From: an uncultured Bacteroidales bacterium
Lineage (GTDB): Bacteria; Bacteroidota; Bacteroidia; Bacteroidales; Muribaculaceae
Reading direction: 5' to 3'
Length of the DNA stretch: 64,000 bases
Assembly (NCBI GenBank): GCA_902782465.1
Contig: CACZNH010000005.1
Location: 146,036-210,035, forward strand
The position numbers were made by a program, and so were the translations under genes. The notes under the pieces are model-generated. The model saw only the letters and a list, made by a program, of their open reading frames with translations. It did not search any database and had not been told where the DNA came from. Shown here piece by piece: positions 1 through 64,000 of this stretch (the first letter of the stretch is position 1; every line of letters starts with the position of its first letter).

Positions 1-3000
1 AAACTAAAGGTTTTATCAGAGTCCTTACTTGGTTGTTGATCTTGATTTGCCTGTTCTATCTGGGGTTCACGTTCGTGAGCAATCACTACCAGAACAAAGC
101 AGAACAGAAGGCACTCGCTGTTGCCGGCATTAAGAGCCCGGACACCAGCAACGAGCAGTACAAGATTGCTTTGAATGAGTATTTGGATTCTATCGCTAAC
201 AAGAAGGTGTATCCTATCCTGATGTCCAAGTGGTTTGACAAGGGTTATACCTTCCAGGAAGTTCGTGAGAAAGAGTTGGGCCTCGGCCTTGACTTGAAGG
301 GTGGTATGAACGTGACACTGCAAATCTCAGTGCCCGACATCCTGCGCGCTCTCGCGAACAACAATCCCGACAAGAAGTTTAACCAGGCTATCGACAACGT
401 TGCCAACAACCAGACCGCACAGGATGACTTCGTTGGCTCCTTCTGCAAGGAGTACAAGAAGCTCGCTCCCGAGGGCAATCTGGCTCAGATTTTCCGCAAC
501 ATTGAGCGTGTGAAGGAAAAACCCAATGCCACCGACGCTGAGGTACAGAGCATCCTCAACGAAGAGGTGAACAGCATGGTGGACAATTCCTACAAGGTGC
601 TGCGCAACCGTATCGACCGCTTTGGCGTGGTTCAACCTAATATCCAGAAACTGGCGAGCACTGGACGCATCCTGCTCGAGCTCCCGGGTGTGAAGGAACC
701 TGAGCGCGTCCGCAAACTGTTGCAGGGTGCCGCCAACCTCGAGTTCTACACGACCTATAAGTTGAGCGATGTCATTGGTGCATTGCGTCAGCTCAGTGAT
801 CAGGCTATTGCCGAGACCACGACCACGACCGCAACCGACACCACTGCCACCACCGACGCTGCTCCCAAGCCTGCTGCTGCTCCTGAGGCTGCTGCCGATA
901 GCGCTGCTGCCAAGAAGGAAGCCCCCAAGGCTAAGAAGGAGACTGCCGAGACCCTCGCCCAGCTCACCAGCTTTGAGGCTCTGGCAGCTAACCAGGGTGG
1001 CTCGCCCGTTGTAGGTTATGTCCTCGCTAGCGACACCTCAAAGGTTAATGCCATCATCAACTCTAAGGTTGCCAAGACGATCCTGCCCTCAGACCTGAAG
1101 CTGGCTTGGACCGTTAAGCCCGAGAAGATGCAGGGTGGCCATGAGACCTTCCAGCTCGTAGCACTGCAGACCGTTAACGGCCAGCCCGTCCTGAACGGTG
1201 ATGTCGTTACCCGTGCTACCAGCGAGTATGATAACCTGCAGGGTCAGGTCGTTTCGATGACCATGAACGATGAAGGCGCCCGCCAGTGGAGCCGCATCAC
1301 CGGTCAGAACATCGGTAAGGCTATCGCCATCGTCCTTGACGACCAGGTTTACTCCTTCCCCAATGTGAACAGCCAGATTGACGGTGGTCGCTCACAGATT
1401 AGCGGTCGCTTCACCGTTGAGGAGGCTAGTGACCTTGCCAACGTGCTCGAGTCCGGTAAGATGGTGGCACGTGTCAATGTTGCCAGTGAGAGTGTGATTG
1501 GCCCGTCGCTGGGTAAGGAATCCATCCAGAAGGGTCTCCGTTCGTTCGGTATCGCCCTGGTACTGTTAATGATCTTCATGTGGTTGGCTTACGGCTGGCA
1601 GGCTGGTTCAATCGCCATCCTCGGTCTGATTCTCAACCTGTTCTTCACGATGGGTATTCTCGCCTCGTTCCAGAGCGTGCTCACCCTGCCTGGTATCGCC
1701 GGTATCGTGCTGACGCTGGGTATGGCGGTAGACGCCAACGTGCTTATCTTCGAACGTTGTAAGGAGGAGCTGCGTGCCGGCAAGGGTCTCAAGGCTGCTG
1801 TCAGCGATGGTTACAAGAACGCGTTCTCGGCCATCTTCGACTCCAACTTGACCACCATCATCACCGGTATCATCCTGATTCTGCTGGGTTCCGGTCCCAT
1901 CCGCGGTTTTGCCGTTACCCTGGTAATCGGTATCTGCTGCTCGTTCTTCACTGCAGTGTTCGCAACCCGTCTGGTAATGGAGCACTTCGTGAACAAGGGC
2001 ACCTTCGACAACATGACCTTCAACACCCGCTTCACCCGTCACCTGATGGAGAATGTAAGCTTCGACTTCATGGGCGCTGCCAAGAAGACCGCCTTCTTCG
2101 TTCTCGGTCTCATCGTGCTGATGGGCATCCTGTTCGCCGCCCGCGGCTTGAACCGTGGTATCGACTTCTCGGGTGGTCGCAACTTTGTCGTACAATTTGA
2201 CCATCCCGTCAAGACCCAGGCGCTGGAAGACCAGCTGACCCCGTTGTTCGACGGCGCAAACACCTCGGTTATCACCATTGATAATGACACCAAGGTGCGC
2301 GTATCGACCAACTACAAGATTAAGGATACCAGCGAGGGTGTTGATGACGAGATTATGGACAAGCTGTACACCGGACTGAAGAGCGAACTTGGCAACATGA
2401 CCAAGGATGACTTCAGCATGTCGAACGAGAGCGTCGGTGTTGTTTCGAGTGAGACCGTCGGTCCGAGCATCGCTAGCGATATGACCCGCCAGGCCATCTG
2501 GGCTGTGCTGTTCTCGCTGCTTGCCATGGCACTGTACATCCTGATCCGCTTCCGCAACATCGCCTTCTCGATTGGCGCTCTGGCTGCCGTAGCATTCACC
2601 GCATTCATCGTTATCGGCTTCTACAACCTGCACGGCCTGCTGCCCTTCTCCATGGAGATTGATCAGACCTTTATCGCCGCTATCCTGACCGTTATCGGTT
2701 ACCAGGTGAACGATACCGTGGTTGTATTTGACCGTGTGCGTGAGTACCGCTCGCTGTATCCCAAGCAGGATCTGTACACCACCTTCAACAAGGCCTTGTG
2801 CAGCACTCTGTCGCGTACCATGATGACTTCTATCACGACGTTGCTCGTGCTGATCATCATGTTGATCTTCGGTGGTGAGTCCATCCGCAGCTTCATCTTC
2901 GCGATGATCCTCGGTGTCATCATCGGTACCTGCTCCTCACTGTTCATCGCTTCGCCCGTGGCTTACTGGATTGCCCGTCGCAGCGACAAGAAGGAGGCTA

Positions 3001-3023
3001 AGCTTGCTACCGCCAGGAAGTAA
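1..3023 (+). CDS. secDF: Protein translocase SecDF fusion, 5'-truncated by window edge
   Basis: Proton-driven accessory subunit of the Sec translocon in the inner membrane; SecD and SecF are fused, as is usual in Bacteroidota. The reading frame is open from base 3, so the true start lies before the window; the first internal start-like codon (TTG at 33) falls inside the first membrane segment (TWLLILICLFYLGFTF) and is not the start. Visible landmarks are the SecD D1 motif LGLDLKGGMN near base 285, the SecD membrane block near 1540-2010 with AVDANVLIFER, the SecF motif RGIDFSGGRN near 2155, and VNDTVVVFDR near 2706. An Ala/Thr/Lys-rich low-complexity insertion occupies about 805-955 in the periplasmic P1 region. 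No neighbouring translocase genes are in view. Confidence 0.97.
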   Translation, partial: TKGFIRVLTWLLILICLFYLGFTFVSNHYQNKAEQKALAVAGIKSPDTSNEQYKIALNEYLDSIANKKVYPILMSKWFDKGYTFQEVREKELGLGLDLKGGMNVTLQISVPDILRALANNNPDKKFNQAIDNVANNQTAQDDFVGSFCKEYKKLAPEGNLAQIFRNIERVKEKPNATDAEVQSILNEEVNSMVDNSYKVLRNRIDRFGVVQPNIQKLASTGRILLELPGVKEPERVRKLLQGAANLEFYTTYKLSDVIGALRQLSDQAIAETTTTTATDTTATTDAAPKPAAAPEAAADSAAAKKEAPKAKKETAETLAQLTSFEALAANQGGSPVVGYVLASDTSKVNAIINSKVAKTILPSDLKLAWTVKPEKMQGGHETFQLVALQTVNGQPVLNGDVVTRATSEYDNLQGQVVSMTMNDEGARQWSRITGQNIGKAIAIVLDDQVYSFPNVNSQIDGGRSQISGRFTVEEASDLANVLESGKMVARVNVASESVIGPSLGKESIQKGLRSFGIALVLLMIFMWLAYGWQAGSIAILGLILNLFFTMGILASFQSVLTLPGIAGIVLTLGMAVDANVLIFERCKEELRAGKGLKAAVSDGYKNAFSAIFDSNLTTIITGIILILLGSGPIRGFAVTLVIGICCSFFTAVFATRLVMEHFVNKGTFDNMTFNTRFTRHLMENVSFDFMGAAKKTAFFVLGLIVLMGILFAARGLNRGIDFSGGRNFVVQFDHPVKTQALEDQLTPLFDGANTSVITIDNDTKVRVSTNYKIKDTSEGVDDEIMDKLYTGLKSELGNMTKDDFSMSNESVGVVSSETVGPSIASDMTRQAIWAVLFSLLAMALYILIRFRNIAFSIGALAAVAFTAFIVIGFYNLHGLLPFSMEIDQTFIAAILTVIGYQVNDTVVVFDRVREYRSLYPKQDLYTTFNKALCSTLSRTMMTSITTLLVLIIMLIFGGESIRSFIFAMILGVIIGTCSSLFIASPVAYWIARRSDKKEAKLATARK

Positions 3024-3046
3024 TTCCTGACGAGTGAAATAATGAG

Positions 3047-3084
3047 TCGGCTGGCCGGGCGCCAAGCCTCGAGCCAGCCGATTT
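3047..3084 (+). terminator. Hairpin after secDF
   Basis: Perfect 9-bp stem (TCGGCTGGC at 3047-3055 with its complement at 3073-3081) followed by a short T run, 23 bases after the secDF stop and just before the tRNA. Confidence 0.6.
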
Positions 3085-3090
3085 CCTGAT

Positions 3091-3162
3091 GCTCCTGTAG
3101 TTCAATGGATAGAATGGAGGTTTCCTAAACCTTAGATTTGGGTTCGATTCCCAGCGGGAGTA
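3091..3162 (+). tRNA. tRNA-Arg (CCT)
   Basis: A full cloverleaf can be drawn: acceptor GCTCCTG/CGGGAGT (with G-U pairs), D arm with AATGGATA, anticodon stem GAGGT/ACCTT around loop TTCCTAA giving anticodon CCT, and T stem TTGGG/CCCAG around TTCGATT. CCA is not encoded. Decodes AGG. Confidence 0.93.
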
Positions 3163-3182
3163 CAATTTTCGAATTAAAGCGC

Positions 3183-3214
3183 TGAAGCACAATGTGTTTC
3201 GGTGCTTTTTGTTT
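3183..3214 (+). terminator. Terminator after tRNA-Arg
   Basis: Stem AAGCAC (3185-3190) with GTGCTT (3202-3207), followed by a T-rich run (TTTGTTTT). Confidence 0.6.
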
Positions 3215-3342
3215 TATACATCCCGTTGAGGTTTTTTAGGCAGTTTTCACCTCCTTGGTAAAGACTATAAACCTGCCTTCCTAATACGTTTATTTTTCTC
3301 AATTATTTCGCCTTATACATAACAAAGTACACAAAAATTCAC

Positions 3343-3350
3343 TATCTTTG
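3343..3350 (+). promoter_or_regulatory. -7 box TATCTTTG
   Basis: Exact match to the Bacteroidota -7 consensus TAnnTTTG, 80 bases before the oxidoreductase start. No convincing -33 TTTG is seen at the usual spacing. Confidence 0.5.
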
Positions 3351-3430
3351 TGCACATTAAGAATGTTCATTTTCCTCTAATTGGAGTTAAATCGCTGAAT
3401 TAGAAACAATAACCATATAAACCAATCAAT

Positions 3431-6400
3431 ATGTATAAAATCGAAAATCATCCTATTCTTGACCTTCCAAAAGAAGAATATGTTGAATTCCAGTTTGAAG
3501 GGAGAACCGTTCGCGGTCAGAAAGGCAAAACCATTGCTGCCGCCCTTCATCAGGCAGGACTTATCGTGCACAGCCACAGCACCACGGGCCGCAACCGCAG
3601 TCTGGAGTGCGGCATCGGCAAGTGCGGTGCCTGCGAGATGCTCGTCGATGGCCAGGTGCGCCGCATCTGCATCACCAGCGTTGACGGCGTGAAAGAGGTG
3701 CGCGAGATTCCCAAGGACTATATGCCCGAGGGCAAGGCCCGTGCTGCCAGCGAGACCAAGATTTACAAGACCACGGTAGCCATCGTCGGTGGCGGCCCTG
3801 CCGGACTGGCATGCCGCGAGCAGCTCACCGCACTGGGCATCCCCAACATCGTAGTGGACAACAACGCTACTGAGGGCGGTCAGTTCAATATGCAGACCCA
3901 CCAGTTCTTCTTCTTTGAGAAAGAGCAGAAGTTTGGTGGCATGCGCGGTTTTGACATCGCCAAGACCCTTGCCGGCGACAGCCACGACGGCATCCTGCTC
4001 AACAATACCGTGTGGGACCTGCTCGAAGGCCGCCGCATCGCCTTGAAGAACATCGTCACCCAGGAAGTGAGCTACATCGATGCCGACCATCTGGTGGTAG
4101 CCACCGGTGCCGTTCCCTTCATGCCCGTGTTTGAGAACGACGACGTGCCCGGTGTTTACACCGCAGCCGTCTTCCAGAAGATGATGAACCAGGAGCACAC
4201 TCTGCTGGGCAAGCGCGTGCTCACCGTGGGTGCCGGCAACATCGGCTACCTGACCAGCTATCAGGCCATGCAGGCCGGTGCCACCATCAAGGCCATCATC
4301 GAGGGTATGGACCACGAGGGCGGTTTCCCCGTTCAGGCAAACCGTGTTCGCCGTCTGGGTATCCCCATCATGACCTCGCACGTGCTCATCCGCGCCATCC
4401 CCAATGAGGACTACACCGGCGTTACCGGTGCCGTGATTGCCGAGTGCAAGAATTTCCAGCCCATCCCCGGCACCGAGCGCGTGATTGACGACATCGACAT
4501 CATCAACATCTGCACGGGTCTGATTCCCGACAACCAGCTGTTGGTGAAGGGCCGTTCGGTATTTGGCCGCAACGTCTATGGTGCCGGCGATGCCGTTCGC
4601 ATCGGCGAGGGCACTAGTGCCGTGTTGCGCGGCCGTCAGGTGGCCTACGAGGTAGCTCAGGAACTGGGACTCCGCTATAACTATGAGGACTATCTGGAAG
4701 TTTCCCGCCAGTATATCGATTCGCAGCAGCGCCCCGTGCGCCTGCTCGACAAGCCCAACGCCCCCACCGAGGAGCGCATGGCTGCGAAGCCCTATGTGCA
4801 GATTAACTGCTTGTATGGTTTCGCCTGCAACCCCTGCACCTTTGCCTGCCCACAGGGTGCCATCACCAAGCCCACCACGTCGTCGGTTCCCGTTGTCGAT
4901 TATGACAAGTGCATCGGCTGTATGCAGTGTGTGAACCACTGTCCCGGCTTGGCCATCTTCGGCTACGACAAGCGCAAGAACGTGGCGTTCCTGCCCGTAG
5001 AATATGACGTGGAAGAAGGCAAGGAAGTCTTCCTGGTTGATGACAACGGCGCCAAGGTTGGCGAGGGCGTCATCGAGAAGGTGCTCAAGAAGGACAACAA
5101 GACCCATGTGGCCCGCGTCCAGGTCACCAAGGCCGATGAACTGAATCAAATCAAGGGCTTCATCCTCAAGGAGCGCTATCCCGAGCCCCTGAACCTGCGT
5201 CCCCTCACCAATCCCGAGGAAGGCAAGTCCTTTGTCTGCCACTGCGAGGATGTGGACGTGAAGACCCTGCTCGCCCTGGTCGGCGACCGCAAGTATATCT
5301 CGGTGGATGAACTCAAGCACACCACCCGCATGGGTATGGGTCCCTGCCGCGGCAAGCGCTGTGTGTCGCGCGCCAAACAGATTCTGCGCGCCCACGGCAT
5401 CGAGGTGACCGGCGACAGCACCCCGCGTGCACCGCTGGCCAACCAGGTCACCCTGGGCGACGTCTATAACGGCGAGGCCAAGGAGACCTTCGTCTTTGAG
5501 CATGGCTCAGTCATTGAGAAGGCCGAAACCGAAATCCTCGTTGCCGGTGGCGGTATGGCCGGTAGTGCGGCATTCCGCTACTTTGCCGAGGCCGGTAAGC
5601 GCACTGTCCTGGTCAACTATGACCGCGGTTCGACGTGGCGCTGCATCGGCGGCGGACGTCCTGCCTTCTCCAACCCCGACATCAGCGACATCGCCATGCA
5701 CAACCTGGAAATCTTCCGCGACGACCAGGAGCATTGCAACATCGACCTGAAGATGACCCGCTATGTCAACCTCGTGCACGATGACGCCACCTACCGCTCT
5801 CTGGACGCCTCACGCGCCTGGAGCGAGGCCTATATGATTGACCGCAAGGACTTCACCAAGGAGATTTCGCCCTACTGGAATCCCAACGACAACATCTACA
5901 GCCACGCCCTGATTTCCATGAACTGCTGGCAGGCCACGCCGGGCCGCACCATCGAGTATGTGCGCAACGTGGGCAAGCAGCATGGCGGCGAGGTGCTCGA
6001 GGACTGCGAGGTGCTGCATGTGGAGCGTGCAGGCGACAAATACCGCGTGCTGGTGCGCCGCCACGACAAGCACTACGTGGAATACACCTGTGACCACTTT
6101 GTTAACGCCATGGGATGGGGCTCGGAGAAGTTTACCGACATGCTCGGCATCGACACCCAGCTCTTCCCCGTCAAGCACCAGGCATTCATCACCCGCCGTC
6201 TGCCCAACATGGGTATCAACGGCGACTCGCTCGACATGATTATCGACCGCCGTCACTACAAGGGCTTCAACGCCGTTTACGGCCAGCAGTTCCTGCACAC
6301 AGGCCAAATCATCGGCTGCGCATCGCCAGACTGCGACCCCTATGAGGCACGCCAGAACCTGAAGTACAACAGCCAGGCCTTCCTCAAGATTGTGAGCGAG

Positions 6401-6652
6401 ATGTTTGCCCAGTGGATTCCCAACCTGGCATCGGTCGGCTTCCATGCCGTTTGGGCAGGCTACTACATCGAGCCGCGCTACATCATCGACCCCGAGGTGG
6501 GTCTGCTCACGGGTCTGCGTGGCCACGGCTTCATGCTCGGCCAGTACCTTGCCAAGCTCTATGTGGACAAGTATCTGGGCAAGCCCGTTCCCGAATACAT
6601 GAAGGACCTCGCCATCGGCGGCAAGGGCCTCAGCGAGAACGCCTTCCAGTAA
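3431..6652 (+). CDS. Five-module FAD/Fe-S oxidoreductase (HcnABC/opine-oxidase-like fusion)
   Basis: A 1073-residue cytoplasmic flavo-iron-sulfur enzyme. Modules in order: [2Fe-2S] ferredoxin-like domain (C60, C65, C68, C80); FAD/NAD disulfide-oxidoreductase-like domain (about 113-430, VAIVGGGPAGLA); [4Fe-4S] domain with C460, C466, C469, C473 and the classical set C494, C497, C500, C504; a BFD-like [2Fe-2S] segment (C603, C605, C639, C644); and a DAO/glycine-oxidase-like FAD domain (about 700-1073, LVAGGGMAGSAA). The same parts occur as separate subunits in HcnABC, octopine/nopaline oxidases and D-hydroxyproline dehydrogenases, so oxidation of an amine or imino acid is a reasonable inference; the substrate cannot be read. 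Monocistronic between its own -7 box and a strong hairpin. Confidence 0.85.
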   Translation: MYKIENHPILDLPKEEYVEFQFEGRTVRGQKGKTIAAALHQAGLIVHSHSTTGRNRSLECGIGKCGACEMLVDGQVRRICITSVDGVKEVREIPKDYMPEGKARAASETKIYKTTVAIVGGGPAGLACREQLTALGIPNIVVDNNATEGGQFNMQTHQFFFFEKEQKFGGMRGFDIAKTLAGDSHDGILLNNTVWDLLEGRRIALKNIVTQEVSYIDADHLVVATGAVPFMPVFENDDVPGVYTAAVFQKMMNQEHTLLGKRVLTVGAGNIGYLTSYQAMQAGATIKAIIEGMDHEGGFPVQANRVRRLGIPIMTSHVLIRAIPNEDYTGVTGAVIAECKNFQPIPGTERVIDDIDIINICTGLIPDNQLLVKGRSVFGRNVYGAGDAVRIGEGTSAVLRGRQVAYEVAQELGLRYNYEDYLEVSRQYIDSQQRPVRLLDKPNAPTEERMAAKPYVQINCLYGFACNPCTFACPQGAITKPTTSSVPVVDYDKCIGCMQCVNHCPGLAIFGYDKRKNVAFLPVEYDVEEGKEVFLVDDNGAKVGEGVIEKVLKKDNKTHVARVQVTKADELNQIKGFILKERYPEPLNLRPLTNPEEGKSFVCHCEDVDVKTLLALVGDRKYISVDELKHTTRMGMGPCRGKRCVSRAKQILRAHGIEVTGDSTPRAPLANQVTLGDVYNGEAKETFVFEHGSVIEKAETEILVAGGGMAGSAAFRYFAEAGKRTVLVNYDRGSTWRCIGGGRPAFSNPDISDIAMHNLEIFRDDQEHCNIDLKMTRYVNLVHDDATYRSLDASRAWSEAYMIDRKDFTKEISPYWNPNDNIYSHALISMNCWQATPGRTIEYVRNVGKQHGGEVLEDCEVLHVERAGDKYRVLVRRHDKHYVEYTCDHFVNAMGWGSEKFTDMLGIDTQLFPVKHQAFITRRLPNMGINGDSLDMIIDRRHYKGFNAVYGQQFLHTGQIIGCASPDCDPYEARQNLKYNSQAFLKIVSEMFAQWIPNLASVGFHAVWAGYYIEPRYIIDPEVGLLTGLRGHGFMLGQYLAKLYVDKYLGKPVPEYMKDLAIGGKGLSENAFQ

Positions 6653-6679
6653 TCGGAAGCCTTCCCTTTGACAAACAAG

Positions 6680-6713
6680 TTCCCCCGAAAGCCAAACCAT
6701 GTTTTCGGGGGAA
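6680..6713 (+). terminator. Terminator after oxidoreductase gene
   Basis: Long stem TTCCCCCGAAA (6680-6690) with its complement at 6702-6713 and a short AT-rich tail. Confidence 0.65.
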
Positions 6714-6824
6714 CATCATTTAAATTGGAGTGTAGTGAAGCTGTATCTATTATTGGCTACGATAATCAGCAATAATGGGTATTTTATAACGTTAATAATT
6801 GTGATAGTTAATGTATGGCAAAAC

Positions 6825-7513
6825 ATGAAGCAGTTGACATACATATTGGCGCTGATACTAGTGCTCGGGGCAGTGGTCCCGGGGTGCCATGAGGCGCCCC
6901 GCTACGACGGCCGTCTGGCGCAGGCCGACAGCCTGATGCTCGACAAACCCGACAGCGCCTTGGCGCTGCTGGAGGGGTTGGACGGTGCCACGCTTGCCAC
7001 CAAAGGCGACAGTGCCTACCGCGACCTGCTGCTGACGCAGGCACGTTACCGTTGCTACATCACAGCCACCAGCGACAGCGCCATCAACCGCGCCCTGGCC
7101 TATTACCGCGCCCACCCTAGCGAACGCGAGAAACTTACCCGCGCCTACATTTACAAGGGTGCCGTCATGGAGGAACTCAACCACCCCGATAGCGCCATGC
7201 TCTACTACAAGCACGCCGAAGCTGTTGCTGACCCTAGTGACTACTTCAACTTGGGATACGTGAAAAATGCGCATGGGCACATTGTACCGAGACTATTATT
7301 CAATGGACGGATATGACATTCAAAAATATGAAGAAGCTCTGGAATGCTTTAATCACACCAATGAAAAGCATTACCAACTGGTATGCAAAATTTGTCTAGC
7401 ATCATTATGCCGATTGAATAATGATCAGAAAGCTCAAGACCTGTTGACGGAGTCCATGACTCTGGCGATGCAACTGAAAGATACCATCAACTATGCAGTC
7501 TGTCTCAAGAGCC
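6825..7513 (+). pseudogene. Decayed TPR lipoprotein (N-terminal part of a DUF6377-like regulator)
   Basis: Starts at the ATG at 6825, which gives a lipoprotein signal (MKQLTYILALILVLGAVVPGC); the longer frame from 6699 adds an unlikely N-terminus. TPR-type helices follow (DSALALL, AYIYKGAVMEELNHPDSAMLYYKHAE). At 7263-7267 a run of five A bases shifts the frame: removing one A joins LGYVK to MRMGTLYRDYYSMDGYD and the TPR sequence continues in the next frame to CLKSL near 7513. The transmembrane segment and HTH-like C-terminus expected from the relative at 43916-45583 are absent; unrelated CotH sequence follows. Dead gene: frameshift plus loss of the 3' half. Confidence 0.75.
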
Positions 7514-8002
7514 TAACTGGCCATGTTCTATATCATTGGCGAAATGATGGACGACCTGGAGTACTTTGCAGGCAGTTGCTTCATGTACAAGCATCGCGGC
7601 GACACCACCAAGTTGATATTCGGACCGGTATGGGACTTCGGAAACGCATTCCAGCGATGGGCCGCCTATGGTGACACTGAGTTCAACAAATTCATCTACC
7701 AGCAGCCCACACCGTTCAAGTCGCACTGGATTGAGGAAATCTACAAGTTCCCCCGCTTCAGGAAAACCGTGCGCCGACACTGGCGGAAATTCTATGGCTC
7801 GGGGTTCAATGGTTTGGATATCGACCGATACATCAACGACTTTGTCAACATGATCAAACCCGCATTTGACGCAGACGTGACTAGATGGCCCCAATATGAC
7901 ATCGAGTACCAGAAATACGACTTCTCATTGTTCCTCCACAGCAAAATAGACTGGCTGCAGTCGCAATGGGGTGATGAAACAATGGCGGGTGCTCCTGAAT
8001 GA
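7514..8002 (+). pseudogene. 3' remnant of a CotH-kinase family gene
   Basis: The frame ending at 8002 encodes about 159 residues typical of the C-terminal half of CotH-like protein kinase-fold proteins (FYIIGEMMDDLEYFAGSCFMYKHRGD, KLIFGPVWDFGNAF). A stop at 7514-7516 lies just upstream in this frame and the ATP-binding N-terminal half is missing, so this is a tail joined to the decayed TPR gene. The apparent start ATG at 7523 is an internal Met. Not expected to be functional. Confidence 0.75.
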
Positions 8003-8039
8003 AACACCCGCCATTATTAGAATGTCTTGAAGTAAAGGT

Positions 8040-8591
8040 TTACTTCTTGAAGAAGCGGTTGTACAGGCCGGTGAAGCCTTGTCCGTGGCGGGCCTCGTCG
8101 CGGGCCATCTCGTGAACAGTGTCGTGGATGGCATCGAGGTTCTGAGCCTTGGCGAGCTTGGCGATGCGGAACTTGTCCTCACAGGCGCCTGCCTCGGCGG
8201 CCATGCGTTTCTCAAGGTTGGTCTTGGTGTCCCAAACGACCTCGCCCAGCAGCTCGGCAAACCTGGCGGCATGCTCGGCCTCCTCAAAGGCGTAGCGCTT
8301 GAAGGCCTCGGCCACCTCGGGATAGCCCTCGCGGTCGGCCTGGCGCGACATGGCCAGATACATACCCACCTCGGAGCATTCGCCCTCGAAGTGAGCCTTC
8401 AGTCCGGCAAGGATTTCGGGGTCAACGCCCTTGGCAACGCCCAGCACGTGCTCGGCGGCATAGGTTACTTCCTCGTCCTCCTTGAGTTCCTTGAACTTCT
8501 CGGCGGGTTGTTTACACTGCGGACATTTCTCGGGAGGCGTGTCGCCCTCGTGTACATAACCGCACACGGTGCAGATCCATTTCTTAGCCAT
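8040..8591 (-). CDS. Reverse rubrerythrin (rubredoxin domain first)
   Basis: 183-residue cytoplasmic peroxide-scavenging iron protein. Residues 1-35 form a rubredoxin-like domain with two CxxC pairs (CTVCGY, CPQC); the rest is a ferritin-like four-helix domain with di-iron ligand motifs [20 protein letters not shown] and DEARHGQGF. This order is that of reverse rubrerythrins, which reduce hydrogen peroxide using electrons from NADH via rubredoxin-type carriers. It lies 84 bases downstream of the mini-rubredoxin on the same strand and probably shares its promoter. Confidence 0.92.
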
Positions 8592-8675
8592 AATAGTCAG
8601 TTAGTTGATGCTTGATTTAGATTAAGTTAAACAGATTATTGGTTGATGATTTACTCTTACTCGTAGGGGGAGGTG

Positions 8676-8789
8676 TCACTCGGTCACTTCCTCAAAGTCC
8701 TCGGGTCCAACGCCGCACAGCGGGCATTCTTCGGGAGGTGTGTCACCCTCATGGATGTAACCACACACATTGCATTTCCATTTCTTCAT
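8676..8789 (-). CDS. 37-residue rubredoxin-like protein
   Basis: Small ORF that simple length filters miss. It encodes [20 protein letters not shown] followed by [17 protein letters not shown], so both CxxC pairs that bind the single iron are present. It is nearly the same as the N-terminal domain of the adjacent reverse rubrerythrin, shorter than classical rubredoxins (about 52 residues), and ends soon after the second CxxC. Likely an electron carrier for its neighbour, or a duplication of that domain. A -7 box (TAACTTTG) sits 47 bases upstream. Confidence 0.85.
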
Positions 8790-8835
8790 TGTCGTTGATG
8801 TCGTATTAAAGATTAATAATGATAGTTATCGCTCA

Positions 8836-8843
8836 CAAAGTTA
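8836..8843 (-). promoter_or_regulatory. -7 box TAACTTTG for rubredoxin/rubrerythrin
   Basis: TAnnTTTG match on the minus strand upstream of the mini-rubredoxin; likely drives both redox genes. Confidence 0.5.
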
Positions 8844-8987
8844 AAGCAAGAGTAAGCTACATTCCAAATTATTTTTCTTTTTTTTTGTAAAACAACCAAA
8901 ACTATATACCAACAACCGAAAACACATCATATCCATCATCTAACAGCTATTTGCTAAAAGCTGATTGCTAAAATCTAAAGAAACACC

Positions 8988-9137
8988 ACTTTGCCTCATG
9001 GCGAAGATAGGCGGCGCCTCGGATATATCCAAATAAATTTGGTATATCTCTCGGCTTGCACTACTTTGCCTCGCGGCGAAGATAGGCGGCGCCTCGGATA
9101 TATCCAAATAAATTTGGTATATCTCTCGGCTTGCACT
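8988..9137 (+). repeat. Tandem pair of a 75-bp hairpin element
   Basis: Two directly adjacent copies (8988-9062 and 9063-9137) that differ at only two bases. Each has a constant left segment (ACTTTGCCT..GGCGAAGATAG..GCGCCTCGG), an inner hairpin with arms GATATA.CCAAAT and ATTTGG.TATATC, and a constant right segment CTCTCGGCTTGCAC. The second copy runs straight into TATCTTTG, the nadK -7 box, which is also near-complementary to GAAGATAG on the left. Related copies lie at 50649-50738 and inside comM at about 61370-61450. The rest of the 8790-9150 gap holds only AT-rich sequence and the minus-strand promoter. Confidence 0.85.
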
Positions 9138-9144
9138 ATCTTTG
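9137..9144 (+). promoter_or_regulatory. -7 box TATCTTTG of nadK, at the end of the hairpin element
   Basis: Exact TAnnTTTG match with only six bases between it and the ATG at 9151, so transcription should start at or very near the start codon. Confidence 0.6.
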
Positions 9145-9150
9145 TCCCCC

Positions 9151-10020
9151 ATGAAACAGATGGTTATCTTTGGAAACACTTATCAGGATGTCCCGTCTGC
9201 GCGGGTACTAGCGCTGCTGGACGCATTGCGCCAGCGTGGAGTGGGCATTGCCGTCGAGAAGGAGTACCTGCAGTACCTGTGCGGCGACAGTGGCCGTGAG
9301 CGGGGTTTGGAGGCCTTTGAGGCGAGCCAGGTCCCCGATGCCGACATGGCGTTGTCACTGGGCGGAGACGGCACGTTCCTGACAACCGCAATGTGGGTAT
9401 CAAGGCAGGGAATGCCCATCCTGGGCATCAACCTGGGGCACCTGGGTTACCTGACGGCCGGATGCCTTGACGAGGGCATGGAAATCATCGACGAGGTGAT
9501 GGCGGGAAAATACCGCATCGAGGAGCGCTCGATGCTGCAAGTCAGCTGCGATGCAGTGGAGATTCCCCACCCCTGGGCACTTAACGAAATCGCCATCCTG
9601 CGACACGATACGTCATCGATGCTGGACATGCTGACGAGCCTGTGCGGCAGCGAACTGACCACCTACCGCGGCGACGGCCTGATTGTGAGCACGCCGACGG
9701 GCAGCACGGCCTATAACATGAGTGTGGGCGGTCCCATCCTGGAGCCCACCACGGCCTGCCTGGTGCTATCGCCCATCTCGCCTCACTCGTTGACAATGCG
9801 CCCGCTTGTCGTGCGCGATGACAGCCAAATTGCTGTTCGCACCCACACGCGAGCGACGCACTACGAGGTGAGTATCGACGGTGAAGTCACCTTGTGCCCC
9901 ACGGGCTCGGTGCTGACGATAGAACGTGCACCCTACTGCGCACGCGTCGTGCAGCTGCAGGGTAAGGACTTTGCCAATACGTTACGTCAAAAACTGCTCT
10001 GGGGTACCGACCGGCGATAA
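9151..10020 (+). CDS. nadK: NAD kinase
   Basis: 289-residue cytoplasmic enzyme that phosphorylates NAD to NADP. The GGDG motif is at residues 71-74 (LGGDGTFL) and the second substrate motif is STPTGSTAYNMSVGGP; length fits the family. The ATG at 9151 (MKQMVIFGNTYQ) is chosen because homologues start with a short lead into a FGN-like strand; the ATG at 9160 is possible, and the frame-open TTG at 9142 lies inside the -7 box. The messenger appears to be leaderless or nearly so. A structured inverted-repeat element follows the stop. Confidence 0.95.
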   Translation: MKQMVIFGNTYQDVPSARVLALLDALRQRGVGIAVEKEYLQYLCGDSGRERGLEAFEASQVPDADMALSLGGDGTFLTTAMWVSRQGMPILGINLGHLGYLTAGCLDEGMEIIDEVMAGKYRIEERSMLQVSCDAVEIPHPWALNEIAILRHDTSSMLDMLTSLCGSELTTYRGDGLIVSTPTGSTAYNMSVGGPILEPTTACLVLSPISPHSLTMRPLVVRDDSQIAVRTHTRATHYEVSIDGEVTLCPTGSVLTIERAPYCARVVQLQGKDFANTLRQKLLWGTDRR

Positions 10021-10030
10021 TGGGTTTACA

Positions 10031-10210
10031 TAAAAACAGGACGCTGTGTCATAATTGCTACATGGTAATATAACCGTGCTTTCGCACGGGAAAGCTTGTG
10101 CAAACTGAAGGCAAACGAGTTTACTCGATTTGCTGTAATTTGCTTAATTTCCCGCCTGCAGGGCGGATATAATCTTTGCAATTGAATTATGACACGCCCT
10201 CCTGTTTTTA
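10031..10210. repeat. 180-bp inverted-repeat (MITE-like) element with internal hairpins
   Basis: Terminal inverted repeats of 26 bp (10031-10056 and 10185-10210) match at 23 positions and contain GTGTCATAATT. Inside are a hairpin CCGTGC/GCACGG near 10073-10088, another at about 10111-10133 (GCAAACGAGT with a near complement), and a CCGCCTGCAGGGCGG palindrome near 10152. The same terminal sequence bounds the element at 18224-18473. Sits between convergent nadK and the glycosyltransferase and may serve both as terminator. Confidence 0.8.
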
Positions 10211-10227
10211 TACACGAATCTGTCTGA

Positions 10228-11370
10228 TTACTTCTTAAACAGTCGGCGGTGCATCAAGATTGAGCGGTAGATGTGAACCATGTGGTCGGCCAGTACCTGA
10301 CTGGTGAAGCGCTCGCTATTCTCGCGGGCAGCCTTCAGGATAGCCTGAATCTTGTTCTCGTCCTCCAAGACATCGCTCAACTTGTCGGCTCCATCCTCAA
10401 AGTCAGTATAATAGATGGCACCCTCGCCGCCAAACTCCCTGGCCTGAGGGGAATCCTTGCAGATGACAAGACCACCCGAGCGCTGGGCGTTAATCAACTT
10501 GTACAGGTCACGGATGCGCTCAGTATTGGGGATGATGACGGCCTCGGCCATCTTGCACACAGCGGTAAGGTCGGAATGATGCACCTTATCGACCTGCTTG
10601 AAACGGTGGAAGATGTGCAGGTTATGGGCCTGCTCCTTGATAACGTGGTCAAAATGGTTGGTGCGGTAACCGAGCATCACGATCGAAATCTTGCGGTTCC
10701 TGAGCTCGTGAAGCAGCTTCATGGCCTCCTCCAGGTTATCGTCTTTATCGAGACGTCCCTTGTACAGGATAAAACGCTCGGGCAGACGGTATTTCTTGGT
10801 CAGGATATCATACATGTTCTCGGGCACAGAGTCATCGCAGCCGTCAAAGAAGCAGGGGTGAACCACCTCGACGATATCAGGACTGACGTGATAGTGGTTG
10901 ATGATGGTCTGACGGTCGGGCTCGTGCAGGGCGATGATGCGCTTGGCAATCTTGCACGCCTTGCGGGCACGACGCTGCATCTTCATGCGAATGAACCAGT
11001 TCTTGGCTGTCTTGTACAAGGGGTCGGTCATAGTGAAGACCGTGGGGAAACTGCCACCGGCAAATCCCGACGGGATGCCGTCGTCGATGCCGTGGAAGGT
11101 GTTCACACCATGGGCCTTGGCCGACTTGACAATGCCAGTGTGCGTGTACCAGCGATTGGTATCATGAATGTGGCTGCGCGGGAACTTCACGCGCACACCT
11201 TCCTCATTCAACAAGGCTGTAAGTCTCTTGTTCTGGTCATGGTCGGGGGAATAGAGAATATAATAATTATCCGGATAGTGCTTTGCCAGAGCTTTAATAA
11301 GGATGCGTCCGTAATAGGAAGTATCATTATTCTCCATGACAATCTTGCGGCCACCGTAACCTACTACCAT
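10228..11370 (-). CDS. GT4-type glycosyltransferase (family 1-like)
   Basis: 380-residue protein with the two-lobed GT-B layout. The N-terminal lobe begins with a glycine-rich strand (MVVGYGGRKIV) and has YYGRILIKAL; the C-terminal lobe has RFILYKGRLDKDDNLEEAM, IVMLGYRTN and the nucleotide-sugar-binding region NTERIRDLYKLINAQRSGGLVIC followed by DSPQAREFGGEGAIYY. The donor and acceptor cannot be told. No sugar-polymer cluster surrounds it, so a stand-alone role in a cell-surface glycan is only a guess. Own promoter (TAACTTTG at 11431-11438). Confidence 0.85.
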   Translation of the reverse strand: MVVGYGGRKIVMENNDTSYYGRILIKALAKHYPDNYYILYSPDHDQNKRLTALLNEEGVRVKFPRSHIHDTNRWYTHTGIVKSAKAHGVNTFHGIDDGIPSGFAGGSFPTVFTMTDPLYKTAKNWFIRMKMQRRARKACKIAKRIIALHEPDRQTIINHYHVSPDIVEVVHPCFFDGCDDSVPENMYDILTKKYRLPERFILYKGRLDKDDNLEEAMKLLHELRNRKISIVMLGYRTNHFDHVIKEQAHNLHIFHRFKQVDKVHHSDLTAVCKMAEAVIIPNTERIRDLYKLINAQRSGGLVICKDSPQAREFGGEGAIYYTDFEDGADKLSDVLEDENKIQAILKAARENSERFTSQVLADHMVHIYRSILMHRRLFKK

Positions 11371-11430
11371 AATCTATCGTTGTTTTGTTATTTTTTAATG
11401 AAAAACCTGTTTGATAGTTGTTAAAACGTG

Positions 11431-11438
11431 CAAAGTTA
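11431..11438 (-). promoter_or_regulatory. -7 box TAACTTTG for glycosyltransferase
   Basis: Minus-strand TAnnTTTG match 60 bases before the start at 11370; divergent with the promoter at 11523. Confidence 0.5.
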
Positions 11439-11522
11439 CTACTTTTTTTTTGTACTACGGCTTTTCGCCCCGTTTTTTTGGGAAAAAGGGGGAAATCTTT
11501 TGCTACTTCCCTCGGCTTGCAC

Positions 11523-11530
11523 TATCTTTG
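11523..11530 (+). promoter_or_regulatory. -7 box TATCTTTG for DUF4923 gene
   Basis: Preceded by CCTCGGCTTGCAC, the same right-hand segment that precedes the -7 box in the nadK hairpin element, so this may be a degenerate half copy. It lies 19 bases before the ATG. Confidence 0.6.
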
Positions 11531-11549
11531 CCTTCAAAATTGTTGAGCT

Positions 11550-12155
11550 ATGAACCGAATAATGATATTTTTTAGCATCGTCATAATGCTGACGTTGACG
11601 ACCAGTTGCAAGTCGTCGCAGCAGGCTACCGGAAACCTTCATCCCGACCAGGTCTTCACCATGACCGAGGACGATATAGCCCGTGAGACCCTGCGAATCA
11701 ATCAGATGCTGAGTGGTGAATGGAAGTATAACGGCCCCAGCGTGGGCGTGAGCGGGAAAAATGTACTGGCCGGCATTGCTAAGCCCATTGCAAAGGGCAA
11801 AATCAAGAAGAAACTCAAGAAGGCCTACAAGAGCATCGGCCTCGACAAGATGCGCCCCAACTTCGTCTTCAACGAGGACGGCACCTGCTCCATCTCGGTG
11901 ATGGGAGCCAGTGTGAAAGGCAGCTACAACTACAATCCCAGCACCGAGAAGCTGGCCCTCAAGTGGCACGGTATCCCTCTGAGTGCCAACTTGAAGCGTG
12001 ACGGCAAGAAACTGCACATAACCTTTGAGGCCGACAAGCTGATATCGTTAATCACACTGATGGGACGTTTCAGCGACAGCTCGACCATCAAAGCGCTCAC
12101 GCAGCTGCTGGACAATTACGAGGACGTGATGGTGGGCTTTGAACTCAAGAAGTAG
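11550..12155 (+). CDS. DUF4923-family lipoprotein
   Basis: 201 residues with a lipoprotein signal peptide (MNRIMIFFSIVIMLTLTTSC). The mature part has LSGEWKYNGPSVGVSGKNVLAGIAKP, KGKIKKKLKKAYKSIG and a beta-rich stretch with FNEDGTCSISVMGASVKGSY, the pattern of DUF4923 proteins, which are confined to Bacteroidota and of unknown function. Likely anchored in the cell envelope facing the periplasm. The next gene starts 37 bases downstream on the same strand, so the two may be co-transcribed. Confidence 0.85.
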   Translation: MNRIMIFFSIVIMLTLTTSCKSSQQATGNLHPDQVFTMTEDDIARETLRINQMLSGEWKYNGPSVGVSGKNVLAGIAKPIAKGKIKKKLKKAYKSIGLDKMRPNFVFNEDGTCSISVMGASVKGSYNYNPSTEKLALKWHGIPLSANLKRDGKKLHITFEADKLISLITLMGRFSDSSTIKALTQLLDNYEDVMVGFELKK

Positions 12156-12192
12156 CCTGCCTTAAATTGGTTTAGTTTGTAATTATGCGGCT

Positions 12193-13710
12193 ATGATGGA
12201 TTTCACCCCTTTGTTCCGCAGCCATTTCCTGGACCGCCTGCAGGAACACACACGCTATATCGACCATGCCGACGCCGTTCAGCAGGGCGAATTGGTGCGC
12301 CTTATTGAGAAGGCGGCACTGACGCGCATCGGCCGCAAGTATGACTTTTCGTCCATCAGGACCTACAGGCAGTTCGCCTCTACCCTGCCGCTGTACAGCT
12401 ACGAGAACCTGCAGCCGCAGATTATGCGCATGATCAACGGCGCCAAGGACGAGTTGTGGCCCGGACGTTGCATGCATTTTGCGCAATCGTCGGGCACTAG
12501 CGACGGCCGCAGCAAGTACATCCCCATCACGCCCGAGTCCCTCAAGTGGAACCACTACCAGGGCAGCAGCGACGTGGTGTCACACTACCTGAACCTGAAT
12601 CCTGCCAGCCGCATCTTCTCGGGCAAGGCGTTTATCCTGGGCGGCAGCTTCTCTAACCGCCTGAAACTGCCCCGTGGCGTGAAGGTCGGTGACTTGAGTG
12701 CCAACCTCATCGAGAACATGAACCCACTGGCCAACCTGGTGCGCATTCCCAGCCGCCAGGTAGCGCTCATGGAGGACTGGAACGCCAAGCTGCCCCTGCT
12801 GGTGGACGCTGCCATCGGGCAGAACGTGACCAACCTGAGCGGCGTGCCGTCATGGTTCCTCACCGTGCTCCGCGAGGTGTTGAAAAAGACAGGCAAGTCC
12901 AGCATCCACGACGTATGGCCCAATCTGGAAGTGTTCTTCCACGGCGGCATCGCCTTTGAGCCCTACAGGGAACAGTACGAGGAAATCTGCGACATGGACA
13001 AGATGCATTTCCTGGACACCTACAATGCCAGCGAGGGTTTCTTTGCCGTGCAGAGCGACTGGTCCACCGAGGCGATGCTCCTGCTGCTCGACGCGGGCGT
13101 GTTCTACGAGTTCCTGCCCGTCGAAGAGAGCGGTAGCGAGACCCCCGAGGTCTATCCCATCTGGGAAATCGAGGCAGGGCGCACCTATGAACTCATCATC
13201 ACTGCCGCCAACGGCCTGTGGCGTTATCGCCTGGGCGATACGGTGACCATCCAACAGCTCAATCCCGTCAAAATCACCATTGCGGGACGCACACACAGCT
13301 TCATCAACGCCTTTGGTGAGGAGCTGATGGTTCACAATGCCGACCACGCCATCACGCTGGCGGCTCAAGAGACGGGCGCCGAGATACTCAACTACACTGC
13401 CGCGCCGGTTTATTCCATCAGCGGACAACGCGGCCACCACCAGTGGCTCATCGAGTTTGCCCGCGAGCCCCAGGACACAAGCCGCTTCATGCAGCTGCTC
13501 GACCAGCACCTGCGCGAGGTGAACAGCGACTACGACGCCAAGCGCACGGGCGACATCTTCCTGGCCCCACCCACCCTTGTCATCGCTCCGCAGGGCCTGT
13601 TTGACCGCTGGCTCGCCTCCACGGGCAAGCTGGGCGGCCAGCGCAAGGTCCCCCGCCTGAACAACAACCGCAACATCATCGACCAGATGCTCCAGCTGAT
13701 GAATCACTGA
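12193..13710 (+). CDS. GH3 auxin-responsive-promoter family acyl-adenylate protein
   Basis: 505 residues. Members of the GH3 family adenylate a carboxylic acid and in plants transfer it to an amino acid; bacterial members have unknown substrates. Visible are HFAQSSGTSDGRSKYIPIT (the ATP-loop-like motif of the superfamily), YNASEGFFAVQ, and LWRYRLGDTV followed by AGRTHSFINAFGEELMV in the C-terminal part. Only five bases separate its stop from the next start, so it forms an operon with the membrane sulfatase-fold enzyme. Start at the second ATG-like codon of a short lead (MMDFTPLF versus MDFTPLF) is uncertain by one to four codons. Confidence 0.85.
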   Translation: MMDFTPLFRSHFLDRLQEHTRYIDHADAVQQGELVRLIEKAALTRIGRKYDFSSIRTYRQFASTLPLYSYENLQPQIMRMINGAKDELWPGRCMHFAQSSGTSDGRSKYIPITPESLKWNHYQGSSDVVSHYLNLNPASRIFSGKAFILGGSFSNRLKLPRGVKVGDLSANLIENMNPLANLVRIPSRQVALMEDWNAKLPLLVDAAIGQNVTNLSGVPSWFLTVLREVLKKTGKSSIHDVWPNLEVFFHGGIAFEPYREQYEEICDMDKMHFLDTYNASEGFFAVQSDWSTEAMLLLLDAGVFYEFLPVEESGSETPEVYPIWEIEAGRTYELIITAANGLWRYRLGDTVTIQQLNPVKITIAGRTHSFINAFGEELMVHNADHAITLAAQETGAEILNYTAAPVYSISGQRGHHQWLIEFAREPQDTSRFMQLLDQHLREVNSDYDAKRTGDIFLAPPTLVIAPQGLFDRWLASTGKLGGQRKVPRLNNNRNIIDQMLQLMNH

Positions 13711-13715
13711 AAATC

Positions 13716-15668
13716 ATGTGGAAGAAACTGATTCATAGTAATGTTGGGGCGGCGCTGCTGAATATGCTGGTGGCTTACCTGGTGTGGATGCTGTCAAGGG
13801 TGGCGTTCTTTGCCGAGAACTGGTCCACCTTTGCCCCCTATATGTCGTGGTCGCTGTTCAAGAGCATGCTGCACGGGGCGCTGGTGTTTGACACCTCGGC
13901 ATTGCTCTACGTCAACAGCCTCTACCTGGTGCTCATGCTGCTGCCGTTGCATCTCAAGGAGCGCCCGGGCTTCCACAAAGGGCTGAAGTGGCTGTTTGTG
14001 GTCACCAATGCCATCGCCTTGGCGATGAACCTGATGGACGCGGTCTATTTCCAGTACACGGGCCGCCGCTCGACGGTGTCGGTGTTCACCGAGTTTGCCA
14101 ACGAGGGCAACATCGCTTCCATCATCCTCACCGAATTTGCCCGCCACTGGTACCTGGTACTGGCGTTCATCGCGCTGGTGTTCATCCTGTGGCGCTGCTA
14201 TACCAAGCCGCGTCTGGAGGTCTATCGCTTCGGGCACCACTATTACATCTCGCAACTCGTCGCCCTGCTGGTGATGATACCGCTCGCCATCGTGGGCATC
14301 CGTGGCAGCGTCACGGCAGGCACACGCCCCATCACCATCAGCAACGCCAACCAGTTTGTCAACCGTCCTGTCGAGTCGTCGGTGGTGCTGAACACGCCGT
14401 TCTCGATGATTCGCAGCATCGGCAAGAAAGCCTTTGTCACACCCGACTACATGACGCCCCAGGAGATGGAGGCCATCTACAGTCCCGTCCACGAGCATCC
14501 CGCGATGGATGGAGGCATCCCTGGCAAGAACGTGGTCATCCTCATCGTCGAGAGCATGGGCAAGGAATACATCGGCTCGTTCAACCGCGACCTGGACGGC
14601 GGCACCTATCAGGGCTATATGCCCTTTATCGACAGCCTCGTGAGCCAGTCGCTGACCTTCAAGTACAGCTATGCCAACGGACGCATCAGCATGGATGCCA
14701 TGCCCTCCATCCTCTCGGGCCTGCCCATGATGGTCGAGCCGTTCTTCCTCACTCCCGCCTCGCTCAACGATGTCGAGGGGCTACCCATGATGCTGGGCCG
14801 TGAGGGCTACAGCAGCGCTTTCTTCCACGGGGCGCACAACATCTCGATGGGATTCAGCGCCTATGCCCACAGCATCGGTTACAAGCATTACTACGGCCTG
14901 GACGAGTATTGCCAGTCACCCAAGTATGGCGGCATGGACGATTTCGACGGCAAGTGGGCCATCTGGGACGAGCCGTTCCTGCAGTTCACGCTCGATGGCA
15001 TCGGCGGCATGAAGCAGCCCTTCCTCGCCACGGTGTTCACCGCATCGTCGCATCACCCTTACAAGTTGCCCGAGCAGTACCGCGACTCCCTCAAGGACGA
15101 GGGCGGCCAGCCCATCCACAAGTGCGTGCGCTACACCGACCTGGCGCTGCGCCACTTCTTTGAGCGCGCCAGCCGAGAGCCCTGGTACCACAACACCATC
15201 TTTGTCCTCGTTGCCGACCACACCAACCAGACCAGCCACGACGTCTATAAGACCGACCTGGGGCTATACAGTATCCCCATCATCTTCTTTGCCCCCGACG
15301 GCAGCATCCAGCCCGCCGTGCGCGAGGACGTCATCGTCCAGCAGACCGACATCACCCCCACCCTGCTGCACCTGCTGGGCTACGGCAAGCCCTACGTGGC
15401 CTTCGGCGACGACCTGCTGTCGGTACCCCCCGACCAGTCGTGGGCATTCAGTTACAATGCCGGCATCTATCAATTGGTGCAGGGTGACCTGCTGCTGCAG
15501 TTCGACGGCAACAGGACCACCGCCGTCTATCGCTTCAAGGCCGACCCGCTGCTGCGCGAGAACCTCGTGGACCGCCTGCCCGAACAGCAGCCCCTGGAGC
15601 AACGCCTCAAGGCCATCATCCAGCAATACATGTCCCGCATGAACGAGAACCGCCTGATGCCGAAATAA
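13716..15668 (+). CDS. LtaS-like membrane sulfatase/phosphoglycerol-transferase-fold enzyme
   Basis: 650 residues: about five N-terminal membrane segments (residues about 10-205), then an extracytoplasmic alkaline-phosphatase-fold domain. Catalytic-type motifs are VVILIVESMGKEYIGSF (metal site), YANGRISMDAMPSILSGLP (the position where the nucleophile sits in LtaS-type enzymes; Ser here, inferred), SSHHPYKLP, and FVLVADHTNQT (metal ligands). Such proteins move phosphoglycerol or phosphoethanolamine between lipids and glycans; the acceptor cannot be read. Five bases after the GH3-family gene, so translationally linked. A small GC hairpin follows the stop (15669-15682). Confidence 0.88.
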   Translation: MWKKLIHSNVGAALLNMLVAYLVWMLSRVAFFAENWSTFAPYMSWSLFKSMLHGALVFDTSALLYVNSLYLVLMLLPLHLKERPGFHKGLKWLFVVTNAIALAMNLMDAVYFQYTGRRSTVSVFTEFANEGNIASIILTEFARHWYLVLAFIALVFILWRCYTKPRLEVYRFGHHYYISQLVALLVMIPLAIVGIRGSVTAGTRPITISNANQFVNRPVESSVVLNTPFSMIRSIGKKAFVTPDYMTPQEMEAIYSPVHEHPAMDGGIPGKNVVILIVESMGKEYIGSFNRDLDGGTYQGYMPFIDSLVSQSLTFKYSYANGRISMDAMPSILSGLPMMVEPFFLTPASLNDVEGLPMMLGREGYSSAFFHGAHNISMGFSAYAHSIGYKHYYGLDEYCQSPKYGGMDDFDGKWAIWDEPFLQFTLDGIGGMKQPFLATVFTASSHHPYKLPEQYRDSLKDEGGQPIHKCVRYTDLALRHFFERASREPWYHNTIFVLVADHTNQTSHDVYKTDLGLYSIPIIFFAPDGSIQPAVREDVIVQQTDITPTLLHLLGYGKPYVAFGDDLLSVPPDQSWAFSYNAGIYQLVQGDLLLQFDGNRTTAVYRFKADPLLRENLVDRLPEQQPLEQRLKAIIQQYMSRMNENRLMPK

Positions 15669-15777
15669 GCGGCTTGCGCCGCTGTGTAGGGTGTATGGAA
15701 TGCGCTAACCAATTAGTTTATCGTGAGTTTTAATGAAATGAAATTAACTGAAATCAGGAATATAGTGGAAATTTTAG

Positions 15778-15785
15778 TAATTTTG
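15778..15785 (+). promoter_or_regulatory. -7 box TAATTTTG for DUF805 gene
   Basis: TAnnTTTG match 58 bases before the ATG at 15843. Confidence 0.5.
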
Positions 15786-15842
15786 TAGTGTAAAAAAAAC
15801 CAAAAATAACCGCAATATTTCCTGATAGCAAAACTACAGATA

Positions 15843-16460
15843 ATGGAACTTAACAATGAAAACAATCCTGTTTTGAACCAGGAACCGACTCATGAGCCGA
15901 TGAACGAGTATCAGTCCACAATGCCTCAGGCGCTCCCCATGATAGAGTTCTGGGAGGCCGTGGGCACCTGTTTCAGGAAGTTTATTGACTTTAAAGGCCG
16001 TGCCCGTCGCAGCGAGTTCTGGTGGTTTATGCTGTTTGTGTTATTGGTGGCTTTACTTTGCTCTTTTCTGGATGGTTTTCTGAGTGTTTTTCAAGGTGTT
16101 TTTCTGGGCCCTGTCGTTGGATTCTCATTTATCGGCTTAGTGGAGGCATTGGTGCTTTTCTTCCCCGCTATAGCGGTGACTTTCCGCCGTCTGCATGATA
16201 CCGGCCGTAGCGGCTGGTGGATTGGCGGAGTGTTCATCCTGGTTGCTATCGGTTTGATTGGTATGTATTTTATTAAGACTTACAAGTTAGGTGAAACGGC
16301 TGCTTTTTCGATGTGGTTACCGATTATCCTAGCGATCTTTATCATCCATATCATTGTCCTCATATCATGCGTGTCAGACAGCCATCCTGGTGAGAACAAG
16401 TATGGTCCATCACCCAAGTACCAGCAATCAGTTAAAAGAACAAGTCCTCGACAATCGTGA
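15843..16460 (+). CDS. DUF805 family membrane protein
   Basis: 205 residues with an acidic cytoplasmic lead, then about four membrane segments. Family signatures are DFKGRARRSEFWWFMLF and FRRLHDTGRSGWW; the C-terminus (HPGENKYGPSP) also fits. DUF805 proteins are small inner-membrane proteins of unknown function. The stop codon lies inside the hairpin at 16443-16475. Confidence 0.9.
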   Translation: MELNNENNPVLNQEPTHEPMNEYQSTMPQALPMIEFWEAVGTCFRKFIDFKGRARRSEFWWFMLFVLLVALLCSFLDGFLSVFQGVFLGPVVGFSFIGLVEALVLFFPAIAVTFRRLHDTGRSGWWIGGVFILVAIGLIGMYFIKTYKLGETAAFSMWLPIILAIFIIHIIVLISCVSDSHPGENKYGPSPKYQQSVKRTSPRQS

Positions 16461-16475
16461 TGACTGTCAAGGACT
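16443..16475. terminator. Shared hairpin between DUF805 gene and convergent tRNA-Leu
   Basis: Arms AGTCCT.GACA and TGTC.AGGACT pair with one mismatch. It overlaps the last codons of the plus-strand gene and lies 6 bases past the 3' end of the minus-strand tRNA. Confidence 0.55.
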
Positions 16476-16480
16476 CGTGG

Positions 16481-16565
16481 TGGTGCCCAGGGCGGGACTC
16501 GAACCCGCACACCTCGCGGCACACGCACCTGAAACGTGCGCGTCTACCAATTCCGCCACCTGGGC
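16481..16565 (-). tRNA. tRNA-Leu (CAG)
   Basis: 85-nt class II tRNA with encoded CCA. Acceptor GCCCAGG pairs with its complement, the D arm has GGCGGAATTGGTAGAC, the anticodon loop TTCAGGT gives CAG, a long variable arm follows, and the T arm is GCGGGTTCGAGTCCCGC. Confidence 0.95.
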
Positions 16566-16702
16566 ATGTTGGTTTGCGTTTAGCGGGTGCAAAGATACTA
16601 CTTTTTTTTAATATGCAAGCCTTTTGGCAAAAAAAATGCCGAAAAATCTTTTTTTTGCGCTCTTCAGGGGTGTTTTTGGCTCATTTTTTAGACGAAAAAC
16701 AT

Positions 16703-16710
16703 TACCTTTG
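16703..16710 (+). promoter_or_regulatory. -7 box TACCTTTG for M24 peptidase
   Basis: TAnnTTTG match leaving an untranslated leader of about 80 bases before 16798. Confidence 0.45.
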
Positions 16711-16797
16711 CTATCCTTAATAGCTCTTATCAGCTAAGGTAAGCTGCTAACTCAACGAGAATACATTAACAACCTTAATAAACAGTATTGATAGATT

Positions 16798-18198
16798 ATG
16801 TTCAGTAAAGAAACTTACATCAGTCGCCGCAACGAGCTCAAGAAGCTCGTGGGCGATGGCGTGATTTTACTCTTCGGCAACAACGAGTCGCCGTGTAATT
16901 ATCCCAACAACGCCTATTACCCCTTCCGCCAGGACTCGACGTTCCTGTACTACTTCGGCCAGCAGCGTGACGGCCTGGTGGGTGTCATCGACATCGACAA
17001 CAATGTGGAGACACTCGTGGGCGATGATATCGACATCGAGGACATCGTGTGGTATGGCTCGGTCGACAGCGTGGCCGACATGGCTGCCCAGGTGGGCGTC
17101 GCCAACTCGGCACCCATGAAGCAGCTGCAGGCCATCTGTGACGAGGCTCGCGCCAAGGGTCGCCGCATCCACTTCCTGCCCCCCTACCGCCACGACACCA
17201 AGATTCAGATCATGGACCTGCTGGGCATCCATCCCGACAAGCAGGCCGAGGCCGTGTCCCACGACCTGCGCATGGCGGTCATCAACATGCGCTCGGTCAA
17301 GACGGCCGAGGAGATTGCCGAGCTGGAGCGTGCCGCCGAGGTGGGCTACCTGATGCACACCACCGCCATGCGCCTCATCAAGCCGGGCGTGACCGAGAAA
17401 TACATCGGCGGGCAGATTGACGGCATCGCCGAGAGCTATGGTGCCAAGAACAGTTTCGCCACCATCTTCTCGCAGCACGGCGAGATCATGCATGGTGCAC
17501 CGTCGATGAATCCCCTGGAGGCTGGACGTCTGGCCCTGTGTGACTGCGGTGCCGAGACGATGGAGTTCTACTGCAGCGACAACACGCGCACGATGCCCGT
17601 GAGCGGCAAGTATGACCAGCGCCAGCTGGACATCTACCGCATCGTCGAGGAGTGCCATGACCACGCCCTGGAAATCTCCAGGCCGGGCATGAAATATATG
17701 GACGTCCACTTCTCGGTATGCCGACTGATGACCCAGCGCCTCAAGGAACTGGGATTGATGAAGGGCGACGTGGACGAGGCCGTTGCCGCCGGTGCCCATG
17801 CCATGTTCCTGCCCCACGGACTGGGACACATGATGGGTATGGACGTGCACGACATGGAAGGTCTTGGACAGATTTACGTCGGCTTTGACGACGAGACGCG
17901 CCCCAACCTGGAACAGTTCGGCACCAACTGCCTGCGCATGGGTCGCCGCCTGCAGGAGGGCTTTGTCGTGACCGACGAGCCGGGCATCTACTTCATCCCC
18001 GCCCTCATCGACGACTGGCGTGCCAGCGGACACTGCGCCGAGTTCCTCAACTTCGACAAGCTGGAGACCTACAAGGACTTTGGTGGCATCCGCATCGAGG
18101 ACGACATCCTCATCACTGCTGACGGCTGCCGCTTCCTGGGCGAGAAGCGCATCCCCTACCATCCCCAGGACGTAGAGGACTTCATGGCCGCCAACTGA
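16798..18198 (+). CDS. pepP: Xaa-Pro aminopeptidase (M24B)
   Basis: 466-residue cytoplasmic metallopeptidase that removes an N-terminal residue preceding proline. An N-terminal AMP_N domain (to about 170, FRQDSTFLYYFG) precedes the pita-bread catalytic domain. Metal ligands are visible in order: CDCGAE and SDNTRTMPVSGKYD (Asp pair), FLPHGLGHMMGMDVHD (His), VVTDEPGIYFIP (Glu) and GIRIEDDIL (Glu). Length matches PepP-type enzymes of Bacteroidota. Monocistronic, with its own -7 box and a large inverted-repeat element after the stop. Confidence 0.93.
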   Translation: MFSKETYISRRNELKKLVGDGVILLFGNNESPCNYPNNAYYPFRQDSTFLYYFGQQRDGLVGVIDIDNNVETLVGDDIDIEDIVWYGSVDSVADMAAQVGVANSAPMKQLQAICDEARAKGRRIHFLPPYRHDTKIQIMDLLGIHPDKQAEAVSHDLRMAVINMRSVKTAEEIAELERAAEVGYLMHTTAMRLIKPGVTEKYIGGQIDGIAESYGAKNSFATIFSQHGEIMHGAPSMNPLEAGRLALCDCGAETMEFYCSDNTRTMPVSGKYDQRQLDIYRIVEECHDHALEISRPGMKYMDVHFSVCRLMTQRLKELGLMKGDVDEAVAAGAHAMFLPHGLGHMMGMDVHDMEGLGQIYVGFDDETRPNLEQFGTNCLRMGRRLQEGFVVTDEPGIYFIPALIDDWRASGHCAEFLNFDKLETYKDFGGIRIEDDILITADGCRFLGEKRIPYHPQDVEDFMAAN

Positions 18199-18223
18199 CG
18201 CTCATAAAAAACGTACCCTACAC

Positions 18224-18473
18224 AAGACGCTGTGTCATAATTCCTCCATGGTAATATAAGAGGGTGTTGCAAAACTAATGCCTCAATATATAATCGCGCT
18301 ACGCGCGAGAAATTAAGCAAAATTATAAATAAAATTATAATAAAAATTTATTTTGTTTAATTTATATACAAATTTTGTTTAATTTCTCGGCCGATAGGCC
18401 GATTAAAACTGCATCAAATGAAGTTTTGCAACAGCGTCTTATAATTCTTGCAAGAATTATGACACAGCGTCTT
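18224..18473. repeat. 250-bp nested inverted-repeat (MITE-like) element
   Basis: Outer terminal repeats of 20 bp are perfect (AAGACGCTGTGTCATAATTC at 18224-18243, complement at 18454-18473). Inside lies a second inverted pair around GTTGCAAAACT (18256-18266 and 18422-18432), and inside that a third pair around GAGAAATTAAGCAAAATT (18307-18324 and 18371-18388, one mismatch). The outer ends match those at 10031-10210. The innermost arm resembles short sequences near 10137 and 49010. No ORF. It fills the gap between the M24 gene and the convergent lipoprotein gene. Confidence 0.8.
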
Positions 18474-18498
18474 TTTTAATCCCTATAATTCTTTTCCT

Positions 18499-19416
18499 TT
18501 ACCCTTCAATCATCATTTGGATTTGTTGTGTCAGGGCCTCGATGACGTGGGCGGTGTGAGCCTCGGGAATCTTCTGCGACTCACTGATGGCAGCACGTGT
18601 TTCCAACCATTTGTCAAGCAGTTGGAGCACATTCTCGCCACGTTTTTTCATATCGTCGAGCGTTTCCTGGTAGTGCGGGTCATCATTCATTTCGTCCCCA
18701 TCCAGGCTGCTAGCATCAGCCATCTGGCGGGCCAATTCGGCGCGCGCCTCGCTGATTGGCATTTCACACTCGGCAAACTCGCCGCCTGAGTGGAATTGGC
18801 TATAGTCCTTGTTGCGCAGTTCTAACACGTCTGCCATGGTAGCACAGGCATTGAGGCGGGCAATCGACCCACCCCAGTTGGCCAGCATCGCCAGGTCGCC
18901 AAAGTATTTCACCAGCTCCTCCTCGAGCGTGAGCCAACTGCTCATCTCGTTCTGGTAGGACTCATCCTTACTGTTTTTCTTGCAATACTCCTTAGCAGTG
19001 AAATAGCGCGACACGGCAGCCCCTATCTCGGCACCACGCATCATGTCGGGCGTGACAGGGCTTGCCGAGAGTTTATCGGCCAGGGTCATCATGTCAAAGG
19101 CCACGTTGTTGGCCAATTGGTCCAGTTCCAGATTCTCGTCATTGTAGTTCAAAGCCCAATAGGACCGCATGGCCGACGTTTGGTCCTCGTACTGACTAAC
19201 CACATCTTCCACCAAGTGGCTCTTGTACAGATCACCAATCATCAAATCGGCCAGCGAGTCAATCGACGCATAGCGTGGATTGAGAACAAACGCCTTGTCA
19301 CCCTGGGCTGCCTTCTCGTCAGCAGTTTTGCCCAAGTTGCCGCACGAAGCGCAACACAAGGCCACACACAACACAATCCCGGCACACTGCAGGATGCTGA
19401 AAAACCTGTTTTTCAT
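18499..19416 (-). CDS. Lipoprotein of unknown function, paralogue of 34594-35484
   Basis: 305 residues from the ATG at 19416, chosen because it opens a lipoprotein signal (MKNRFFSILQCAGIVLCVAL then CCASC); the longer frame from 19560 adds a 48-residue lead that would bury the signal. The mature protein is alpha-helical and acidic, with IDSLADLMIGDLYKSH, YWALNYNDENLELDQLANNVAFDMMTLADKL and a C-terminal IPEAHTAHVIEALTQQIQMM. The gene at 34594 shares these motifs in the same order. Family not recognised. Envelope location is inferred from the lipobox. -7 box TACCTTTG at 19446-19453. Confidence 0.8.
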   Translation of the reverse strand: MKNRFFSILQCAGIVLCVALCCASCGNLGKTADEKAAQGDKAFVLNPRYASIDSLADLMIGDLYKSHLVEDVVSQYEDQTSAMRSYWALNYNDENLELDQLANNVAFDMMTLADKLSASPVTPDMMRGAEIGAAVSRYFTAKEYCKKNSKDESYQNEMSSWLTLEEELVKYFGDLAMLANWGGSIARLNACATMADVLELRNKDYSQFHSGGEFAECEMPISEARAELARQMADASSLDGDEMNDDPHYQETLDDMKKRGENVLQLLDKWLETRAAISESQKIPEAHTAHVIEALTQQIQMMIEG

Positions 19417-19445
19417 TTCTCTATTTTTTATGGTTATCACAGCCA

Positions 19446-19453
19446 CAAAGGTA
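19446..19453 (-). promoter_or_regulatory. -7 box TACCTTTG for lipoprotein gene
   Basis: Minus-strand TAnnTTTG match 30 bases before the start at 19416. Confidence 0.5.
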
Positions 19454-19586
19454 ATCAGAATTCTCGGAAAGCCACGACCAAACCCAAAAGAAAACCCCAC
19501 CATATCAGCGGCGTCAACCACAAAAATCGACGATTCTTGCTGGAGTCTGTTGAAAAACAAAAGTTTACAGTGGGAGTCGCGATAGA

Positions 19587-20192
19587 CTACATTGTGGGCT
19601 CGAGGGAGTTGCCAGCGATGATGATGAAGACCAGGAGGGCGAGCAGCAGGGCAATGATGATATAGGCAATGACCTTGAAGGCCGTGCCCGGCATGGTGCC
19701 GTTCTGATGCAGGCGCGGATGTACGCTGGTATAGTGCCGCGAAACGGTGCGCAGTTTTTCCTCGACATGATTGGCGGCTTCACGAGGCCTCTCGGCAGCC
19801 TGCTGCTTTCTGGCGGCTGGCTGCGGTTTCTCTCTCACGGGTTGCGGTTTGGCCTCCTGGACAGGTTCCTGCACGGGTGCCTTGGGGGCTGGCGCCTCTT
19901 TTTTGTCAAAGGGGGCCGCCAGGTCAGCCCCGCAATAGGGGCAGAAGCTGATGCCTGCGGGCAAATGCTTGCCGCAGCTGTGACAATAATTGGAACTGTC
20001 GTGCTTAGTGGTGGAGTCCACAGTGGCGGTGTGGCGGTAAGGCGCATCAGAGTCGTCACGCGCCTCGAGCTTGCCGTTCTGATAGAGGCACACGGCAAGG
20101 CACTGGGGGCACACGACCTGACTGTCGTGCATCACCAGTTCCTCAAGGGATACTGCCATCCATTTACCGCATTGCGGACACTGTAGTTCCAT
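19587..20192 (-). CDS. Zinc-ribbon, single-pass membrane protein
   Basis: 201 residues starting MELQCPQCGKWM at 20192; the longer frame from 20261 is rejected because it begins in the promoter. Two Cys4 zinc ribbons are visible: CPQCGKW..VVCPQC near residues 5-32 and CHSCGK..FCPYCGAD near 65-90. A Pro/Lys/Gln/Glu-rich linker follows, then one C-terminal membrane segment (KVIAYIIIALLLALLVFIIIAG). Tail-anchored with the ribbons in the cytoplasm is the likely topology. Function unknown; similar zinc-ribbon proteins are common in Bacteroidales. Confidence 0.8.
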   Translation of the reverse strand: MELQCPQCGKWMAVSLEELVMHDSQVVCPQCLAVCLYQNGKLEARDDSDAPYRHTATVDSTTKHDSSNYCHSCGKHLPAGISFCPYCGADLAAPFDKKEAPAPKAPVQEPVQEAKPQPVREKPQPAARKQQAAERPREAANHVEEKLRTVSRHYTSVHPRLHQNGTMPGTAFKVIAYIIIALLLALLVFIIIAGNSLEPTM

Positions 20193-20213
20193 AATTGACA
20201 AAAAATCTGGGCG

Positions 20214-20221
20214 CAAAGTTA
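20214..20221 (-). promoter_or_regulatory. -7 box TAACTTTG for zinc-ribbon gene
   Basis: Minus-strand TAnnTTTG match 22 bases upstream of the chosen start, which supports starting at 20192. Confidence 0.55.
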
Positions 20222-20338
20222 ATGCTTTGAGACCAAAAAACCAAAAAAAATTGCCCTGCAAGCCATTATAAATGTGTCAAAAACGCACTGAAAAGAAAAA
20301 ATGTTCCCGTTTTCCTTTTTCATTTTAACTAATAATAT

Positions 20339-20346
20339 TACTTTTG
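20339..20346 (+). promoter_or_regulatory. -7 box TACTTTTG for TPR gene
   Basis: TAnnTTTG match 44 bases before the ATG at 20390. Confidence 0.5.
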
Positions 20347-20389
20347 CAGCCGCTAAAGTGTCGAAAACATTAAAATTAACGCAATAGAA

Positions 20390-21070
20390 ATGGCAAAAAG
20401 AAAAGACCAAGGTGCCCGCACAACCCTTGAAGAGGTGAATGAATCCCTCACCAGTGCGGCACAACGCATTGAGGACAACAAGAAGTACATCAACTGGGCT
20501 CTCATCGCTATCGCAGTGATTGCCGTGCTCGCTATGGGCTACATCTACGGCATCCGCAACCCGAACATGGAGAAGGCCAAGGACCAAATCGGCAAGGCTG
20601 ACCTGGAGCTGATTCAGGGCCAGAATGATGAAGCATTGAAGGATTATGAGAAGGTAGCTGCCGAGTTCAGCAACAAGCCTGCCGAGCGTGCTCATCTGAA
20701 CGCTGCCATCCTGCTGTACGAGAAAGGCGAATATGAGAAGGCTGTTAAGCACCTCGAGGACTATAGCCACGATGGTGACCTGGTAGGTCCCGCATCGCTC
20801 TCGCTGATGGGTGACTGCTATGTGAACCTGAAGAAGTATGACAAGGCTATGGCTGCCTACGACAAGGCTATCAGCATGACTACCGATAACGAAGCCTATG
20901 CTCCCGCTTTCATGATTAAGAAGGCTACCCTGCTGCATGAGCAGAAGAAGTATGCCGAGGAGGCCGAAATCTATGAGACCATCAAGTACAAGTACCCCAT
21001 GTACATGCAGATGACCGGCTTCAACGCCGAGAAGTACCTGGAGCGTGCCAATGCCCTCGCAGGCAAGTGA
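20390..21070 (+). CDS. Membrane-anchored TPR protein (YfgM/tol-pal-like helper)
   Basis: 226 residues: a charged cytoplasmic lead (MAKRKDQGARTTLEEVNESL), one membrane segment (WALIAIAVIAVLAMGYIYGI, about residues 40-60), then four to five TPR units with the usual A/Y spacing (AILLYEKGEYEKAVKHLEDY, GDCYVNLKKYDKAMAAYDKA, KATLLHEQKKYAEEAEIYETI). The layout recalls single-pass TPR chaperone-like proteins attached to the inner membrane, but no partner is visible. A strong terminator follows, so it is monocistronic. Confidence 0.8.
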   Translation: MAKRKDQGARTTLEEVNESLTSAAQRIEDNKKYINWALIAIAVIAVLAMGYIYGIRNPNMEKAKDQIGKADLELIQGQNDEALKDYEKVAAEFSNKPAERAHLNAAILLYEKGEYEKAVKHLEDYSHDGDLVGPASLSLMGDCYVNLKKYDKAMAAYDKAISMTTDNEAYAPAFMIKKATLLHEQKKYAEEAEIYETIKYKYPMYMQMTGFNAEKYLERANALAGK

Positions 21071-21106
21071 TTCTAGTGAGAAAAGGATAATGATTTTTCA
21101 TAATGG

Positions 21107-21145
21107 AAGGCTGGACAAAACAATGGTTTTGAACCAGCCTTTTTC
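21107..21145 (+). terminator. Rho-independent terminator after TPR gene
   Basis: Stem AAGGCTGG (21107-21114) with CCAGCCTT (21134-21141), extended by ACAAAAC/GTTTTG-like pairing, then TTTTC. Confidence 0.75.
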
Positions 21146-21164
21146 TTAGACAAATAATAAACCA

Positions 21165-21827
21165 ATGACACCGATTTATCATCGCATATTGCTCAAGCTC
21201 AGCGGCGAGTCGCTGGCAGCCGAGCAGGGCAGCGGCATTGACGCACAGCGCGTGGCCGACTATGCCACCCAAATCAAGGAAATCGTGGATGCCGGCGTAC
21301 AGGTGGCCATCGTCGTGGGCGGCGGCAACATCTTCCGTGGCTTGAAGGGCGCCGCACAAGGCTTTGACCGCGTCAAGGGCGACCAGATGGGTATGCTTGC
21401 CACGGTCATCAACGCACTGGCACTGTCGTCGGCCCTTGAGGCCATCGGCCAACCCGCACAGGTATTCACCGCCATCGGCATGTTCCCCATCGGTGAGCCT
21501 TACAGCAAGTGGCGCGCCATCGAGGCCATGCAGGCCGGCAAGGTAGCCATCTGCTCCTGCGGCACGGGCAGCCCCTTCTTCACCACCGACACGGGCAGCA
21601 CCCTGCGCGCCATCGAAGTCGAGGCCGACGTCATGCTCAAGGGTACCCGCGTGGACGGCATCTACACCGCCGACCCCGAGAAGGACCCCACCAAGGTCAT
21701 GGACATGACCGCCACCGTGATGGCCCGCGACAACAAGCTGCCCATCCATGTCTTCAACATGGACGTGTACGGCAATCTGCTCAAGGTGATGTCCGGTGAA
21801 GCCATCGGCACCGTCGTCACCCTCTGA
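21165..21827 (+). CDS. pyrH: Uridylate kinase, with an apparent internal deletion
   Basis: 220-residue UMP kinase (UMP + ATP to UDP + ADP). Diagnostic motifs are LLKLSGESL, VGGGNIFRG, DQMGMLATVINALALSSAL, FFTTDTGSTLRAIE and VDGIYTADPEKDPT. Where family members continue with a segment of about 17 residues (in E. coli PyrH, between KDPT and KVMD) this protein goes straight from KDPT to KVMDMTA; the frame is kept. The missing part includes a helix and loop near the nucleotide site, and the protein is correspondingly shorter than the usual 236-241 residues. The start (MTPIYHRILLKLSG) is normal. Function as an active kinase is therefore uncertain. Confidence 0.92.
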   Translation: MTPIYHRILLKLSGESLAAEQGSGIDAQRVADYATQIKEIVDAGVQVAIVVGGGNIFRGLKGAAQGFDRVKGDQMGMLATVINALALSSALEAIGQPAQVFTAIGMFPIGEPYSKWRAIEAMQAGKVAICSCGTGSPFFTTDTGSTLRAIEVEADVMLKGTRVDGIYTADPEKDPTKVMDMTATVMARDNKLPIHVFNMDVYGNLLKVMSGEAIGTVVTL

Positions 21828-21885
21828 TTCCGCCATCAGACAACAGGGACAACCTGATTGACAACACTGACTACTCATTGAAATA

Positions 21886-21921
21886 ACAAGCGCAGCCGAT
21901 AATCAGGTTGCGCTTGTTTCC
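21886..21921 (+). terminator. Hairpin after pyrH
   Basis: Stem ACAAGCGCAgCC (21886-21897) with GGTTGCGCTTGT (21906-21917), then TTTCC. The remainder of the 21828-22162 gap shows only AT-rich sequence and the promoter at 22106. Confidence 0.65.
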
Positions 21922-22105
21922 ATTTTACTCTTATTATTCGTGGGAGTGAGTTGTTTGAGCTTTAATCTCGTGGTTTTGGGGATTATGGGTGATTTTCCTG
22001 CGATTTTAACAGTTTAGGATTGTTAAAAAGTGTAACAATGTGGCGATTTGGGGCAAAATGGCCATTTTTTGTGACTTTTTGCCCATTTATGTTGTGTGAT
22101 AGCAG

Positions 22106-22113
22106 TAATTTTG
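22106..22113 (+). promoter_or_regulatory. -7 box TAATTTTG for FadL-type gene
   Basis: TAnnTTTG match 59 bases before the ATG at 22172. Confidence 0.5.
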
Positions 22114-22171
22114 CTGCCCTAAAGAAAAAAATCTCCACTTCAGGTTTGTTTTATATATAAATATGATAGCA

Positions 22172-23638
22172 ATGAAAAGAATTACGACATTAGTGCTCTC
22201 TCTCGCAGCCGTTGGCCTGACCGCTTTTGCCGGTGGCCTGCTGCACAACACCAACCAGCATATCGCCTTCATGCGCATGATGGCTCGCGGTGCCAGCCAC
22301 GAGATTGATGGCGTTTACACCAACCCTGCCGGCCTGGCATTCATGGACCACGAAGGCTGGACCCTGTCACTGAACATCCAGAGCGCTTCGCAGAGGCGCG
22401 ACGTGCTCACCACGTTCGCCCTGTTCCCCGAGACTGACCACACCCGCCTGTACAAGGGCAAGGCCGAGGCTCCCGTCATCCCGTCGCTTTACGGTGCCTA
22501 CAAGAAGGACCGCTGGACGTTCTCGGGCTTCTTTGGCTTCACCGGTGGAGGCGGCAAGTGCAACTTCGACAGTGGCCTGCCTGTGTTTGACGCAAGCATC
22601 ATCGCTGGCATCTATGGCCAGACCGCAGCCTTGCGTCAGCAGCTGGCTTCCAACCCCGCGATTGCTCCCATCATGGCCGATCCCCGCTTTGCTGGTCTGC
22701 TGCCGCTGACGGCCGACAAGTATGACATCAACTCGGCAATGAAGGGCCGCCAGTACATCTACGGCCTGCAGCTGGGTGCCACCTACAAGATTCTCGACTG
22801 GCTGAGTGCCTATGCCGGTGGCCGCATGAACTACTTCAGCGGCAACTACCGCGGCTTTGTCAAGGTCATGCCCAAGCCCGAACTGGCTGCCACGGTACAG
22901 CAGGTTGCCCTCGCCGTTCCCGCTCTGGCTCCCGTGTTGGGACAGCTGATGAATGACAAGGGTGAAATGGCCAACATCGAGCTGGACTGCAACCAGACCG
23001 GTTGGGGCCTCACCCCCATCATCGGTGTGGACCTGGTGTGGAAAGGCTTCACGCTGGCTGCCAAGTATGAGTTCAAGACCAATCTCAACATCGAGAACGA
23101 CACCAAGACCGCCACGGCCGAGCCCGCCGCCTTTGAGGCCGCGCTGAACGACTACAAGCATGGCGTGAACACCCCCAACGACCTGCCCGCAGTGCTCTAT
23201 ACCGCCCTGGGCTACGAAATCATCCCCGACAAGCTGCGTGCCACCGTCGAGTACCACTACTATGACGACAAGCATGCCGAGATGGCCAAGGACAAGCAGA
23301 AAGCCCTGCGTCACGGTACCCATGAGGTGCTGGCCGGCGTGGAGTGGGACATCAACAAGACCTTCACCGTGAGCGGCGGTTTCCAGAACACCGACTATGG
23401 CTTGAGCGACGCTTACCAGACCCACACCTCCTTCTCTTGCGACAGCTACAGCATCGGCTTTGGCGGTGCCGTCAACCTGAGCGAGAAGGTGAAACTGAAC
23501 GTGGGTTACTTCTGGACCACCTACAAGGACTACAAGCGCAACGAGCCCGAGAACTACTTTGGCACCACGCTGCCCGGTAGTGACACTTACAGCCGCACCA
23601 ACAAGGTATTTGGTGCCGGCATCGACTTCAAGTTCTAA
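22172..23638 (+). CDS. OmpP1/FadL/TodX-family outer-membrane protein
   Basis: 488 residues from the ATG at 22172 (MKRITTLVLSLAAVGLTAFA, a clean signal peptide); an ATG three codons earlier is also open. The mature N-terminus has NTNQHIAFMRMMARGASHEIDGVYTNPAGLAFM, the hatch-like start of FadL-type beta-barrels that carry hydrophobic compounds across the outer membrane. Alternating aromatic strands run to the C-terminus, which ends in an aromatic (GAGIDFKF). No fatty-acid degradation genes are adjacent; an acyl-CoA ligase lies 31 kb away, so a link is only conceivable. Confidence 0.88.
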   Translation: MKRITTLVLSLAAVGLTAFAGGLLHNTNQHIAFMRMMARGASHEIDGVYTNPAGLAFMDHEGWTLSLNIQSASQRRDVLTTFALFPETDHTRLYKGKAEAPVIPSLYGAYKKDRWTFSGFFGFTGGGGKCNFDSGLPVFDASIIAGIYGQTAALRQQLASNPAIAPIMADPRFAGLLPLTADKYDINSAMKGRQYIYGLQLGATYKILDWLSAYAGGRMNYFSGNYRGFVKVMPKPELAATVQQVALAVPALAPVLGQLMNDKGEMANIELDCNQTGWGLTPIIGVDLVWKGFTLAAKYEFKTNLNIENDTKTATAEPAAFEAALNDYKHGVNTPNDLPAVLYTALGYEIIPDKLRATVEYHYYDDKHAEMAKDKQKALRHGTHEVLAGVEWDINKTFTVSGGFQNTDYGLSDAYQTHTSFSCDSYSIGFGGAVNLSEKVKLNVGYFWTTYKDYKRNEPENYFGTTLPGSDTYSRTNKVFGAGIDFKF

Positions 23639-23680
23639 AGGTAGAATATTTTCATCATACAGAATCTATTCCTATGGCAC

Positions 23681-23712
23681 GCCGCCGCCCGAATGTAATT
23701 CTGGGCGGCGGC
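23681..23712. terminator. GC-rich hairpin after FadL-type gene
   Basis: Perfect 10-bp stem GCCGCCGCCC/GGGCGGCGGC with a 12-base loop; no T run follows. Confidence 0.45.
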
Positions 23713-23787
23713 GTTGCTTATAGCATTAAACCTGCTCGAGATGAATATATCTTCTGTTTTCAACAAGTTACTTCCATACAACATGTA

Positions 23788-23863
23788 GAGACGCAAAATC
23801 TTGCGTCTCCCATTGTAAGAAGTCACCAGTTTGTCTCACTTGAGACGCAAAATCTTGCGTCTC
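23788..23863. repeat. Two copies of a 22-bp palindrome
   Basis: GAGACGCAA-AATC-TTGCGTCTC occurs at 23788-23809 and 23842-23863, 32 bases apart and identical. Each can form a 9-bp stem with a 4-base loop. Copy 1 is preceded and copy 2 followed by the bases TAC or GTA, extending the outer symmetry. Lies between convergent genes. Confidence 0.85.
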
Positions 23864-23890
23864 TACAGGCCGCCCTCTTGTTCCCCAAAG

Positions 23891-23932
23891 CCTAATGCCT
23901 AGAGCCTAGAGCCTAGAGCCTATAACCTACCT
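23891..23932. repeat. 7-nt-period array (CCTAGAG type)
   Basis: Six heptads in a row of the form CCTANNN, three of them exactly CCTAGAG. The minus-strand stop codon of the next gene (CTA at 23927-23929) lies in its last unit. Confidence 0.8.
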
Positions 23933-24469
23933 CATCAGATTGCTCATCATCGTGTTCCAGTCCTGGGCGTCGGCGATGCTCCTGAGCATTCCGCCGTGAG
24001 GGGGGAAGGCCAGGCTGTCGTTGAGGGTGTAGGTCACTTGGGGCAGCTTCACGTACAGGCTGAGCGTGTTCAGCGTCTCACCCGTCTTGTACTGTTCGCC
24101 CAGCTGCTTGAAGTCATCAGCATTGATATAGTACAGGCGGTCACCCTTGTTACACAGGTAGATGCGACTGAAGTCACGTTCGCCCAGCTGCTGGGCGCAC
24201 TGCAGCAGGCAGCGCGTCACGTCAAAGCGGTCAAAGCTGCGTTCATCGGGCTCGCCCACATTGAAGGACAGCTCCTTCATGGGATTATACCAGGGCTTCA
24301 CTACCTCGATGTTGATGCCATTGTTGGCCGGGTCCAAGTTCTTGAGTTCAACGCGCGAAATGACAGTCCTACCCCCCTTCACAAAGTCCACCGACAGGAA
24401 GGCATGAACCGCCACCAGAGCCAGCACGGCTATTATAGCGAGCAACAAAAATTTGTCTTTCCTTGTCAT
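23927..24469 (-). CDS. Membrane-anchored protein of unknown function
   Basis: 180 residues. An N-terminal membrane segment (FLLLAIIAVLALVAVHAFL, residues 7-25) follows MTRKDK; the rest is probably extracytoplasmic and includes RVELKNLDPANNGINIEVVKPW, GERDFSRIYLCNKGDRLYYINADDFKQLGEQYKTGE and LPQVTYTLNDSLAFPPHGGM. I do not recognise the family. The start overlaps the stop of the LD-carboxypeptidase gene by four bases, so it is translationally coupled as third gene of a wall-remodelling operon. Its stop codon is supplied by the heptad array. Confidence 0.7.
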   Translation of the reverse strand: MTRKDKFLLLAIIAVLALVAVHAFLSVDFVKGGRTVISRVELKNLDPANNGINIEVVKPWYNPMKELSFNVGEPDERSFDRFDVTRCLLQCAQQLGERDFSRIYLCNKGDRLYYINADDFKQLGEQYKTGETLNTLSLYVKLPQVTYTLNDSLAFPPHGGMLRSIADAQDWNTMMSNLMR

Positions 24470-25527
24470 CTATTCTCAAATTGCAAGGTCACACCATCAG
24501 GAGTAACATTCAGTGTCGCGGGACAACCCTCGATGAGGGGATAATTCCAATTCTCGTCGTGGCTGGCGGGGAAGTCGTAGCACACGGGGATATCGTACCC
24601 GTTCAACGTCTCGGCGAGCATCTCGTTCATGTCGGCGTAGCCGTCACGCGGCTCATACTCGGTGAAACGGCCCACGATGATGCCCTTGACGCGGTCAAGC
24701 ACACCCTTAAGGCGCAACTGCTGCAACATGCTGTTGACACGCGGCATGCTCTCGCTCACGTCCTCAAAGAACAGGATGATGTCCTTGCCACGCACGTTGT
24801 CGCGGTCCAGGAAATCCCACTCACGGCTACCGCCGATGTTGGTAAATACCGCCATGTTGCCGCCGATGACCATGCCCTTAGCTGTACCCACCTTGTTCAA
24901 CGGATGGGCGGGAACGCTGTAACGGGGCAGTTTGCCCATCAGCACGTCGCGCAGCATCAGGTTGATGCTGTCATTAGCGCCTCGCTCGCCCAGGGCTCCA
25001 CCCATGTTGGCATGCAGGCTCATCACACCGCTGCACACCATCGCACTGTGCAGTGCAGTGATGTCGCTGTAGCCCACGATCCACTTGGGGTGGCGCCTGA
25101 AGTCCTCGCGTGTCATCGGGTCGAGCAACATCGCCGAGCCGTAGCCACCGCGGGTACATACAATCGCCTTGATGTCAGGGTCATTGAGCGCCCACAGCAG
25201 GTCGGAGCAGCGCTCACGAATGGTTCCGGCATACATGTGATGCTTGGTGAGCACATGCTGCCCCATGACAGGCTCAAAGCCCCAGGCGCGCAGTGTGGCA
25301 GCAGCCTTTTCGGGGTTCTGGTCACCGGGTGTGCTGGCGGGCGAAATGATAGCGATTTTGTCACCAGGCTTAAGCGCCTCGGGCATCCTGAGGGCTACAG
25401 GCTTGTGCGGACGGGGCGTCTTGGTGCGACGGGGCGCCCTGTCGCTTGCCATGACGGTTGCTGATGCGAGTAATGCGATTGTTGCAATAAGAATAATCCG
25501 TTTCATCATCGTTGTTTCTTGTTTCAC
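24466..25527 (-). CDS. Secreted LD-carboxypeptidase (S66 family)
   Basis: 353 residues. S66 enzymes cut the L,D bond between meso-diaminopimelate and the terminal D-Ala of peptidoglycan tetrapeptides. A signal peptide (MMKRIILIATIALLASATVMA) points to the periplasm, unlike cytoplasmic E. coli LdcA. Family motifs are AIISPASTPGD, the nucleophile region VCTRGGYGSAML, GGNMAVFTNIGG, GRFTEYEP (Glu) and DFPASHDENWNYPL (His). The start is either 25527 or the ATG pair at 25506-25509 that begins the signal. Middle gene of GH3 - LD-carboxypeptidase - hypothetical. Confidence 0.9.
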   Translation of the reverse strand: MKQETTMMKRIILIATIALLASATVMASDRAPRRTKTPRPHKPVALRMPEALKPGDKIAIISPASTPGDQNPEKAAATLRAWGFEPVMGQHVLTKHHMYAGTIRERCSDLLWALNDPDIKAIVCTRGGYGSAMLLDPMTREDFRRHPKWIVGYSDITALHSAMVCSGVMSLHANMGGALGERGANDSINLMLRDVLMGKLPRYSVPAHPLNKVGTAKGMVIGGNMAVFTNIGGSREWDFLDRDNVRGKDIILFFEDVSESMPRVNSMLQQLRLKGVLDRVKGIIVGRFTEYEPRDGYADMNEMLAETLNGYDIPVCYDFPASHDENWNYPLIEGCPATLNVTPDGVTLQFENR

Positions 25528-25573
25528 TAAATTTTCCAGATGATCTGGAATATCTAGACTGTTTTTCTAATTC

Positions 25574-26701
25574 TTAATCTGTTACTAGTTGTACCGAGAT
25601 TCCTAACATCCAGATTCTCTCATACGATTCTTGCAGGCGCTCCCAGGGGATGCGTCCCTCTTTCACCGAGTTGACAATCATGTCCACGAGTTTGAAGGGG
25701 CGGTCAGCCTCAAAGCCTGTGCTGATGTTGTTGCCCACGCAGATGAGGTCTGCCCCCGCGTTGATGGCGAGTTCCAGCGCCGTCGGGATGCTGTAGTTGT
25801 TGCGGATGGCCTGCATATACAGGTCATCGGTAACAATCACGCCGTCATAGCCCATCTCGACGCGCAGCAGGTCGGTGAGGGTCTTCTTGGACAGCGTGGC
25901 AGGATACTCGTCATCGATATTGCGATTGAACAAGTGGGCGGTCATGATGAGGTCGGCCTTGCCCTCGTCGATAAGCATTTTGAACGGCTCCAATTCCTTG
26001 GCGGTCCAGCCGTTGGTCACATCCACAAAGCCGTAGTGTGAGTCATCGATAGCGTTGCCGTGACCCGGAAAGTGCTTGAGGGTACACACTACGCTCTGGC
26101 CGTGGCACTCGTCAATGAACCAGCTGGCATGGCGGGCGATAACCTGCGGGTCGGTAGAGTAGCAGCGGTTATAGTGGCCCACGGCGGCGCAGTCATGGTT
26201 CAGCACATCGACCACGGGCGCCAGGTTGACGTTCACGCCACATTCACGCATCTCACGCGCCAGCCGTGCGGCATAGTAGCGCGTGGTGTCCTCGTTATCG
26301 ACTGTTCCCAGGTATTCGGCAGTGACCGTGGGCAGGAAGCCGTATTGCGGCTTGAGGCGGGCCACCTTGCCGCCTTCCTGGTCGGTGGCGATGAGCAGGG
26401 GATAGTCGGCCCAGGCCTGCAGTTGTGACGTCATGCGCATGAGGCGCTCCTTGCTGGTGATATTGCGCGAGCCCAACGTGGCATCACCCGTCACGTCGAT
26501 ATCAAACAGCACGATGGCGCCCACATGCAGGTCACGCACATAACGTGCCGCGTCACAATCCTCGGTGACGCTGTCGCCCTTGAAGCCCACCATGAGCATG
26601 CCCGCGGCATAGCGTCGCAGCACCGAGTCAGGCGGCAGTTGCGCAAAAAGGCTATTGGCTGCCAGCAGCACAATAGCCAAGGTCAACAATATCCTCTTCA
26701 T
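25574..26701 (-). CDS. Secreted GH3 beta-N-acetylglucosaminidase-like hydrolase (NagZ type)
   Basis: 375 residues with a signal peptide (MKRILLTLAIVLLAANSLFA). The GH3 N-terminal barrel carries the N-acetylglucosaminidase signature KHFPGHGNAIDDSHYGF, ATDQEGGKVARL, and the nucleophile strand GVIVTDDLYMQAI. There is no C-terminal GH3 domain, as in NagZ. Likely acts on muropeptides or other GlcNAc glycans in the periplasm. First gene of the operon with the LD-carboxypeptidase, 46 bases upstream of it, which supports a wall-turnover role. Confidence 0.9.
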   Translation of the reverse strand: MKRILLTLAIVLLAANSLFAQLPPDSVLRRYAAGMLMVGFKGDSVTEDCDAARYVRDLHVGAIVLFDIDVTGDATLGSRNITSKERLMRMTSQLQAWADYPLLIATDQEGGKVARLKPQYGFLPTVTAEYLGTVDNEDTTRYYAARLAREMRECGVNVNLAPVVDVLNHDCAAVGHYNRCYSTDPQVIARHASWFIDECHGQSVVCTLKHFPGHGNAIDDSHYGFVDVTNGWTAKELEPFKMLIDEGKADLIMTAHLFNRNIDDEYPATLSKKTLTDLLRVEMGYDGVIVTDDLYMQAIRNNYSIPTALELAINAGADLICVGNNISTGFEADRPFKLVDMIVNSVKEGRIPWERLQESYERIWMLGISVQLVTD

Positions 26702-26723
26702 TTATCGTCACATCAATTAAAAA

Positions 26724-26799
26724 GAAGACAATAAATACAATAAAAACAATTTTGGACTGAAAAAGGGAATGAATTGTATTTATTGTACTTATTGTTTTC
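26724..26799. terminator. Large AT-rich inverted repeat
   Basis: Arms 26724-26753 and 26771-26799 are near-complementary (built on AATAAATACAATAAAAACAA) around a 17-base loop, between the stop of the secreted 143-residue gene and the GH3 start on the minus strand. Confidence 0.55.
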
Positions 26800-26811
26800 C
26801 TATTCTAGTCT

Positions 26812-27243
26812 TTACTTCTCGAAGAAGCGGAAGAAATAGTAGCAGGCAATCCAGTCGACCCTGACGCCACGGGCAAAGCCGATGGTCTTCTTCTCGGCGT
26901 CGGTAACCTTGCCGTCGCTGATGCTGATGTAGCCCAGCACGTTGCTCTCGCCGTCATGGACGGTGCCATCGGTGCTGATGTAACCGATGCGCTTGCCTTC
27001 CATATCAAAAATTTCGAGGTCCTTGATGACTCCCACAGCCGTTCCCTTGACGTTGAGCACTGTGCCGTCGGCGTCAAATGAGCCTGCCGAGCGGCCCGTG
27101 CCGTCACGCACGACGCCATTGCCGTTGATGCGACCGATGCTGTTGAAGTCGGCATCGCGCAGCACCTGTGCGCTAGCCTGTGTTCCCATGATGCCGGCCA
27201 GCGCCAGCACAAGAACTGTCATGTATAGTTTAATCCTTTTCAT
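26812..27243 (-). CDS. Small secreted beta-repeat protein
   Basis: 143 residues from the ATG at 27243 (MKRIKLYMTVLVLALAGIMG, signal peptide ending ASA); an ATG six codons earlier is possible. The mature part is a run of short repeats in which each begins near a glycine and has the form G.V.D/N..G..IG: IGRINGNGVVRDGTGRSAGS, DADGTVLNVKGTAVGVI, MEGKRIGYISTDGTVHDGE, NVLGYISISDGKVTDA, KKTIGFARGV. It resembles proteins called 5-fold beta-flower, common in Bacteroidales; that name is from memory. It ends WIACYYFFRFFEK. Function unknown. Confidence 0.75.
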   Translation of the reverse strand: MKRIKLYMTVLVLALAGIMGTQASAQVLRDADFNSIGRINGNGVVRDGTGRSAGSFDADGTVLNVKGTAVGVIKDLEIFDMEGKRIGYISTDGTVHDGESNVLGYISISDGKVTDAEKKTIGFARGVRVDWIACYYFFRFFEK

Positions 27244-27301
27244 AGTCGTTTCCTCCTTCATCTGTTTTGAACAATGTATCCGTTAGACTGATAACAAGCC
27301 A

Positions 27302-27309
27302 CAAAGTTA
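27302..27309 (-). promoter_or_regulatory. -7 box TAACTTTG for small secreted protein
   Basis: Minus-strand TAnnTTTG match 59 bases before 27243. Confidence 0.5.
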
Positions 27310-27361
27310 AAAAGTTTTTTGCAAAAAACAAAATTTCACTCCTCTCCTCCACTGTAATCAA

Positions 27362-27393
27362 GGAGGGTGGGCCGTTACTCCGGCTCACCCTCC
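27362..27393 (-). terminator. Hairpin after the dockerin-tailed gene
   Basis: Stem GGAGGGTG.GCC with GGC.CACCCTCC, 28 bases past the stop at 27421 in the minus direction. Confidence 0.65.
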
Positions 27394-27420
27394 CACATGA
27401 TAGTTCTGTTAGACAACTAA

Positions 27421-28917
27421 TTAATTATTCCACTCACCATTCAGGAGGTAGTCAATTAATACTGTGATGTCATTAATGTCAACAATGCCACTCTCGTCAC
27501 AGTCTGCTGCATTCAGATTGACAACGGAAACATTGCCATTCAGGATGTAATCAATCAATGACGTGACATCAGAGATCGTCACATTGCCGTCTCTGTCCAC
27601 ATCACCACGCACGAAGGCAGGTACATCCTCGCCAGCCAGGGTCACGATAATCTCGGTGAAACGGACCTGCCTGTTGATTTTGAAGGCAACAAACTGGCTC
27701 ATGCCTTCCCATACGCCGTCATTGCCACCGGTGGTCCAGGTGCCCTCGTTACCCTCAGCCAGCGACAGGTTGCTTGCGGTGTAGCCGCTCAAGCCCTTGA
27801 ACTCAATCCTGATGATGGGCTGGCCAGTCGAGGTGAAGTTCAATGCGGTGCTGTCGCTGTTATACATGCGATAGTGGTCCTCGTAGACAGTACCGTCGCC
27901 AACATACATGGTCACGGGCTCCTTCACAATGGTGTAGGAGTGGCGGTTAACGTCACCATTACCCTTATCAACGGTAGCGTCAAAAGTCACGTCAACAGTA
28001 GTGTCAGGCAGCTTGGTATAGGTTGCAATGGCAGTCTCGCTCTCAACGTCACCCACAACGGCCTTGGCCCAGATGGTGATATCTTCGGTAACGGGGATGG
28101 CATCTACATACACGCTCCACAGCTCATTGTCAAGGCTGTAGTAAATCGTGGCGCCAGGGGTTGCGCAGGTCAGGGTCACATCGAGGCGGTCCCTGAAGTA
28201 GCACGATGCAGGGGTGAACTCGGGAGCATCGACGGTCAACTCTACCTTGGTAAAGGTCACGGTCACATAGTCACTTATCTCCTCGCCCTTAACCGAGTAG
28301 GCAGTCAGCGTGGTGGTCTCGGTGACGTAGATGGGGCCATTGTAGAAGTTGTGCATGCCCTGGTCTTCCTCGGTACCGTAGAACCAGAAAATCTGGGCGT
28401 TCTCGGTAGCACAGGTCAGCGTAACGGCCAGGCTGCCAGTGAATTCGCCACCATCGGGATGGAAGACGGGAGCTACCAGCTCCTCGACGGTCTCTTCGGC
28501 AATGGTGAAGACAATCTGGGTGCAACGCACCTGCGAGGCGGTATTCAGCTGGAAGGTAGCGGCATCGCCCTGCCACTTGCCCACCTTGCTGCCCGACTGG
28601 GTGGTGTAGCCTTCGCCGTAGAACTGGTTGGGGCCATAAGCGTCGTTATAGGTGCCGACGCAGGTAAATTCCACCTTCTTGATGTTACCAACGGTAGAGG
28701 TGAACGTGGCAGTGCTACCGGCAGCAAAACGGTACTGTGCAGCATTGAAAGCTGCCGTCGTGCAGCTGACGGTAATGCCATCCTTCGTCATCTGGTCAGC
28801 CTTATTGGCACTGGAGTTCGAGCCAACGGTCTCACCAGGAATAAAGGTTACAGTGAAGTCTGCCCATGCCGACAAAGCCAGCATTGAGACAAAGAGGAGA
28901 GAAAACAATTTCTTCAT
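27421..28917 (-). CDS. Secreted multidomain protein with dockerin-like C-terminus
   Basis: 498 residues with signal peptide MKKLFSLLFVSMLALSAWA. A beta domain (about 20-150) with RCTQIVFTIAEE is matched by a second one (about 310-425) with RFTEIIVTLAGED, so the domain is duplicated. Between them lie two chitobiase-C-terminal-like repeats (AP.F.P.GG.FTGSLAVTLTCATENAQIFW and APEFTPASCYFRDRLDVTLT). The C-terminus holds two dockerin-type calcium loops (GDVDRDGNVTISDVTSLIDYIL and ADCDESGIVDINDITVLIDYLL; each shown only to its key part). No cohesin is in view. Probably a surface or secreted glycan-associated protein. Confidence 0.8.
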   Translation of the reverse strand: MKKLFSLLFVSMLALSAWADFTVTFIPGETVGSNSSANKADQMTKDGITVSCTTAAFNAAQYRFAAGSTATFTSTVGNIKKVEFTCVGTYNDAYGPNQFYGEGYTTQSGSKVGKWQGDAATFQLNTASQVRCTQIVFTIAEETVEELVAPVFHPDGGEFTGSLAVTLTCATENAQIFWFYGTEEDQGMHNFYNGPIYVTETTTLTAYSVKGEEISDYVTVTFTKVELTVDAPEFTPASCYFRDRLDVTLTCATPGATIYYSLDNELWSVYVDAIPVTEDITIWAKAVVGDVESETAIATYTKLPDTTVDVTFDATVDKGNGDVNRHSYTIVKEPVTMYVGDGTVYEDHYRMYNSDSTALNFTSTGQPIIRIEFKGLSGYTASNLSLAEGNEGTWTTGGNDGVWEGMSQFVAFKINRQVRFTEIIVTLAGEDVPAFVRGDVDRDGNVTISDVTSLIDYILNGNVSVVNLNAADCDESGIVDINDITVLIDYLLNGEWNN

Positions 28918-29010
28918 AAAGCTGAATGAATTAAAGAGTTAAATATGTGAATAACAATACTTTCATCTTGGGCTAAACTTACAAGCTTGTATATCCAATC
29001 TTTTTCACCG

Positions 29011-29018
29011 CAAAATTA
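29011..29018 (-). promoter_or_regulatory. -7 box TAATTTTG for dockerin-tailed gene
   Basis: Minus-strand TAnnTTTG match 94 bases before 28917. Confidence 0.45.
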
Positions 29019-29084
29019 CAAAAAATCCATAAATTTAACTACGAATCCCGCAAATTTATCGAAAATGTCGTCCGCCACCATGAA

Positions 29085-29149
29085 CTGTCGGCGGATTATG
29101 GGTATTAGCACCTAAGCGAATCCCATTAATCCGTATAATCCGCCGACAG
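29085..29149. repeat. 65-bp inverted repeat with perfect 15-bp arms
   Basis: CTGTCGGCGGATTAT (29085-29099) has its exact complement at 29135-29149; the 35-base loop contains a second partial pairing (GGATTA.TGGG with CCCA.TTAATCC). Lies in the divergent gap 28918-29328, away from both -7 boxes. The rest of that gap is AT-rich promoter sequence. Confidence 0.8.
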
Positions 29150-29256
29150 AAAAGAAACGAGGGCAGATGCCGACTAGAAACTGTTAATATTGGGGTGTTG
29201 TGGTTAAATTTGGTCAAATTCGGGGAAAACGGCACCTTATTTTAAAAGATTATGAG

Positions 29257-29264
29257 TAATTTTG
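29257..29264 (+). promoter_or_regulatory. -7 box TAATTTTG for DUF2723 gene
   Basis: TAnnTTTG match 65 bases before the ATG at 29329. Confidence 0.5.
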
Positions 29265-29328
29265 CCGTTTAGTATTTAGAAAACTGGAAAAACAAGAAAT
29301 ACAAACATAATTATTTGACAAAAAACCG

Positions 29329-32300
29329 ATGAAGAAGTACAAGCTCATCAACAACGTGCTGGGATGGCTTATCTTTGCAATAGCGGCAGTGACCTATCTG
29401 CTGACCATCGAGCCCACCGCCAGCTTCTGGGACTGCCCAGAATTTATCGCACAAGGTTTTAAGACTGAAATCGGCCACCCGCCCGGCAACCCCATCTTTA
29501 TCCTGGCTGCCAACTTCGCCAGCAAGTTTGCCGGCGGTAACGTGATGGCTGTCGCCAAGTGCGTCAACGCCATGTCGGCCATCTTCAGTGCGCTGACGAT
29601 ATTACTGCTCTTCTGGTCCATCACCCATCTGGTGAAGAAACTCGTCGTCAAGGACGGCGAGGAGGACAAGATGAGCCTGGCACAATACCTCGTGGTCATG
29701 GGCAGCGGTATCTGCGGTGCCCTGGCCTACACGTGGAGTGACACCTTCTGGTACAGTGCTGTCGAGGCCGAGGTCTATGCCTTCTCCTCGTTCTGCACCG
29801 CACTGGTATTCTGGCTCATCCTCAAGTGGGAAAACCGTGCCGACGAGCCTGGCAGCGACCGCTGGATTGTGCTCATCGCCTACGTGCTGGGCGTGTCACT
29901 GGGTGTGCACCTGCTGAACCTGCTGTGCATCCCCGCCATCGCGCTGATATTCTACTACCGCCAGTGCCGTGCCAAGGGCAAGGAATCGACGGTTAAGGGC
30001 TCGCTGCTGACGCTGCTCGTGTCGTTCGTCATCGTGGGCCTGATTCTGTACGGACTGGAGCCCGGATTCGTGGAGTGGGGTCAAAAGTTTGACCTGTTCT
30101 TCGTCAACACCCTGGGCATGTCCTTCAACACGGGTGTGCTCTTCTATGCCATCCTGCTGATGGCCGTGCTGGCTTGGGCGTTGTGGGAGCTGTACACGGG
30201 CAAGAGCGACTTCCGCATCAAGTTGTCGTTTGCCATAGCTATCGTGCTGTCGGGCATGGTGCTCCTGGGTGACAACCCGTTTATTCCTATCGTGCTGATC
30301 ATCGCATTGTGCGTCTATCTGTTCAAGTTCTGCAAGCACGTGCCTGTCAGGGTGTTTACCAACATCGTATCGTGCATCCTGGTCATTTTCATCGGCTTCA
30401 GCTGCTATGCTCTGATTCTTATCCGCAGCTCGCAGAACACGCCGCTGGACGAGAACTCGCCCAACAACACCTACGCCCTGGCCAAGTACCTGAGCCGTGA
30501 GCAGTACGGTGAGACACCGCTGCTCTATGGCCGCACGCTCTACAGCGACGTGATGTACGAGCCCAGCAGCACTGGTGCCATGCAGCCTGCAGTGAAAAAC
30601 GGTCCCATGCAGTATGCCCCCGAGGTGAAGAACAGTCCCGATGAACCTGACCACTACAAGGAACTGGGTCCCAAGAAGATATTCCGCTACAGTCCCGAGC
30701 AGAACATGCTGTTCCCGCGCATCCACGACCCGAACCACACCAGCGAGTATATCGACTGGCTGGGCATGCAGGGCACCCAGGTGGAGGCCACGACGCAGCT
30801 CGATGCTGACGGCAATCCTGCCAACAAAGAGACCAAGATGAAGCCCACAATGATGGAGAACCTGCGTTTCTTTGTGGACTACCAGTTGAACTATATGTAC
30901 TGGCGCTACTTCTTGTGGAACTTCGCCGGCCGCCAGAACGACATCCAGGGCATGGGTGAGATTACCCACGGTAACTGGATTTCGGGCTTCTCATTCATCG
31001 ATAACCCGCGCCTGGGCGACCAGAGCCTGCTGCCCGATGACCTGGGCAAGGGCAACAAGGGCCACAACGTGTTCTACCTGCTGCCGTTGCTGATGGGTAT
31101 CATCGGACTGTTGTGGCAGGCTTACCGTGGCCGCCGCGGCATCGAGCAGTTCTGGGTCATCTTCTTCCTGTTCTTCATGACGGGTATCGCCATCGTGCTT
31201 TACCTGAACCAGACGCCCAGCCAGCCCCGTGAGCGTGACTACGCCTACGCCGGCTCGTTCTATGCCTACAGCATCTGGATCGGCATGGGTGTTGCCGGAC
31301 TGTGGAGCCTCGTGATGTGGTTCTTCAAGAAGAAAGGCAAGAAGGCCGCTAAGGAAGAGGAGAATGCCGCTCTGGCAGACAACAGCAATCGTGGTGGCGT
31401 GGCTACCGCCGTAGCTGCCGTGGCTGCCATCATCGGCATCCTCGTGCCCCTGCAGATGGTGAGCCAGACGTGGGATGACCATGACCGCAGCGGACGCTAT
31501 GCTGCGCGTGACTTCGGCCGCAACTACCTGTCGAGCGTTGCGCCCAACGGCATCATCTTCTGTAACGGTGACAACGACACCTTCCCATTGTGGTACCTGC
31601 AGGAGGTTGAAGGTTACCGCACCGACGTGCGCGCTGTCAACCTGAGCTACCTCTCGACTGACTGGTACATCAGCCAGATGCAGCGCGCCGCCTATGAGTC
31701 GGCTCCGCTGCCCATGTTGGCTGACAAGAACACCTTCGCCTACGACGACCGTCAGTTCTGCTACTTCGTGCAGCCCGAAGACACCCCCACCGAGGCGCTC
31801 AAGTCGCTGGCATGGATTTACGGTCCCGAGAGCAAGAACAACCTCTACGGAATCACCGAAATCCGTTATCCCAAGGTATATATCCCCATAGATGCTGAGC
31901 AGGCCGTCAAGGCAGGCGTTGTCAAGGCTGAGAATCGTGACAAGATTGAGCAGTCCATCAACCTCGACCTGCAGCGCATGGGCTCGGGCATGACCGCCAG
32001 CCAACTGATGTCGTTTGACATGATTGCCAGCAGCATCGCTCAGGGCTGGAACCGTCCCTGCTACTTCGCCATGACAGTTCCCAACAGCTACTACCTGGGT
32101 CTGGATCCCTACCTGCAACTGACCGGTCTTGCCTATCAGGTAACTCCTGTCGTGAGCGACTTAAACCGCGGCAGCATGGGTGTCTCGACCGACATCATGT
32201 ATGACAACGTGGTGAACAAGTTCCGTTGGGGTGGTCTGGACACCGCTAAGCCCGGTTCCCTCTATCTTGACGAGACCATCAGCCGCATGGTAACCACGAT

Positions 32301-32895
32301 GCGCAGTGCCCTGTTAGACCTTGCTACCAGCCTGATGAACGAGGGCATTATGGCCAAGAATGGCGACCAAGCCGTTCCCGCTGGCATGACCACCGAAGCC
32401 TATGTTGCCGACCGTTACAAGAAGGCTGGCCAAATCCTTGACCTCATGATGGAGAAGTTGCCCATTGCAACCTGTCCGTTCGCTGTCCAGATGGGTGAGC
32501 AGGTGGCTCGCACCTACTTCAAGCTGGGTGAGGTTAGCGACAACCAGGCCTACAAGGATAAGGGCAACAAGGTGCTGGAGGACGAAATCATGCGTTATGC
32601 AGGTTACCTGCGCTACTACCAGTCGTTGTCGGCATCGCAGTATGAGCGCCTGTCACGCATCGACAAAATCGTTGACCAGCAGCACATGCTTGACCTGCTT
32701 GGTGACTACGGCCAGCAGTGTGGAGACGAGCAATACCAGAAACTCGCTGCCAAGCTGTCGGCTGCAGGTTTGAACATGGACCGCCTGCAGAGCTACCAGC
32801 GTGCCTACGAGGAGTCGCTGATGCGTCAGTACAGGCAGCAACAGGAGGCAGCCCAACAAGCTGGACAAGAGGCTGCCGAATCAGAGGAGGAGTAA
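29329..32895 (+). CDS. DUF2723 (GT117-type) polytopic membrane glycosyltransferase
   Basis: 1188 residues. The N-terminal half has about a dozen membrane segments and begins with the family signature YLLTIEPTASFWDCPEFIAQ followed by KTEIGHPPGNPIF. Around 640-700 further membrane segments carry NQTPSQPRERDYAYAGSF; the C-terminal part is extracytoplasmic and helical, ending in a Gln/Glu-rich tail. DUF2723 proteins have the fold of protein O-mannosyltransferases and are tied to protein O-glycosylation in Bacteroidota; lipid-linked sugar use is inferred from the fold. Length is in the family range. No other glycosylation genes are next to it. Confidence 0.9.
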   Translation: MKKYKLINNVLGWLIFAIAAVTYLLTIEPTASFWDCPEFIAQGFKTEIGHPPGNPIFILAANFASKFAGGNVMAVAKCVNAMSAIFSALTILLLFWSITHLVKKLVVKDGEEDKMSLAQYLVVMGSGICGALAYTWSDTFWYSAVEAEVYAFSSFCTALVFWLILKWENRADEPGSDRWIVLIAYVLGVSLGVHLLNLLCIPAIALIFYYRQCRAKGKESTVKGSLLTLLVSFVIVGLILYGLEPGFVEWGQKFDLFFVNTLGMSFNTGVLFYAILLMAVLAWALWELYTGKSDFRIKLSFAIAIVLSGMVLLGDNPFIPIVLIIALCVYLFKFCKHVPVRVFTNIVSCILVIFIGFSCYALILIRSSQNTPLDENSPNNTYALAKYLSREQYGETPLLYGRTLYSDVMYEPSSTGAMQPAVKNGPMQYAPEVKNSPDEPDHYKELGPKKIFRYSPEQNMLFPRIHDPNHTSEYIDWLGMQGTQVEATTQLDADGNPANKETKMKPTMMENLRFFVDYQLNYMYWRYFLWNFAGRQNDIQGMGEITHGNWISGFSFIDNPRLGDQSLLPDDLGKGNKGHNVFYLLPLLMGIIGLLWQAYRGRRGIEQFWVIFFLFFMTGIAIVLYLNQTPSQPRERDYAYAGSFYAYSIWIGMGVAGLWSLVMWFFKKKGKKAAKEEENAALADNSNRGGVATAVAAVAAIIGILVPLQMVSQTWDDHDRSGRYAARDFGRNYLSSVAPNGIIFCNGDNDTFPLWYLQEVEGYRTDVRAVNLSYLSTDWYISQMQRAAYESAPLPMLADKNTFAYDDRQFCYFVQPEDTPTEALKSLAWIYGPESKNNLYGITEIRYPKVYIPIDAEQAVKAGVVKAENRDKIEQSINLDLQRMGSGMTASQLMSFDMIASSIAQGWNRPCYFAMTVPNSYYLGLDPYLQLTGLAYQVTPVVSDLNRGSMGVSTDIMYDNVVNKFRWGGLDTAKPGSLYLDETISRMVTTMRSALLDLATSLMNEGIMAKNGDQAVPAGMTTEAYVADRYKKAGQILDLMMEKLPIATCPFAVQMGEQVARTYFKLGEVSDNQAYKDKGNKVLEDEIMRYAGYLRYYQSLSASQYERLSRIDKIVDQQHMLDLLGDYGQQCGDEQYQKLAAKLSAAGLNMDRLQSYQRAYEESLMRQYRQQQEAAQQAGQEAAESEEE

Positions 32896-32900
32896 AAAGG

Positions 32901-32982
32901 CTTTAGGTATTTAGGTTTTAGGCATTAGCAGGCAACTGCCTCCAAATCCTAAAGCCTAAAAACCTATAACCTAAAAACCTAC
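32901..32982. repeat. Two-armed 7-nt-period array (TTAGG.. / CCTAA..)
   Basis: Left arm of TTTAGGT-type heptads (32902-32929), a short centre (GGCAACTGCC), and a right arm of CCTAAAR heptads (32947-32982). It follows the DUF2723 stop by six bases and ends ten bases before the deacetylase start. The centre differs from the TGGCATCCGCA of other arrays. Confidence 0.8.
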
Positions 32983-32991
32983 AGTTTAGAG

Positions 32992-33609
32992 ATGCTGGTA
33001 GAACGCCCTCCGCTGATTTACCGAATGATATTTCCCGAGACCGTGTGGCGCATCCACAAGCGCGACCACACGGTCTATTTGACCTTTGACGACGGGCCGA
33101 TTCCCGAAGTCACGCCATGGGTCCTCGACACGCTGGACCGTTACGGCATCAAGGCGACCTTCTTCATGGTGGGTGAAAACGTGGAGCGCCACCCTGAACT
33201 GCTCGAGGAAGTGCGGCGCCGCGGTCACTCGGTCGGCAACCACACCATGAGCCACCTGCAGGGCTCCCATGTGGGCACCAAGCACTACCTGCACAACGTG
33301 TTCCGTGCCAACGAGCTGATTGGCAGCACGCTGTTCCGTCCGCCCCACGGCCTGTTACGCTGGGGACAAAGCAAGGTGCTGCGTTCACGATTCGCCATCA
33401 TCATGTATGACCTGGTGACGCGAGACTACAGCCGCAAACTCACTGGCGAGCAGGTGCTGGATAACGTCAAGCGCTATGCCCGCAACGGTTCGATAATCGT
33501 GTTCCATGATTCGCTCAAGGCCGAGAAAAACATGAAATATGCCCTGCCGCGTGCCATCGAATGGCTGCAGGAGCAGGGTTACAAGTTCGATGCCATCCCC
33601 GAGCATTGA
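32992..33609 (+). CDS. Polysaccharide deacetylase (NodB homology, CE4)
   Basis: 205 residues without a signal peptide. All CE4 motifs are present: TFDDGP (catalytic base and metal Asp), NHTMSHLQG (metal His pair), RPPHGLLRW, LVTRDYSRKL and IIVFHDS (the final His). Removes acetyl groups from a GlcNAc-type polysaccharide; substrate not readable. A membrane anchor is absent, so either export by another route or a cytoplasmic precursor is implied. Overlaps the queG start by 20 bases. Confidence 0.9.
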   Translation: MLVERPPLIYRMIFPETVWRIHKRDHTVYLTFDDGPIPEVTPWVLDTLDRYGIKATFFMVGENVERHPELLEEVRRRGHSVGNHTMSHLQGSHVGTKHYLHNVFRANELIGSTLFRPPHGLLRWGQSKVLRSRFAIIMYDLVTRDYSRKLTGEQVLDNVKRYARNGSIIVFHDSLKAEKNMKYALPRAIEWLQEQGYKFDAIPEH

Positions 33610-34525
33610 CATAGCACAACAAATCAAGTCCCAGGCCCGCAGCCTGGGATTTGACGCATGCGGCTTTGCCGAGGCAACACCCGTCGATGCCGAGGCTGTT
33701 GCCCGCTATGACCGATGGATAGAATTGGGGCACAACGGCTGTATGCAATGGGCCGCGAATCACCGCGACCTGCGCCGCGACCCGTCAAAACTGCTGGAAG
33801 GTGCCCAAACGGTCATTTCGCTCGCCCTGAATTACTACCCAGCCCGATTCCAGCCCCACGATGCGCTGCAAATCGCCTATTATGCCTACGGCCGGGATTA
33901 CCACGAGGTTTTGCGGGAGAAATTGACAGAATTGGCCCATTTCATCGAACAAATCACCCATTGCACCACCCGCCCCTGCGTGGATTCGGCACCCATCCGT
34001 GAGCGCTATTGGGCGCAGCGTGCAGGCATCGGTTTCATTGGGCAAAATAACTGTTTAATCATTCCAGGCAAGGGGTCTTACTTCTTCCTGGGCGAAATCG
34101 TCACGACGGCCCAACTGCCGGCAGACGCACCCTGCGACATGACTTGCGGCAGCTGCGGCAAGTGCATCAAGGCATGCCCCACCGGTGCCCTGAACGGTAA
34201 CGGTGCCGCCGACGCCTCGCGTTGTCTCTCGTGCCTGCTCATCGAGAATCATGACGAAGAACTTCCCGACTGGGTACCCGAAGTGGTGGGAGACCGCATC
34301 GTGGGGTGTGACGAGTGCCAGCGGTGCTGCCCCCACAATGCCCATGCCACGGCGACGGCTATCGAGGACTTCTCTCCCACCGAGACCGTGATGAACCTCA
34401 CGCGCGACCGCATTCAGGGGATGACCGCTGGCGAGTTCAAACGCACCTTCGCCCACAGCGCCATCTCACGCCTGCGCTACAAGACGCTGCTGCGCAACGC
34501 CAACCTGCATGAAAAGTGCAAGTAA
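33590..34525 (+). CDS. queG: Epoxyqueuosine reductase
   Basis: 311 residues; last step of queuosine tRNA modification, reducing epoxyqueuosine to queuosine using cobalamin and two [4Fe-4S] clusters. Motifs: ARSLGFDACGFAEATPVD, CVDSAPIRERYWAQRAGIGFIGQN, cluster-binding MTCGSCGKCIKACPTGAL and CDECQRCCPHN. The ATG at 33590 (MPSPSIDIAQQIKSQ) is chosen; the frame from 33539 would add residues from the deacetylase coding region. The 20-base overlap with the deacetylase gene implies coupled translation. Confidence 0.94.
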   Translation: MPSPSIDIAQQIKSQARSLGFDACGFAEATPVDAEAVARYDRWIELGHNGCMQWAANHRDLRRDPSKLLEGAQTVISLALNYYPARFQPHDALQIAYYAYGRDYHEVLREKLTELAHFIEQITHCTTRPCVDSAPIRERYWAQRAGIGFIGQNNCLIIPGKGSYFFLGEIVTTAQLPADAPCDMTCGSCGKCIKACPTGALNGNGAADASRCLSCLLIENHDEELPDWVPEVVGDRIVGCDECQRCCPHNAHATATAIEDFSPTETVMNLTRDRIQGMTAGEFKRTFAHSAISRLRYKTLLRNANLHEKCK

Positions 34526-34561
34526 TCGGGCAGTTATAGGGATTATTCCGCTTGATTGTTT

Positions 34562-34569
34562 TACTTTTG
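34562..34569 (+). promoter_or_regulatory. -7 box TACTTTTG for lipoprotein gene
   Basis: TAnnTTTG match 24 bases before the ATG at 34594, and after the queG stop. Confidence 0.5.
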
Positions 34570-34593
34570 CAAAAAAGATTAAAGTTTAGCGAT

Positions 34594-35484
34594 ATGAAAA
34601 AAAGAAGATTTAGCACAACTGTTTTTATTGCGATGATGCTGTGTGTGGCCATGAGCTTCACAGCATGCGGCAACAAGGTGAATTCGTCAACTGCCGTTGA
34701 AGAGACTGAACCCGATTCCAGATTTGCTGACATTGATTCGTTGGCCGAGTTCATGACCCAGCAATTTACCGAGAATGCCACTCCCAGTAATCTCGAGTCC
34801 AACTATCAAGCCTGCTCTGACGCAATGATGTCCCATTGGGCATTAAGTCACAAGGGCGAAGATGAAAACGCGATGACAGATATTGTGTTCAATGAGTTAA
34901 AGGACGTGGCCGGAAAATTGGCCGAGGGAAGTACAGTTGACATGATGAGAAGCGGTGAAATCAACTGCGCCGTTGCACAATATCACACTGCCAAGGTCTA
35001 TTGTGATGAGAATCGGGGGAATCCCCTCTATCAGGCCGAGATGAGTGACTGGCTACAGCTTGAAAATGAGCTGTCAAACTTCTATGGAGAACTGGCTACA
35101 TTGGCCAACTGGGATGGTACCATCTCCAAAGTCATCGCAAGTGGTTCGCGTGTTTTTGTGGCCGAGAGCCGTGATGATGACTATAGCCAACTCAAGAAGG
35201 GCGGCAACTTTGCCGGCAGCGATGACATGACGATTGCCGAGGCCCGCGCTAACCTGATCCAGGAGTTGGAAGATGCCAAGAGCCTGGAGGACGACCTGGT
35301 GGATGACCCCAACTTTAAGAAAACCCTTCAGAGCATGCGCGAGCGTGCCGACCGCATCGTTCCCCTGCTTGACGAGTGGCTTGCTGCACGTGCCGAACTG
35401 GGCAATGCCGAAGCCATTCCCGAAGCCCATACTGCCCATTTCATCGAAAAAATGGGCCAACAAATCATGAAAATGATTGAATAA
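34594..35484 (+). CDS. Lipoprotein of unknown function, paralogue of 18499-19416
   Basis: 296 residues from the ATG at 34594 with lipoprotein signal (MKKRRFSTTVFIAMMLCVAM then SFTACG). The mature part is acidic and helical with IDSLAEFMTQQFTENA, ACSDAMMSHWALSHKGEDENAMTDIVFNELKDVAGKLAEGS, MMRSGEINCAVAQYHTAKVYC and C-terminal IPEAHTAHFIEKMGQQIMKMIE. The same motif order occurs in the lipoprotein at 18499. Base composition is more AT-rich than its neighbours. I do not recognise a named family. Confidence 0.8.
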   Translation: MKKRRFSTTVFIAMMLCVAMSFTACGNKVNSSTAVEETEPDSRFADIDSLAEFMTQQFTENATPSNLESNYQACSDAMMSHWALSHKGEDENAMTDIVFNELKDVAGKLAEGSTVDMMRSGEINCAVAQYHTAKVYCDENRGNPLYQAEMSDWLQLENELSNFYGELATLANWDGTISKVIASGSRVFVAESRDDDYSQLKKGGNFAGSDDMTIAEARANLIQELEDAKSLEDDLVDDPNFKKTLQSMRERADRIVPLLDEWLAARAELGNAEAIPEAHTAHFIEKMGQQIMKMIE

Positions 35485-35486
35485 GG

Positions 35487-35568
35487 GTTTAGGCGTTAGG
35501 CGTTAGGCATTAGGTGGCATCCGCATCCCTAAAGCCTAAAACCTAAAACCTTAAACCTAAAGCCTAAT
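35487..35568. repeat. Two-armed 7-nt-period array centred on TGGCATCCGCA
   Basis: Left arm of TTAGGCG-type heptads (35489-35514), centre TGGCATCCGCA (35515-35525), right arm of CCTAAAR heptads (35528-35568). It fills the gap between convergent genes; the minus-strand gene takes its last two codons and TAG stop from the right arm. Confidence 0.85.
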
Positions 35569-37029
35569 AACGAGGTGCAAGTCATCGGCGTGAGTCTCGC
35601 CTTGAGTTCCCACGGCATTGCGGTCCTCGAGGATGCTGCGCACCACAGGTTCCAGCTTGGGATAGACATCATTGAGAAAAAATGCCCACAAGAGGTCGGC
35701 CTGTTCGGGTACGACCTCTTCTATCATGGCACGAATGCCCTGTTTGCCCTCATCGATGATATCATCGACATCCATTTCCTGCTCATTGCCCTCGACCACG
35801 GCCAGCATGGTGCGCGAGAGCACGCCGTTCAGATGGCGCAATACCAGTTGGGATGCCTGCTGGGAAGTTTCGGGCAGGCTGGTCTTGCTGCCATCGGCTT
35901 CGAGAAATTTCTTAATCTGGCCCATACGTGAAGCCACCTTGTTCCACACTTTGCCCGACAACATTGTCGCCATACCAGGCGTGGCGTTGAGAATGCGCTG
36001 GCGTCCCATCTCGCGCAGGTCGGGGCAAGCCGGGGCTTCATTGAGCCAACGTGTGTCGATGTCCAAGCTGCGTTTCTTGTCGGTGAGAGTTGCCACCCTC
36101 ATCGCGAAGGGATAACAGATGGCAGAGCCCGTACCCACGTCAACAATGCTGTCAGAGTACTCGCCATTGTGATAAGTGGCGGCATCGGTCACATGCAGAT
36201 GTCCCGTGAACACGACGTGCACACCCGCCTGTATCAGCTGCTGGGTGATATTGTCATAATCCTTGATAATGTAATTGCCAAGCAGCTTATCCTCCTGGTC
36301 GAAGTGCGGCACCAGGTGGTGATGCATCATGGCAATGATGCTTTTGCCTTTCTTGTGCGCCTTGCTGGCCACATCGATGACCCACTGCAACGTCTCGGGC
36401 TTGATGCGCCCGCCATTGTTATAGTTGTCGACGCTGTCGCCACAGCTGGTGAGCTTGTTCAGCTCGTCCATATTGCTGTCGATACCGATAACGACCACGC
36501 CCTTAACGGGTTCATAGCAATAGCTGAGCGATGATGGGTCACGCTGGAAACCCTCGCCGTAGCCGTAGTTGCTGTAAAGCTGCGCGAACTCCTCGCGCGT
36601 GACGGTGGTTGTGGGCAGAGTATTGTCCCCGTCATAACGCTTGGCATAGGGGTTGTTGCAGTCGTGGTTGCCGGGGATGACCAGCGGTTGGATGCCATGC
36701 TGGGCCATGCGGGCCAAATGCTGCACCATGCGCTCGTGGCTCATGCGCTCGCCATTATTGGTCAAGTCACCCGTAATGAGCACAAAAGCCGGTTGAATTG
36801 CTATTACACTGTCGGTGATAGCGCGCATGATATCATCGCTGTGCGCCATCATCTTGGTCTCGGCAGCATCGGCGGCATCAATTGCAGCACCAGGTACCAC
36901 AAGTTCGGGACTCAGCAGGTGCGGGTCACTGATGATGACGAAACGGTCAGTCACTGTACGAGCAGTTGATGCTGATGCAAACAAAGAGGATATTACCATT
37001 AATGCAATAATAATCAATCTTGAATTCAT
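35557..37029 (-). CDS. Secreted calcineurin-like metallophosphatase
   Basis: 490 residues from the ATG at 37029 (MNSRLIIIALMVISSLFASA, signal peptide). Metal-binding motifs in order: ISDPHLLSPE, LITGDLTNNGER, VIPGNHDCNNPYA, MMHHHLVPH and VFTGHLHVTD. The family hydrolyses phosphodiesters or phosphomonoesters; the substrate is unknown. A C-terminal helical domain of about 150 residues follows the catalytic part. The C-terminal residues R-L and the stop are read from the heptad array, so the natural C-terminus may have been altered by the repeat. Upstream frame to 37062 is open but would precede the signal. Confidence 0.88.
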   Translation of the reverse strand: MNSRLIIIALMVISSLFASASTARTVTDRFVIISDPHLLSPELVVPGAAIDAADAAETKMMAHSDDIMRAITDSVIAIQPAFVLITGDLTNNGERMSHERMVQHLARMAQHGIQPLVIPGNHDCNNPYAKRYDGDNTLPTTTVTREEFAQLYSNYGYGEGFQRDPSSLSYCYEPVKGVVVIGIDSNMDELNKLTSCGDSVDNYNNGGRIKPETLQWVIDVASKAHKKGKSIIAMMHHHLVPHFDQEDKLLGNYIIKDYDNITQQLIQAGVHVVFTGHLHVTDAATYHNGEYSDSIVDVGTGSAICYPFAMRVATLTDKKRSLDIDTRWLNEAPACPDLREMGRQRILNATPGMATMLSGKVWNKVASRMGQIKKFLEADGSKTSLPETSQQASQLVLRHLNGVLSRTMLAVVEGNEQEMDVDDIIDEGKQGIRAMIEEVVPEQADLLWAFFLNDVYPKLEPVVRSILEDRNAVGTQGETHADDLHLVIRL

Positions 37030-37062
37030 AGTCATGCGGGTTATATGCATATATCGTGCCAA

Positions 37063-37145
37063 GTTAGTTTTTAGTTGTCAGTCCTTAGTCCTTAGTCCTT
37101 AGTTGGCATCCGCACTTCTAACTTCTAACTTCTAACTCCTAACTA
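37063..37145. repeat. Two-armed 7-nt-period array centred on TGGCATCCGCA (aroA 3' side)
   Basis: Left arm of CTTAGTC heptads, centre TGGCATCCGCA (37104-37114), right arm of TTCTAAC heptads. The aroA stop (CTA at 37139-37141) is in the right arm. An inverted partner lies on the other side of aroA. Confidence 0.85.
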
Positions 37146-38359
37146 ATGTGAAATCCTGCCTGCTCCAGATGGTTCCAGAATGAGGGGTAGGATTTGGTAA
37201 CCACTTCGGCGTTGTTGATGACCAGTCCGGGGAAACGCACCGCAGCGGGAGCAAAAGCCATCGCCATACGGTGGTCGTCGTGGGTGTCGATGACGGGAGC
37301 GGTTGTGACGGGCACTTTCTCGCCATACCACGAGATGGCATCGTCGCCCTCGATGGTCAGGACATAGCCCAAGCGTCGCAATCCTTCGGCAAGGGCCGCG
37401 ATGCGGTCACTCTCCTTGAGGCGCAGCGTGCGTACGCCCGTCATGCGGAACGAGCGTTCCAGCAGACACAGCAGCACCGCCCACGACAGAACGAGGTCGG
37501 GCGTGGCGCTCATGTCGGCGAACGCCGAGCAGCAGCACCCGATGAAATGGCTCGTATCAAGCGTCGCTCCATGGCTGTCAAAACGCGTCTCGATGCCCAG
37601 TTGCCGCCCCAAATCCACCAGGCGGGCATCACCCTGGATGCTATGGGGAGCAAGCCCTAAAAGCGTGAGTTGGGACTGCGGGAGCAAGGCCGCCAGGGCA
37701 TACCATGGCGCTGCGGCACTCCAGTCGGCCTCGACGAGGTAATTATCTGCAACATAACCGCCAGCGACGGTGATCAGGTCACCCGCGATGTCCACACTGG
37801 CGCCCATATCGTTCATCACGCTGGCAGTCATGTGGATATAGGGCCAGGAAACGATGTCGCCCGTGAGACGGATGCTGCCGCCACCCAGTTTGGGCAGAAT
37901 CATCATCACTGCCGAGATGAATTGCGAACTCACGCCGCCCGGCATGGTGATGTCGCCGCCGTGCATCGCGGTACCAGATACCCTCAACGGGGGAAAACCC
38001 TCCTGCCCCATATATTTGATATTTGCTCCCAATTCACGCAGCGCATCCACCAGGGGACCGATAGGCCGCTGGCGCATGCGTTCATTTCCGTCAATGACGA
38101 CGGTAACGCCCTCGCGTGTAGCAAAATAAGCCGTCAGGAACCGCATCGCAGTCCCCGCCGCCCCCACGTTGATGTTGCCACTGCCACGGGCCAGTGCATC
38201 AACCATAACGGCAGTGTCGTCACAACAGGCTGGCTGCAGCACTAGCGGGCCGCCATCGCACAACGCGGCAATGACAAGGGCACGGTTGCTGATGCTCTTG
38301 GACTTGGGTAGTACGATGGTGCCGTGAAGGCTGTCAGGAGCCGAAAGTCGTAGATTCAT
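37139..38359 (-). CDS. aroA: 3-phosphoshikimate 1-carboxyvinyltransferase (EPSP synthase)
   Basis: 406 residues; sixth step of the shikimate pathway, joining phosphoenolpyruvate to shikimate-3-phosphate. Motifs: LPKSKSISNRALVIAAL (substrate-binding Lys/Ser), GAAGTAMRFLTAY, GNERMRQRPIGPLVDALRELG, and LRLKESDRIAALAEGL with THDDHRMAMAFA in the C-terminal half. Slightly shorter than the 420-430 residues of many homologues. A -7 box sits four bases before the ATG, so the messenger may be leaderless. The stop codon is provided by a repeat array. Confidence 0.95.
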   Translation of the reverse strand: MNLRLSAPDSLHGTIVLPKSKSISNRALVIAALCDGGPLVLQPACCDDTAVMVDALARGSGNINVGAAGTAMRFLTAYFATREGVTVVIDGNERMRQRPIGPLVDALRELGANIKYMGQEGFPPLRVSGTAMHGGDITMPGGVSSQFISAVMMILPKLGGGSIRLTGDIVSWPYIHMTASVMNDMGASVDIAGDLITVAGGYVADNYLVEADWSAAAPWYALAALLPQSQLTLLGLAPHSIQGDARLVDLGRQLGIETRFDSHGATLDTSHFIGCCCSAFADMSATPDLVLSWAVLLCLLERSFRMTGVRTLRLKESDRIAALAEGLRRLGYVLTIEGDDAISWYGEKVPVTTAPVIDTHDDHRMAMAFAPAAVRFPGLVINNAEVVTKSYPSFWNHLEQAGFHIS

Positions 38360-38363
38360 ACTG

Positions 38364-38371
38364 CAAAGGTA
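38364..38371 (-). promoter_or_regulatory. -7 box TACCTTTG of aroA, four bases before the ATG
   Basis: Minus-strand TAnnTTTG match; transcription would begin at about the start codon itself. Confidence 0.5.
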
Positions 38372-38392
38372 CTCATTTCAGAGAATTATTTA

Positions 38393-38400
38393 TAATTTTG
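38393..38400 (+). promoter_or_regulatory. -7 box TAATTTTG for cvpA
   Basis: TAnnTTTG match divergent from the aroA box; the leader would contain the whole heptad array at 38431-38530. Confidence 0.45.
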
Positions 38401-38430
38401 CACCCGATTTAGCAATGGAAATAGCTTAAA

Positions 38431-38530
38431 GAGTTAGAAGTTAGAAATTAGGAGTTAGAAGTTAGAAGTTAGAAGTGCGGATGCCAGCTAAGGACTAAAA
38501 ACTAAGGACTAAAACTAAGGACTAAAAACT
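38431..38530. repeat. Two-armed 7-nt-period array centred on TGCGGATGCCA (aroA 5' side)
   Basis: GTTAGAA-type heptads (38433-38475), centre at 38476-38486 (complement of TGGCATCCGCA), then CTAAGGA/CTAAAAA heptads. Read on the minus strand it has the same order as the array at 37063-37145, so the two form an inverted pair around aroA. It ends four bases before cvpA. Confidence 0.85.
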
Positions 38531-38534
38531 GAAC

Positions 38535-39110
38535 ATGACACTCATTGACGCCATACTGATACTGATAGTGCTCGGTGGCATCGTGCTGGGCTATCGCAAG
38601 GGCCTGGTGGGCCAGCTGTCGTCGCTCATCTCGTGGGCGGCAGCCATCCTGCTGTGCTACCATTGCAGCGACTTTGCCCATGACCTGTTTCTTGCGTTGG
38701 TTCCCAGCGCGGCGCAGTGGCCGCTGGCGAGCATCACTGTCAGGACGGTGTCGGCAGCGTTCATGTTCCTCATTGTGATGGTGGCAGTCCGATTGGTGCT
38801 GCGCGTTTTCAAGGGGACGCTGAAGGCAGCCAAACTGGGCTTTATCGACAAGTTGGGCGGCTCGCTGCTGTTCATGTTCAAGTATGCCTTTGTCGTGAGT
38901 GTCGCCCTCAATCTGCTGTATGCCATCAATCCCGACATGGAAACCTTCGGGACCATGCACATGATGAAGAATAAGCCCTATGAGCTCACACTTGATCTGA
39001 TGCCGACCGTCCTAGGCAGCGACAAGATGCCCAGCGACTCGCTCAAGCTCTACCGTGACCTCATCGAGCCCATCCCCACTGAAACTCCCACCCTAAAGCC
39101 TAACACCTAA
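38535..39110 (+). CDS. cvpA: CvpA family membrane protein
   Basis: 191 residues with four membrane segments, beginning MTLIDAILILIVLGGIVLGY followed by RKGLVGQLSSLISWAAAIL, the typical CvpA start; GFIDKLGGSLLFMFKYAFV is also characteristic. CvpA proteins are inner-membrane proteins linked to colicin V production and envelope stress in E. coli; the biochemical role is unclear. The last residues (TLKPNT) and TAA stop come from a 7-nt array. 18 bases separate it from the MATE gene, so the two are probably one operon. Confidence 0.88.
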   Translation: MTLIDAILILIVLGGIVLGYRKGLVGQLSSLISWAAAILLCYHCSDFAHDLFLALVPSAAQWPLASITVRTVSAAFMFLIVMVAVRLVLRVFKGTLKAAKLGFIDKLGGSLLFMFKYAFVVSVALNLLYAINPDMETFGTMHMMKNKPYELTLDLMPTVLGSDKMPSDSLKLYRDLIEPIPTETPTLKPNT

Positions 39111-39127
39111 AGCCTAAAGCCTTAATA
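39091..39127. repeat. Single-armed 7-nt-period array (CCTAAAG)
   Basis: Heptads CCTAAAG/CCTAACA repeated five times, overlapping the 3' end of cvpA and reaching the MATE start. It supplies the cvpA stop codon. Confidence 0.8.
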
Positions 39128-39128
39128 G

Positions 39129-40487
39129 ATGCGCAAGCGAGACAACCATACGTTCCTGACCACCGCCCCCATCCGCCACGTCATTCCGGCGATGGCGGTG
39201 CCCACGGTCATCAGTATGCTTGTCACGAGCATCTACAACCTGGTGGATACCTATTTTGTGGGGCTCATCAACACGCAGGCAACGGCAGCCGTGGGCGTGG
39301 TATTCCCCATGATGGCGATTATCCAGTCCATCGGTTTCCTTTTCGGCCAGGGTTCAGGCACCTATATGTCACGACACCTGGGCGCCAAGCGCCTTGACGA
39401 GGCACGCCAGATGGCTGCCACCTCGTTTGTCGGCAGCATCATCTATGGCTTGCTCATCACTATTGTGGGCCTGATTTTCCTCAAGCCGCTGTCCATCGCA
39501 CTGGGCTCCACCCCCACCATTCTGCCCTACACCATGCAGTTTATGGGTGTCATCCTGCTGGGCGCACCGCTGATGACCGCCTCGATGGTCATCAACAACC
39601 AGATGCGTTTCCAGGGCAACGCCACCCAAGCGATGTACGGTATGATTTCGGGTGCCGTGCTCAATGTGCTGCTTGTGCCGCTGTTCATGTTCACCTTCGG
39701 CCTGGGCATCCTGGGCACCGCCATCGGCACCGTGCTGAGCCAGCTGTTCGGCTTCATCGTCCTGTGGGTGATGTCGCGCCGTGGCGAGAACATTCCCATC
39801 GAACTCAAGCAGGCGTCCCGCAAGTGGCATTTCCAACAGGAAATCCTCAAGGGCGGTACACCGTCGCTCACGCGTCAGGCGCTGGCCAGCGTCGCCACGC
39901 TAATGCTCAATGTGGCAGCGGGCGTGTATGGCGACGCAGCGATTGCCGGCATGTCCATTGTCTCGAGAATCGCGTTCATCATCTTTGCCATCATCATCGG
40001 CATCGGACAAGGTTATCAGCCCTTCTGCGGCTTCAACTACGGCGCTGGCCTGTACAAACGCCTGCGCAGGGGCTTCTATTTCACCATCCTGCTCGATATG
40101 GCAGTGCTTGTGGTGATGTGCGGCCCCGCCTATGTGTTTGCCGAGCAGCTCGTCCATCTGTTGCGTGACGACCCCGCAGTCGTCGCCGTCGGTTCTGTGG
40201 CCTTGCGCTGGCAACTCATCACCCTGCCCATGGCCGCTGTCATCACTGTGTGCAACATGACCCTGCAGACCAGCGGCCAGAGCCTGAGCGCCAACATCCT
40301 TGCCGCCGCCCGCAACGGCATCTTCTTCATCCCTCTGATTCTCCTGCTGCCCCGCCTGCTGGGCCTCTTTGGCGTCGAAATCTGCCAGGCCGTCTGCGAC
40401 GTCCTCTCCTTCCTCCTCGCCATCCCCCTCATCATCCACTTCTTCCGCACCACCCTCCACAAGCCAACAACTTTTCAAAACAACTGA
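39129..40487 (+). CDS. MATE family exporter
   Basis: 452 residues, twelve membrane segments. MATE proteins expel drugs or organic cations using a Na+ or H+ gradient. Family features are the duplicated halves with PTVISMLVTSIYNLVDTYFVGLI and QALASVATLMLNVAAGVYGD, plus GIGQGYQPFCGFNYGAGLYKRLR. Substrate unknown. Likely co-transcribed with cvpA. Its TGA stop is part of a short repeated element (40481-40518). Confidence 0.92.
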   Translation: MRKRDNHTFLTTAPIRHVIPAMAVPTVISMLVTSIYNLVDTYFVGLINTQATAAVGVVFPMMAIIQSIGFLFGQGSGTYMSRHLGAKRLDEARQMAATSFVGSIIYGLLITIVGLIFLKPLSIALGSTPTILPYTMQFMGVILLGAPLMTASMVINNQMRFQGNATQAMYGMISGAVLNVLLVPLFMFTFGLGILGTAIGTVLSQLFGFIVLWVMSRRGENIPIELKQASRKWHFQQEILKGGTPSLTRQALASVATLMLNVAAGVYGDAAIAGMSIVSRIAFIIFAIIIGIGQGYQPFCGFNYGAGLYKRLRRGFYFTILLDMAVLVVMCGPAYVFAEQLVHLLRDDPAVVAVGSVALRWQLITLPMAAVITVCNMTLQTSGQSLSANILAAARNGIFFIPLILLLPRLLGLFGVEICQAVCDVLSFLLAIPLIIHFFRTTLHKPTTFQNN

Positions 40488-40518
40488 AAAGTCTGATATT
40501 TCTGAAAAGCATCCGCGC
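40481..40518 (+). repeat. 38-bp gene-end element ending in GCATCCGC
   Basis: CAACTGA..AGTCTGATATTTCTGA..GCATCCGC. Close matches on the minus strand lie at 56563-56602 and 58711-58749. The TGA near its left end is the MATE stop codon. The remaining gap to 40825 is AT-rich with a -7 box at 40770 and no ORF. Confidence 0.7.
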
Positions 40519-40769
40519 TTAATTATTTAAACGACAAGAAAGACAAGAAAAACTAAGCTATCCACCCCACAACAAAAACTAATACTACTTTAACAACATA
40601 AACAATAGTCGGGGGTGGGTTCGTTCGATAAAACCGTTGTCTTGGGGTTAATATTTTGTTTACTTTGAAATTGATGTCTGTCGCATAAAATTTGCTGGCA
40701 GACAGGATATTAACGTTTTGGAGTGTTTACTATATTCTTCCATCGTTGTTTTTAGGACGAAATATTTTA

Positions 40770-40777
40770 TATTTTTG
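40770..40777 (+). promoter_or_regulatory. -7 box TATTTTTG for the secreted phosphatase gene
   Basis: TAnnTTTG match 48 bases before the ATG at 40826. Confidence 0.45.
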
Positions 40778-40825
40778 TGACCACAACACCATTTTTATTC
40801 ATCCTACTAATATCAATACATTATT

Positions 40826-43800
40826 ATGAAACAAACAAAACACTTCCCATTCTTGTGGATGTTGCTGGCCTTGGTGCTGGCAGTGCCCGCTACGGTGTCG
40901 GCCCAGACCTTCTGGAACTTCAGCGACACCGACATGTTCCCTAACGACACGTTGTGGGAAACCACGACGATGTACGGACTGACTCTTGTCACCGACGGTT
41001 CGTCGATTGACCGTGTGCCCATTTTCCAGAGCTGCTCGGAGCGTTCGTGGACCTCGGCCGACGGCACTGAGATGCTGACCTTCACGCAGCGCCTGAAAAT
41101 CAACGGCAAGTCGAGCAGTGCCTACCGTTGGGTGTACTTCACCGCCCAACCCGGTGACACCATCGAGGTGTGGGGCAATTCCACCTCATCGTCATCGGCC
41201 AGGACGCTTACTTTCAAGAGCGGCGGCTACAACGGCGTGTCGTGGGGCGACGTGGACCTGGCAACAGGCTCCAACCCCTCCTACGGCTACGTGGTGTATA
41301 GCGGCAGCGAGGAGACCATGATGGCCATGGTTTCCAGCGGCTCGTGGTACACCTACGCCATCCGCCTGAAACCCAATCCCGACTTTGACGGTGGCGACAC
41401 CCCGCCGACACCCACCAAGCGGTGGTTCCTGAAGCACCCGTGGGCCGGCGGCTCATGGGAGTGGCGCGAAGTCTTTGCCAACGAGGATGCCAGTGCCTAC
41501 TCGAGGATGGACATCTTTGGCGGCAGCGGCTGCAACTATGCCGACAACATCAATGGCAGCGGCTCGTCATGGGTGCCTCTGGAGAATATTGAGGTCATCG
41601 GCACCCCTGCCATCGGCGACTCGTGCGAATTCACCTTCTATCCCGCTACGGGCGCCATCACCATCCGCCTGACCAAGGAATACGAACCCGACCCCGTGCA
41701 GCACTGGTACTTCAAGCACGGCTGGGGCGACGGTCTGGATGCTTCGTGGGAGTGGCGAGAGCTCTATCCCAACGCTGACTCGACACTGTATATCCGTCAG
41801 GACATCTACGGCGGCACCGGCTGCAACTATGCCGATAACGCCACTGGCTTCAATTCGGTATGGGTACCGCTGGCCGACATCACGCTGATTGACAATCCCG
41901 TTGTGGGTGACTCGGCAGAATTCGTCTTTGACCCTGCCACCAAGGCCATCAGCATCCGCCTGACCAAGGCAGCACCGCAGGAAGAGGTCAACGTCGAGCC
42001 CGACCCCACCAAGCCCTTCTCGCTCGTGGGCGGACGCGTATACCTTGACAACAGTGTCGCCGGCTGGGACGATGAGAACTTCTATCTGGTAGTGGGTAAC
42101 GACAGCGAGTCGCTGTGCGTACACTTCCTGCCCGACGAGCAAGGCCGTCTCACCTGCCCCGTTCCTTACGTCAAGGAAGACATCACCTATGCCGCCGTGG
42201 TGGGCAACAGCCACTTCACCAGCGGCGAATGGGGAACGTCGAACATCAGCAATGCCAACCACTACTCGGCCGTTTACACCGAGGGTTGGCAGTCGGGCGT
42301 TCATGACGGCTGGCAGATCACCCTGGGTGCCGCAGACAACGGCTGCCCGCTGACCCTTACCGCGCTGGAGGGCGACTACGGCGAACTGTTCACCACCACC
42401 GAGAAGAACAACTGCTATCGCCTGAATGACGACTTGCATCAGATTACCTTCATCTTCTCGACGGCACGCACGCGCTTCGTCATCTCGCCGCTGAACCTGA
42501 AGAAGCTCTACGTCTATGGCTCCATCTCCAACTGGTCGAAGACTGACCCCGACTACCAGATGACGGGCTTCAGCGCTGACGGCTGCTTCTTCCTCACCCT
42601 GCCCTACAGTGCCATCGAACGCACGGGCAATGGTGGCCAGCCCGAGTACCTGTTCAACGTCTATCACGTCAACGGCAATTCTTACGTTACCCAGTCATGG
42701 CCCACGCTGGCCGAGGGCTGCGAGGACTACATGACCTTCTGCTCCAACGGCTGGAAGCAGATTGTCGCCTTCAACGACGATGATGTTGAGGACCTGGCAG
42801 AGCGCAAGGCAACCGCCCTGTACATCCGTCCGCTCGACGACTTCGACCTGACCGACCGCATGGACCAGGAGCGCATCTCCAACTTCCGCCTTGTTCCCGG
42901 CACGGCTCACCTGTTCCGTTCCTACCATCCCTACCACTCGTCACGATCAGAGTATGATACCGAGCGTGCACGCCTCGAGTGGGTAGCCAACCTGGCTACC
43001 GAGGCCGGCATCAACTGCGACATCGCGCTGTCGGGCAATCTGGAGTCGGAGGACGGCAATGCAACCTACACCGTAGGTGGCACGACCTACACGACCCGCA
43101 TCCCGGACTACTACCGCGAGATTATCGCCAACCAGCGTGTGCTCTACGTGGGCAGGCAGAACGGCCACACGCCGTCCTATGACCATGCGCTGTACTACAC
43201 CGACCAGAGCCGCTTTGCCGAGTGGATTCAGGAGATTGTGCGCTTCATCAACGATGAGGACCATCCCGTACCCTTCCAGATCCACTGCCACCTGGGCGCC
43301 GACCGCACGGGTGTCTTCTCGGGAGTCCTTGCCGCGATGTGCGGTGCCGCATGGGATGATATTGCAGCCGACTACAACCGCACCAGCGACCTGCAGATTT
43401 CGGAGTACCGCCACTCCAACCAGCTGCGTCACGCCTTCTACCTGCTCACGGGCTTTGACCCGCTGATTCTGCCTTCGGGTCCCGATGCCGTGCCGTCGGT
43501 TTATACCGCTACCACGCTCGAGGAGGCCATCGCCAGCCACACCAGCTATAGCGGCGGTAAGGCCCTGTATGAGTATCCCGAGGTGGGCACACCGCTGCCC
43601 ACGCTGCAGCAAGCCGTTGCTGCCCACTTTGTCGAGGGCGGTTACCTTGAGTTGGGCGAGATTGAGGCTTGTGCTGCCAAACTGCGTGGCGATGAGCAGA
43701 ACCCCACGGGTGTCATCGACCTGCAAGCCGACGAGAATGCTCCCCGTGTCCGCAAAGTCATGAAGGACGGCCGCGTGCTGATTATCCGCGGTGATGTGAC

Positions 43801-43834
43801 CTACGACGTTTGGGGCCGCATCCTCAACAAGTAA
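40826..43834 (+). CDS. Secreted multidomain tyrosine-phosphatase-like protein
   Basis: 1002 residues with a signal peptide (MKQTKHFPFLWMLLALVLAV, cleavage after VSA). An N-terminal beta domain (about 28-185, WNFSDTDMF) is followed by two tandem copies of an 85-residue module (RWFLKHPWAGGSWEWREVF.. and HWYFKHGWGDGLDASWEWRE..), a SusE/F-like region, and a C-terminal protein-tyrosine-phosphatase domain with the P-loop IHCHLGADRTG; C821 and R827 are the catalytic pair, with the flexible-loop Asp not assigned. It ends VMKDGRVLIIRGDVTYDVWG, a surface-protein tail frequent in Bacteroidales. Substrate could be phosphosugar, phosphoinositide or phosphotyrosine; not determinable. Confidence 0.82.
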   Translation: MKQTKHFPFLWMLLALVLAVPATVSAQTFWNFSDTDMFPNDTLWETTTMYGLTLVTDGSSIDRVPIFQSCSERSWTSADGTEMLTFTQRLKINGKSSSAYRWVYFTAQPGDTIEVWGNSTSSSSARTLTFKSGGYNGVSWGDVDLATGSNPSYGYVVYSGSEETMMAMVSSGSWYTYAIRLKPNPDFDGGDTPPTPTKRWFLKHPWAGGSWEWREVFANEDASAYSRMDIFGGSGCNYADNINGSGSSWVPLENIEVIGTPAIGDSCEFTFYPATGAITIRLTKEYEPDPVQHWYFKHGWGDGLDASWEWRELYPNADSTLYIRQDIYGGTGCNYADNATGFNSVWVPLADITLIDNPVVGDSAEFVFDPATKAISIRLTKAAPQEEVNVEPDPTKPFSLVGGRVYLDNSVAGWDDENFYLVVGNDSESLCVHFLPDEQGRLTCPVPYVKEDITYAAVVGNSHFTSGEWGTSNISNANHYSAVYTEGWQSGVHDGWQITLGAADNGCPLTLTALEGDYGELFTTTEKNNCYRLNDDLHQITFIFSTARTRFVISPLNLKKLYVYGSISNWSKTDPDYQMTGFSADGCFFLTLPYSAIERTGNGGQPEYLFNVYHVNGNSYVTQSWPTLAEGCEDYMTFCSNGWKQIVAFNDDDVEDLAERKATALYIRPLDDFDLTDRMDQERISNFRLVPGTAHLFRSYHPYHSSRSEYDTERARLEWVANLATEAGINCDIALSGNLESEDGNATYTVGGTTYTTRIPDYYREIIANQRVLYVGRQNGHTPSYDHALYYTDQSRFAEWIQEIVRFINDEDHPVPFQIHCHLGADRTGVFSGVLAAMCGAAWDDIAADYNRTSDLQISEYRHSNQLRHAFYLLTGFDPLILPSGPDAVPSVYTATTLEEAIASHTSYSGGKALYEYPEVGTPLPTLQQAVAAHFVEGGYLELGEIEACAAKLRGDEQNPTGVIDLQADENAPRVRKVMKDGRVLIIRGDVTYDVWGRILNK

Positions 43835-43868
43835 CGACTGAACCTGGCTATTAAGCCTAAAAACAACA

Positions 43869-43898
43869 GGGCTTGCCAATGATATGGCAGGCCCTTTA
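43869..43898 (+). terminator. Terminator after secreted phosphatase gene
   Basis: Stem GGGCTTGCCA with TGGCAGGCCC, then TTTATTTTC. Confidence 0.75.
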
Positions 43899-43915
43899 TT
43901 TTCTATTGCTGGGGG

Positions 43916-45583
43916 TTACAGGCTCTGGATGCGGGCAATGAACTGGTCCTTGGGAATGTCGGACCGGTTGCGCACCTTCATGCGGTAGTTGTATACCGTT
44001 TGCGGAGAATAGTGCAGGAAGCCGGCAATCTTGGTGCTGTCGTTGATGCCCAGGCGGATGAGGGCACAGATGCGCAGCTCGGGTGTTAGCAGGTGCTTCC
44101 CCTTGATTTCTATCTGCTCTTCGGGGCGTAACAGCGAATTGAAGCGCTCTATGAAATCAGGGAACAGCTGCAGGAAAATCGCGTCAAAACTGTCGAACAG
44201 TCGGCTCAGGTCCTGCGCCATCGTCGAAGTACTCAGTTGCTCCTGCAACTCCTTGACCTTGCCCATCTTGATGCGTCCCAGCATCTTGGTGCGGTTGTTC
44301 TCGGTGTCACTGATGTATTGGGAACACAGGTTGAACAGCTGGCCGATGTATTCTTCCTTGATGCGGTTGCTCTCGACAAGCGCACGGCCCTGCTGCCGCA
44401 GCTGCCCGTTGAGTCGCTGCAGGCTGTCGTTGCTCTCGCTCAATCGGGCCTGCATCGCCTTCATCCTCTTGTTGCTGCGGTAGATGACCGAAAGCAATGC
44501 GGCAAGGATGGCAAGGGCAAGGGTGCCGATGGCGATGAGGATGTTGCGGCGCGTGGCCACATTCTGCTGGTGGTGGGTGTAGGCGGCAGTGATGATGGGC
44601 AGGTACTCGCCCACCAGGGCGAGCCTGTTGCGGGCATTGCTGGACATGACATCGCCCAGCGAGCAGGTGATATAACGGTAGGCGCGTTCAGTGTCCCCTT
44701 CCTGATGGAGCAGCCACGCCAGCGACTGCAACGAGGTGTAGGTCTTGCTGCTGCCCTGCTTGTCGATGATGGCCGACATCGTGTAGCAGTACTTGGCGCT
44801 TTCCAGATCACCCAGGTGGCGGTAAGTGTCTGCCAATTCATACCAGTAAATCGCCGAGTTGCGCACCATGTCGGCATGGGTCTCCCCGAAGTGCAGCAGC
44901 CCTTGCAGCGCCTCCTTGAAGCGTCCGTGGCCCTTGTTGATGGCACAGGTATTGACACACACCGTCAACGTGTCGCGGCTGTTCACGAGATTGATGGTGT
45001 CGCGGTAGTGCATCAGCAGGGATTGATAGCGCGACACTTCCTGCTCGTCGGTGGTCATCTGCGAGAGCGACAACAGGATGCTGAGGTAGAGCGAATAGTA
45101 TTGTGAGTTGTTGCTGATGTAGGCATTGTGGGGCATGGCATCGAGAACCGCCAGAGCGTCATTGAGCCTGCCCAGGCACTTCAGCGCATCGGCCTCGTCA
45201 AGGCGTGCCGCCAGCAACGAGTCGGGGATGTTGAGCCTTTGTGCAATCTGTACCCGCTGGCGGGCGTAATACAATGCCGAATCGAGTCGATATTTACGGT
45301 AAGTCTTGAATAGCGTGTGCGCCTGATGGAAACGCGTCTCATCATCCCCGGCGTTGTCATAGGCAACCCTGTAACCCACCAGGTCCTGATGCAGGCGGGC
45401 GTCATAGACGGCACTGCTGTCGATGACAGCATCCAGCACCCGCAGCAGGGAATCAACATGATATTGTTTGCCGGCCTGTGCCATTCCACAAGCCAGCACC
45501 ATCATCAGCAACGTCGCCACAATCCGCAGGCGACAGCTGACGTGAGCATTAATACTGCTCGTTCTCGTTCGGGAAGTCACCAC
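43916..45583 (-). CDS. TPR membrane regulator, DUF6377-like
   Basis: 555 residues. A signal-like hydrophobic lead (IVATLLMMVLACGMAQA), TPR-type helices (about 40-330), one membrane segment (NILIAIGTLALAILAALLSVIY), a coiled coil (MKAMQARLSESNDSLQRLNGQLRQQG), and a C-terminal helix-turn-helix-like region (ELRICALIRLGINDSTKIAGFLHYSPQTVYNYRMKVRNRS). The layout suggests a periplasmic sensor tied to DNA binding, as proposed for DUF6377 proteins. The start is the GTG at 45583, inside the 3' end of panB (35-base overlap); no good start lies nearer the hydrophobic stretch. Confidence 0.82.
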   Translation of the reverse strand: MVTSRTRTSSINAHVSCRLRIVATLLMMVLACGMAQAGKQYHVDSLLRVLDAVIDSSAVYDARLHQDLVGYRVAYDNAGDDETRFHQAHTLFKTYRKYRLDSALYYARQRVQIAQRLNIPDSLLAARLDEADALKCLGRLNDALAVLDAMPHNAYISNNSQYYSLYLSILLSLSQMTTDEQEVSRYQSLLMHYRDTINLVNSRDTLTVCVNTCAINKGHGRFKEALQGLLHFGETHADMVRNSAIYWYELADTYRHLGDLESAKYCYTMSAIIDKQGSSKTYTSLQSLAWLLHQEGDTERAYRYITCSLGDVMSSNARNRLALVGEYLPIITAAYTHHQQNVATRRNILIAIGTLALAILAALLSVIYRSNKRMKAMQARLSESNDSLQRLNGQLRQQGRALVESNRIKEEYIGQLFNLCSQYISDTENNRTKMLGRIKMGKVKELQEQLSTSTMAQDLSRLFDSFDAIFLQLFPDFIERFNSLLRPEEQIEIKGKHLLTPELRICALIRLGINDSTKIAGFLHYSPQTVYNYRMKVRNRSDIPKDQFIARIQSL

Positions 45584-46370
45584 GCTTGACGTCGGTGATA
45601 TAGTTGCCCACGCTGTCGATAATCTGCTCGCCCAGGTTGTTATAGACCCTCAGGAACTTGGGCTTGAACTCGCGGTTCAGCCCCAGCATGTCGTGCAGCA
45701 CGAGCACCTGGCCGCTGCAGGCAGGGCCGCCGCCGATGCCGATGGTGGGCACATTGATGCTCTGGGTGACCTTGGCAGCCAGCGTAGCGGGAATCTTCTC
45801 CAGCACGATGCTGAAGCAACCGATTTCGGCCAGCACTTTGGCGTCGGCAAGCAGGCGCGTGGCCTCGGCCTCGTCCTCGGCACGGGTGGCATAGGTGCCG
45901 AACTTGTTGATTGACTGCGGCGTCAGTCCCAGGTGGCCCATCACGGGAATACCTGCCCTGAGAATCATCTCGATGGCGGAGCGCATCTCGCGGCCTCCCT
46001 CCAGCTTCACGCCGTCGGCGCCCGTCTCCTGCATGATGCGCACGGCATTGCGCTGCGCCTCGATGGGGTCGCCCTGATAGGTGCCGAAGGGCATGTCCAC
46101 GATGACCATCGCACGCTTGACGGCACGTACCACCGTGCGGCCATAGACAATCATGTCGTCGATGGTGATGGGGATGGTGGTGGCATTGCCCTGCATGACG
46201 TTGCTGGCGCTGTCGCCCACCAGGATGATGTCGATGCCGGCCTGGTCCACGAGCGTGGCCATGGTGTAGTCATAGGCGGTAATCATCGCGATTTTCTCGC
46301 CTGCGTTGCGCATGTCGGCGATGCGCTTTGTAGTGACCTTGCGCGGGTCAGATACAGTATAGGTTGACAT
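45549..46370 (-). CDS. panB: 3-methyl-2-oxobutanoate hydroxymethyltransferase
   Basis: 273 residues; first committed step of pantothenate (coenzyme A) synthesis, adding a hydroxymethyl group from methylene-tetrahydrofolate to ketoisovalerate. Motifs: KIAMITAYDYTMATLVDQAGID, ILVGDSASNVMQGNATTIPI (Mg-binding Asp), DMPFGTYQ, GADGVKLEGG, GHLGLTPQ and GIGGGPACSGQVLVLHDMLG. Length is standard. Own -7 box; overlaps the next gene downstream, which suggests co-transcription. Confidence 0.96.
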   Translation of the reverse strand: MSTYTVSDPRKVTTKRIADMRNAGEKIAMITAYDYTMATLVDQAGIDIILVGDSASNVMQGNATTIPITIDDMIVYGRTVVRAVKRAMVIVDMPFGTYQGDPIEAQRNAVRIMQETGADGVKLEGGREMRSAIEMILRAGIPVMGHLGLTPQSINKFGTYATRAEDEAEATRLLADAKVLAEIGCFSIVLEKIPATLAAKVTQSINVPTIGIGGGPACSGQVLVLHDMLGLNREFKPKFLRVYNNLGEQIIDSVGNYITDVKRGDFPNENEQY

Positions 46371-46413
46371 AACTGTTCTTTTCTTATCGGGTTAAAATCT
46401 AATAGTTAACGTG

Positions 46414-46421
46414 CAAAAGTA
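46414..46421 (-). promoter_or_regulatory. -7 box TACTTTTG for panB
   Basis: Minus-strand TAnnTTTG match 44 bases before 46370. Confidence 0.5.
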
Positions 46422-46505
46422 CACGATTTATATGCAATAATCAAAATTTAAGACGATATTAAACTAAAAAAAACTAAAAACGTCTATTATATCGGTTTTT
46501 ATAGC

Positions 46506-46513
46506 TACTTTTG
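46506..46513 (+). promoter_or_regulatory. -7 box TACTTTTG for the His/Cys repeat gene
   Basis: TAnnTTTG match 44 bases before the ATG at 46557. Confidence 0.55.
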
Positions 46514-46556
46514 CGCATCAAAATCAAGTTATCAACTTATAAAATCAAGAAGAAAA

Positions 46557-47132
46557 ATGAAGAAATTCTTAATGACTCTTTTGGTAGCAGTTTTTGCCGT
46601 TGGCGCAATGTCTGCCCAGAACACTAAGAAAGCAACCCAGCAGGTTGTAATCGAGAAAAAACACGAGTGCAAGGATCACCAGGACGGTAAGCCCTGCACC
46701 AAGCCCGCCGACCAGCAGTGCGACGACTGCAAGGCCAAGGCCGCTGCAGCCCAGAAGCACGAGTGCAAAGAGGGAAAGAAGTGCGACAAGGCCGAGGGCA
46801 TGAAGCATGAGTGCAAGGAAGGCATGAAGAAGTGTGACAAGGCCGAAGGCATGAAGCACGAGTGCAAAGAGGGCAAGAAGTGTGACAAGGCCGAGGGCAT
46901 GAAGCATGAGTGCAAGGAAGGCAAGAAGTGCGACAAGGCCGAGGGCATGAAGCACGAGTGCAAGGAAGGCAAGCAGTGCGACAAGGCCGAGGGCATGAAG
47001 CATGAATGCAAGGAAGGCAAGAAGCAGTGCGACAAGGGTGCTATCAAGCAGATGCACCAGGACGGCAAGCCCTGCACCAAGCCCGCCGACCAGCAGTGTG
47101 ATGACTGCAAAGCCGCTGCCAAGAAGAACTGA
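46557..47132 (+). CDS. Secreted His/Cys repeat protein, possible metal binder
   Basis: 191 residues. Signal peptide MKKFLMTLLVAVFAVGAMSA, then a Lys-rich mature protein. A block HQDGKPCTKPADQQCDDCKA occurs once near the N-terminus (about 41-60) and again near the C-terminus. Between them are six units of KHECKEGKKCDKAEGM, each with one His and two Cys. The pattern resembles metal-binding or metal-storage peptides, but no named family is recognised; dominance of Lys and Glu/Asp makes it highly soluble. Periplasmic location follows from the signal and lack of a lipobox. Monocistronic with a strong -7 box and terminator. Confidence 0.8.
   Translation: MKKFLMTLLVAVFAVGAMSAQNTKKATQQVVIEKKHECKDHQDGKPCTKPADQQCDDCKAKAAAAQKHECKEGKKCDKAEGMKHECKEGMKKCDKAEGMKHECKEGKKCDKAEGMKHECKEGKKCDKAEGMKHECKEGKQCDKAEGMKHECKEGKKQCDKGAIKQMHQDGKPCTKPADQQCDDCKAAAKKN
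46755..47045 (+). repeat. Six coding tandem repeats of 48-51 bp
   Basis: Units at 46755-46802, 46803-46853 (one extra Met codon), 46854-46901, 46902-46949, 46950-46997 and a diverged 46998-47045. Differences are mostly synonymous third-base changes. Confidence 0.9.
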
Positions 47133-47158
47133 TCATTCATCAGCGAATTGAATCCTCA

Positions 47159-47200
47159 CCTCACGCCAAGCCACAGGTTAAGCCTGGCGTGAGGTTTTTT
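47159..47200 (+). terminator. Rho-independent terminator after repeat-protein gene
   Basis: Perfect stem CCTCACGCCA (47159-47168) with TGGCGTGAGG (47185-47194) and a run of six T. Confidence 0.85.
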
Positions 47201-47234
47201 ATTGAATAGCATATTTGCAACTTTTGAATCCAGG

Positions 47235-48938
47235 GTGAGAGTTACCGCTCTCATATTATTGTTTAGCCTCATGGCATGGTTTCCGCTGGCGGCACAATCC
47301 GGCGGAAGCGTTGCAGCGCAATGCCCCACAGTAAAAATCCAAGCCGAGCGGTTGGCCGACCTGAATAATCCCCGTACCGGACATGTGTTGATTAGCGTGA
47401 ACGGCGAGCCGACGGTCATTGGCGGCCATACCAACAATTACGTGCCTACTGCCACCATTGAGTATTACAAGGACGGCAAGTGGCACATCGTGCCCTCGGC
47501 GTTTACCCATGACAACGGCTTTGCTGTGCAGCTCTCATCGGGCAAAGTGCTTATTGGCGGCGGCCATGAGCGCAACCTGGGCATCGGACAAAGCTTTGAG
47601 GTGGAACTTTATGACCCCCTGACACACACCTGCGAGGGCTTCTCCAGCCTTGACACCAAGCGGGCGCTGGCATCAGCCATGGCGCTGGACGACGGCGGTG
47701 CCCTCATTACTGGCAACTGGCACCACGATGATGCCATCGAGATGTATGACGGCAAGGGCGGCTTTCATCCCATGAAGGGTGTCAGTTGCGGTCGCGCTAA
47801 CCCGTACATCCTGCGCACGGCAAAGGATGATGCCATCATTTTCTCCAGTCTGGACTCTACTGCGGCATTTACGCCCTACCCTGTCATCGACCGATTGCAT
47901 GGCGAGTCTTACCGTGAGCCCCTGCTTGAAGAGTGGGGACTGCTCAACGAGTATGAACACATGCCATCAGCTGCCTTTATCGGCGATGAGGCAAAAGGCG
48001 ACTACTCCTATCTGCTGATGGTCGAGAACGAGGCGGGACAGGCAGCGATTGCTCGAGTCACCAATGGCGAATTTTCTCTCCTGCCCACCGATGCGCCCAT
48101 CCCGATGTCATACCGTTGGGGCGGGATTGCATACGGGGCTTTAATCTTTGCCAACAGGCAGCACCGACGGGCCTATCTGCTGGGAACAGATACGCTGCAA
48201 TACCACAAGCCGCAAGACACAGGGCACATCTATATCGTAGCCATCGACTATGCCCAAGTTCCGGCACATTTGACGTTTGGCTATACCGACGTGCTCCAGG
48301 GGCTTGACATCCGCAAGGCCGTCATGACGCCTGACGGAGACCTGATGCTGGCAGGCGGAATACCGGCAGAGAACAACTTCAAGCCCACGGCCGCAACGTG
48401 GCTGCTGCACGTCAGCCCGCACGACCAAGCAGCAAGGACGGGTTTGCCCTGGTGGGCATGGACGCTCATCGGCCTTGTCCTCGCCGCCCTGGCAACATGG
48501 CTCATGCTGCTCGTTCGTCGCCGGAAAAAGCATCCGACACTTGAAACGCCTGCCGTGAAGCCCCTAGAGGAAAACCATGTGATAACAGACAACAGCGAAG
48601 GTGAGGAGGATGCCCAACTCATGCGCCGCATGTGCCAGCTGATGGAAGAGCAGCAACTCTACTTGAACCCCGACTTGAAGGTGACCGACGTCGCCGATGC
48701 CCTTGGCACGACACGCGTTGCCGTTTCCAACTGCATCAGGTCACAGCGCGGCTGCACCTTCCCGCAGCTGGTCAACACCTACCGCGTAGCACTGGCACAG
48801 CAGCTGCTCAACAGCCAGCCCGACATCAAGCTGACCGAAGTGTGGACTGCGGCGGGCTTCTCCAGCGAATCCTCATTCTACCGCATCTTCAAGGCCCTCA
48901 CCGGTACCACCCCCACCGACTGGCGCAGCAACAACTAA
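47235..48938 (+). CDS. Membrane-spanning AraC-type regulator with propeller-like sensor
   Basis: 567 residues from the GTG at 47235, which opens a signal or anchor segment (RVTALILLFSLMAWFPLAA); the TTG at 47202 is also open but abuts the terminator. The extracytoplasmic part (about 30-395) has kelch-like blades (TGHVLISVNGEPTVIGGHTNN, SSGKVLIGGGHERN, DDGGALITGNWH, PDGDLMLAGGI). A membrane segment (WWAWTLIGLVLAALATWLML) leads to a short linker and an AraC-type double HTH (DLKVTDVADALGTTRVAVSNCI..KLTEVWTAAGFSSESSFYRIFKA). Hybrid two-component-like layout but without kinase or receiver, so a one-component sensor is inferred. Confidence 0.83.
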   Translation: MRVTALILLFSLMAWFPLAAQSGGSVAAQCPTVKIQAERLADLNNPRTGHVLISVNGEPTVIGGHTNNYVPTATIEYYKDGKWHIVPSAFTHDNGFAVQLSSGKVLIGGGHERNLGIGQSFEVELYDPLTHTCEGFSSLDTKRALASAMALDDGGALITGNWHHDDAIEMYDGKGGFHPMKGVSCGRANPYILRTAKDDAIIFSSLDSTAAFTPYPVIDRLHGESYREPLLEEWGLLNEYEHMPSAAFIGDEAKGDYSYLLMVENEAGQAAIARVTNGEFSLLPTDAPIPMSYRWGGIAYGALIFANRQHRRAYLLGTDTLQYHKPQDTGHIYIVAIDYAQVPAHLTFGYTDVLQGLDIRKAVMTPDGDLMLAGGIPAENNFKPTAATWLLHVSPHDQAARTGLPWWAWTLIGLVLAALATWLMLLVRRRKKHPTLETPAVKPLEENHVITDNSEGEEDAQLMRRMCQLMEEQQLYLNPDLKVTDVADALGTTRVAVSNCIRSQRGCTFPQLVNTYRVALAQQLLNSQPDIKLTEVWTAAGFSSESSFYRIFKALTGTTPTDWRSNN

Positions 48939-49008
48939 CCACACCCCGCCCCAGATTTTAATCGCACTCATAAAGAATTAATCCAACTATATTCATTGAA
49001 TCTAAAAT

Positions 49009-49036
49009 AGGTTTTGTTTGATTTCTTGCCTGCAGG
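49009..49036 (+). repeat. Short copy of the inner arm of the nested repeat
   Basis: GGTTTTGTTTGATTTCTTGC followed by CTGCAGGGCG resembles the inner arm near 10137-10166 and 18371-18400. Found in the gap 48939-49331, which otherwise holds a hairpin and promoter. Confidence 0.5.
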
Positions 49037-49096
49037 GCGATAAAAAATTGGTGCGGTTGCGCTGCTGAAAAACCGGTTTTTCGTATAAATCCCATA

Positions 49097-49130
49097 AATC
49101 GACTCTCAAAAATATTTTTGGGAGTCGATT
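49097..49130. terminator. AT-rich hairpin after the AraC-type gene
   Basis: AATCGACTC.CAAAAA pairs with TTTTTG.GAGTCGATT, then TTTTA. It is 158 bases past the stop. Confidence 0.55.
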
Positions 49131-49166
49131 TTACTAAATTTAGAGTCCCCGAAAACATCGTGTTCG

Positions 49167-49174
49167 TAACTTTG
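49167..49174 (+). promoter_or_regulatory. -7 box TAACTTTG for LRR gene
   Basis: TAnnTTTG match; leaves a leader of about 150 bases to the ATG at 49332. Confidence 0.4.
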
Positions 49175-49331
49175 CAAATGAATATTTGCCCCATCTTTGC
49201 ATCTCTCCAAAATTACAATATATCATCCTAACATTTCTCCAAATTTACCCCTATAACTATTGACACCTCCATCCGCACAAAACAAGGATTCAACATATAT
49301 TTTATTATTAACATTAAAAACCTAAAAGATT

Positions 49332-50399
49332 ATGAAAAGATTCATTCTAGCAACTCTTTTGCTGCTGGCACTGCTGTTGCCAGCCAACGCTGATGACCAT
49401 TACGACATCGAGAGTGGTCCTGTGGGTTACAACATCACGTCTTCAAACACTGTATCCCTCGCGGGCGTCATCGAGGATTATTGGAGAAACAGCGGATACA
49501 ACGTTTATCTCCATATTCCCAGTTCAATCAGTGGTTACACCGTCACATCAGTTGGAAGAAATGCATTTCATTCCGATTTTATGACTTATGCCAATTGGTG
49601 GATGGATAAATTAGCAGGTATCGAACTTCCGGAAAGCATCACTAGTATCGAGTATGGTGGATTCTCTTGCAATTTTTCATTAGCCAGCATCAACATCCCG
49701 AGCAATTTGACGTACATTGGAGAACAAGCCTTCCATCATTGTTGGGTATTGGACAATATCGTTCTGCCTGAGGGACTTACCTATATAGGGCCTGGTGCGT
49801 TCTCGTTCTGCTATGAACTCTCCAGCATTAACATCCCGAGCACTGTGACCTATATCGGTGAGTCTGGATTCAGGGACTGTGCCATCAGCAATCACCTTGT
49901 AATTCCTGAGAGTGTTACCAGCATCGATTATGCTACATTTGCCAACAACATCGAGTTGCCCAGTGTTACCCTCCCCAGCACATTGACCTACCTGGGTGAT
50001 TATGCGTTTTATAACTGTCCCAAATTAATGGATGTATATAGTTATATCACTGACCCCACAAGTTGGGAGGCATGGGATATATTTATGCTGGATGAAGGGG
50101 ACTACTCGGGACGCACGCTGCATGTGCCTGCCGGCACACTGGCACTTTATCAAGAGTCTGAGATGTGGTATCCCTACTTTGAAAATATTGTGGAGATGGG
50201 CGATGGTCCCGTGCCGGGTATTCCCGGTGACGTGGACGGTGACGGCAAGGTGGGCATCAGCGACGTGGCCGACCTCATCGACTATCTGCTGGGCAATGCT
50301 GACAGCTCTTTCGTAGTAGATAACGCCGACGTGGACGGAGACGGCAACATAGGCATCGCCGACGTGGCTGACCTCATCGACCAACTGCTAAACAACTAA
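49332..50399 (+). CDS. BspA-like leucine-rich-repeat secreted protein with dockerin-like tail
   Basis: 355 residues with signal peptide MKRFILATLLLLALLLPANA. About six BspA-type LRR_5 repeats (for example SLASINIPSNLTYIGEQAFH, ELSSINIPSTVTYIGESGF) span residues 85-245. After a Pro/Gly linker come two dockerin-type loops, GDVDGDGKVGISDVADLIDY and DVDGDGNIGIADVADLIDQ. BspA-like repeats are linked to adhesion and interaction with host or bacterial surfaces; the dockerin tail recalls the one at 27421. AT-richer than the neighbouring genes. Confidence 0.87.
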   Translation: MKRFILATLLLLALLLPANADDHYDIESGPVGYNITSSNTVSLAGVIEDYWRNSGYNVYLHIPSSISGYTVTSVGRNAFHSDFMTYANWWMDKLAGIELPESITSIEYGGFSCNFSLASINIPSNLTYIGEQAFHHCWVLDNIVLPEGLTYIGPGAFSFCYELSSINIPSTVTYIGESGFRDCAISNHLVIPESVTSIDYATFANNIELPSVTLPSTLTYLGDYAFYNCPKLMDVYSYITDPTSWEAWDIFMLDEGDYSGRTLHVPAGTLALYQESEMWYPYFENIVEMGDGPVPGIPGDVDGDGKVGISDVADLIDYLLGNADSSFVVDNADVDGDGNIGIADVADLIDQLLNN

Positions 50400-50429
50400 C
50401 TGATACCCAGTCGTCACCAGCGATACATA

Positions 50430-50479
50430 AAAGTGCAAGTGAGGCAGCCCGTCCAGGCTGCCTCACTTTTGCACTAAAG
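50430..50479 (+). terminator. Long hairpin after LRR gene
   Basis: A 20-base arm (AAAGTGCAAGTGAGGCAGCC at 50430-50449) pairs with 50456-50475 with one bulge. The rest of the gap to 50779 has AT-rich sequence and the hairpin element at 50649. Confidence 0.75.
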
Positions 50480-50648
50480 TTCGTCTTCGACGCACTATTT
50501 TCGCGATTTCTTAGCGCTAAGTATTAGAAATGAGGTTAGATTTTTAGGGGAGTTAGTGCGATATATTACGCTGATTCTCTGATTTTTATCGTTTTAAAAA
50601 AGTTAGATTTTTCGATAGAGGTGTTTTAGGCGTGACGGCATTGTGGTA

Positions 50649-50738
50649 ACTTTGCCTGACGGCGAAGATAGGTAGCGCTTCAGGATTGCCAGGAAAAATG
50701 GGATTTTTTCCTACTCCGTTTGGCTTGTGCTATCTTTG
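50649..50738 (+). repeat. Hairpin element, third copy, ending in a -7 box
   Basis: Same frame as at 8988: ACTTTGCCT..CGGCGAAGATAGG..GCGCTTC, inner hairpin AGGAAAAA/TTTTTCCT, then TTTGGCTTGTGCTATCTTTG. The inner stem sequence is unlike the nadK copies but still self-complementary. TATCTTTG at 50731-50738 is the likely -7 box of the next gene (leader about 35 bases). Confidence 0.75.
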
Positions 50739-50779
50739 TGATTGGACAATAACACATTTATTTTTAAATAGTTACTCTT

Positions 50780-53700
50780 ATGACGAAAATCTCAACTTTT
50801 CTATTCAGTTGTGCCGCGCTGTTGGCTTTAGCCATCGGTAGCGGCAACGCTTGGGCACAGAATGCGCTGCAACTCACGCCTGATGCGGTGCAGGTGACCC
50901 AGGATTTTGACAGCATGTGGGACAGCGAAGCCCAGGCGGCGACGCTGACCATGCCACAGGGATGGCGCGTCGAGCGCCAGATGTCTGCCCCGCGCACCGT
51001 GGGCAGTTTCGCCAGTGCTGCGACCCAGGTGATGTACACGGGCGGCACGAGCCTTGCCAGCAATGCCAAGAATGGTACCTGGAACTTCGCTTCGAGCTCG
51101 GTGCCCAGCGACTGCTCGGTGGGCGGCCTGTCGACTACCGTTGACGGCGGCACACGCTGCATCAACGTGATGACCTGCCTGCACAATGCCGGCGACGAGG
51201 CCATCACCAAACTGTCATTGGACTATGACATCGAGAAGTACCGCGACGGTGACAATCCTGCCGGCTTTGCCGTGCAGCTGTATGTCTCGACCGACGGTAT
51301 CAGCTGGACCGGCGCGGGCGAGGACTTCTACAATTATTTTGCCCCCGATGCCGCCACTGCCGGTGCCGCAGTCGTGCCCATCAGCACCACCGCCATCACG
51401 GGCAAGCAGCTCAAGGTGGACGTGGCTGCAGGCAGTGACCTGTATTTGGCCTGGAACATCAGCGTTGCCAGCGGCACCAGCCCCAACAAGGCGATGGGCC
51501 TTGCCATCGACAATGTGGTCATCGACGCCACCTTTGCCTCTCAGGACCAGTCCTGCTACATCTACGTCGAGGACGTGACCAAGTGGGCAGCCCTGTATCT
51601 GGCAATGGACGGCTCCACGCCTGAATTGCCCGCCAGCAGCGCCGTGGTCAATGGCGTGACCTATAAGGTGTGGGCACTCGACATGGACGGCAACGGCCAT
51701 GAGCTGACCTTTACCGACAACACCGGCAACAGCCTGATCACCAGCATTACTGCCGACCGTGACCATTACCTGTGCCTAACCAAGGAGGAGGTGACCGAAA
51801 TCACCGACCCCGAGAGCTACACGGGCTATGTGGACCCGACACGCCCCCCGTTTGTCGCTTCGGGCATCTACCTGCGCGGCGAGGTGAACAGCTGGGGCGC
51901 AGTGAACGAATGGGAGTTCAGTGACGAGGGCAGCGGCACCTATGTGCTCTATGACAAGACGCTGAGCGGTGCCTTCAAGGTGGCCGACGCTAGCTGGAGC
52001 AGTGCCTGCAACTACGGCAGCAACGGCACCAGCGCCCAGATGGGAGAGCCTTACAGCCTTGTGCTGGGCACCAACGACAACATCTCGTGCGGCGGCAACA
52101 CCTACGTGTGCAAGCGCATCGTCCTCACCATCGTTGATGGCCAGGCAACCCTGCTGCTCGAGAGCGACGATGACGACACGGGTCTGACCTCGGTATACGT
52201 CATCGGCGACAACAACGGCTGGAACTACATGGACAAGTCGGGCGAACTGACGCTGGACCACGACAAGGTATTCAAGGGACAGGTGACCATGCCCGCCGTG
52301 GGCGACGGCTATAGCCACTGGCGCATCTACCAGCGCCTGGGCATGGGCGGCGTGTGGGGTGCCGAAGAGGACCTCACGGGCAACAACACTGCCGGCACGC
52401 TCGTCAAGGGCGCCACGGGCAAGGTTTCGACCGCTCCGGGTACCTATGACGTGACCTTTGACCTCGCCACGGGCGAATACAGCCTTGTTCTGGCTGCCTC
52501 CACGCCCACCACGATGACGCTGCAGCCTGCCGACGTCGTGCTCGTGCCCGAACTGCCCGAGCAGGTAAAAGTGCTGTCACTGAACAACAGCCTCATCTAT
52601 TACAATGACCAGGATGCCGTGTTCAACGGCATTGCCGAGGCGATGGGCAAGGATGCCAACTGGACCAAGCACACCCTGCTGGGCAAGTCGCTCAAGACCC
52701 ATTGGGACGAGGGCGACGGTGTGGCCGAGGACGGTAACCCCGGTGCCAAGATGCTCGTGCGCAGCGAGGCCTGGAGCCACATCATCCTGCAGGAGCAGAG
52801 TTCGCTGCCCCGCACCGACATCGAGACCTTCCGTGCCAACGTGAAGCGCTGGGTGGACTACATCCGCGAATACTGCCCCAACCCCAATGCTATCATCATC
52901 GTGCCTATCAACTGGGCCTACAGCGGCGACTGGGAGAACTACACGGCCTTCAACGCTACCTTCGTGAAGAACTGTCAGGACGTTGCGCTCGACCTGGGCG
53001 TGACGCTGTGTCCCGTGGGCGTGGCCTATCAGGATGTGTTTGAACGCGAGGGCAGCGAGGGAACCCTGACGTGGTTCCTCGACGACCGCCACCCGACCCT
53101 CAAGGCTACCTATATGGCTGCTGCCATGGAATATGGCCTGATTTACGGCGTTGACCCGATGGACATCACCTGGGCACCCAACGGCATGAGCAGCGATGAG
53201 GCAGCCGCCATGCGCGGTTATGCCAGCCGTGCCCTGGGCGGTTTCACCAACTATGTGGACCACACCGCCGGCCAAGTGCACTATAAGGTAACCGTGCGCG
53301 ACCAGTTCGGCATGGAAATCGAGGCTCCCGAACCCGTTGTGATGACCCTGAGCGACGGCGGCGAACTTGACGTCAACCAGGTATTCACCAGCAACGGCAC
53401 CAATGGCGAGTTTACCGTGACCGCCACGACGGGCGACTTCACTCAAAGCGCCAACATCAAGGTAGCAAGCGCCCTGACCGAGGTGGTGACCTATCCCGCC
53501 ATCGAACTGAACGAGACCACGTTGAGTGCCAGCGAGGCATTTGACGTGATGGGCGAAGACGCTGTTGCCACACTGCCCGAGGCATGGCGCATCGACCGCA
53601 TCCTGACCGCCCCGCGCACCGTGGGACGCTATGACCAGGCCGATGACCAGACAATGTACAGCGGCGGCGTGAGCCTGCCCAGCAATGCCAAGAACGGCAC

Positions 53701-54673
53701 ATGGAATTTCGGCGACAACACCGGTGACGACCGCGCCCTGGGTGGCATCTCGACTGGCGTGGCTGGCGGTACCCGCTGCGTCAACGTCTATGCCCACCTG
53801 CTGAACACGGGCAAGAAGGACATTGAGAACGTCAACGTTTCCTATAACGTCGAGAAGTACCGCAAGGGCAACAACAGCGCAGGCTTTGCCGTGCAGCTCT
53901 ACTACTCCATCGACGGCCGCAACTGGACCAGCGCGGGAAACGATTTCTACACCTACTTCGCCCCCGATGCCGAGACCATCGGCTATGAGACCGTTCCCGG
54001 TGAGACCGTTCCCGTCAATGCCGTACTCGGCACCAAGCTCTCGCGCGGCTGCGACCTGTATCTGGCATGGAACATCAGCGTTGCCAGCGGTGACGCCGCA
54101 CAGGGTGCCATGGCACTGGCCATCGATGACTTCGCCATCAGCGGCGAGCTGCCCAAGATTCCCGCTTCCGAGCACTACATCTTCGTCAACGACCTGACGG
54201 GCTGGGATGCCCTGGGCCTGTATGCATGGGGTGACAGCGAACTCTTCGGCGCATGGCCTGGCGAGGCCAGTGTGGGCGACTCCATCGTCAATGGCGTCAA
54301 CTACAAGGTCTTCCTGCTGGATACTAACAGTGGCAGCTACCACCTGATTTTCAACAACTGGAACAACGGCCTGCAGTTGCCCGACTATGACATCGTCGCC
54401 GACCGTGACTACTACTTCACCATCACCGCTGATGAGGTGACCGAAGTCAACACCAGCGTTATCGAGAAGGTGGTTGAAGACGCACCGATGATGCAGATTC
54501 GCGGAAAGGTGGCGCTCTATCCCGGCGCGATAACTGTCTATAATATCAATGGCCAGATGGTTGCCGTCGGCAAGGATGCCGTCAGTCTGCAACACCTGTC
54601 ACGAGGCATCTACATCGTGCAGGGCCGCTGCGGCAGCCACGTCCAGACCATTAAAGTCGCCATCGGTTCATAA
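50780..54673 (+). CDS. Very large secreted SGNH-type hydrolase with duplicated flanking domains
   Basis: 1297 residues. Signal peptide (KISTFLFSCAALLALAIGSG, cleavage after AWA). A beta domain (about 30-255) and a CBM26-like module (about 257-340) precede another stretch, then an SGNH-like hydrolase domain (about 595-800) with LSLNNSL (candidate nucleophile S604), a central SHIILQEQSS block and DDRHPT (D768/D769, H771). The beta domain and CBM26-like module recur at about 895-1130 and 1133-1215 (APRTVG, SNAKNGTWNF, GFAVQLY, LYLAWNISVASG are shared). It ends with a type IX sorting-like tail (VYNINGQMVAVGK..LSRGIYIVQ). Likely surface glycan deacetylase or esterase; inferred. Confidence 0.8.
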   Translation: MTKISTFLFSCAALLALAIGSGNAWAQNALQLTPDAVQVTQDFDSMWDSEAQAATLTMPQGWRVERQMSAPRTVGSFASAATQVMYTGGTSLASNAKNGTWNFASSSVPSDCSVGGLSTTVDGGTRCINVMTCLHNAGDEAITKLSLDYDIEKYRDGDNPAGFAVQLYVSTDGISWTGAGEDFYNYFAPDAATAGAAVVPISTTAITGKQLKVDVAAGSDLYLAWNISVASGTSPNKAMGLAIDNVVIDATFASQDQSCYIYVEDVTKWAALYLAMDGSTPELPASSAVVNGVTYKVWALDMDGNGHELTFTDNTGNSLITSITADRDHYLCLTKEEVTEITDPESYTGYVDPTRPPFVASGIYLRGEVNSWGAVNEWEFSDEGSGTYVLYDKTLSGAFKVADASWSSACNYGSNGTSAQMGEPYSLVLGTNDNISCGGNTYVCKRIVLTIVDGQATLLLESDDDDTGLTSVYVIGDNNGWNYMDKSGELTLDHDKVFKGQVTMPAVGDGYSHWRIYQRLGMGGVWGAEEDLTGNNTAGTLVKGATGKVSTAPGTYDVTFDLATGEYSLVLAASTPTTMTLQPADVVLVPELPEQVKVLSLNNSLIYYNDQDAVFNGIAEAMGKDANWTKHTLLGKSLKTHWDEGDGVAEDGNPGAKMLVRSEAWSHIILQEQSSLPRTDIETFRANVKRWVDYIREYCPNPNAIIIVPINWAYSGDWENYTAFNATFVKNCQDVALDLGVTLCPVGVAYQDVFEREGSEGTLTWFLDDRHPTLKATYMAAAMEYGLIYGVDPMDITWAPNGMSSDEAAAMRGYASRALGGFTNYVDHTAGQVHYKVTVRDQFGMEIEAPEPVVMTLSDGGELDVNQVFTSNGTNGEFTVTATTGDFTQSANIKVASALTEVVTYPAIELNETTLSASEAFDVMGEDAVATLPEAWRIDRILTAPRTVGRYDQADDQTMYSGGVSLPSNAKNGTWNFGDNTGDDRALGGISTGVAGGTRCVNVYAHLLNTGKKDIENVNVSYNVEKYRKGNNSAGFAVQLYYSIDGRNWTSAGNDFYTYFAPDAETIGYETVPGETVPVNAVLGTKLSRGCDLYLAWNISVASGDAAQGAMALAIDDFAISGELPKIPASEHYIFVNDLTGWDALGLYAWGDSELFGAWPGEASVGDSIVNGVNYKVFLLDTNSGSYHLIFNNWNNGLQLPDYDIVADRDYYFTITADEVTEVNTSVIEKVVEDAPMMQIRGKVALYPGAITVYNINGQMVAVGKDAVSLQHLSRGIYIVQGRCGSHVQTIKVAIGS

Positions 54674-54692
54674 CCCATATTAACCCCATTTC

Positions 54693-54731
54693 AAAATGGC
54701 CGTTCCTTACCCCAGGAGCGGCCATTTTTTA
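54693..54731 (+). terminator. Rho-independent terminator after SGNH gene
   Basis: AAAATGGCCGTTCC pairs with GGAGCGGCCATTTT, followed by T residues. Confidence 0.85.
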
Positions 54732-54807
54732 ATTCTCAACAACATTAAGAGAGATGGATAAAACAAAGTTTTTCATCAGTAATTGGCCATAATTCAATGA
54801 TTTGTTG

Positions 54808-54815
54808 TACCTTTG
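54808..54815 (+). promoter_or_regulatory. -7 box TACCTTTG for acyl-CoA ligase
   Basis: TAnnTTTG match with TTGG 21 bases upstream as a possible -33 element; 44 bases before 54860. Confidence 0.5.
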
Positions 54816-54859
54816 TGAGGATAAGTTGAATTGAAATACATTGATAAAACTATAATCTT

Positions 54860-56479
54860 ATGAGGCATTATCTGAAGAATTTGGAAGACACTGTCCGCAA
54901 TCATTGGACGCAAAACGCCCTGTGTGACTACAATGGCGACAGCTTTACCTATGCCAATCTGGCAACGAACATCGAGCAGATGCGCATCTTCTTTGATGCT
55001 ACGGGAATCACCAAGGGCGACAAAATCGCCCTCTGCGCACGCAACTGCGCCCGATGGGCAATGACCTTCTGGGGCATCAATGTCAACGGCTGTGTGGCAG
55101 TCCCACTCCTGGCCGATTTCCACCCCGACACGGTATCGACCTTGACGAACCACTCCGACAGCGTGTTGCTGTTTGTGGATGACGACATCTGGGCAAAGCA
55201 GAAACCCGAAGATATGCCTAACCTCAAGGCCGCCATCAACGTCAAGGACGGTAGCCTGCTGTGGCATCAGGACAAGGCCGTGGCCGAAGCTTGGGAAAAC
55301 CGAAAGAAGGCATTTGCCGAAAAATATCCCCACGGCATGTATCCCGAACAGGTGTCTTACCCTGGTGACAACGGGGAAGACCTGGCCATCATTAATTACA
55401 CATCGGGCACCACGGGCAACCCCAAGGGCGTGATGCTCACCTACAATGCCATGTCCGATACCGACGATTTCGCCAACTCCCATTTCCCGAACAAGCCCGG
55501 CGAGACTGTCGTGTCGATGCTGCCTCTGGCGCACATGTACGGCCTGGCCATCGAGTTCATTCACCCCAACGTGGATGGCGTGACCGTGTATTTCCTGGGT
55601 AAGACCCCGTCACCCACGACGCTGCTCAAGGCCATGCGCGACATCAAGCCCTATATGGTGGTCACCGTGCCCCTGGTGATGGAGAAAATCTATGCCAACG
55701 CCATCAAGCCCGCCTTGGAGAAGGCCAAATTTGCGCTGACCATCCCTGGTGTGAACAAACTGGTCTATAAAACCGCCCGCAAGAAGCTGATTGAATCCTT
55801 CGGCGGCGGTGTGCGTTGCTTCATCATGGGCGGTGCCGCCCTGAATCCCGAGGCCGAGAGCTGCTTCAAGAAGATGCACCTGCCCTATACCGTCGGCTAC
55901 GGCATGACCGAGGCCTGCCCGCTGCTGGGATATGAGTGGTGGACGAAGTTTGTGCCTGGTTCATGCGGTAAGCCCGTCCACGAGCTGCGCATCGACTCCG
56001 AAGACCCCAGGCACATCCCTGGCGAAATCCAGGCCAAGGGCAGCAACCTGACCATCGGCTACTACAAAAACCCCGAAGCCACCGAAGCCGCCTTTACCGA
56101 GGACGGATGGTTCCGTACCGGTGACCTGGGCGTGATTGACGAGAAGGGCAACATCTTTATCCGTGGCCGCATCAAGTCGATGATTCTGAATTCGTCAGGC
56201 CAGAACATCTACCCCGAAGAGGTCGAAGCGGTTGTGGCCAACTGCCAGTATGTCGAGGAATGCCTTGTCGTGGACCGCGACGGCAAAATCACCGCACTGG
56301 TATATTCCGAGCTGCCCGAGGACATGGACAAGGACACAAGGGCCTCAATCCCCAATCTCATCCGAAATGAGGCCAACAAGTCCCTCCCCAACTACAGCAA
56401 AATCGCAACCGTGGAAATGATGGCAGAGCCCTTCGAGAAAACCCCGAAACGCACCATCAAACGCTTCCTCTACAAATAA
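54860..56479 (+). CDS. AMP-binding acyl-CoA ligase (long-chain fatty acid type)
   Basis: 539-residue member of the ANL superfamily that activates a carboxylic acid with ATP and joins it to CoA. Motifs: INYTSGTTGNPKGVMLTYNA (P-loop), MLPLAHMYGLAIEF, GGAALNPEAE, YGMTEACPLLGYE, GWFRTGDLGVIDEKGNIFIRGR (adenylate Asp and hinge) and the C-terminal Lys in KTPKRTIKRFL. Substrate length cannot be read. Monocistronic; a strong hairpin follows. Confidence 0.92.
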   Translation: MRHYLKNLEDTVRNHWTQNALCDYNGDSFTYANLATNIEQMRIFFDATGITKGDKIALCARNCARWAMTFWGINVNGCVAVPLLADFHPDTVSTLTNHSDSVLLFVDDDIWAKQKPEDMPNLKAAINVKDGSLLWHQDKAVAEAWENRKKAFAEKYPHGMYPEQVSYPGDNGEDLAIINYTSGTTGNPKGVMLTYNAMSDTDDFANSHFPNKPGETVVSMLPLAHMYGLAIEFIHPNVDGVTVYFLGKTPSPTTLLKAMRDIKPYMVVTVPLVMEKIYANAIKPALEKAKFALTIPGVNKLVYKTARKKLIESFGGGVRCFIMGGAALNPEAESCFKKMHLPYTVGYGMTEACPLLGYEWWTKFVPGSCGKPVHELRIDSEDPRHIPGEIQAKGSNLTIGYYKNPEATEAAFTEDGWFRTGDLGVIDEKGNIFIRGRIKSMILNSSGQNIYPEEVEAVVANCQYVEECLVVDRDGKITALVYSELPEDMDKDTRASIPNLIRNEANKSLPNYSKIATVEMMAEPFEKTPKRTIKRFLYK

Positions 56480-56502
56480 GAAAACCAACATTCCAATATA
56501 CC

Positions 56503-56533
56503 AGCAGGGCTTGACTCATGGTCAAGCCCTGCT
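56503..56533 (+). terminator. Hairpin after acyl-CoA ligase
   Basis: Perfect 13-bp stem AGCAGGGCTTGAC/GTCAAGCCCTGCT with a 5-base loop, no T run. Confidence 0.65.
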
Positions 56534-56562
56534 CTATTACTTAAAGACATCTCAACTTGTGG

Positions 56563-56623
56563 GCGGATGCCTATCAGAAAACTCAGACTAATCAGTTGTT
56601 TGTTTTGCTTTCGTAGGCGATGG
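56563..56623 (-). repeat. Gene-end element (GGCATCCGC type) with short comM-like flank
   Basis: Read on the minus strand: CAAACAACTGATTAGTCTGA..TTTCTGATAGGCATCCGC. The flank at 56609-56623 (TTTCGTAGGCGATGG on the plus strand) matches comM sequence beside the copy at 58711-58749. Lies just past the SulP stop. Confidence 0.65.
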
Positions 56624-56626
56624 CGT

Positions 56627-58333
56627 TTACTGGTGTTCCTTGAGGTATTCGACACAGGCTTCGAAGGTGTCGAAGGTCTGGTCTTCGGGGAGTACCTCGG
56701 GAATAATCTCCAGGCTATGCATGATATAGTTGGGTTGCGGCTGGATGATGGTCATCAGTACGCGTATACCCTTGGCCTGCAGGTCTTTGATGGCGGTTTC
56801 CATCGCATAGGCGCCAGACTGGTCCATGAAGCTCACGCGCTTCATACGGATAATGACGGTGTTGACGTCGTCGGGCACATCGTGCATCACGCGCTGGAAG
56901 CCCGTAATGCTACCGAAGAAGATGGGACCTTCGAGACGTTGCACATAGATGGACTGACGCATCTTTTCGGTGAGTCCCGACTCGTCTTCCCAGGGCTTAT
57001 TCTTATCGAAGTCCTCCAAGCTCACGCCGCTGAATTGTTGCTCGGCGTGGTCGCCAGCACGCTTCATGAAGAGTACGCAGGCGATGACCATGCCGATGCC
57101 GACTGCGGTCAACAGGTCAACGAAGACGGTCATGAGGAATACCACAATCAGCACAAAGGCGTCGGCTCTGGGGATGTTTTTCAAGTCCTTGAATCCACGG
57201 AAATCGATGATGCCCCAGCCCACGGTGATGAGGATACCAGCCAATACCGACAGGGGCACATACTTGACAACGCTGCCCAAGCCGAGCAGGACGGCCAACA
57301 GCAGCAGCGAATGAATCATTCCGCTGAGCTGTGAGCGTCCACCAGCCTTCACATTCACAACGGTTCGCATGGTAGCACCTGCACCGCCGATGCCGCAGAA
57401 GAGGGCGGCGATGGCGTTACCAATGCCTTGACCTATCAGCTCCTGATTGCTATTGTGCTTGGTCTTGGTGATGTTGTCGGCCACAACCGAGGTGAGCAGC
57501 GTATCAATAGAGCCCAAACCGGCGAGCGTGAGACCCGGCAGCACGGCTTGCTTCAACGTCAGCATCCAGTCGATGCTGCTCAGGTCGATGCCCTCTTTGG
57601 CAAAGAAGGGCATGGGCAGTCCTGCAGGAATTTCCCCTATGGTCAGGGCCGCGTCGATGCTGGCAAAAAGCGACACGATGGTCATGACAATGAGTGCCAC
57701 GAGCGTGGACGGAATCTTCTTTGTCAGTCGTGGGAACAGGACGATGACAGCAATCGTGCCCAAACCGAGCAGCAAGGCGGGAATATTCACACCATGAGCC
57801 AGATTTTCAGGCAGTTGGGCAAGCATATCGACCACCAGGACGGGCGATTTCAAGCCCATCAACGGATAGATTTGCTGCAGGATGATGATGACGCCGATGC
57901 CGCTCATGAAACCCGACAAGACGGGATATGGGATATACCTGACGTACTTGCCGATGCGGATGATGCCGAAGAGTATCTGGAACAAGCCGCAGAACAGTCC
58001 GGCCAACGCCATAGCGATAATCACAGCCGAGAAATTGCCCTGTGACGATGCCCAAGACGCGCTCACCAGCGAGGCGGTGATGACGGTCATCGGACCGGTA
58101 GGGCCACTAATCTGGGAATGCGTTCCGCCGAAGAGCGAGGCGAAAAAGCCCAACATCGTTGCACCAACAAGGCCGGCCAGCGCACCCATCGAAGCAGCGG
58201 CAGGATGGTCAATGCCGCCAAACGCCTGGATACCGAATGCCAAAGCCAATGGCAAGGCAACGATGCCTGCCGTGATACCTCCGAAGATGTCACCCTTCAA
58301 GTTGCTTGTATTAATGATGGTTTTCATAGTCAC
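56627..58333 (-). CDS. SulP family anion transporter with STAS domain
   Basis: 568 residues. The membrane part (to about 430, roughly 12-14 segments) begins with GDIFGGITAGIVALPLALAFGIQAFGG and has the SulP signature block LFGGTHSQISGPTGPMTVI; the C-terminal STAS domain (about 450-565) contains TVIIRMKRVSFMDQSGAYAME. Carries sulfate, bicarbonate or another small anion, probably with Na+ or H+; the ion cannot be told. Monocistronic with a -7 box at 58422-58429. Confidence 0.93.
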   Translation of the reverse strand: MTMKTIINTSNLKGDIFGGITAGIVALPLALAFGIQAFGGIDHPAAASMGALAGLVGATMLGFFASLFGGTHSQISGPTGPMTVITASLVSASWASSQGNFSAVIIAMALAGLFCGLFQILFGIIRIGKYVRYIPYPVLSGFMSGIGVIIILQQIYPLMGLKSPVLVVDMLAQLPENLAHGVNIPALLLGLGTIAVIVLFPRLTKKIPSTLVALIVMTIVSLFASIDAALTIGEIPAGLPMPFFAKEGIDLSSIDWMLTLKQAVLPGLTLAGLGSIDTLLTSVVADNITKTKHNSNQELIGQGIGNAIAALFCGIGGAGATMRTVVNVKAGGRSQLSGMIHSLLLLAVLLGLGSVVKYVPLSVLAGILITVGWGIIDFRGFKDLKNIPRADAFVLIVVFLMTVFVDLLTAVGIGMVIACVLFMKRAGDHAEQQFSGVSLEDFDKNKPWEDESGLTEKMRQSIYVQRLEGPIFFGSITGFQRVMHDVPDDVNTVIIRMKRVSFMDQSGAYAMETAIKDLQAKGIRVLMTIIQPQPNYIMHSLEIIPEVLPEDQTFDTFEACVEYLKEHQ

Positions 58334-58421
58334 ATAGTTATAGAATCGTTAATAGCTTCTGCTAACGAGGCTGCCCACCCCTTTTCACTTATCGCAGGCT
58401 CCTCATTTCCGATAGCAAATG

Positions 58422-58429
58422 CAAAGATA
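58422..58429 (-). promoter_or_regulatory. -7 box TATCTTTG for SulP gene
   Basis: Minus-strand TAnnTTTG match 89 bases before 58333. Confidence 0.5.
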
Positions 58430-58611
58430 CAAGGATTATTTCAAATGACCATTATCTAGGGGGACCATAATTAACTCCCACGGTTTACACATTTCACAAA
58501 AACCCCAAACAAGCCAACCCATTACAATAGTCAAATAAATTGGCTAAATTTGCATATTCAATAGGCTTATTAAGGAAAAAAGGGACGGTTCTTTATCAAG
58601 GTGTGAAAAAC

Positions 58612-58790
58612 CTACAAGAGGCTGGTGCCCAGGTAGGTGGGGCGGTCGAGGTTGCGGTAGCCGATGGCTTCCATGATGTGGTGGTCGAGGACGTAGGCGG
58701 TGCCCTGTGCGCGGATGCCATCAGAAATATCAGACTGATCAGTTGTTTGAAATCCTTTCGAGGTAGGCGATGGTGCGGGGGATTTTGATG
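58612..58790 (-). pseudogene. comM: comM (YifB) 3' fragment, copy 1
   Basis: Bases 58612-58707 encode, on the minus strand, [20 protein letters not shown] followed by PTYLGTSLL and stop, the C-terminus of the Mg-chelatase-like ATPase ComM/YifB. The fragment is split by a 49-base insert (58708-58756) and resumes at 58757-58790 with KIPRTIAYLE, matching [10 protein letters not shown] of copy 2. Everything upstream is missing. Substitutions relative to copies 2 and 3 show it is not a recent duplicate. The flanking 58334-59155 stretch otherwise holds only the SulP promoter, a tRNA-like remnant and AT-rich sequence. Confidence 0.8.
58708..58756 (-). repeat. Gene-end element inserted in comM copy 1
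   Basis: Minus strand reads TTTCAAACAACTGATCAGTC, then TGATATTTCTGATGGCATCC and GC. Same element as at 56563-56602 and 40481-40518; here it splits comM sequence. Confidence 0.7.
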
Positions 58791-58979
58791 CAAATGTGGC
58801 ATTTGTTTCAAGATTACCTCAGTTGGAGATATATCTACATCTATTTGCAGCTTTATCAAGATAAAACAACAATAGTCTATCACAATAAACCTTCTAAATA
58901 ACTGATAATAACCATTTTGTCTTATTCATACAAGATAACTTAAAAACCCTACTGCTTATCCAAATTCATGGCATAGTAC

Positions 58980-59029
58980 GTCCATTGGTAGGGCATCATC
59001 TTCCCAAGCTGAGGGCCGCGGGTTCGAGT
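58980..59029 (+). pseudogene. Truncated tRNA-Gly (CCC)-like remnant
   Basis: From the D stem (GTCC..GGGC with ATTGGTA loop) through an anticodon arm with loop TTCCCAA (anticodon CCC; one stem mismatch) to the T stem GCGGG and T loop TTCGAGT. The 3' half of the T stem and the acceptor are missing, and the sequence changes abruptly after 59029. tRNA genes are common attachment sites, so this may be a relic of integration. Confidence 0.55.
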
Positions 59030-59124
59030 TTAGATGGCAAAAGGAATCTAGATATTTATATTTACTAAAACAACTTTATCATAAAATTATTAATAAAATA
59101 TTTTGATTTTTCAACTAATAAGTT

Positions 59125-59132
59125 TAATTTTG
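59125..59132 (+). promoter_or_regulatory. -7 box TAATTTTG for toxin-antitoxin operon
   Basis: TAnnTTTG match 24 bases before the ATG at 59156. Confidence 0.5.
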
Positions 59133-59155
59133 CGGCATTAAAATATTGTAATATA

Positions 59156-59500
59156 ATGGTAACGAAAGACGAAGTCCAACAATTCTTGAATCAATTCAAG
59201 GAGAAAATAAAGGTCTTTGGAATCATATTCAGAGACGATAGAGGTAAAAATCTGCAAACATTGGCTGAATTAGAAATTACTCCAAAGTATCGTGAATCGG
59301 TCATTGTCAATCTTGAGGTCAAAGATTATTCAGAAGGGCTATTAATTGATACGCTTAACCAATGTGGGGAAATGTGGGTCTTCGGAAAAGATGTAAAAGG
59401 GCAAGAAGTCTATATTAAGATTACCCTAGGCAAAGGTTTAAGTGCCATATGCATCTCTTTTCACATTGCAGAACACCCAATGAATTATCCATTTAAATAA
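59156..59500 (+). CDS. Putative type II toxin (MqsR-like)
   Basis: 114 residues, AT-rich. Pattern: TPKYRESVIVNLEVKDYSEG, then GEMWVFGKDVKGQEVYIKIT and ICISFHIAEHPMNYPFK. The W..F..D..G..VYIKI...ISFH layout resembles MqsR and related RNase toxins with a RelE-like fold; specific residues for RNA cleavage are not assigned. Eight bases before the antitoxin-type gene, as in toxin-first operons. Identification rests on this arrangement and on remembered similarity. Confidence 0.7.
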   Translation: MVTKDEVQQFLNQFKEKIKVFGIIFRDDRGKNLQTLAELEITPKYRESVIVNLEVKDYSEGLLIDTLNQCGEMWVFGKDVKGQEVYIKITLGKGLSAICISFHIAEHPMNYPFK

Positions 59501-59508
59501 ACAACGAT

Positions 59509-60495
59509 ATGCAAAGTCCATTTACTGGAGGTCACGCTACACTCCGCCAAGAATCAGCCGAACTGACTTTTCGCAAAGAAAAGTTCCAATATGTGCATCA
59601 ATTCTATGAGTGTGATGAAACCAAAGAGCGTTTCACCACAACAGCATTGGACGAAGTAAATATCGGCCAAGTTTATAATCAATACCGCTCAAAGTATGGC
59701 ATTCCATTTCCTGACGAGATCAAGCATGTTCGTCAACGTTATGGCCTATCCGCTACCAAGATGTCTCAGATTTTGGGATTTGGCGATAATCAATATAGGC
59801 TTTATGAGAATGGTGACATGCCGAGCGAAACAAACGGAAAGATATTAATGTCAATTCAGAATCCACTGATTTTTGAGAATTTTGTCATCAATGCGAAAAA
59901 CCAGTTTGATGAACAAGATTATGCAAAGATTCTCGAAAAGGTTAGAGCGATTAAAGCAGACAAAAACGAACTATTGATCAAGAACTATATTTTCAATGGC
60001 ATACGCAGGGATATCTTTAATGGATATGCTACGCAATCCATCAGTAAACTAAAGAACATCATTTTGTTCTTTATCGAAAAATTTGATGGTGCATTTTATA
60101 CCATGATGAATAAACTATTGTTCTATACTGATTTTTATAGTTATAAAACCACGGGTAAGGGGTTGAGTGGTTTGTCCTATAAAGCCATTCAGCATGGGCC
60201 TGTACCAATGCGTTGGGATCGGATATATAGTTTCTATGACGAAATTCAGCCAGAGATTATCCATTTTGATTCTGGTGTTGAAGGTACGAAACTTACATCT
60301 ACCCTTTCTCCCGACCTTGCTGAATTCACCGAAGACGAACTCAATATTTTGGAGACCATTTATCAGCGTTTTAAATCAGAAAACTCAACAAAAATTTCTG
60401 AGATTAGCCATAACGAAGAAGCTTGGCAAACGTATGTTGACAGTGGTCAAATGATCCGCTTTGATATGGCATTTTCACTGAAAGCCATTTTATAA
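59509..60495 (+). CDS. Putative antitoxin: HTH plus Panacea (SocA/DUF4065) domain
   Basis: 328 residues. An N-terminal MqsA-like lead without an obvious zinc site, an Xre-type HTH (HVRQRYGLSATKMSQILGFG then NQYRLYENGDMPS, about 75-110), and a C-terminal Panacea/DUF4065 domain (about 190-300) with MNKLLFYTDFYSYKTTGKGL, GLSYKAIQHGPVPMRWDRIY. Panacea domains neutralise many unrelated toxins (PanA/PanT systems). The HTH makes autoregulation of the operon likely. Follows the toxin gene by eight bases. Confidence 0.8.
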   Translation: MQSPFTGGHATLRQESAELTFRKEKFQYVHQFYECDETKERFTTTALDEVNIGQVYNQYRSKYGIPFPDEIKHVRQRYGLSATKMSQILGFGDNQYRLYENGDMPSETNGKILMSIQNPLIFENFVINAKNQFDEQDYAKILEKVRAIKADKNELLIKNYIFNGIRRDIFNGYATQSISKLKNIILFFIEKFDGAFYTMMNKLLFYTDFYSYKTTGKGLSGLSYKAIQHGPVPMRWDRIYSFYDEIQPEIIHFDSGVEGTKLTSTLSPDLAEFTEDELNILETIYQRFKSENSTKISEISHNEEAWQTYVDSGQMIRFDMAFSLKAIL

Positions 60496-60506
60496 CTATA
60501 TGAGAA

Positions 60507-60917
60507 ATGACAAATATCAGGTTTAATAGCAATAACGATGTAATACGTTTCCTTGTTGAACACAATTTGGACCAACAGAAAGTGACAGCAGAAGCTTTTT
60601 TAGACGCAATTTCTAAATTCGGAGATGAGAATGCTAAAGACGTTGCTGAATTTGTAAAAGTCTCTAGCCAGTCTTCTGAAATACTCTCACTATTAGATTT
60701 CGCCCTTGCTTCTATCTGCCATAGGCCATTTCCGATAAGAGAAACCACATATGATTGTGGATTAGATGGTATTCGTGATATTAATCAACACTATATTGAT
60801 AAAAAGGTGAAGACACAAGTGGAGAAAAATGGTGCTGAAGTCTGTAACTGGTTACATTGGTTTTGGCTTCGGTTCCCGACCAAACAAGAACTCATTAAGA
60901 TGAATCTGCTTTACTAA
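60507..60917 (+). CDS. Unknown protein linked to the toxin-antitoxin operon
   Basis: 136 residues starting 11 bases after the antitoxin stop, so probably co-transcribed. Mostly helical, with FLVEHNLDQQKVTAEAFLDAI, LLDFALASICHRPFPIRETT and a Trp-rich C-terminus (NWLHWFWLRFPTKQELIKMN). No signal peptide, membrane segment or motif recognised. AT-rich like its neighbours. It could be a third component of the operon or passenger cargo. Confidence 0.6.
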   Translation: MTNIRFNSNNDVIRFLVEHNLDQQKVTAEAFLDAISKFGDENAKDVAEFVKVSSQSSEILSLLDFALASICHRPFPIRETTYDCGLDGIRDINQHYIDKKVKTQVEKNGAEVCNWLHWFWLRFPTKQELIKMNLLY

Positions 60918-61369
60918 ACAACCAATATGTATTTCAGTTGTCAAATAGTATTTGACAACTGAAAGCGTGTTAATTAATTGTCTCTCAATGCAAATATCGC
61001 ATCTGCTCTTGCAGGTGGTAAAAAACTACAGGCTGTTGCCCTGGTAGGTGGGGCGGTCGAGGTTGCGGTAGGCAATGGCTTCCATGATGTGGTGGTCGAG
61101 GACGGCGGCGGTGCCTTCGAGGTCGGCGATGGTGCGTGCGACTTTGAGGATGCGGTCGTAGGCGCGGGCAGACATGTTCATGCGTTCCATGGCGTCGCGT
61201 AACTTTTCTAATCCGGCGGCGTTGGGTTCGGCGTATTTGTGGAGCAGGGATGGGGTCATCTGGGCGTTGCAGTGGATGCCGGGTTCGTCCTTGAAACGGC
61301 GCTCCTGGAGCATCCTGGCGGCAATGACGCGCTGGCGGATGGCGGCACTGGGTTCGCCTGGGGCCTTAG

Positions 61370-61450
61370 ATGACATTTGCCTACGGCTTCTGTTGGCTAC
61401 GCCTCGGCAATCCTCAAACGAGTTTGGTATTGCTCTCGGCTTGCACAACA
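61370..61450 (+). repeat. Hairpin element inserted in frame in comM copy 2
   Basis: Plus strand has TTTGCCTACGGCTTCTGTTG, GCTACGCCTCGG, an inner hairpin GCAAT..CAAAC/GTTTG..ATTGC, then CTCTCGGCTTGCAC and CAACAG. Constant segments match the nadK copies. Both stems differ in sequence but stay paired (CTGTTG with CAACAG outside). Adds about 27 codons to the comM frame without a stop. Confidence 0.75.
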
Positions 61451-61531
61451 GTTGGTCAAAATCGACGGGTTGGACCTCAATCTGCAGGTCGATGCGGTCG
61501 AGCAGCGGGCCCGAAATCTTGCTCATATTAC

Positions 61532-61705
61532 GGTGGGCTCAATCAATTAAATGCAGGTGAGATCATTGCTTGGCTGATTTTGTTTTCTATCGGCATCTGT
61601 TGCGTTAAAGACTTGCAACATAGATATCTATGCTGCTTCATCCTTAACTTCACATCTGCTCGATATAAAGTCAAAATCAACTCAAGTTAATTGATAGAGC
61701 CCACC
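61532..61705. mobile_element. 174-bp MITE-like insertion in comM copy 2
   Basis: Ends are 19-bp inverted repeats, GGTGGGCTCAATCAATTAA (61532-61550) and its complement at 61687-61705 with one mismatch. The inside is AT-rich with no ORF and interrupts ComM between VCNEYQRTQ and MSKISG. No clear target-site duplication is seen. Confidence 0.75.
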
Positions 61706-62045
61706 TTGGGTGCGCTGGTACTCGTTGCAGACGCATTTCTTCTTGGGATGCCCATAGTACCCGCATGGGCACGGATTCATGCTCGCCACGAGCATAAACG
61801 AGGCGGGATATTCGGTCGAATATTTCGCCCTCGAAATCGAAATAATCCTGTCCTCCAACGGCTGACGCATCACCTCTAAAACGGAGCGATTGAATTCAGG
61901 CAGTTCATCCAAGTGGAAGAAATGGTACCATTGCAACAGCCTCACAGTCAGCCATAAAACCCCAAAAACGACCAAAATATGTACCATAAAGCCATCCACA
62001 ACCACAAAGATACTGACAACCCTTGCCAAATTCAAAATAAAAGAC

Positions 62046-62053
62046 TATATTTG
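62046..62053 (+). promoter_or_regulatory. -7 box TATATTTG for the unknown gene pair
   Basis: TAnnTTTG match about 105 bases before the ATG at 62158. Confidence 0.4.
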
Positions 62054-62157
62054 CCGTCGTTCTTTAGAGGAACTACGCTCCATTGATAGTGGTGGGATTT
62101 ACAGCAAAAGAATAGTTCTTCTTTCCAATGTACAAAATAAAATTAGGAATCAATATG

Positions 62158-62484
62158 AATACGGAATTAAGACAAAAAATATTAGCTTTAATTGAAGACA
62201 AAAAGTCTGAAATTTTAGAGATTGACAATCAACAGCAAAGAACAGAATTTGTGATTCAAATTTTAGAAAAGAATTTTCAAGCAAAAAATCTATTAAGTGC
62301 GATTCGTGATGATAATATAACTTCAATGTTCGCTTTTCAAGATAGAATTACAATTACTCCCATTATTGAAGCATTGAAGACCTATAAAGAGACAGGTGTT
62401 AAGAACAGAATTGTTGGCAACTCTAATCTTGATCAGGTCTTGATGTTCATCTACGAAATCGTTGAAGATGGGAAAAAAGATTGA
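62158..62484 (+). CDS. Unknown small protein
   Basis: 108 residues from the ATG at 62158 (MNTELRQKILALIEDKKSEI), preferred to the one at 62128, which adds a basic lead. Predicted helical and charged, with QQQRTEFVIQILEKNFQAKN and TPIIEALKTYKETGV. No motif recognised. Its stop overlaps the start of the following gene by four bases, so the two are translationally coupled. AT-rich, lying between two comM fragments. Confidence 0.6.
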   Translation, partial: NTELRQKILALIEDKKSEILEIDNQQQRTEFVIQILEKNFQAKNLLSAIRDDNITSMFAFQDRITITPIIEALKTYKETGVKNRIVGNSNLDQVLMFIYEIVEDGKKD

Positions 62485-63077
62485 TTATTGACAACCCCTA
62501 TCGTTTAACTGATAAGACTATGACTTTTTTGAGTTTCAAAGAGGATTCAATTCTTAACAATGGGTTCGCGAGAGGAGTTAACCTTGTTGTGTGGGTGTTG
62601 ATACTCATTGCCTGCTTAGCAGGAGAGAATGTGATTAAATTCCCCGCATGGAGATTTCTTGTCGTTGCTGTTCTTGCTGGCATAGCTACTGCAATATGTC
62701 TTGAGAAAGTAATGGAGAAAACCACTTTCTATGAGTGGGACTACACCGAACGCAAAAAGAAGTCGAGGTTTTCCTCATGCTATGTGATGATCTGTTCAAC
62801 GCTATGGGTCTGCATCTGGGTAACTACATTTTTGATTTATGATGCGTTAGCCATTGGTAATCTGCATTGGGTAATTAGATTATTCCCTATTGCAGCAATC
62901 CTGTTCTTTGTTTTCAATGTTATGAATCTCATTAGCTTGTTTTATCCCGTCTTTGAGGATAATTTAAAAACTGCATACAAGATTCAGAAGAAGCCAGAAA
63001 ATTGGATAGAAGACGGGTCGGAGATAAAAGATGATGACGAGATTAGAGACATTATGCGTAGAGACTTTGGGGTATAG
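62481..63077 (+). CDS. Unknown four-segment membrane protein
   Basis: 198 residues from a TTG at 62481 that overlaps the preceding stop; the ATG at 62520 (MTFLSFKEDSI) is the alternative. Hydrophobic segments: VNLVVWVLILIACLAG, FLVVAVLAGIATAICL, VMICSTLWVCIWVTTFLIY and VIRLFPIAAILFFVFNVMNL. The C-terminus is acidic and cytoplasmic-looking (EIKDDDEIRDIMRRDFGV). Family not recognised. Paired with the small protein upstream; such coupled soluble/membrane pairs can be immunity or abortive-infection modules, but nothing in the sequence proves it. Confidence 0.6.
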   Translation: MIIDNPYRLTDKTMTFLSFKEDSILNNGFARGVNLVVWVLILIACLAGENVIKFPAWRFLVVAVLAGIATAICLEKVMEKTTFYEWDYTERKKKSRFSSCYVMICSTLWVCIWVTTFLIYDALAIGNLHWVIRLFPIAAILFFVFNVMNLISLFYPVFEDNLKTAYKIQKKPENWIEDGSEIKDDDEIRDIMRRDFGV

Positions 63078-63257
63078 TTATTTGCAATTTACAAGTTGTC
63101 ATTGTCGAAGTCAAAGAAGAATAAAGATGGCTTGATGTAATTATCTGTGGCAGTTATTAAGCAATTCTTAACAACTGAATAATTAATTAAAACTCTTTAT
63201 ATTAATAGATTATACTCCTTTTTGTGGCATCTTCCGCCAAGATAGTAGAACTTACAC

Positions 63258-63424
63258 GTTATTACCCATATAGCTTGGGCGGTCGAGGTTGCGGTAGGCG
63301 ATGGCTTCCATGATGTGGTGGTCGAGGACGTCGGCGCAGGCCTCGAGGTCGGCGATGGTGCGGGCAACCTTGAGGATGCGGTCGTAGGCGCGGGCGGACA
63401 TGTTCATGCGCTCCATGGCGTTAC
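63258..63424 (-). pseudogene. comM: comM (YifB) 3' fragment, copy 3
   Basis: Minus strand encodes [40 protein letters not shown] and [16 protein letters not shown] with stop at about 63258. It begins directly (four bases) after the RhuM stop codon, at the conserved [14 protein letters not shown] motif. Sequence differs from copies 1 and 2 by many substitutions. Confidence 0.82.
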
Positions 63425-63427
63425 CAT

Positions 63428-64000
63428 CTATTCATGTTCGTCATTTGATTGGTTGAGAAGGCGTTTTTCGATGTCTTCGAGGAGTTTTAGGTCGTCGGCG
63501 TCGGCTTGCTGGGCTTCGAGTTGCTTGCGTTTGGTGTTGAAATCGGCGTAGACTTCACGGACGTGATGCTCCATCTGGGCATTGGAGACGGAGCCTTTGT
63601 CTTGGAGAACGTCCATTCCCTGGAAGGCGAGAAGGTTGTCAACGTTGTCACGCCAGTAGTCAAGGGTGAGGTCTCGTCTATCTTGTACGCGCATTTCGGC
63701 TGATGTCAGGAAGATGTCAACGAGGCGGTTCAGCCTGTCGATTTCAGCATCTTGCAGATAGTTTTTTGCAATGGTGATATCGCCCTTGCGTACGATGGAA
63801 CCTTTCCATGTGGTCAGACCCATATTGGGCTTCTCGGCATCAGCACGGGCGCAAATCAATTCGGCGGCGGTTTGATGAGTGACAGCATAGAGTAATTTGT
63901 TCTGCGTCTCGGCAAAGAACATCTGTGTTGCCTTGTCTGTTTTATCGTAATCGCTGCTTAGTTTGAACAGATCACGGATTTTTTGGTAGAAGCGTTTCTC
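63428..64000 (-). CDS. RhuM-family protein, 3' part (runs off window)
   Basis: The frame is open to base 64000 with no start needed, so the gene continues beyond the window. The 191 visible residues have the RhuM signature: [60 protein letters not shown] and the coiled-coil-like C-terminus ([20 protein letters not shown]). RhuM proteins were first noted on a Salmonella pathogenicity island and are frequent on mobile and defence islands; the activity is not settled. comM copy 3 abuts its stop. Confidence 0.88.

Follow-up and report, generated by a model that had tools for sequence, protein, structure and literature searches.

The DNA upstream of nadK in this 64,000-nt stretch of an uncultured Bacteroidales genome (the window) raises the question of what kind of element its repeated hairpins represent. 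The preliminary description had named four copies of a hairpin family and taken them for a selected RNA or single-stranded DNA structure; all four were present at the places given. Two copies stand in tandem on the + strand in front of nadK (289 aa; 9151..10020, +): copy 1 occupies 8993..9067 (75 bp; covariance-model match G000:C5:155036-155104, 75.7 bits) and copy 2 occupies 9068..9143 (76 bp; 84.2 bits). The third copy (50654..50737, +; 84 bp; 63.5 bits) lies upstream of a 1297-aa open reading frame (ORF) at 50780, and its left flank is a −7-like box, TAACTTT. The fourth (61379..61453, +) is a 75-bp in-frame insertion in a comM fragment whose gene runs on the − strand. Moreover, a decayed fifth copy, comprising the right end with its −33/−7 promoter only, was found upstream of the ORF at 11550 (11499..11530, +; 19.1 bits, E 0.35). 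The boundaries of the copies in the window were set from the empty sites of relatives.

The unit has a fixed order of parts. From 5' to 3', H1 (a small hairpin) is followed by the guide, which is a 5' arm of 8-9 nt; next comes the inner stem-loop, specific to the subfamily, between two conserved feet, the second of them running ...GGCTTGCA; and the unit closes with the right end (CR), which pairs with the guide. In copy 2, all on the + strand, H1 (GCC-TCGC-GGC) was read from the sequence at 9068..9077, the guide GAAGATAG was placed by covariation at 9078..9085, and the variable inner stem-loop was delimited by covariation, pairing, and single-stranded DNA folding at 9097..9123. The inner stem contains a −33 box TTTG at 9113..9116, separated by a 20-nt spacer from the −7 box; both boxes were recognized by sequence. 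The CR of copy 2, CTATCTTT, lies at 9136..9143 according to the boundary rule obtained from the argS, comM, and htpG empty sites, and the −7 box TATCTTTG (9137-9144) is formed by the CR together with the next G. In copy 1, the right arm CTACTTT (CTACTTTG) is one base short, which makes its own outer stem imperfect. The comM copy has the guide arm CTGTTG at 61390..61395 (+; sequence and arm-pair test) and the right arm CAACAG at 61446..61451 (+). Of the segments previously described as constant, GCGCCTCGG and CTCTCGGCTTGCAC vary to some extent, being GCGCTTCAG and TTTGGCTTGTGC in the copy at 50654. The 5' segment GCCTnnnGGC is a second small hairpin of the unit, and the comM and htpG inserts likewise start with GCCTnnGGC.

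The covariation of the stems was assessed in two ways. In a MAFFT alignment of 22 copies that was not fitted to the structure, 89.1% of the cells paired compared to 78.0 after shuffling, and both sides had changed in 40 cells compared to 13.1. The covariation score was 0.326 versus 0.146 for the shuffled alignments, with 0/500 shuffles reaching the observed value; two weaker measures, pairs with change on both sides and further pair types, were reached in 3/500 and 48/500 shuffles, respectively. Controls with the structure slid along the alignment gave at most 56.5% pairing and a score of at most 0.146. Since the structure had come from the same sequences as the alignment, a second test was added in which the arms were anchored by the constant feet only. 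The 321 nhmmer hits in all fetched loci yielded 191 unique copies that passed the anchors, some misanchored rows being kept among them. The 115 distinct arm combinations had a mean of 5.93 of 9 Watson-Crick pairs, compared to 4.89±0.09 after shuffling (maximum of 2000 shuffles, 5.17), and the 53 combinations with unusual right ends had 5.43 compared to 4.18±0.15. By mutual information, four of the nine arm positions had the expected partner in first place and two had it in second place (after correction, six in first place); for three positions, it fell outside the first two by either measure. The pairing continues through the feet (GC/GC, GCC/GGC) into the inner stem. The outer-arm covariation is real, and the claim of constant loops with covarying stems is supported by both tests. 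The arms fail to match in a few copies, e.g., C15:103157, C21:32478, and C36:6490, which may be decayed. Folding as single-stranded DNA was better than that of most shuffles for three copies, namely, the two before nadK and the one in comM (z −1.8 to −3.2; two of them tested on both strands), but not for the copy at 50654 (z −0.65).

The size of the family was determined with R1, a covariance model built from 22 copies and used for the genome searches. In the window's genome, R1 listed 100 rows at E≤10, of which 92 remained after second-strand duplicates and short partial matches had been left out; the matches were mostly about 65-90 bp long. Tests on these rows used copies above 30 bits (above 18 bits for the test of array boxes). 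Above 30 bits, there are 78 copies in the window's genome, distributed over 61 sites, and 14 of these sites are head-to-tail arrays with 31 copies together. Matches to the cores were counted as well: no matches (0.00) were expected in shuffles for the 20-mer and 24-mer cores; the 12-mer CTCGGCTTGCAC with at most 2 mismatches was found 10 times in the window versus 7.83 expected, which is not above chance; and with at most 1 mismatch it had 71 matches in the whole genome versus 16 for the reversed control. R1 matched at E≤0.01 in 36/61 genomes, i.e., 33/37 of the genus (the window's own included) and 3/24 of other families. In a wider draw of the order, 19/198 genomes had matches at E≤0.001, seven of them with at least 18; these counts are lower bounds, since no more than 24 candidates per genome were scored. 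Relatives of nadK are encoded at 37 loci, and the nadK promoter carried an R1 match in L232 only (36/37 without); the named relatives are Bacteroidales metagenome-assembled genomes, several of them from rumen or other forestomach samples, and the window's genome is apparently of this kind as well. No copies were found in viral contigs by exact 20-mer or in plasmids by blastn. An element lies near each of several hflX-like genes, named by inspection, in genomes of different families (L287, L297, L372, and G000:C3:218119), from either an old insertion or repeated targeting.

Two other kinds of repeats were observed alongside. A second repeat family with the ends GCTGTGTCATAATT..AATTATGACACAGC occurs at 10041-10198 and 18229-18468 of the window and at 1325-1500 of L005; in 3/3 cases read, its site is either the inner stem of an R1 copy or the loop of a terminator-like hairpin, which looks like targeting of hairpin loops. 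Short CCTAAAGCCTAA / AACTTCTAACTTCT units, in part as inverted pairs, form arrays at 23883-23931, 32940-32989, 35491-35575, 37080-37142, 38431-38510, and 39077-39125 of the window.

The ends of the unit and its mobility were read from empty and filled sites. The comM fragment in the window carries 75 bp inserted in frame, the same genome has an uninterrupted second comM, and the insert is missing in the 24 relatives displayed. On the + strand, with ^ marking the junctions, the empty site reads GATGACAT[C/T]T^GGTC and the filled site reads GATGACATTT^GCCTACGGC...CAACAGTT^GGTC. Similarly, htpG contains a 75-bp in-frame insert, CATGTT^GCCTACGGC...CCACTGTT^CTCC, that is missing in the 22 relatives displayed. 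The closest relatives of htpG read CATCTTGTCC at the junction; because the two bases beside it differ, the boundary at this site rests on the length and on the element start in common with comM. Among the genomes searched, both insertions occur in the window's genome only. The right arms CAACAG (comM) and CCACTG (htpG) are missing from the displayed empty sites; therefore, both arms travel with the unit, and the idea that the right arm derives from the target was rejected. The left flank (CL) is native, the unit standing directly after a native ...TT(T). The two flanks differ at comM (GACATTT versus AACAGTT) and at htpG (GCATGTT versus CACTGTT), having only short ends such as TT or TGTT in common; there is no target duplication at either site, and plain target duplication was rejected as well. 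Three partial comM 3' ends lie in a row on the − strand of the window with other genes between them (58614-58704, 61025-61195, and 63251-63421).

Upstream divergence among the nadK promoters prevented an exact comparison with empty sites, and the argS promoter was therefore used. Among its 30 loci, ten displayed as empty read TAnnTTT^GC..., and four are filled, namely, those of the window's genome, G035, G036, and G032, with 80, 80, 80, and 84 bp, respectively, all inserted at TAnnTTT^G. Decayed copies seem to be present at two loci (L327 and L316), and the remaining ones are too divergent to judge. The argS copy of G032 has the first hairpin in common with the others but a different inner stem and one changed outer pair (GATAG/CTATC in place of GGTAG/CTACC); thus, both stems vary at one orthologous site with the pairing kept. 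One further copy is nested within another at C35. The copies at C22:14194 and C32:17572 are flanked by direct repeats of about 15 bp that span target, loop, and guide, a pattern unexplained by our model. Taken together, the unit of 75-84 bp is mobile, with no consistent target duplication at comM, htpG, and argS.

An ordinary miniature inverted-repeat element (MITE) of a DDE transposon would be bounded by terminal inverted repeats and would duplicate 7-9 bp of its target, and its arms would be complementary from insertion beside palindromic targets. The argS site fits such an element, since TACCTTT is single in the empty site and present at both ends in the filled sites, and the left and right boxes resemble each other in many promoter copies; argS alone is thus ambiguous, as it also fits a 7-bp target duplication. 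However, neither terminal inverted repeats nor a duplication of constant length is seen at comM and htpG, where the flanks are non-identical and the right arms are missing from the empty sites. Furthermore, the outer arms vary among copies and yet stay complementary, unlike fixed terminal inverted repeats. We consider a DDE-type MITE unlikely.

The right end of the element resembles a promoter of the host. According to the accessible part of one study, promoters of Bacteroides have TAnnTTTG at −7 and TTTG near −33, and the −33 motif was not found in Flavobacterium (PMC7366714). A full TAnnTTTG is present at the right end in 126/191 copies, and an exact TTTG stands at a spacer of 18-22 nt (mostly 19 or 20) in 145/191, compared to 2-21 of 191 for five other spacer windows. 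An ORF reading away from the element starts within 200 nt of the right end at 51/59 testable sites and of the left end at 26/59. By inspection of their sequences, the downstream products include ArgS, Pgk, DnaN, RbfA, TypA, GlnA, TyrS, and HflX, among others. At argS, the native −7 box is split by the unit (TAnnTTT^G), which itself contributes a new −7 box together with a −33 TTTG. Because the box that is interrupted recurs at the end of the element, the same downstream sequence still has a −7 box directly beside it. The element thus appears, from these motifs, to bring a replacement promoter of the host type that faces the downstream gene. In the arrays, an intact TAnnTTTG was found by script in 12/17 last CRs compared to 3/20 internal ones (p=0.0009); the script had misread four rows, and the counts by eye were 14/17 and 4/20. 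The internal boxes are mostly a base or two off, with array C7 as a clear exception. This suggests that only the last promoter of an array is kept by selection.

These observations bear on whether the hairpins act as RNA. A cis-acting RNA element or a small RNA kept for its structure, and spread by recombination or duplication, would account for the strong covariation, and tandem arrays could put upstream copies into a transcript. However, the promoter copies do not extend beyond the −7 box, which precedes the start site; two other copies interrupt coding sequence; and sites have either the whole unit or none of it. The DNA also folds equally well on either strand in the two copies tested both ways, and an Rfam search of the window at the gathering score matched two tRNAs only and nothing for the element. 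We regard this possibility as very improbable, and an RNA regulatory element was rejected as unsupported. Of the earlier alternative, RNA or single-stranded DNA, the DNA half is favored because the promoter copies end inside the −7 box, upstream of the start of the transcription that they would drive, and because the unit is mobile.

If the element is handled as single-stranded DNA, its position and its arms can be compared with those of known elements. Insertion sequences of the IS200/IS605 family are not known to make a target duplication. In IS608, as far as the accessible text describes it, insertion takes place precisely 3' of a target that the left flank retains, guides located 5' of the hairpin foot pair with both CL and CR, and the choice of target can be reprogrammed via the guide (PMC5934647); cleavage sites of REP sequences are thought, in the part of PMC8266576 available, to be chosen in a related way. 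The position directly 3' of the retained target holds at argS, comM, and htpG. Pairing between CL and guide was compared with that of permuted flanks (2000 permutations). In the window's genome it was 5.45 versus 5.13±0.09 (0/2000, n=61), and 5.36 versus 4.98±0.12 for copies with unusual guides (4/2000, n=38); a few copies with a weak upstream neighbor remain in this set of lone copies. Under the stricter filter of the pooled lone set, it was 5.31 versus 5.02 (0/2000, n=92). In the other genomes the pairing was weak (31/2000, n=51), and for non-canonical guides outside the window's genome it was not significant (336/2000, n=35). At htpG, CL pairs weakly with the guide, in 2 of 6 positions by eye. 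There is moderate support for the left flank being selected by pairing with the 5' arm.

The preliminary description had proposed looking for a linked transposase of the REP-associated (TnpA-REP) type, and none was found among the loci examined. Y1_Tnp is present in the window's genome and, at E≤0.001, in 38/41 genomes of the genus. G057, which is 99% complete and has 36 copies of the element, gave no PF01797 match at E≤0.01. At 55 Y1 loci of the window's genome, the genus, and G044, a part of the Y1 loci, R1 gave one 13-bit match and one truncated 23-bit match, the latter about 1.4 kb from the Y1 gene. Conversely, a home-made Y1 HMM detected no Y1 ORF in 96 loci around copies. A comparison of recurrent ORFs beside 127 loci, made without an HMM and with some loci overlapping and a few lacking the element, revealed no linked transposase; the large ORF clusters look like reading frames of the elements and of other repeats. 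The 333-aa RAYT of the window's genome, the 149-aa Y1 genes, and the 270-aa RAYTs of relatives had different repeats on their flanks where read. The 333-aa RAYT is flanked by direct repeats GGTCGAGGCAGAGCCTCGACACGGGGGACCTGTGGGA (L035 1080-1200 and 2230-2345). The RAYT-like genes of about 270 aa at L193-L201 and L203 (G032, G020, G034, G031, G033, G013, G035, G010, and G003) are flanked by elements whose GGGGACGGTTCTTTT-like core is constant, whereas the arms vary and are complementary to each other (GTGACA/TGTCAC, TGGGACA/TGTCCCA, TGATACAA/TTGTATCA, and GAAGAAAA/TTTTCTTC). Judged by these sequences, they are of the same design, in a family with a linked Y1 gene.

The element could also be moved by an enzyme other than a Y1/HUH transposase, e.g., a recombinase using base pairing between element and target, in which case it would have the logic, not the chemistry, in common with IS200/IS605. 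G057, with no Y1_Tnp, and the failure to find a REPtron in the loci examined speak for such an enzyme. However, the boundaries, the lack of a constant duplication, and the layout of guide, CL, and CR match those published for IS608 in the accessible part of PMC5934647, and most genomes of the genus do have Y1 genes. On balance, a non-Y1 enzyme seems improbable.

We consider it fairly probable that the family consists of non-autonomous, REP/MITE-like single-hairpin DNA elements that are moved as single-stranded DNA by guide logic, and not of RNA elements. The element strand would fold as single-stranded DNA, and an IS200/IS605-type enzyme (HUH, single tyrosine), or one working like it, would cut after CL and CR as placed by the guide. 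The excised unit would then rejoin after a new complementary target. A joint change of guide and CR would reset the target, and recombination between neighboring copies of an array is one possible source of such a change. Head-to-tail arrays may arise because the CR itself can serve as a target, and housekeeping-gene promoters may retain their copies because each insertion replaces the promoter that it interrupts.

By analogy, the element would work like an end of an IS200/IS605 element, with a presumed common chemistry. IS608 and ISDra2 likewise insert 3' of a target retained in the left flank, with the CR inside the element and a guide 5' of the foot that pairs with both, as described in the accessible text of PMC5934647. 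However, our element is one hairpin unit, whereas the insertion sequences have two ends around tnpA; its pairing covers 6-9 bp instead of a tetranucleotide; and its guide and CR differ among natural copies, with no linked transposase found in the loci examined. REP sequences and REPINs with TnpAREP (RAYT) have in common with it, according to the parts of PMC3733652, PMC6006769, and PMC8266576 available, short repeated hairpins in many copies, a guide-like motif at the 5' foot, and presumed single-strand processing. In contrast, the guide of our element is neither the fixed GTAG nor the CGTC tag given for some Bacteroidetes in the accessible part of PMC3733652; in place of a conserved GT[AG]G at the 5' foot, its arms end in GTAG, ATAG, TTAG, GTTG, AGTGG, TTTAGG, CTTG, and others. 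It also lies mainly at promoters, and the loci examined contained no RAYT gene with copies on its flanks. The element was not filed as a member of REP or IS605 because no copy-flanked transposase gene was seen in these loci and G057 lacks Y1_Tnp.

Mobile elements of such kind already have a name, putative mobile promoters. Promoter-carrying MITEs such as Correia elements are, as far as the accessible text of PMC10969869 goes, also small mobile elements upstream of genes that supply a promoter. The present element differs from them in that its insertion, as at argS, falls inside the −7 box and its right end completes a new box, so that the distance to the start codon is kept, and in that it does not have the architecture of terminal inverted repeats and target duplication. 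Rickettsia palindromic elements, in the same part of PMC10969869, insert in frame into coding genes, as the comM and htpG copies do; by that description our element is set apart in being about half as long, mainly at promoters, and in different organisms. BrickBuilt MITEs of Porphyromonas gingivalis are also repeats of a Bacteroidales species with promoter-like sequences reported, and from the description available they are set apart by size (IS/MITE repeats up to 1.1 kb). The preliminary description knew of no name for the family, and we found none either, in Rfam or in the literature searches; these searches, which included six 12-mers of the element and had most subscription papers outside their reach, returned no description of it. 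The kind of element is already known, as REP-like, promoter-bearing mini-elements; as far as the searches show, insertion that replaces a promoter, combined with diversified guide/end pairs, has no earlier description.

A further-reaching and more tentative reading, which we hold to be possible, is that these genomes harbor a natural population of retargetable single-stranded DNA elements. Each copy would have its own guide and matching right end, the two changing together as lineages shift target, and the preferred target would be the −7 box of the host sigma factor. Insertion there would be nearly harmless because the element rebuilds the promoter that it splits. The family would then be a natural, genome-wide counterpart of engineered IS608 retargeting, and the driving enzyme might not belong to the known Y1 group. 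If this is true, one could understand why a parasite located in housekeeping-gene promoters (argS, pgk, dnaN, rbfA, typA, and others) does not kill its host, and dozens of promoters in such genomes would be element-derived. The natural guide/target pairs would provide material for studying how base pairing controls single-strand transposition. For annotation, promoter hairpins of this family should be treated as mobile DNA, and not as riboswitches or small RNAs.
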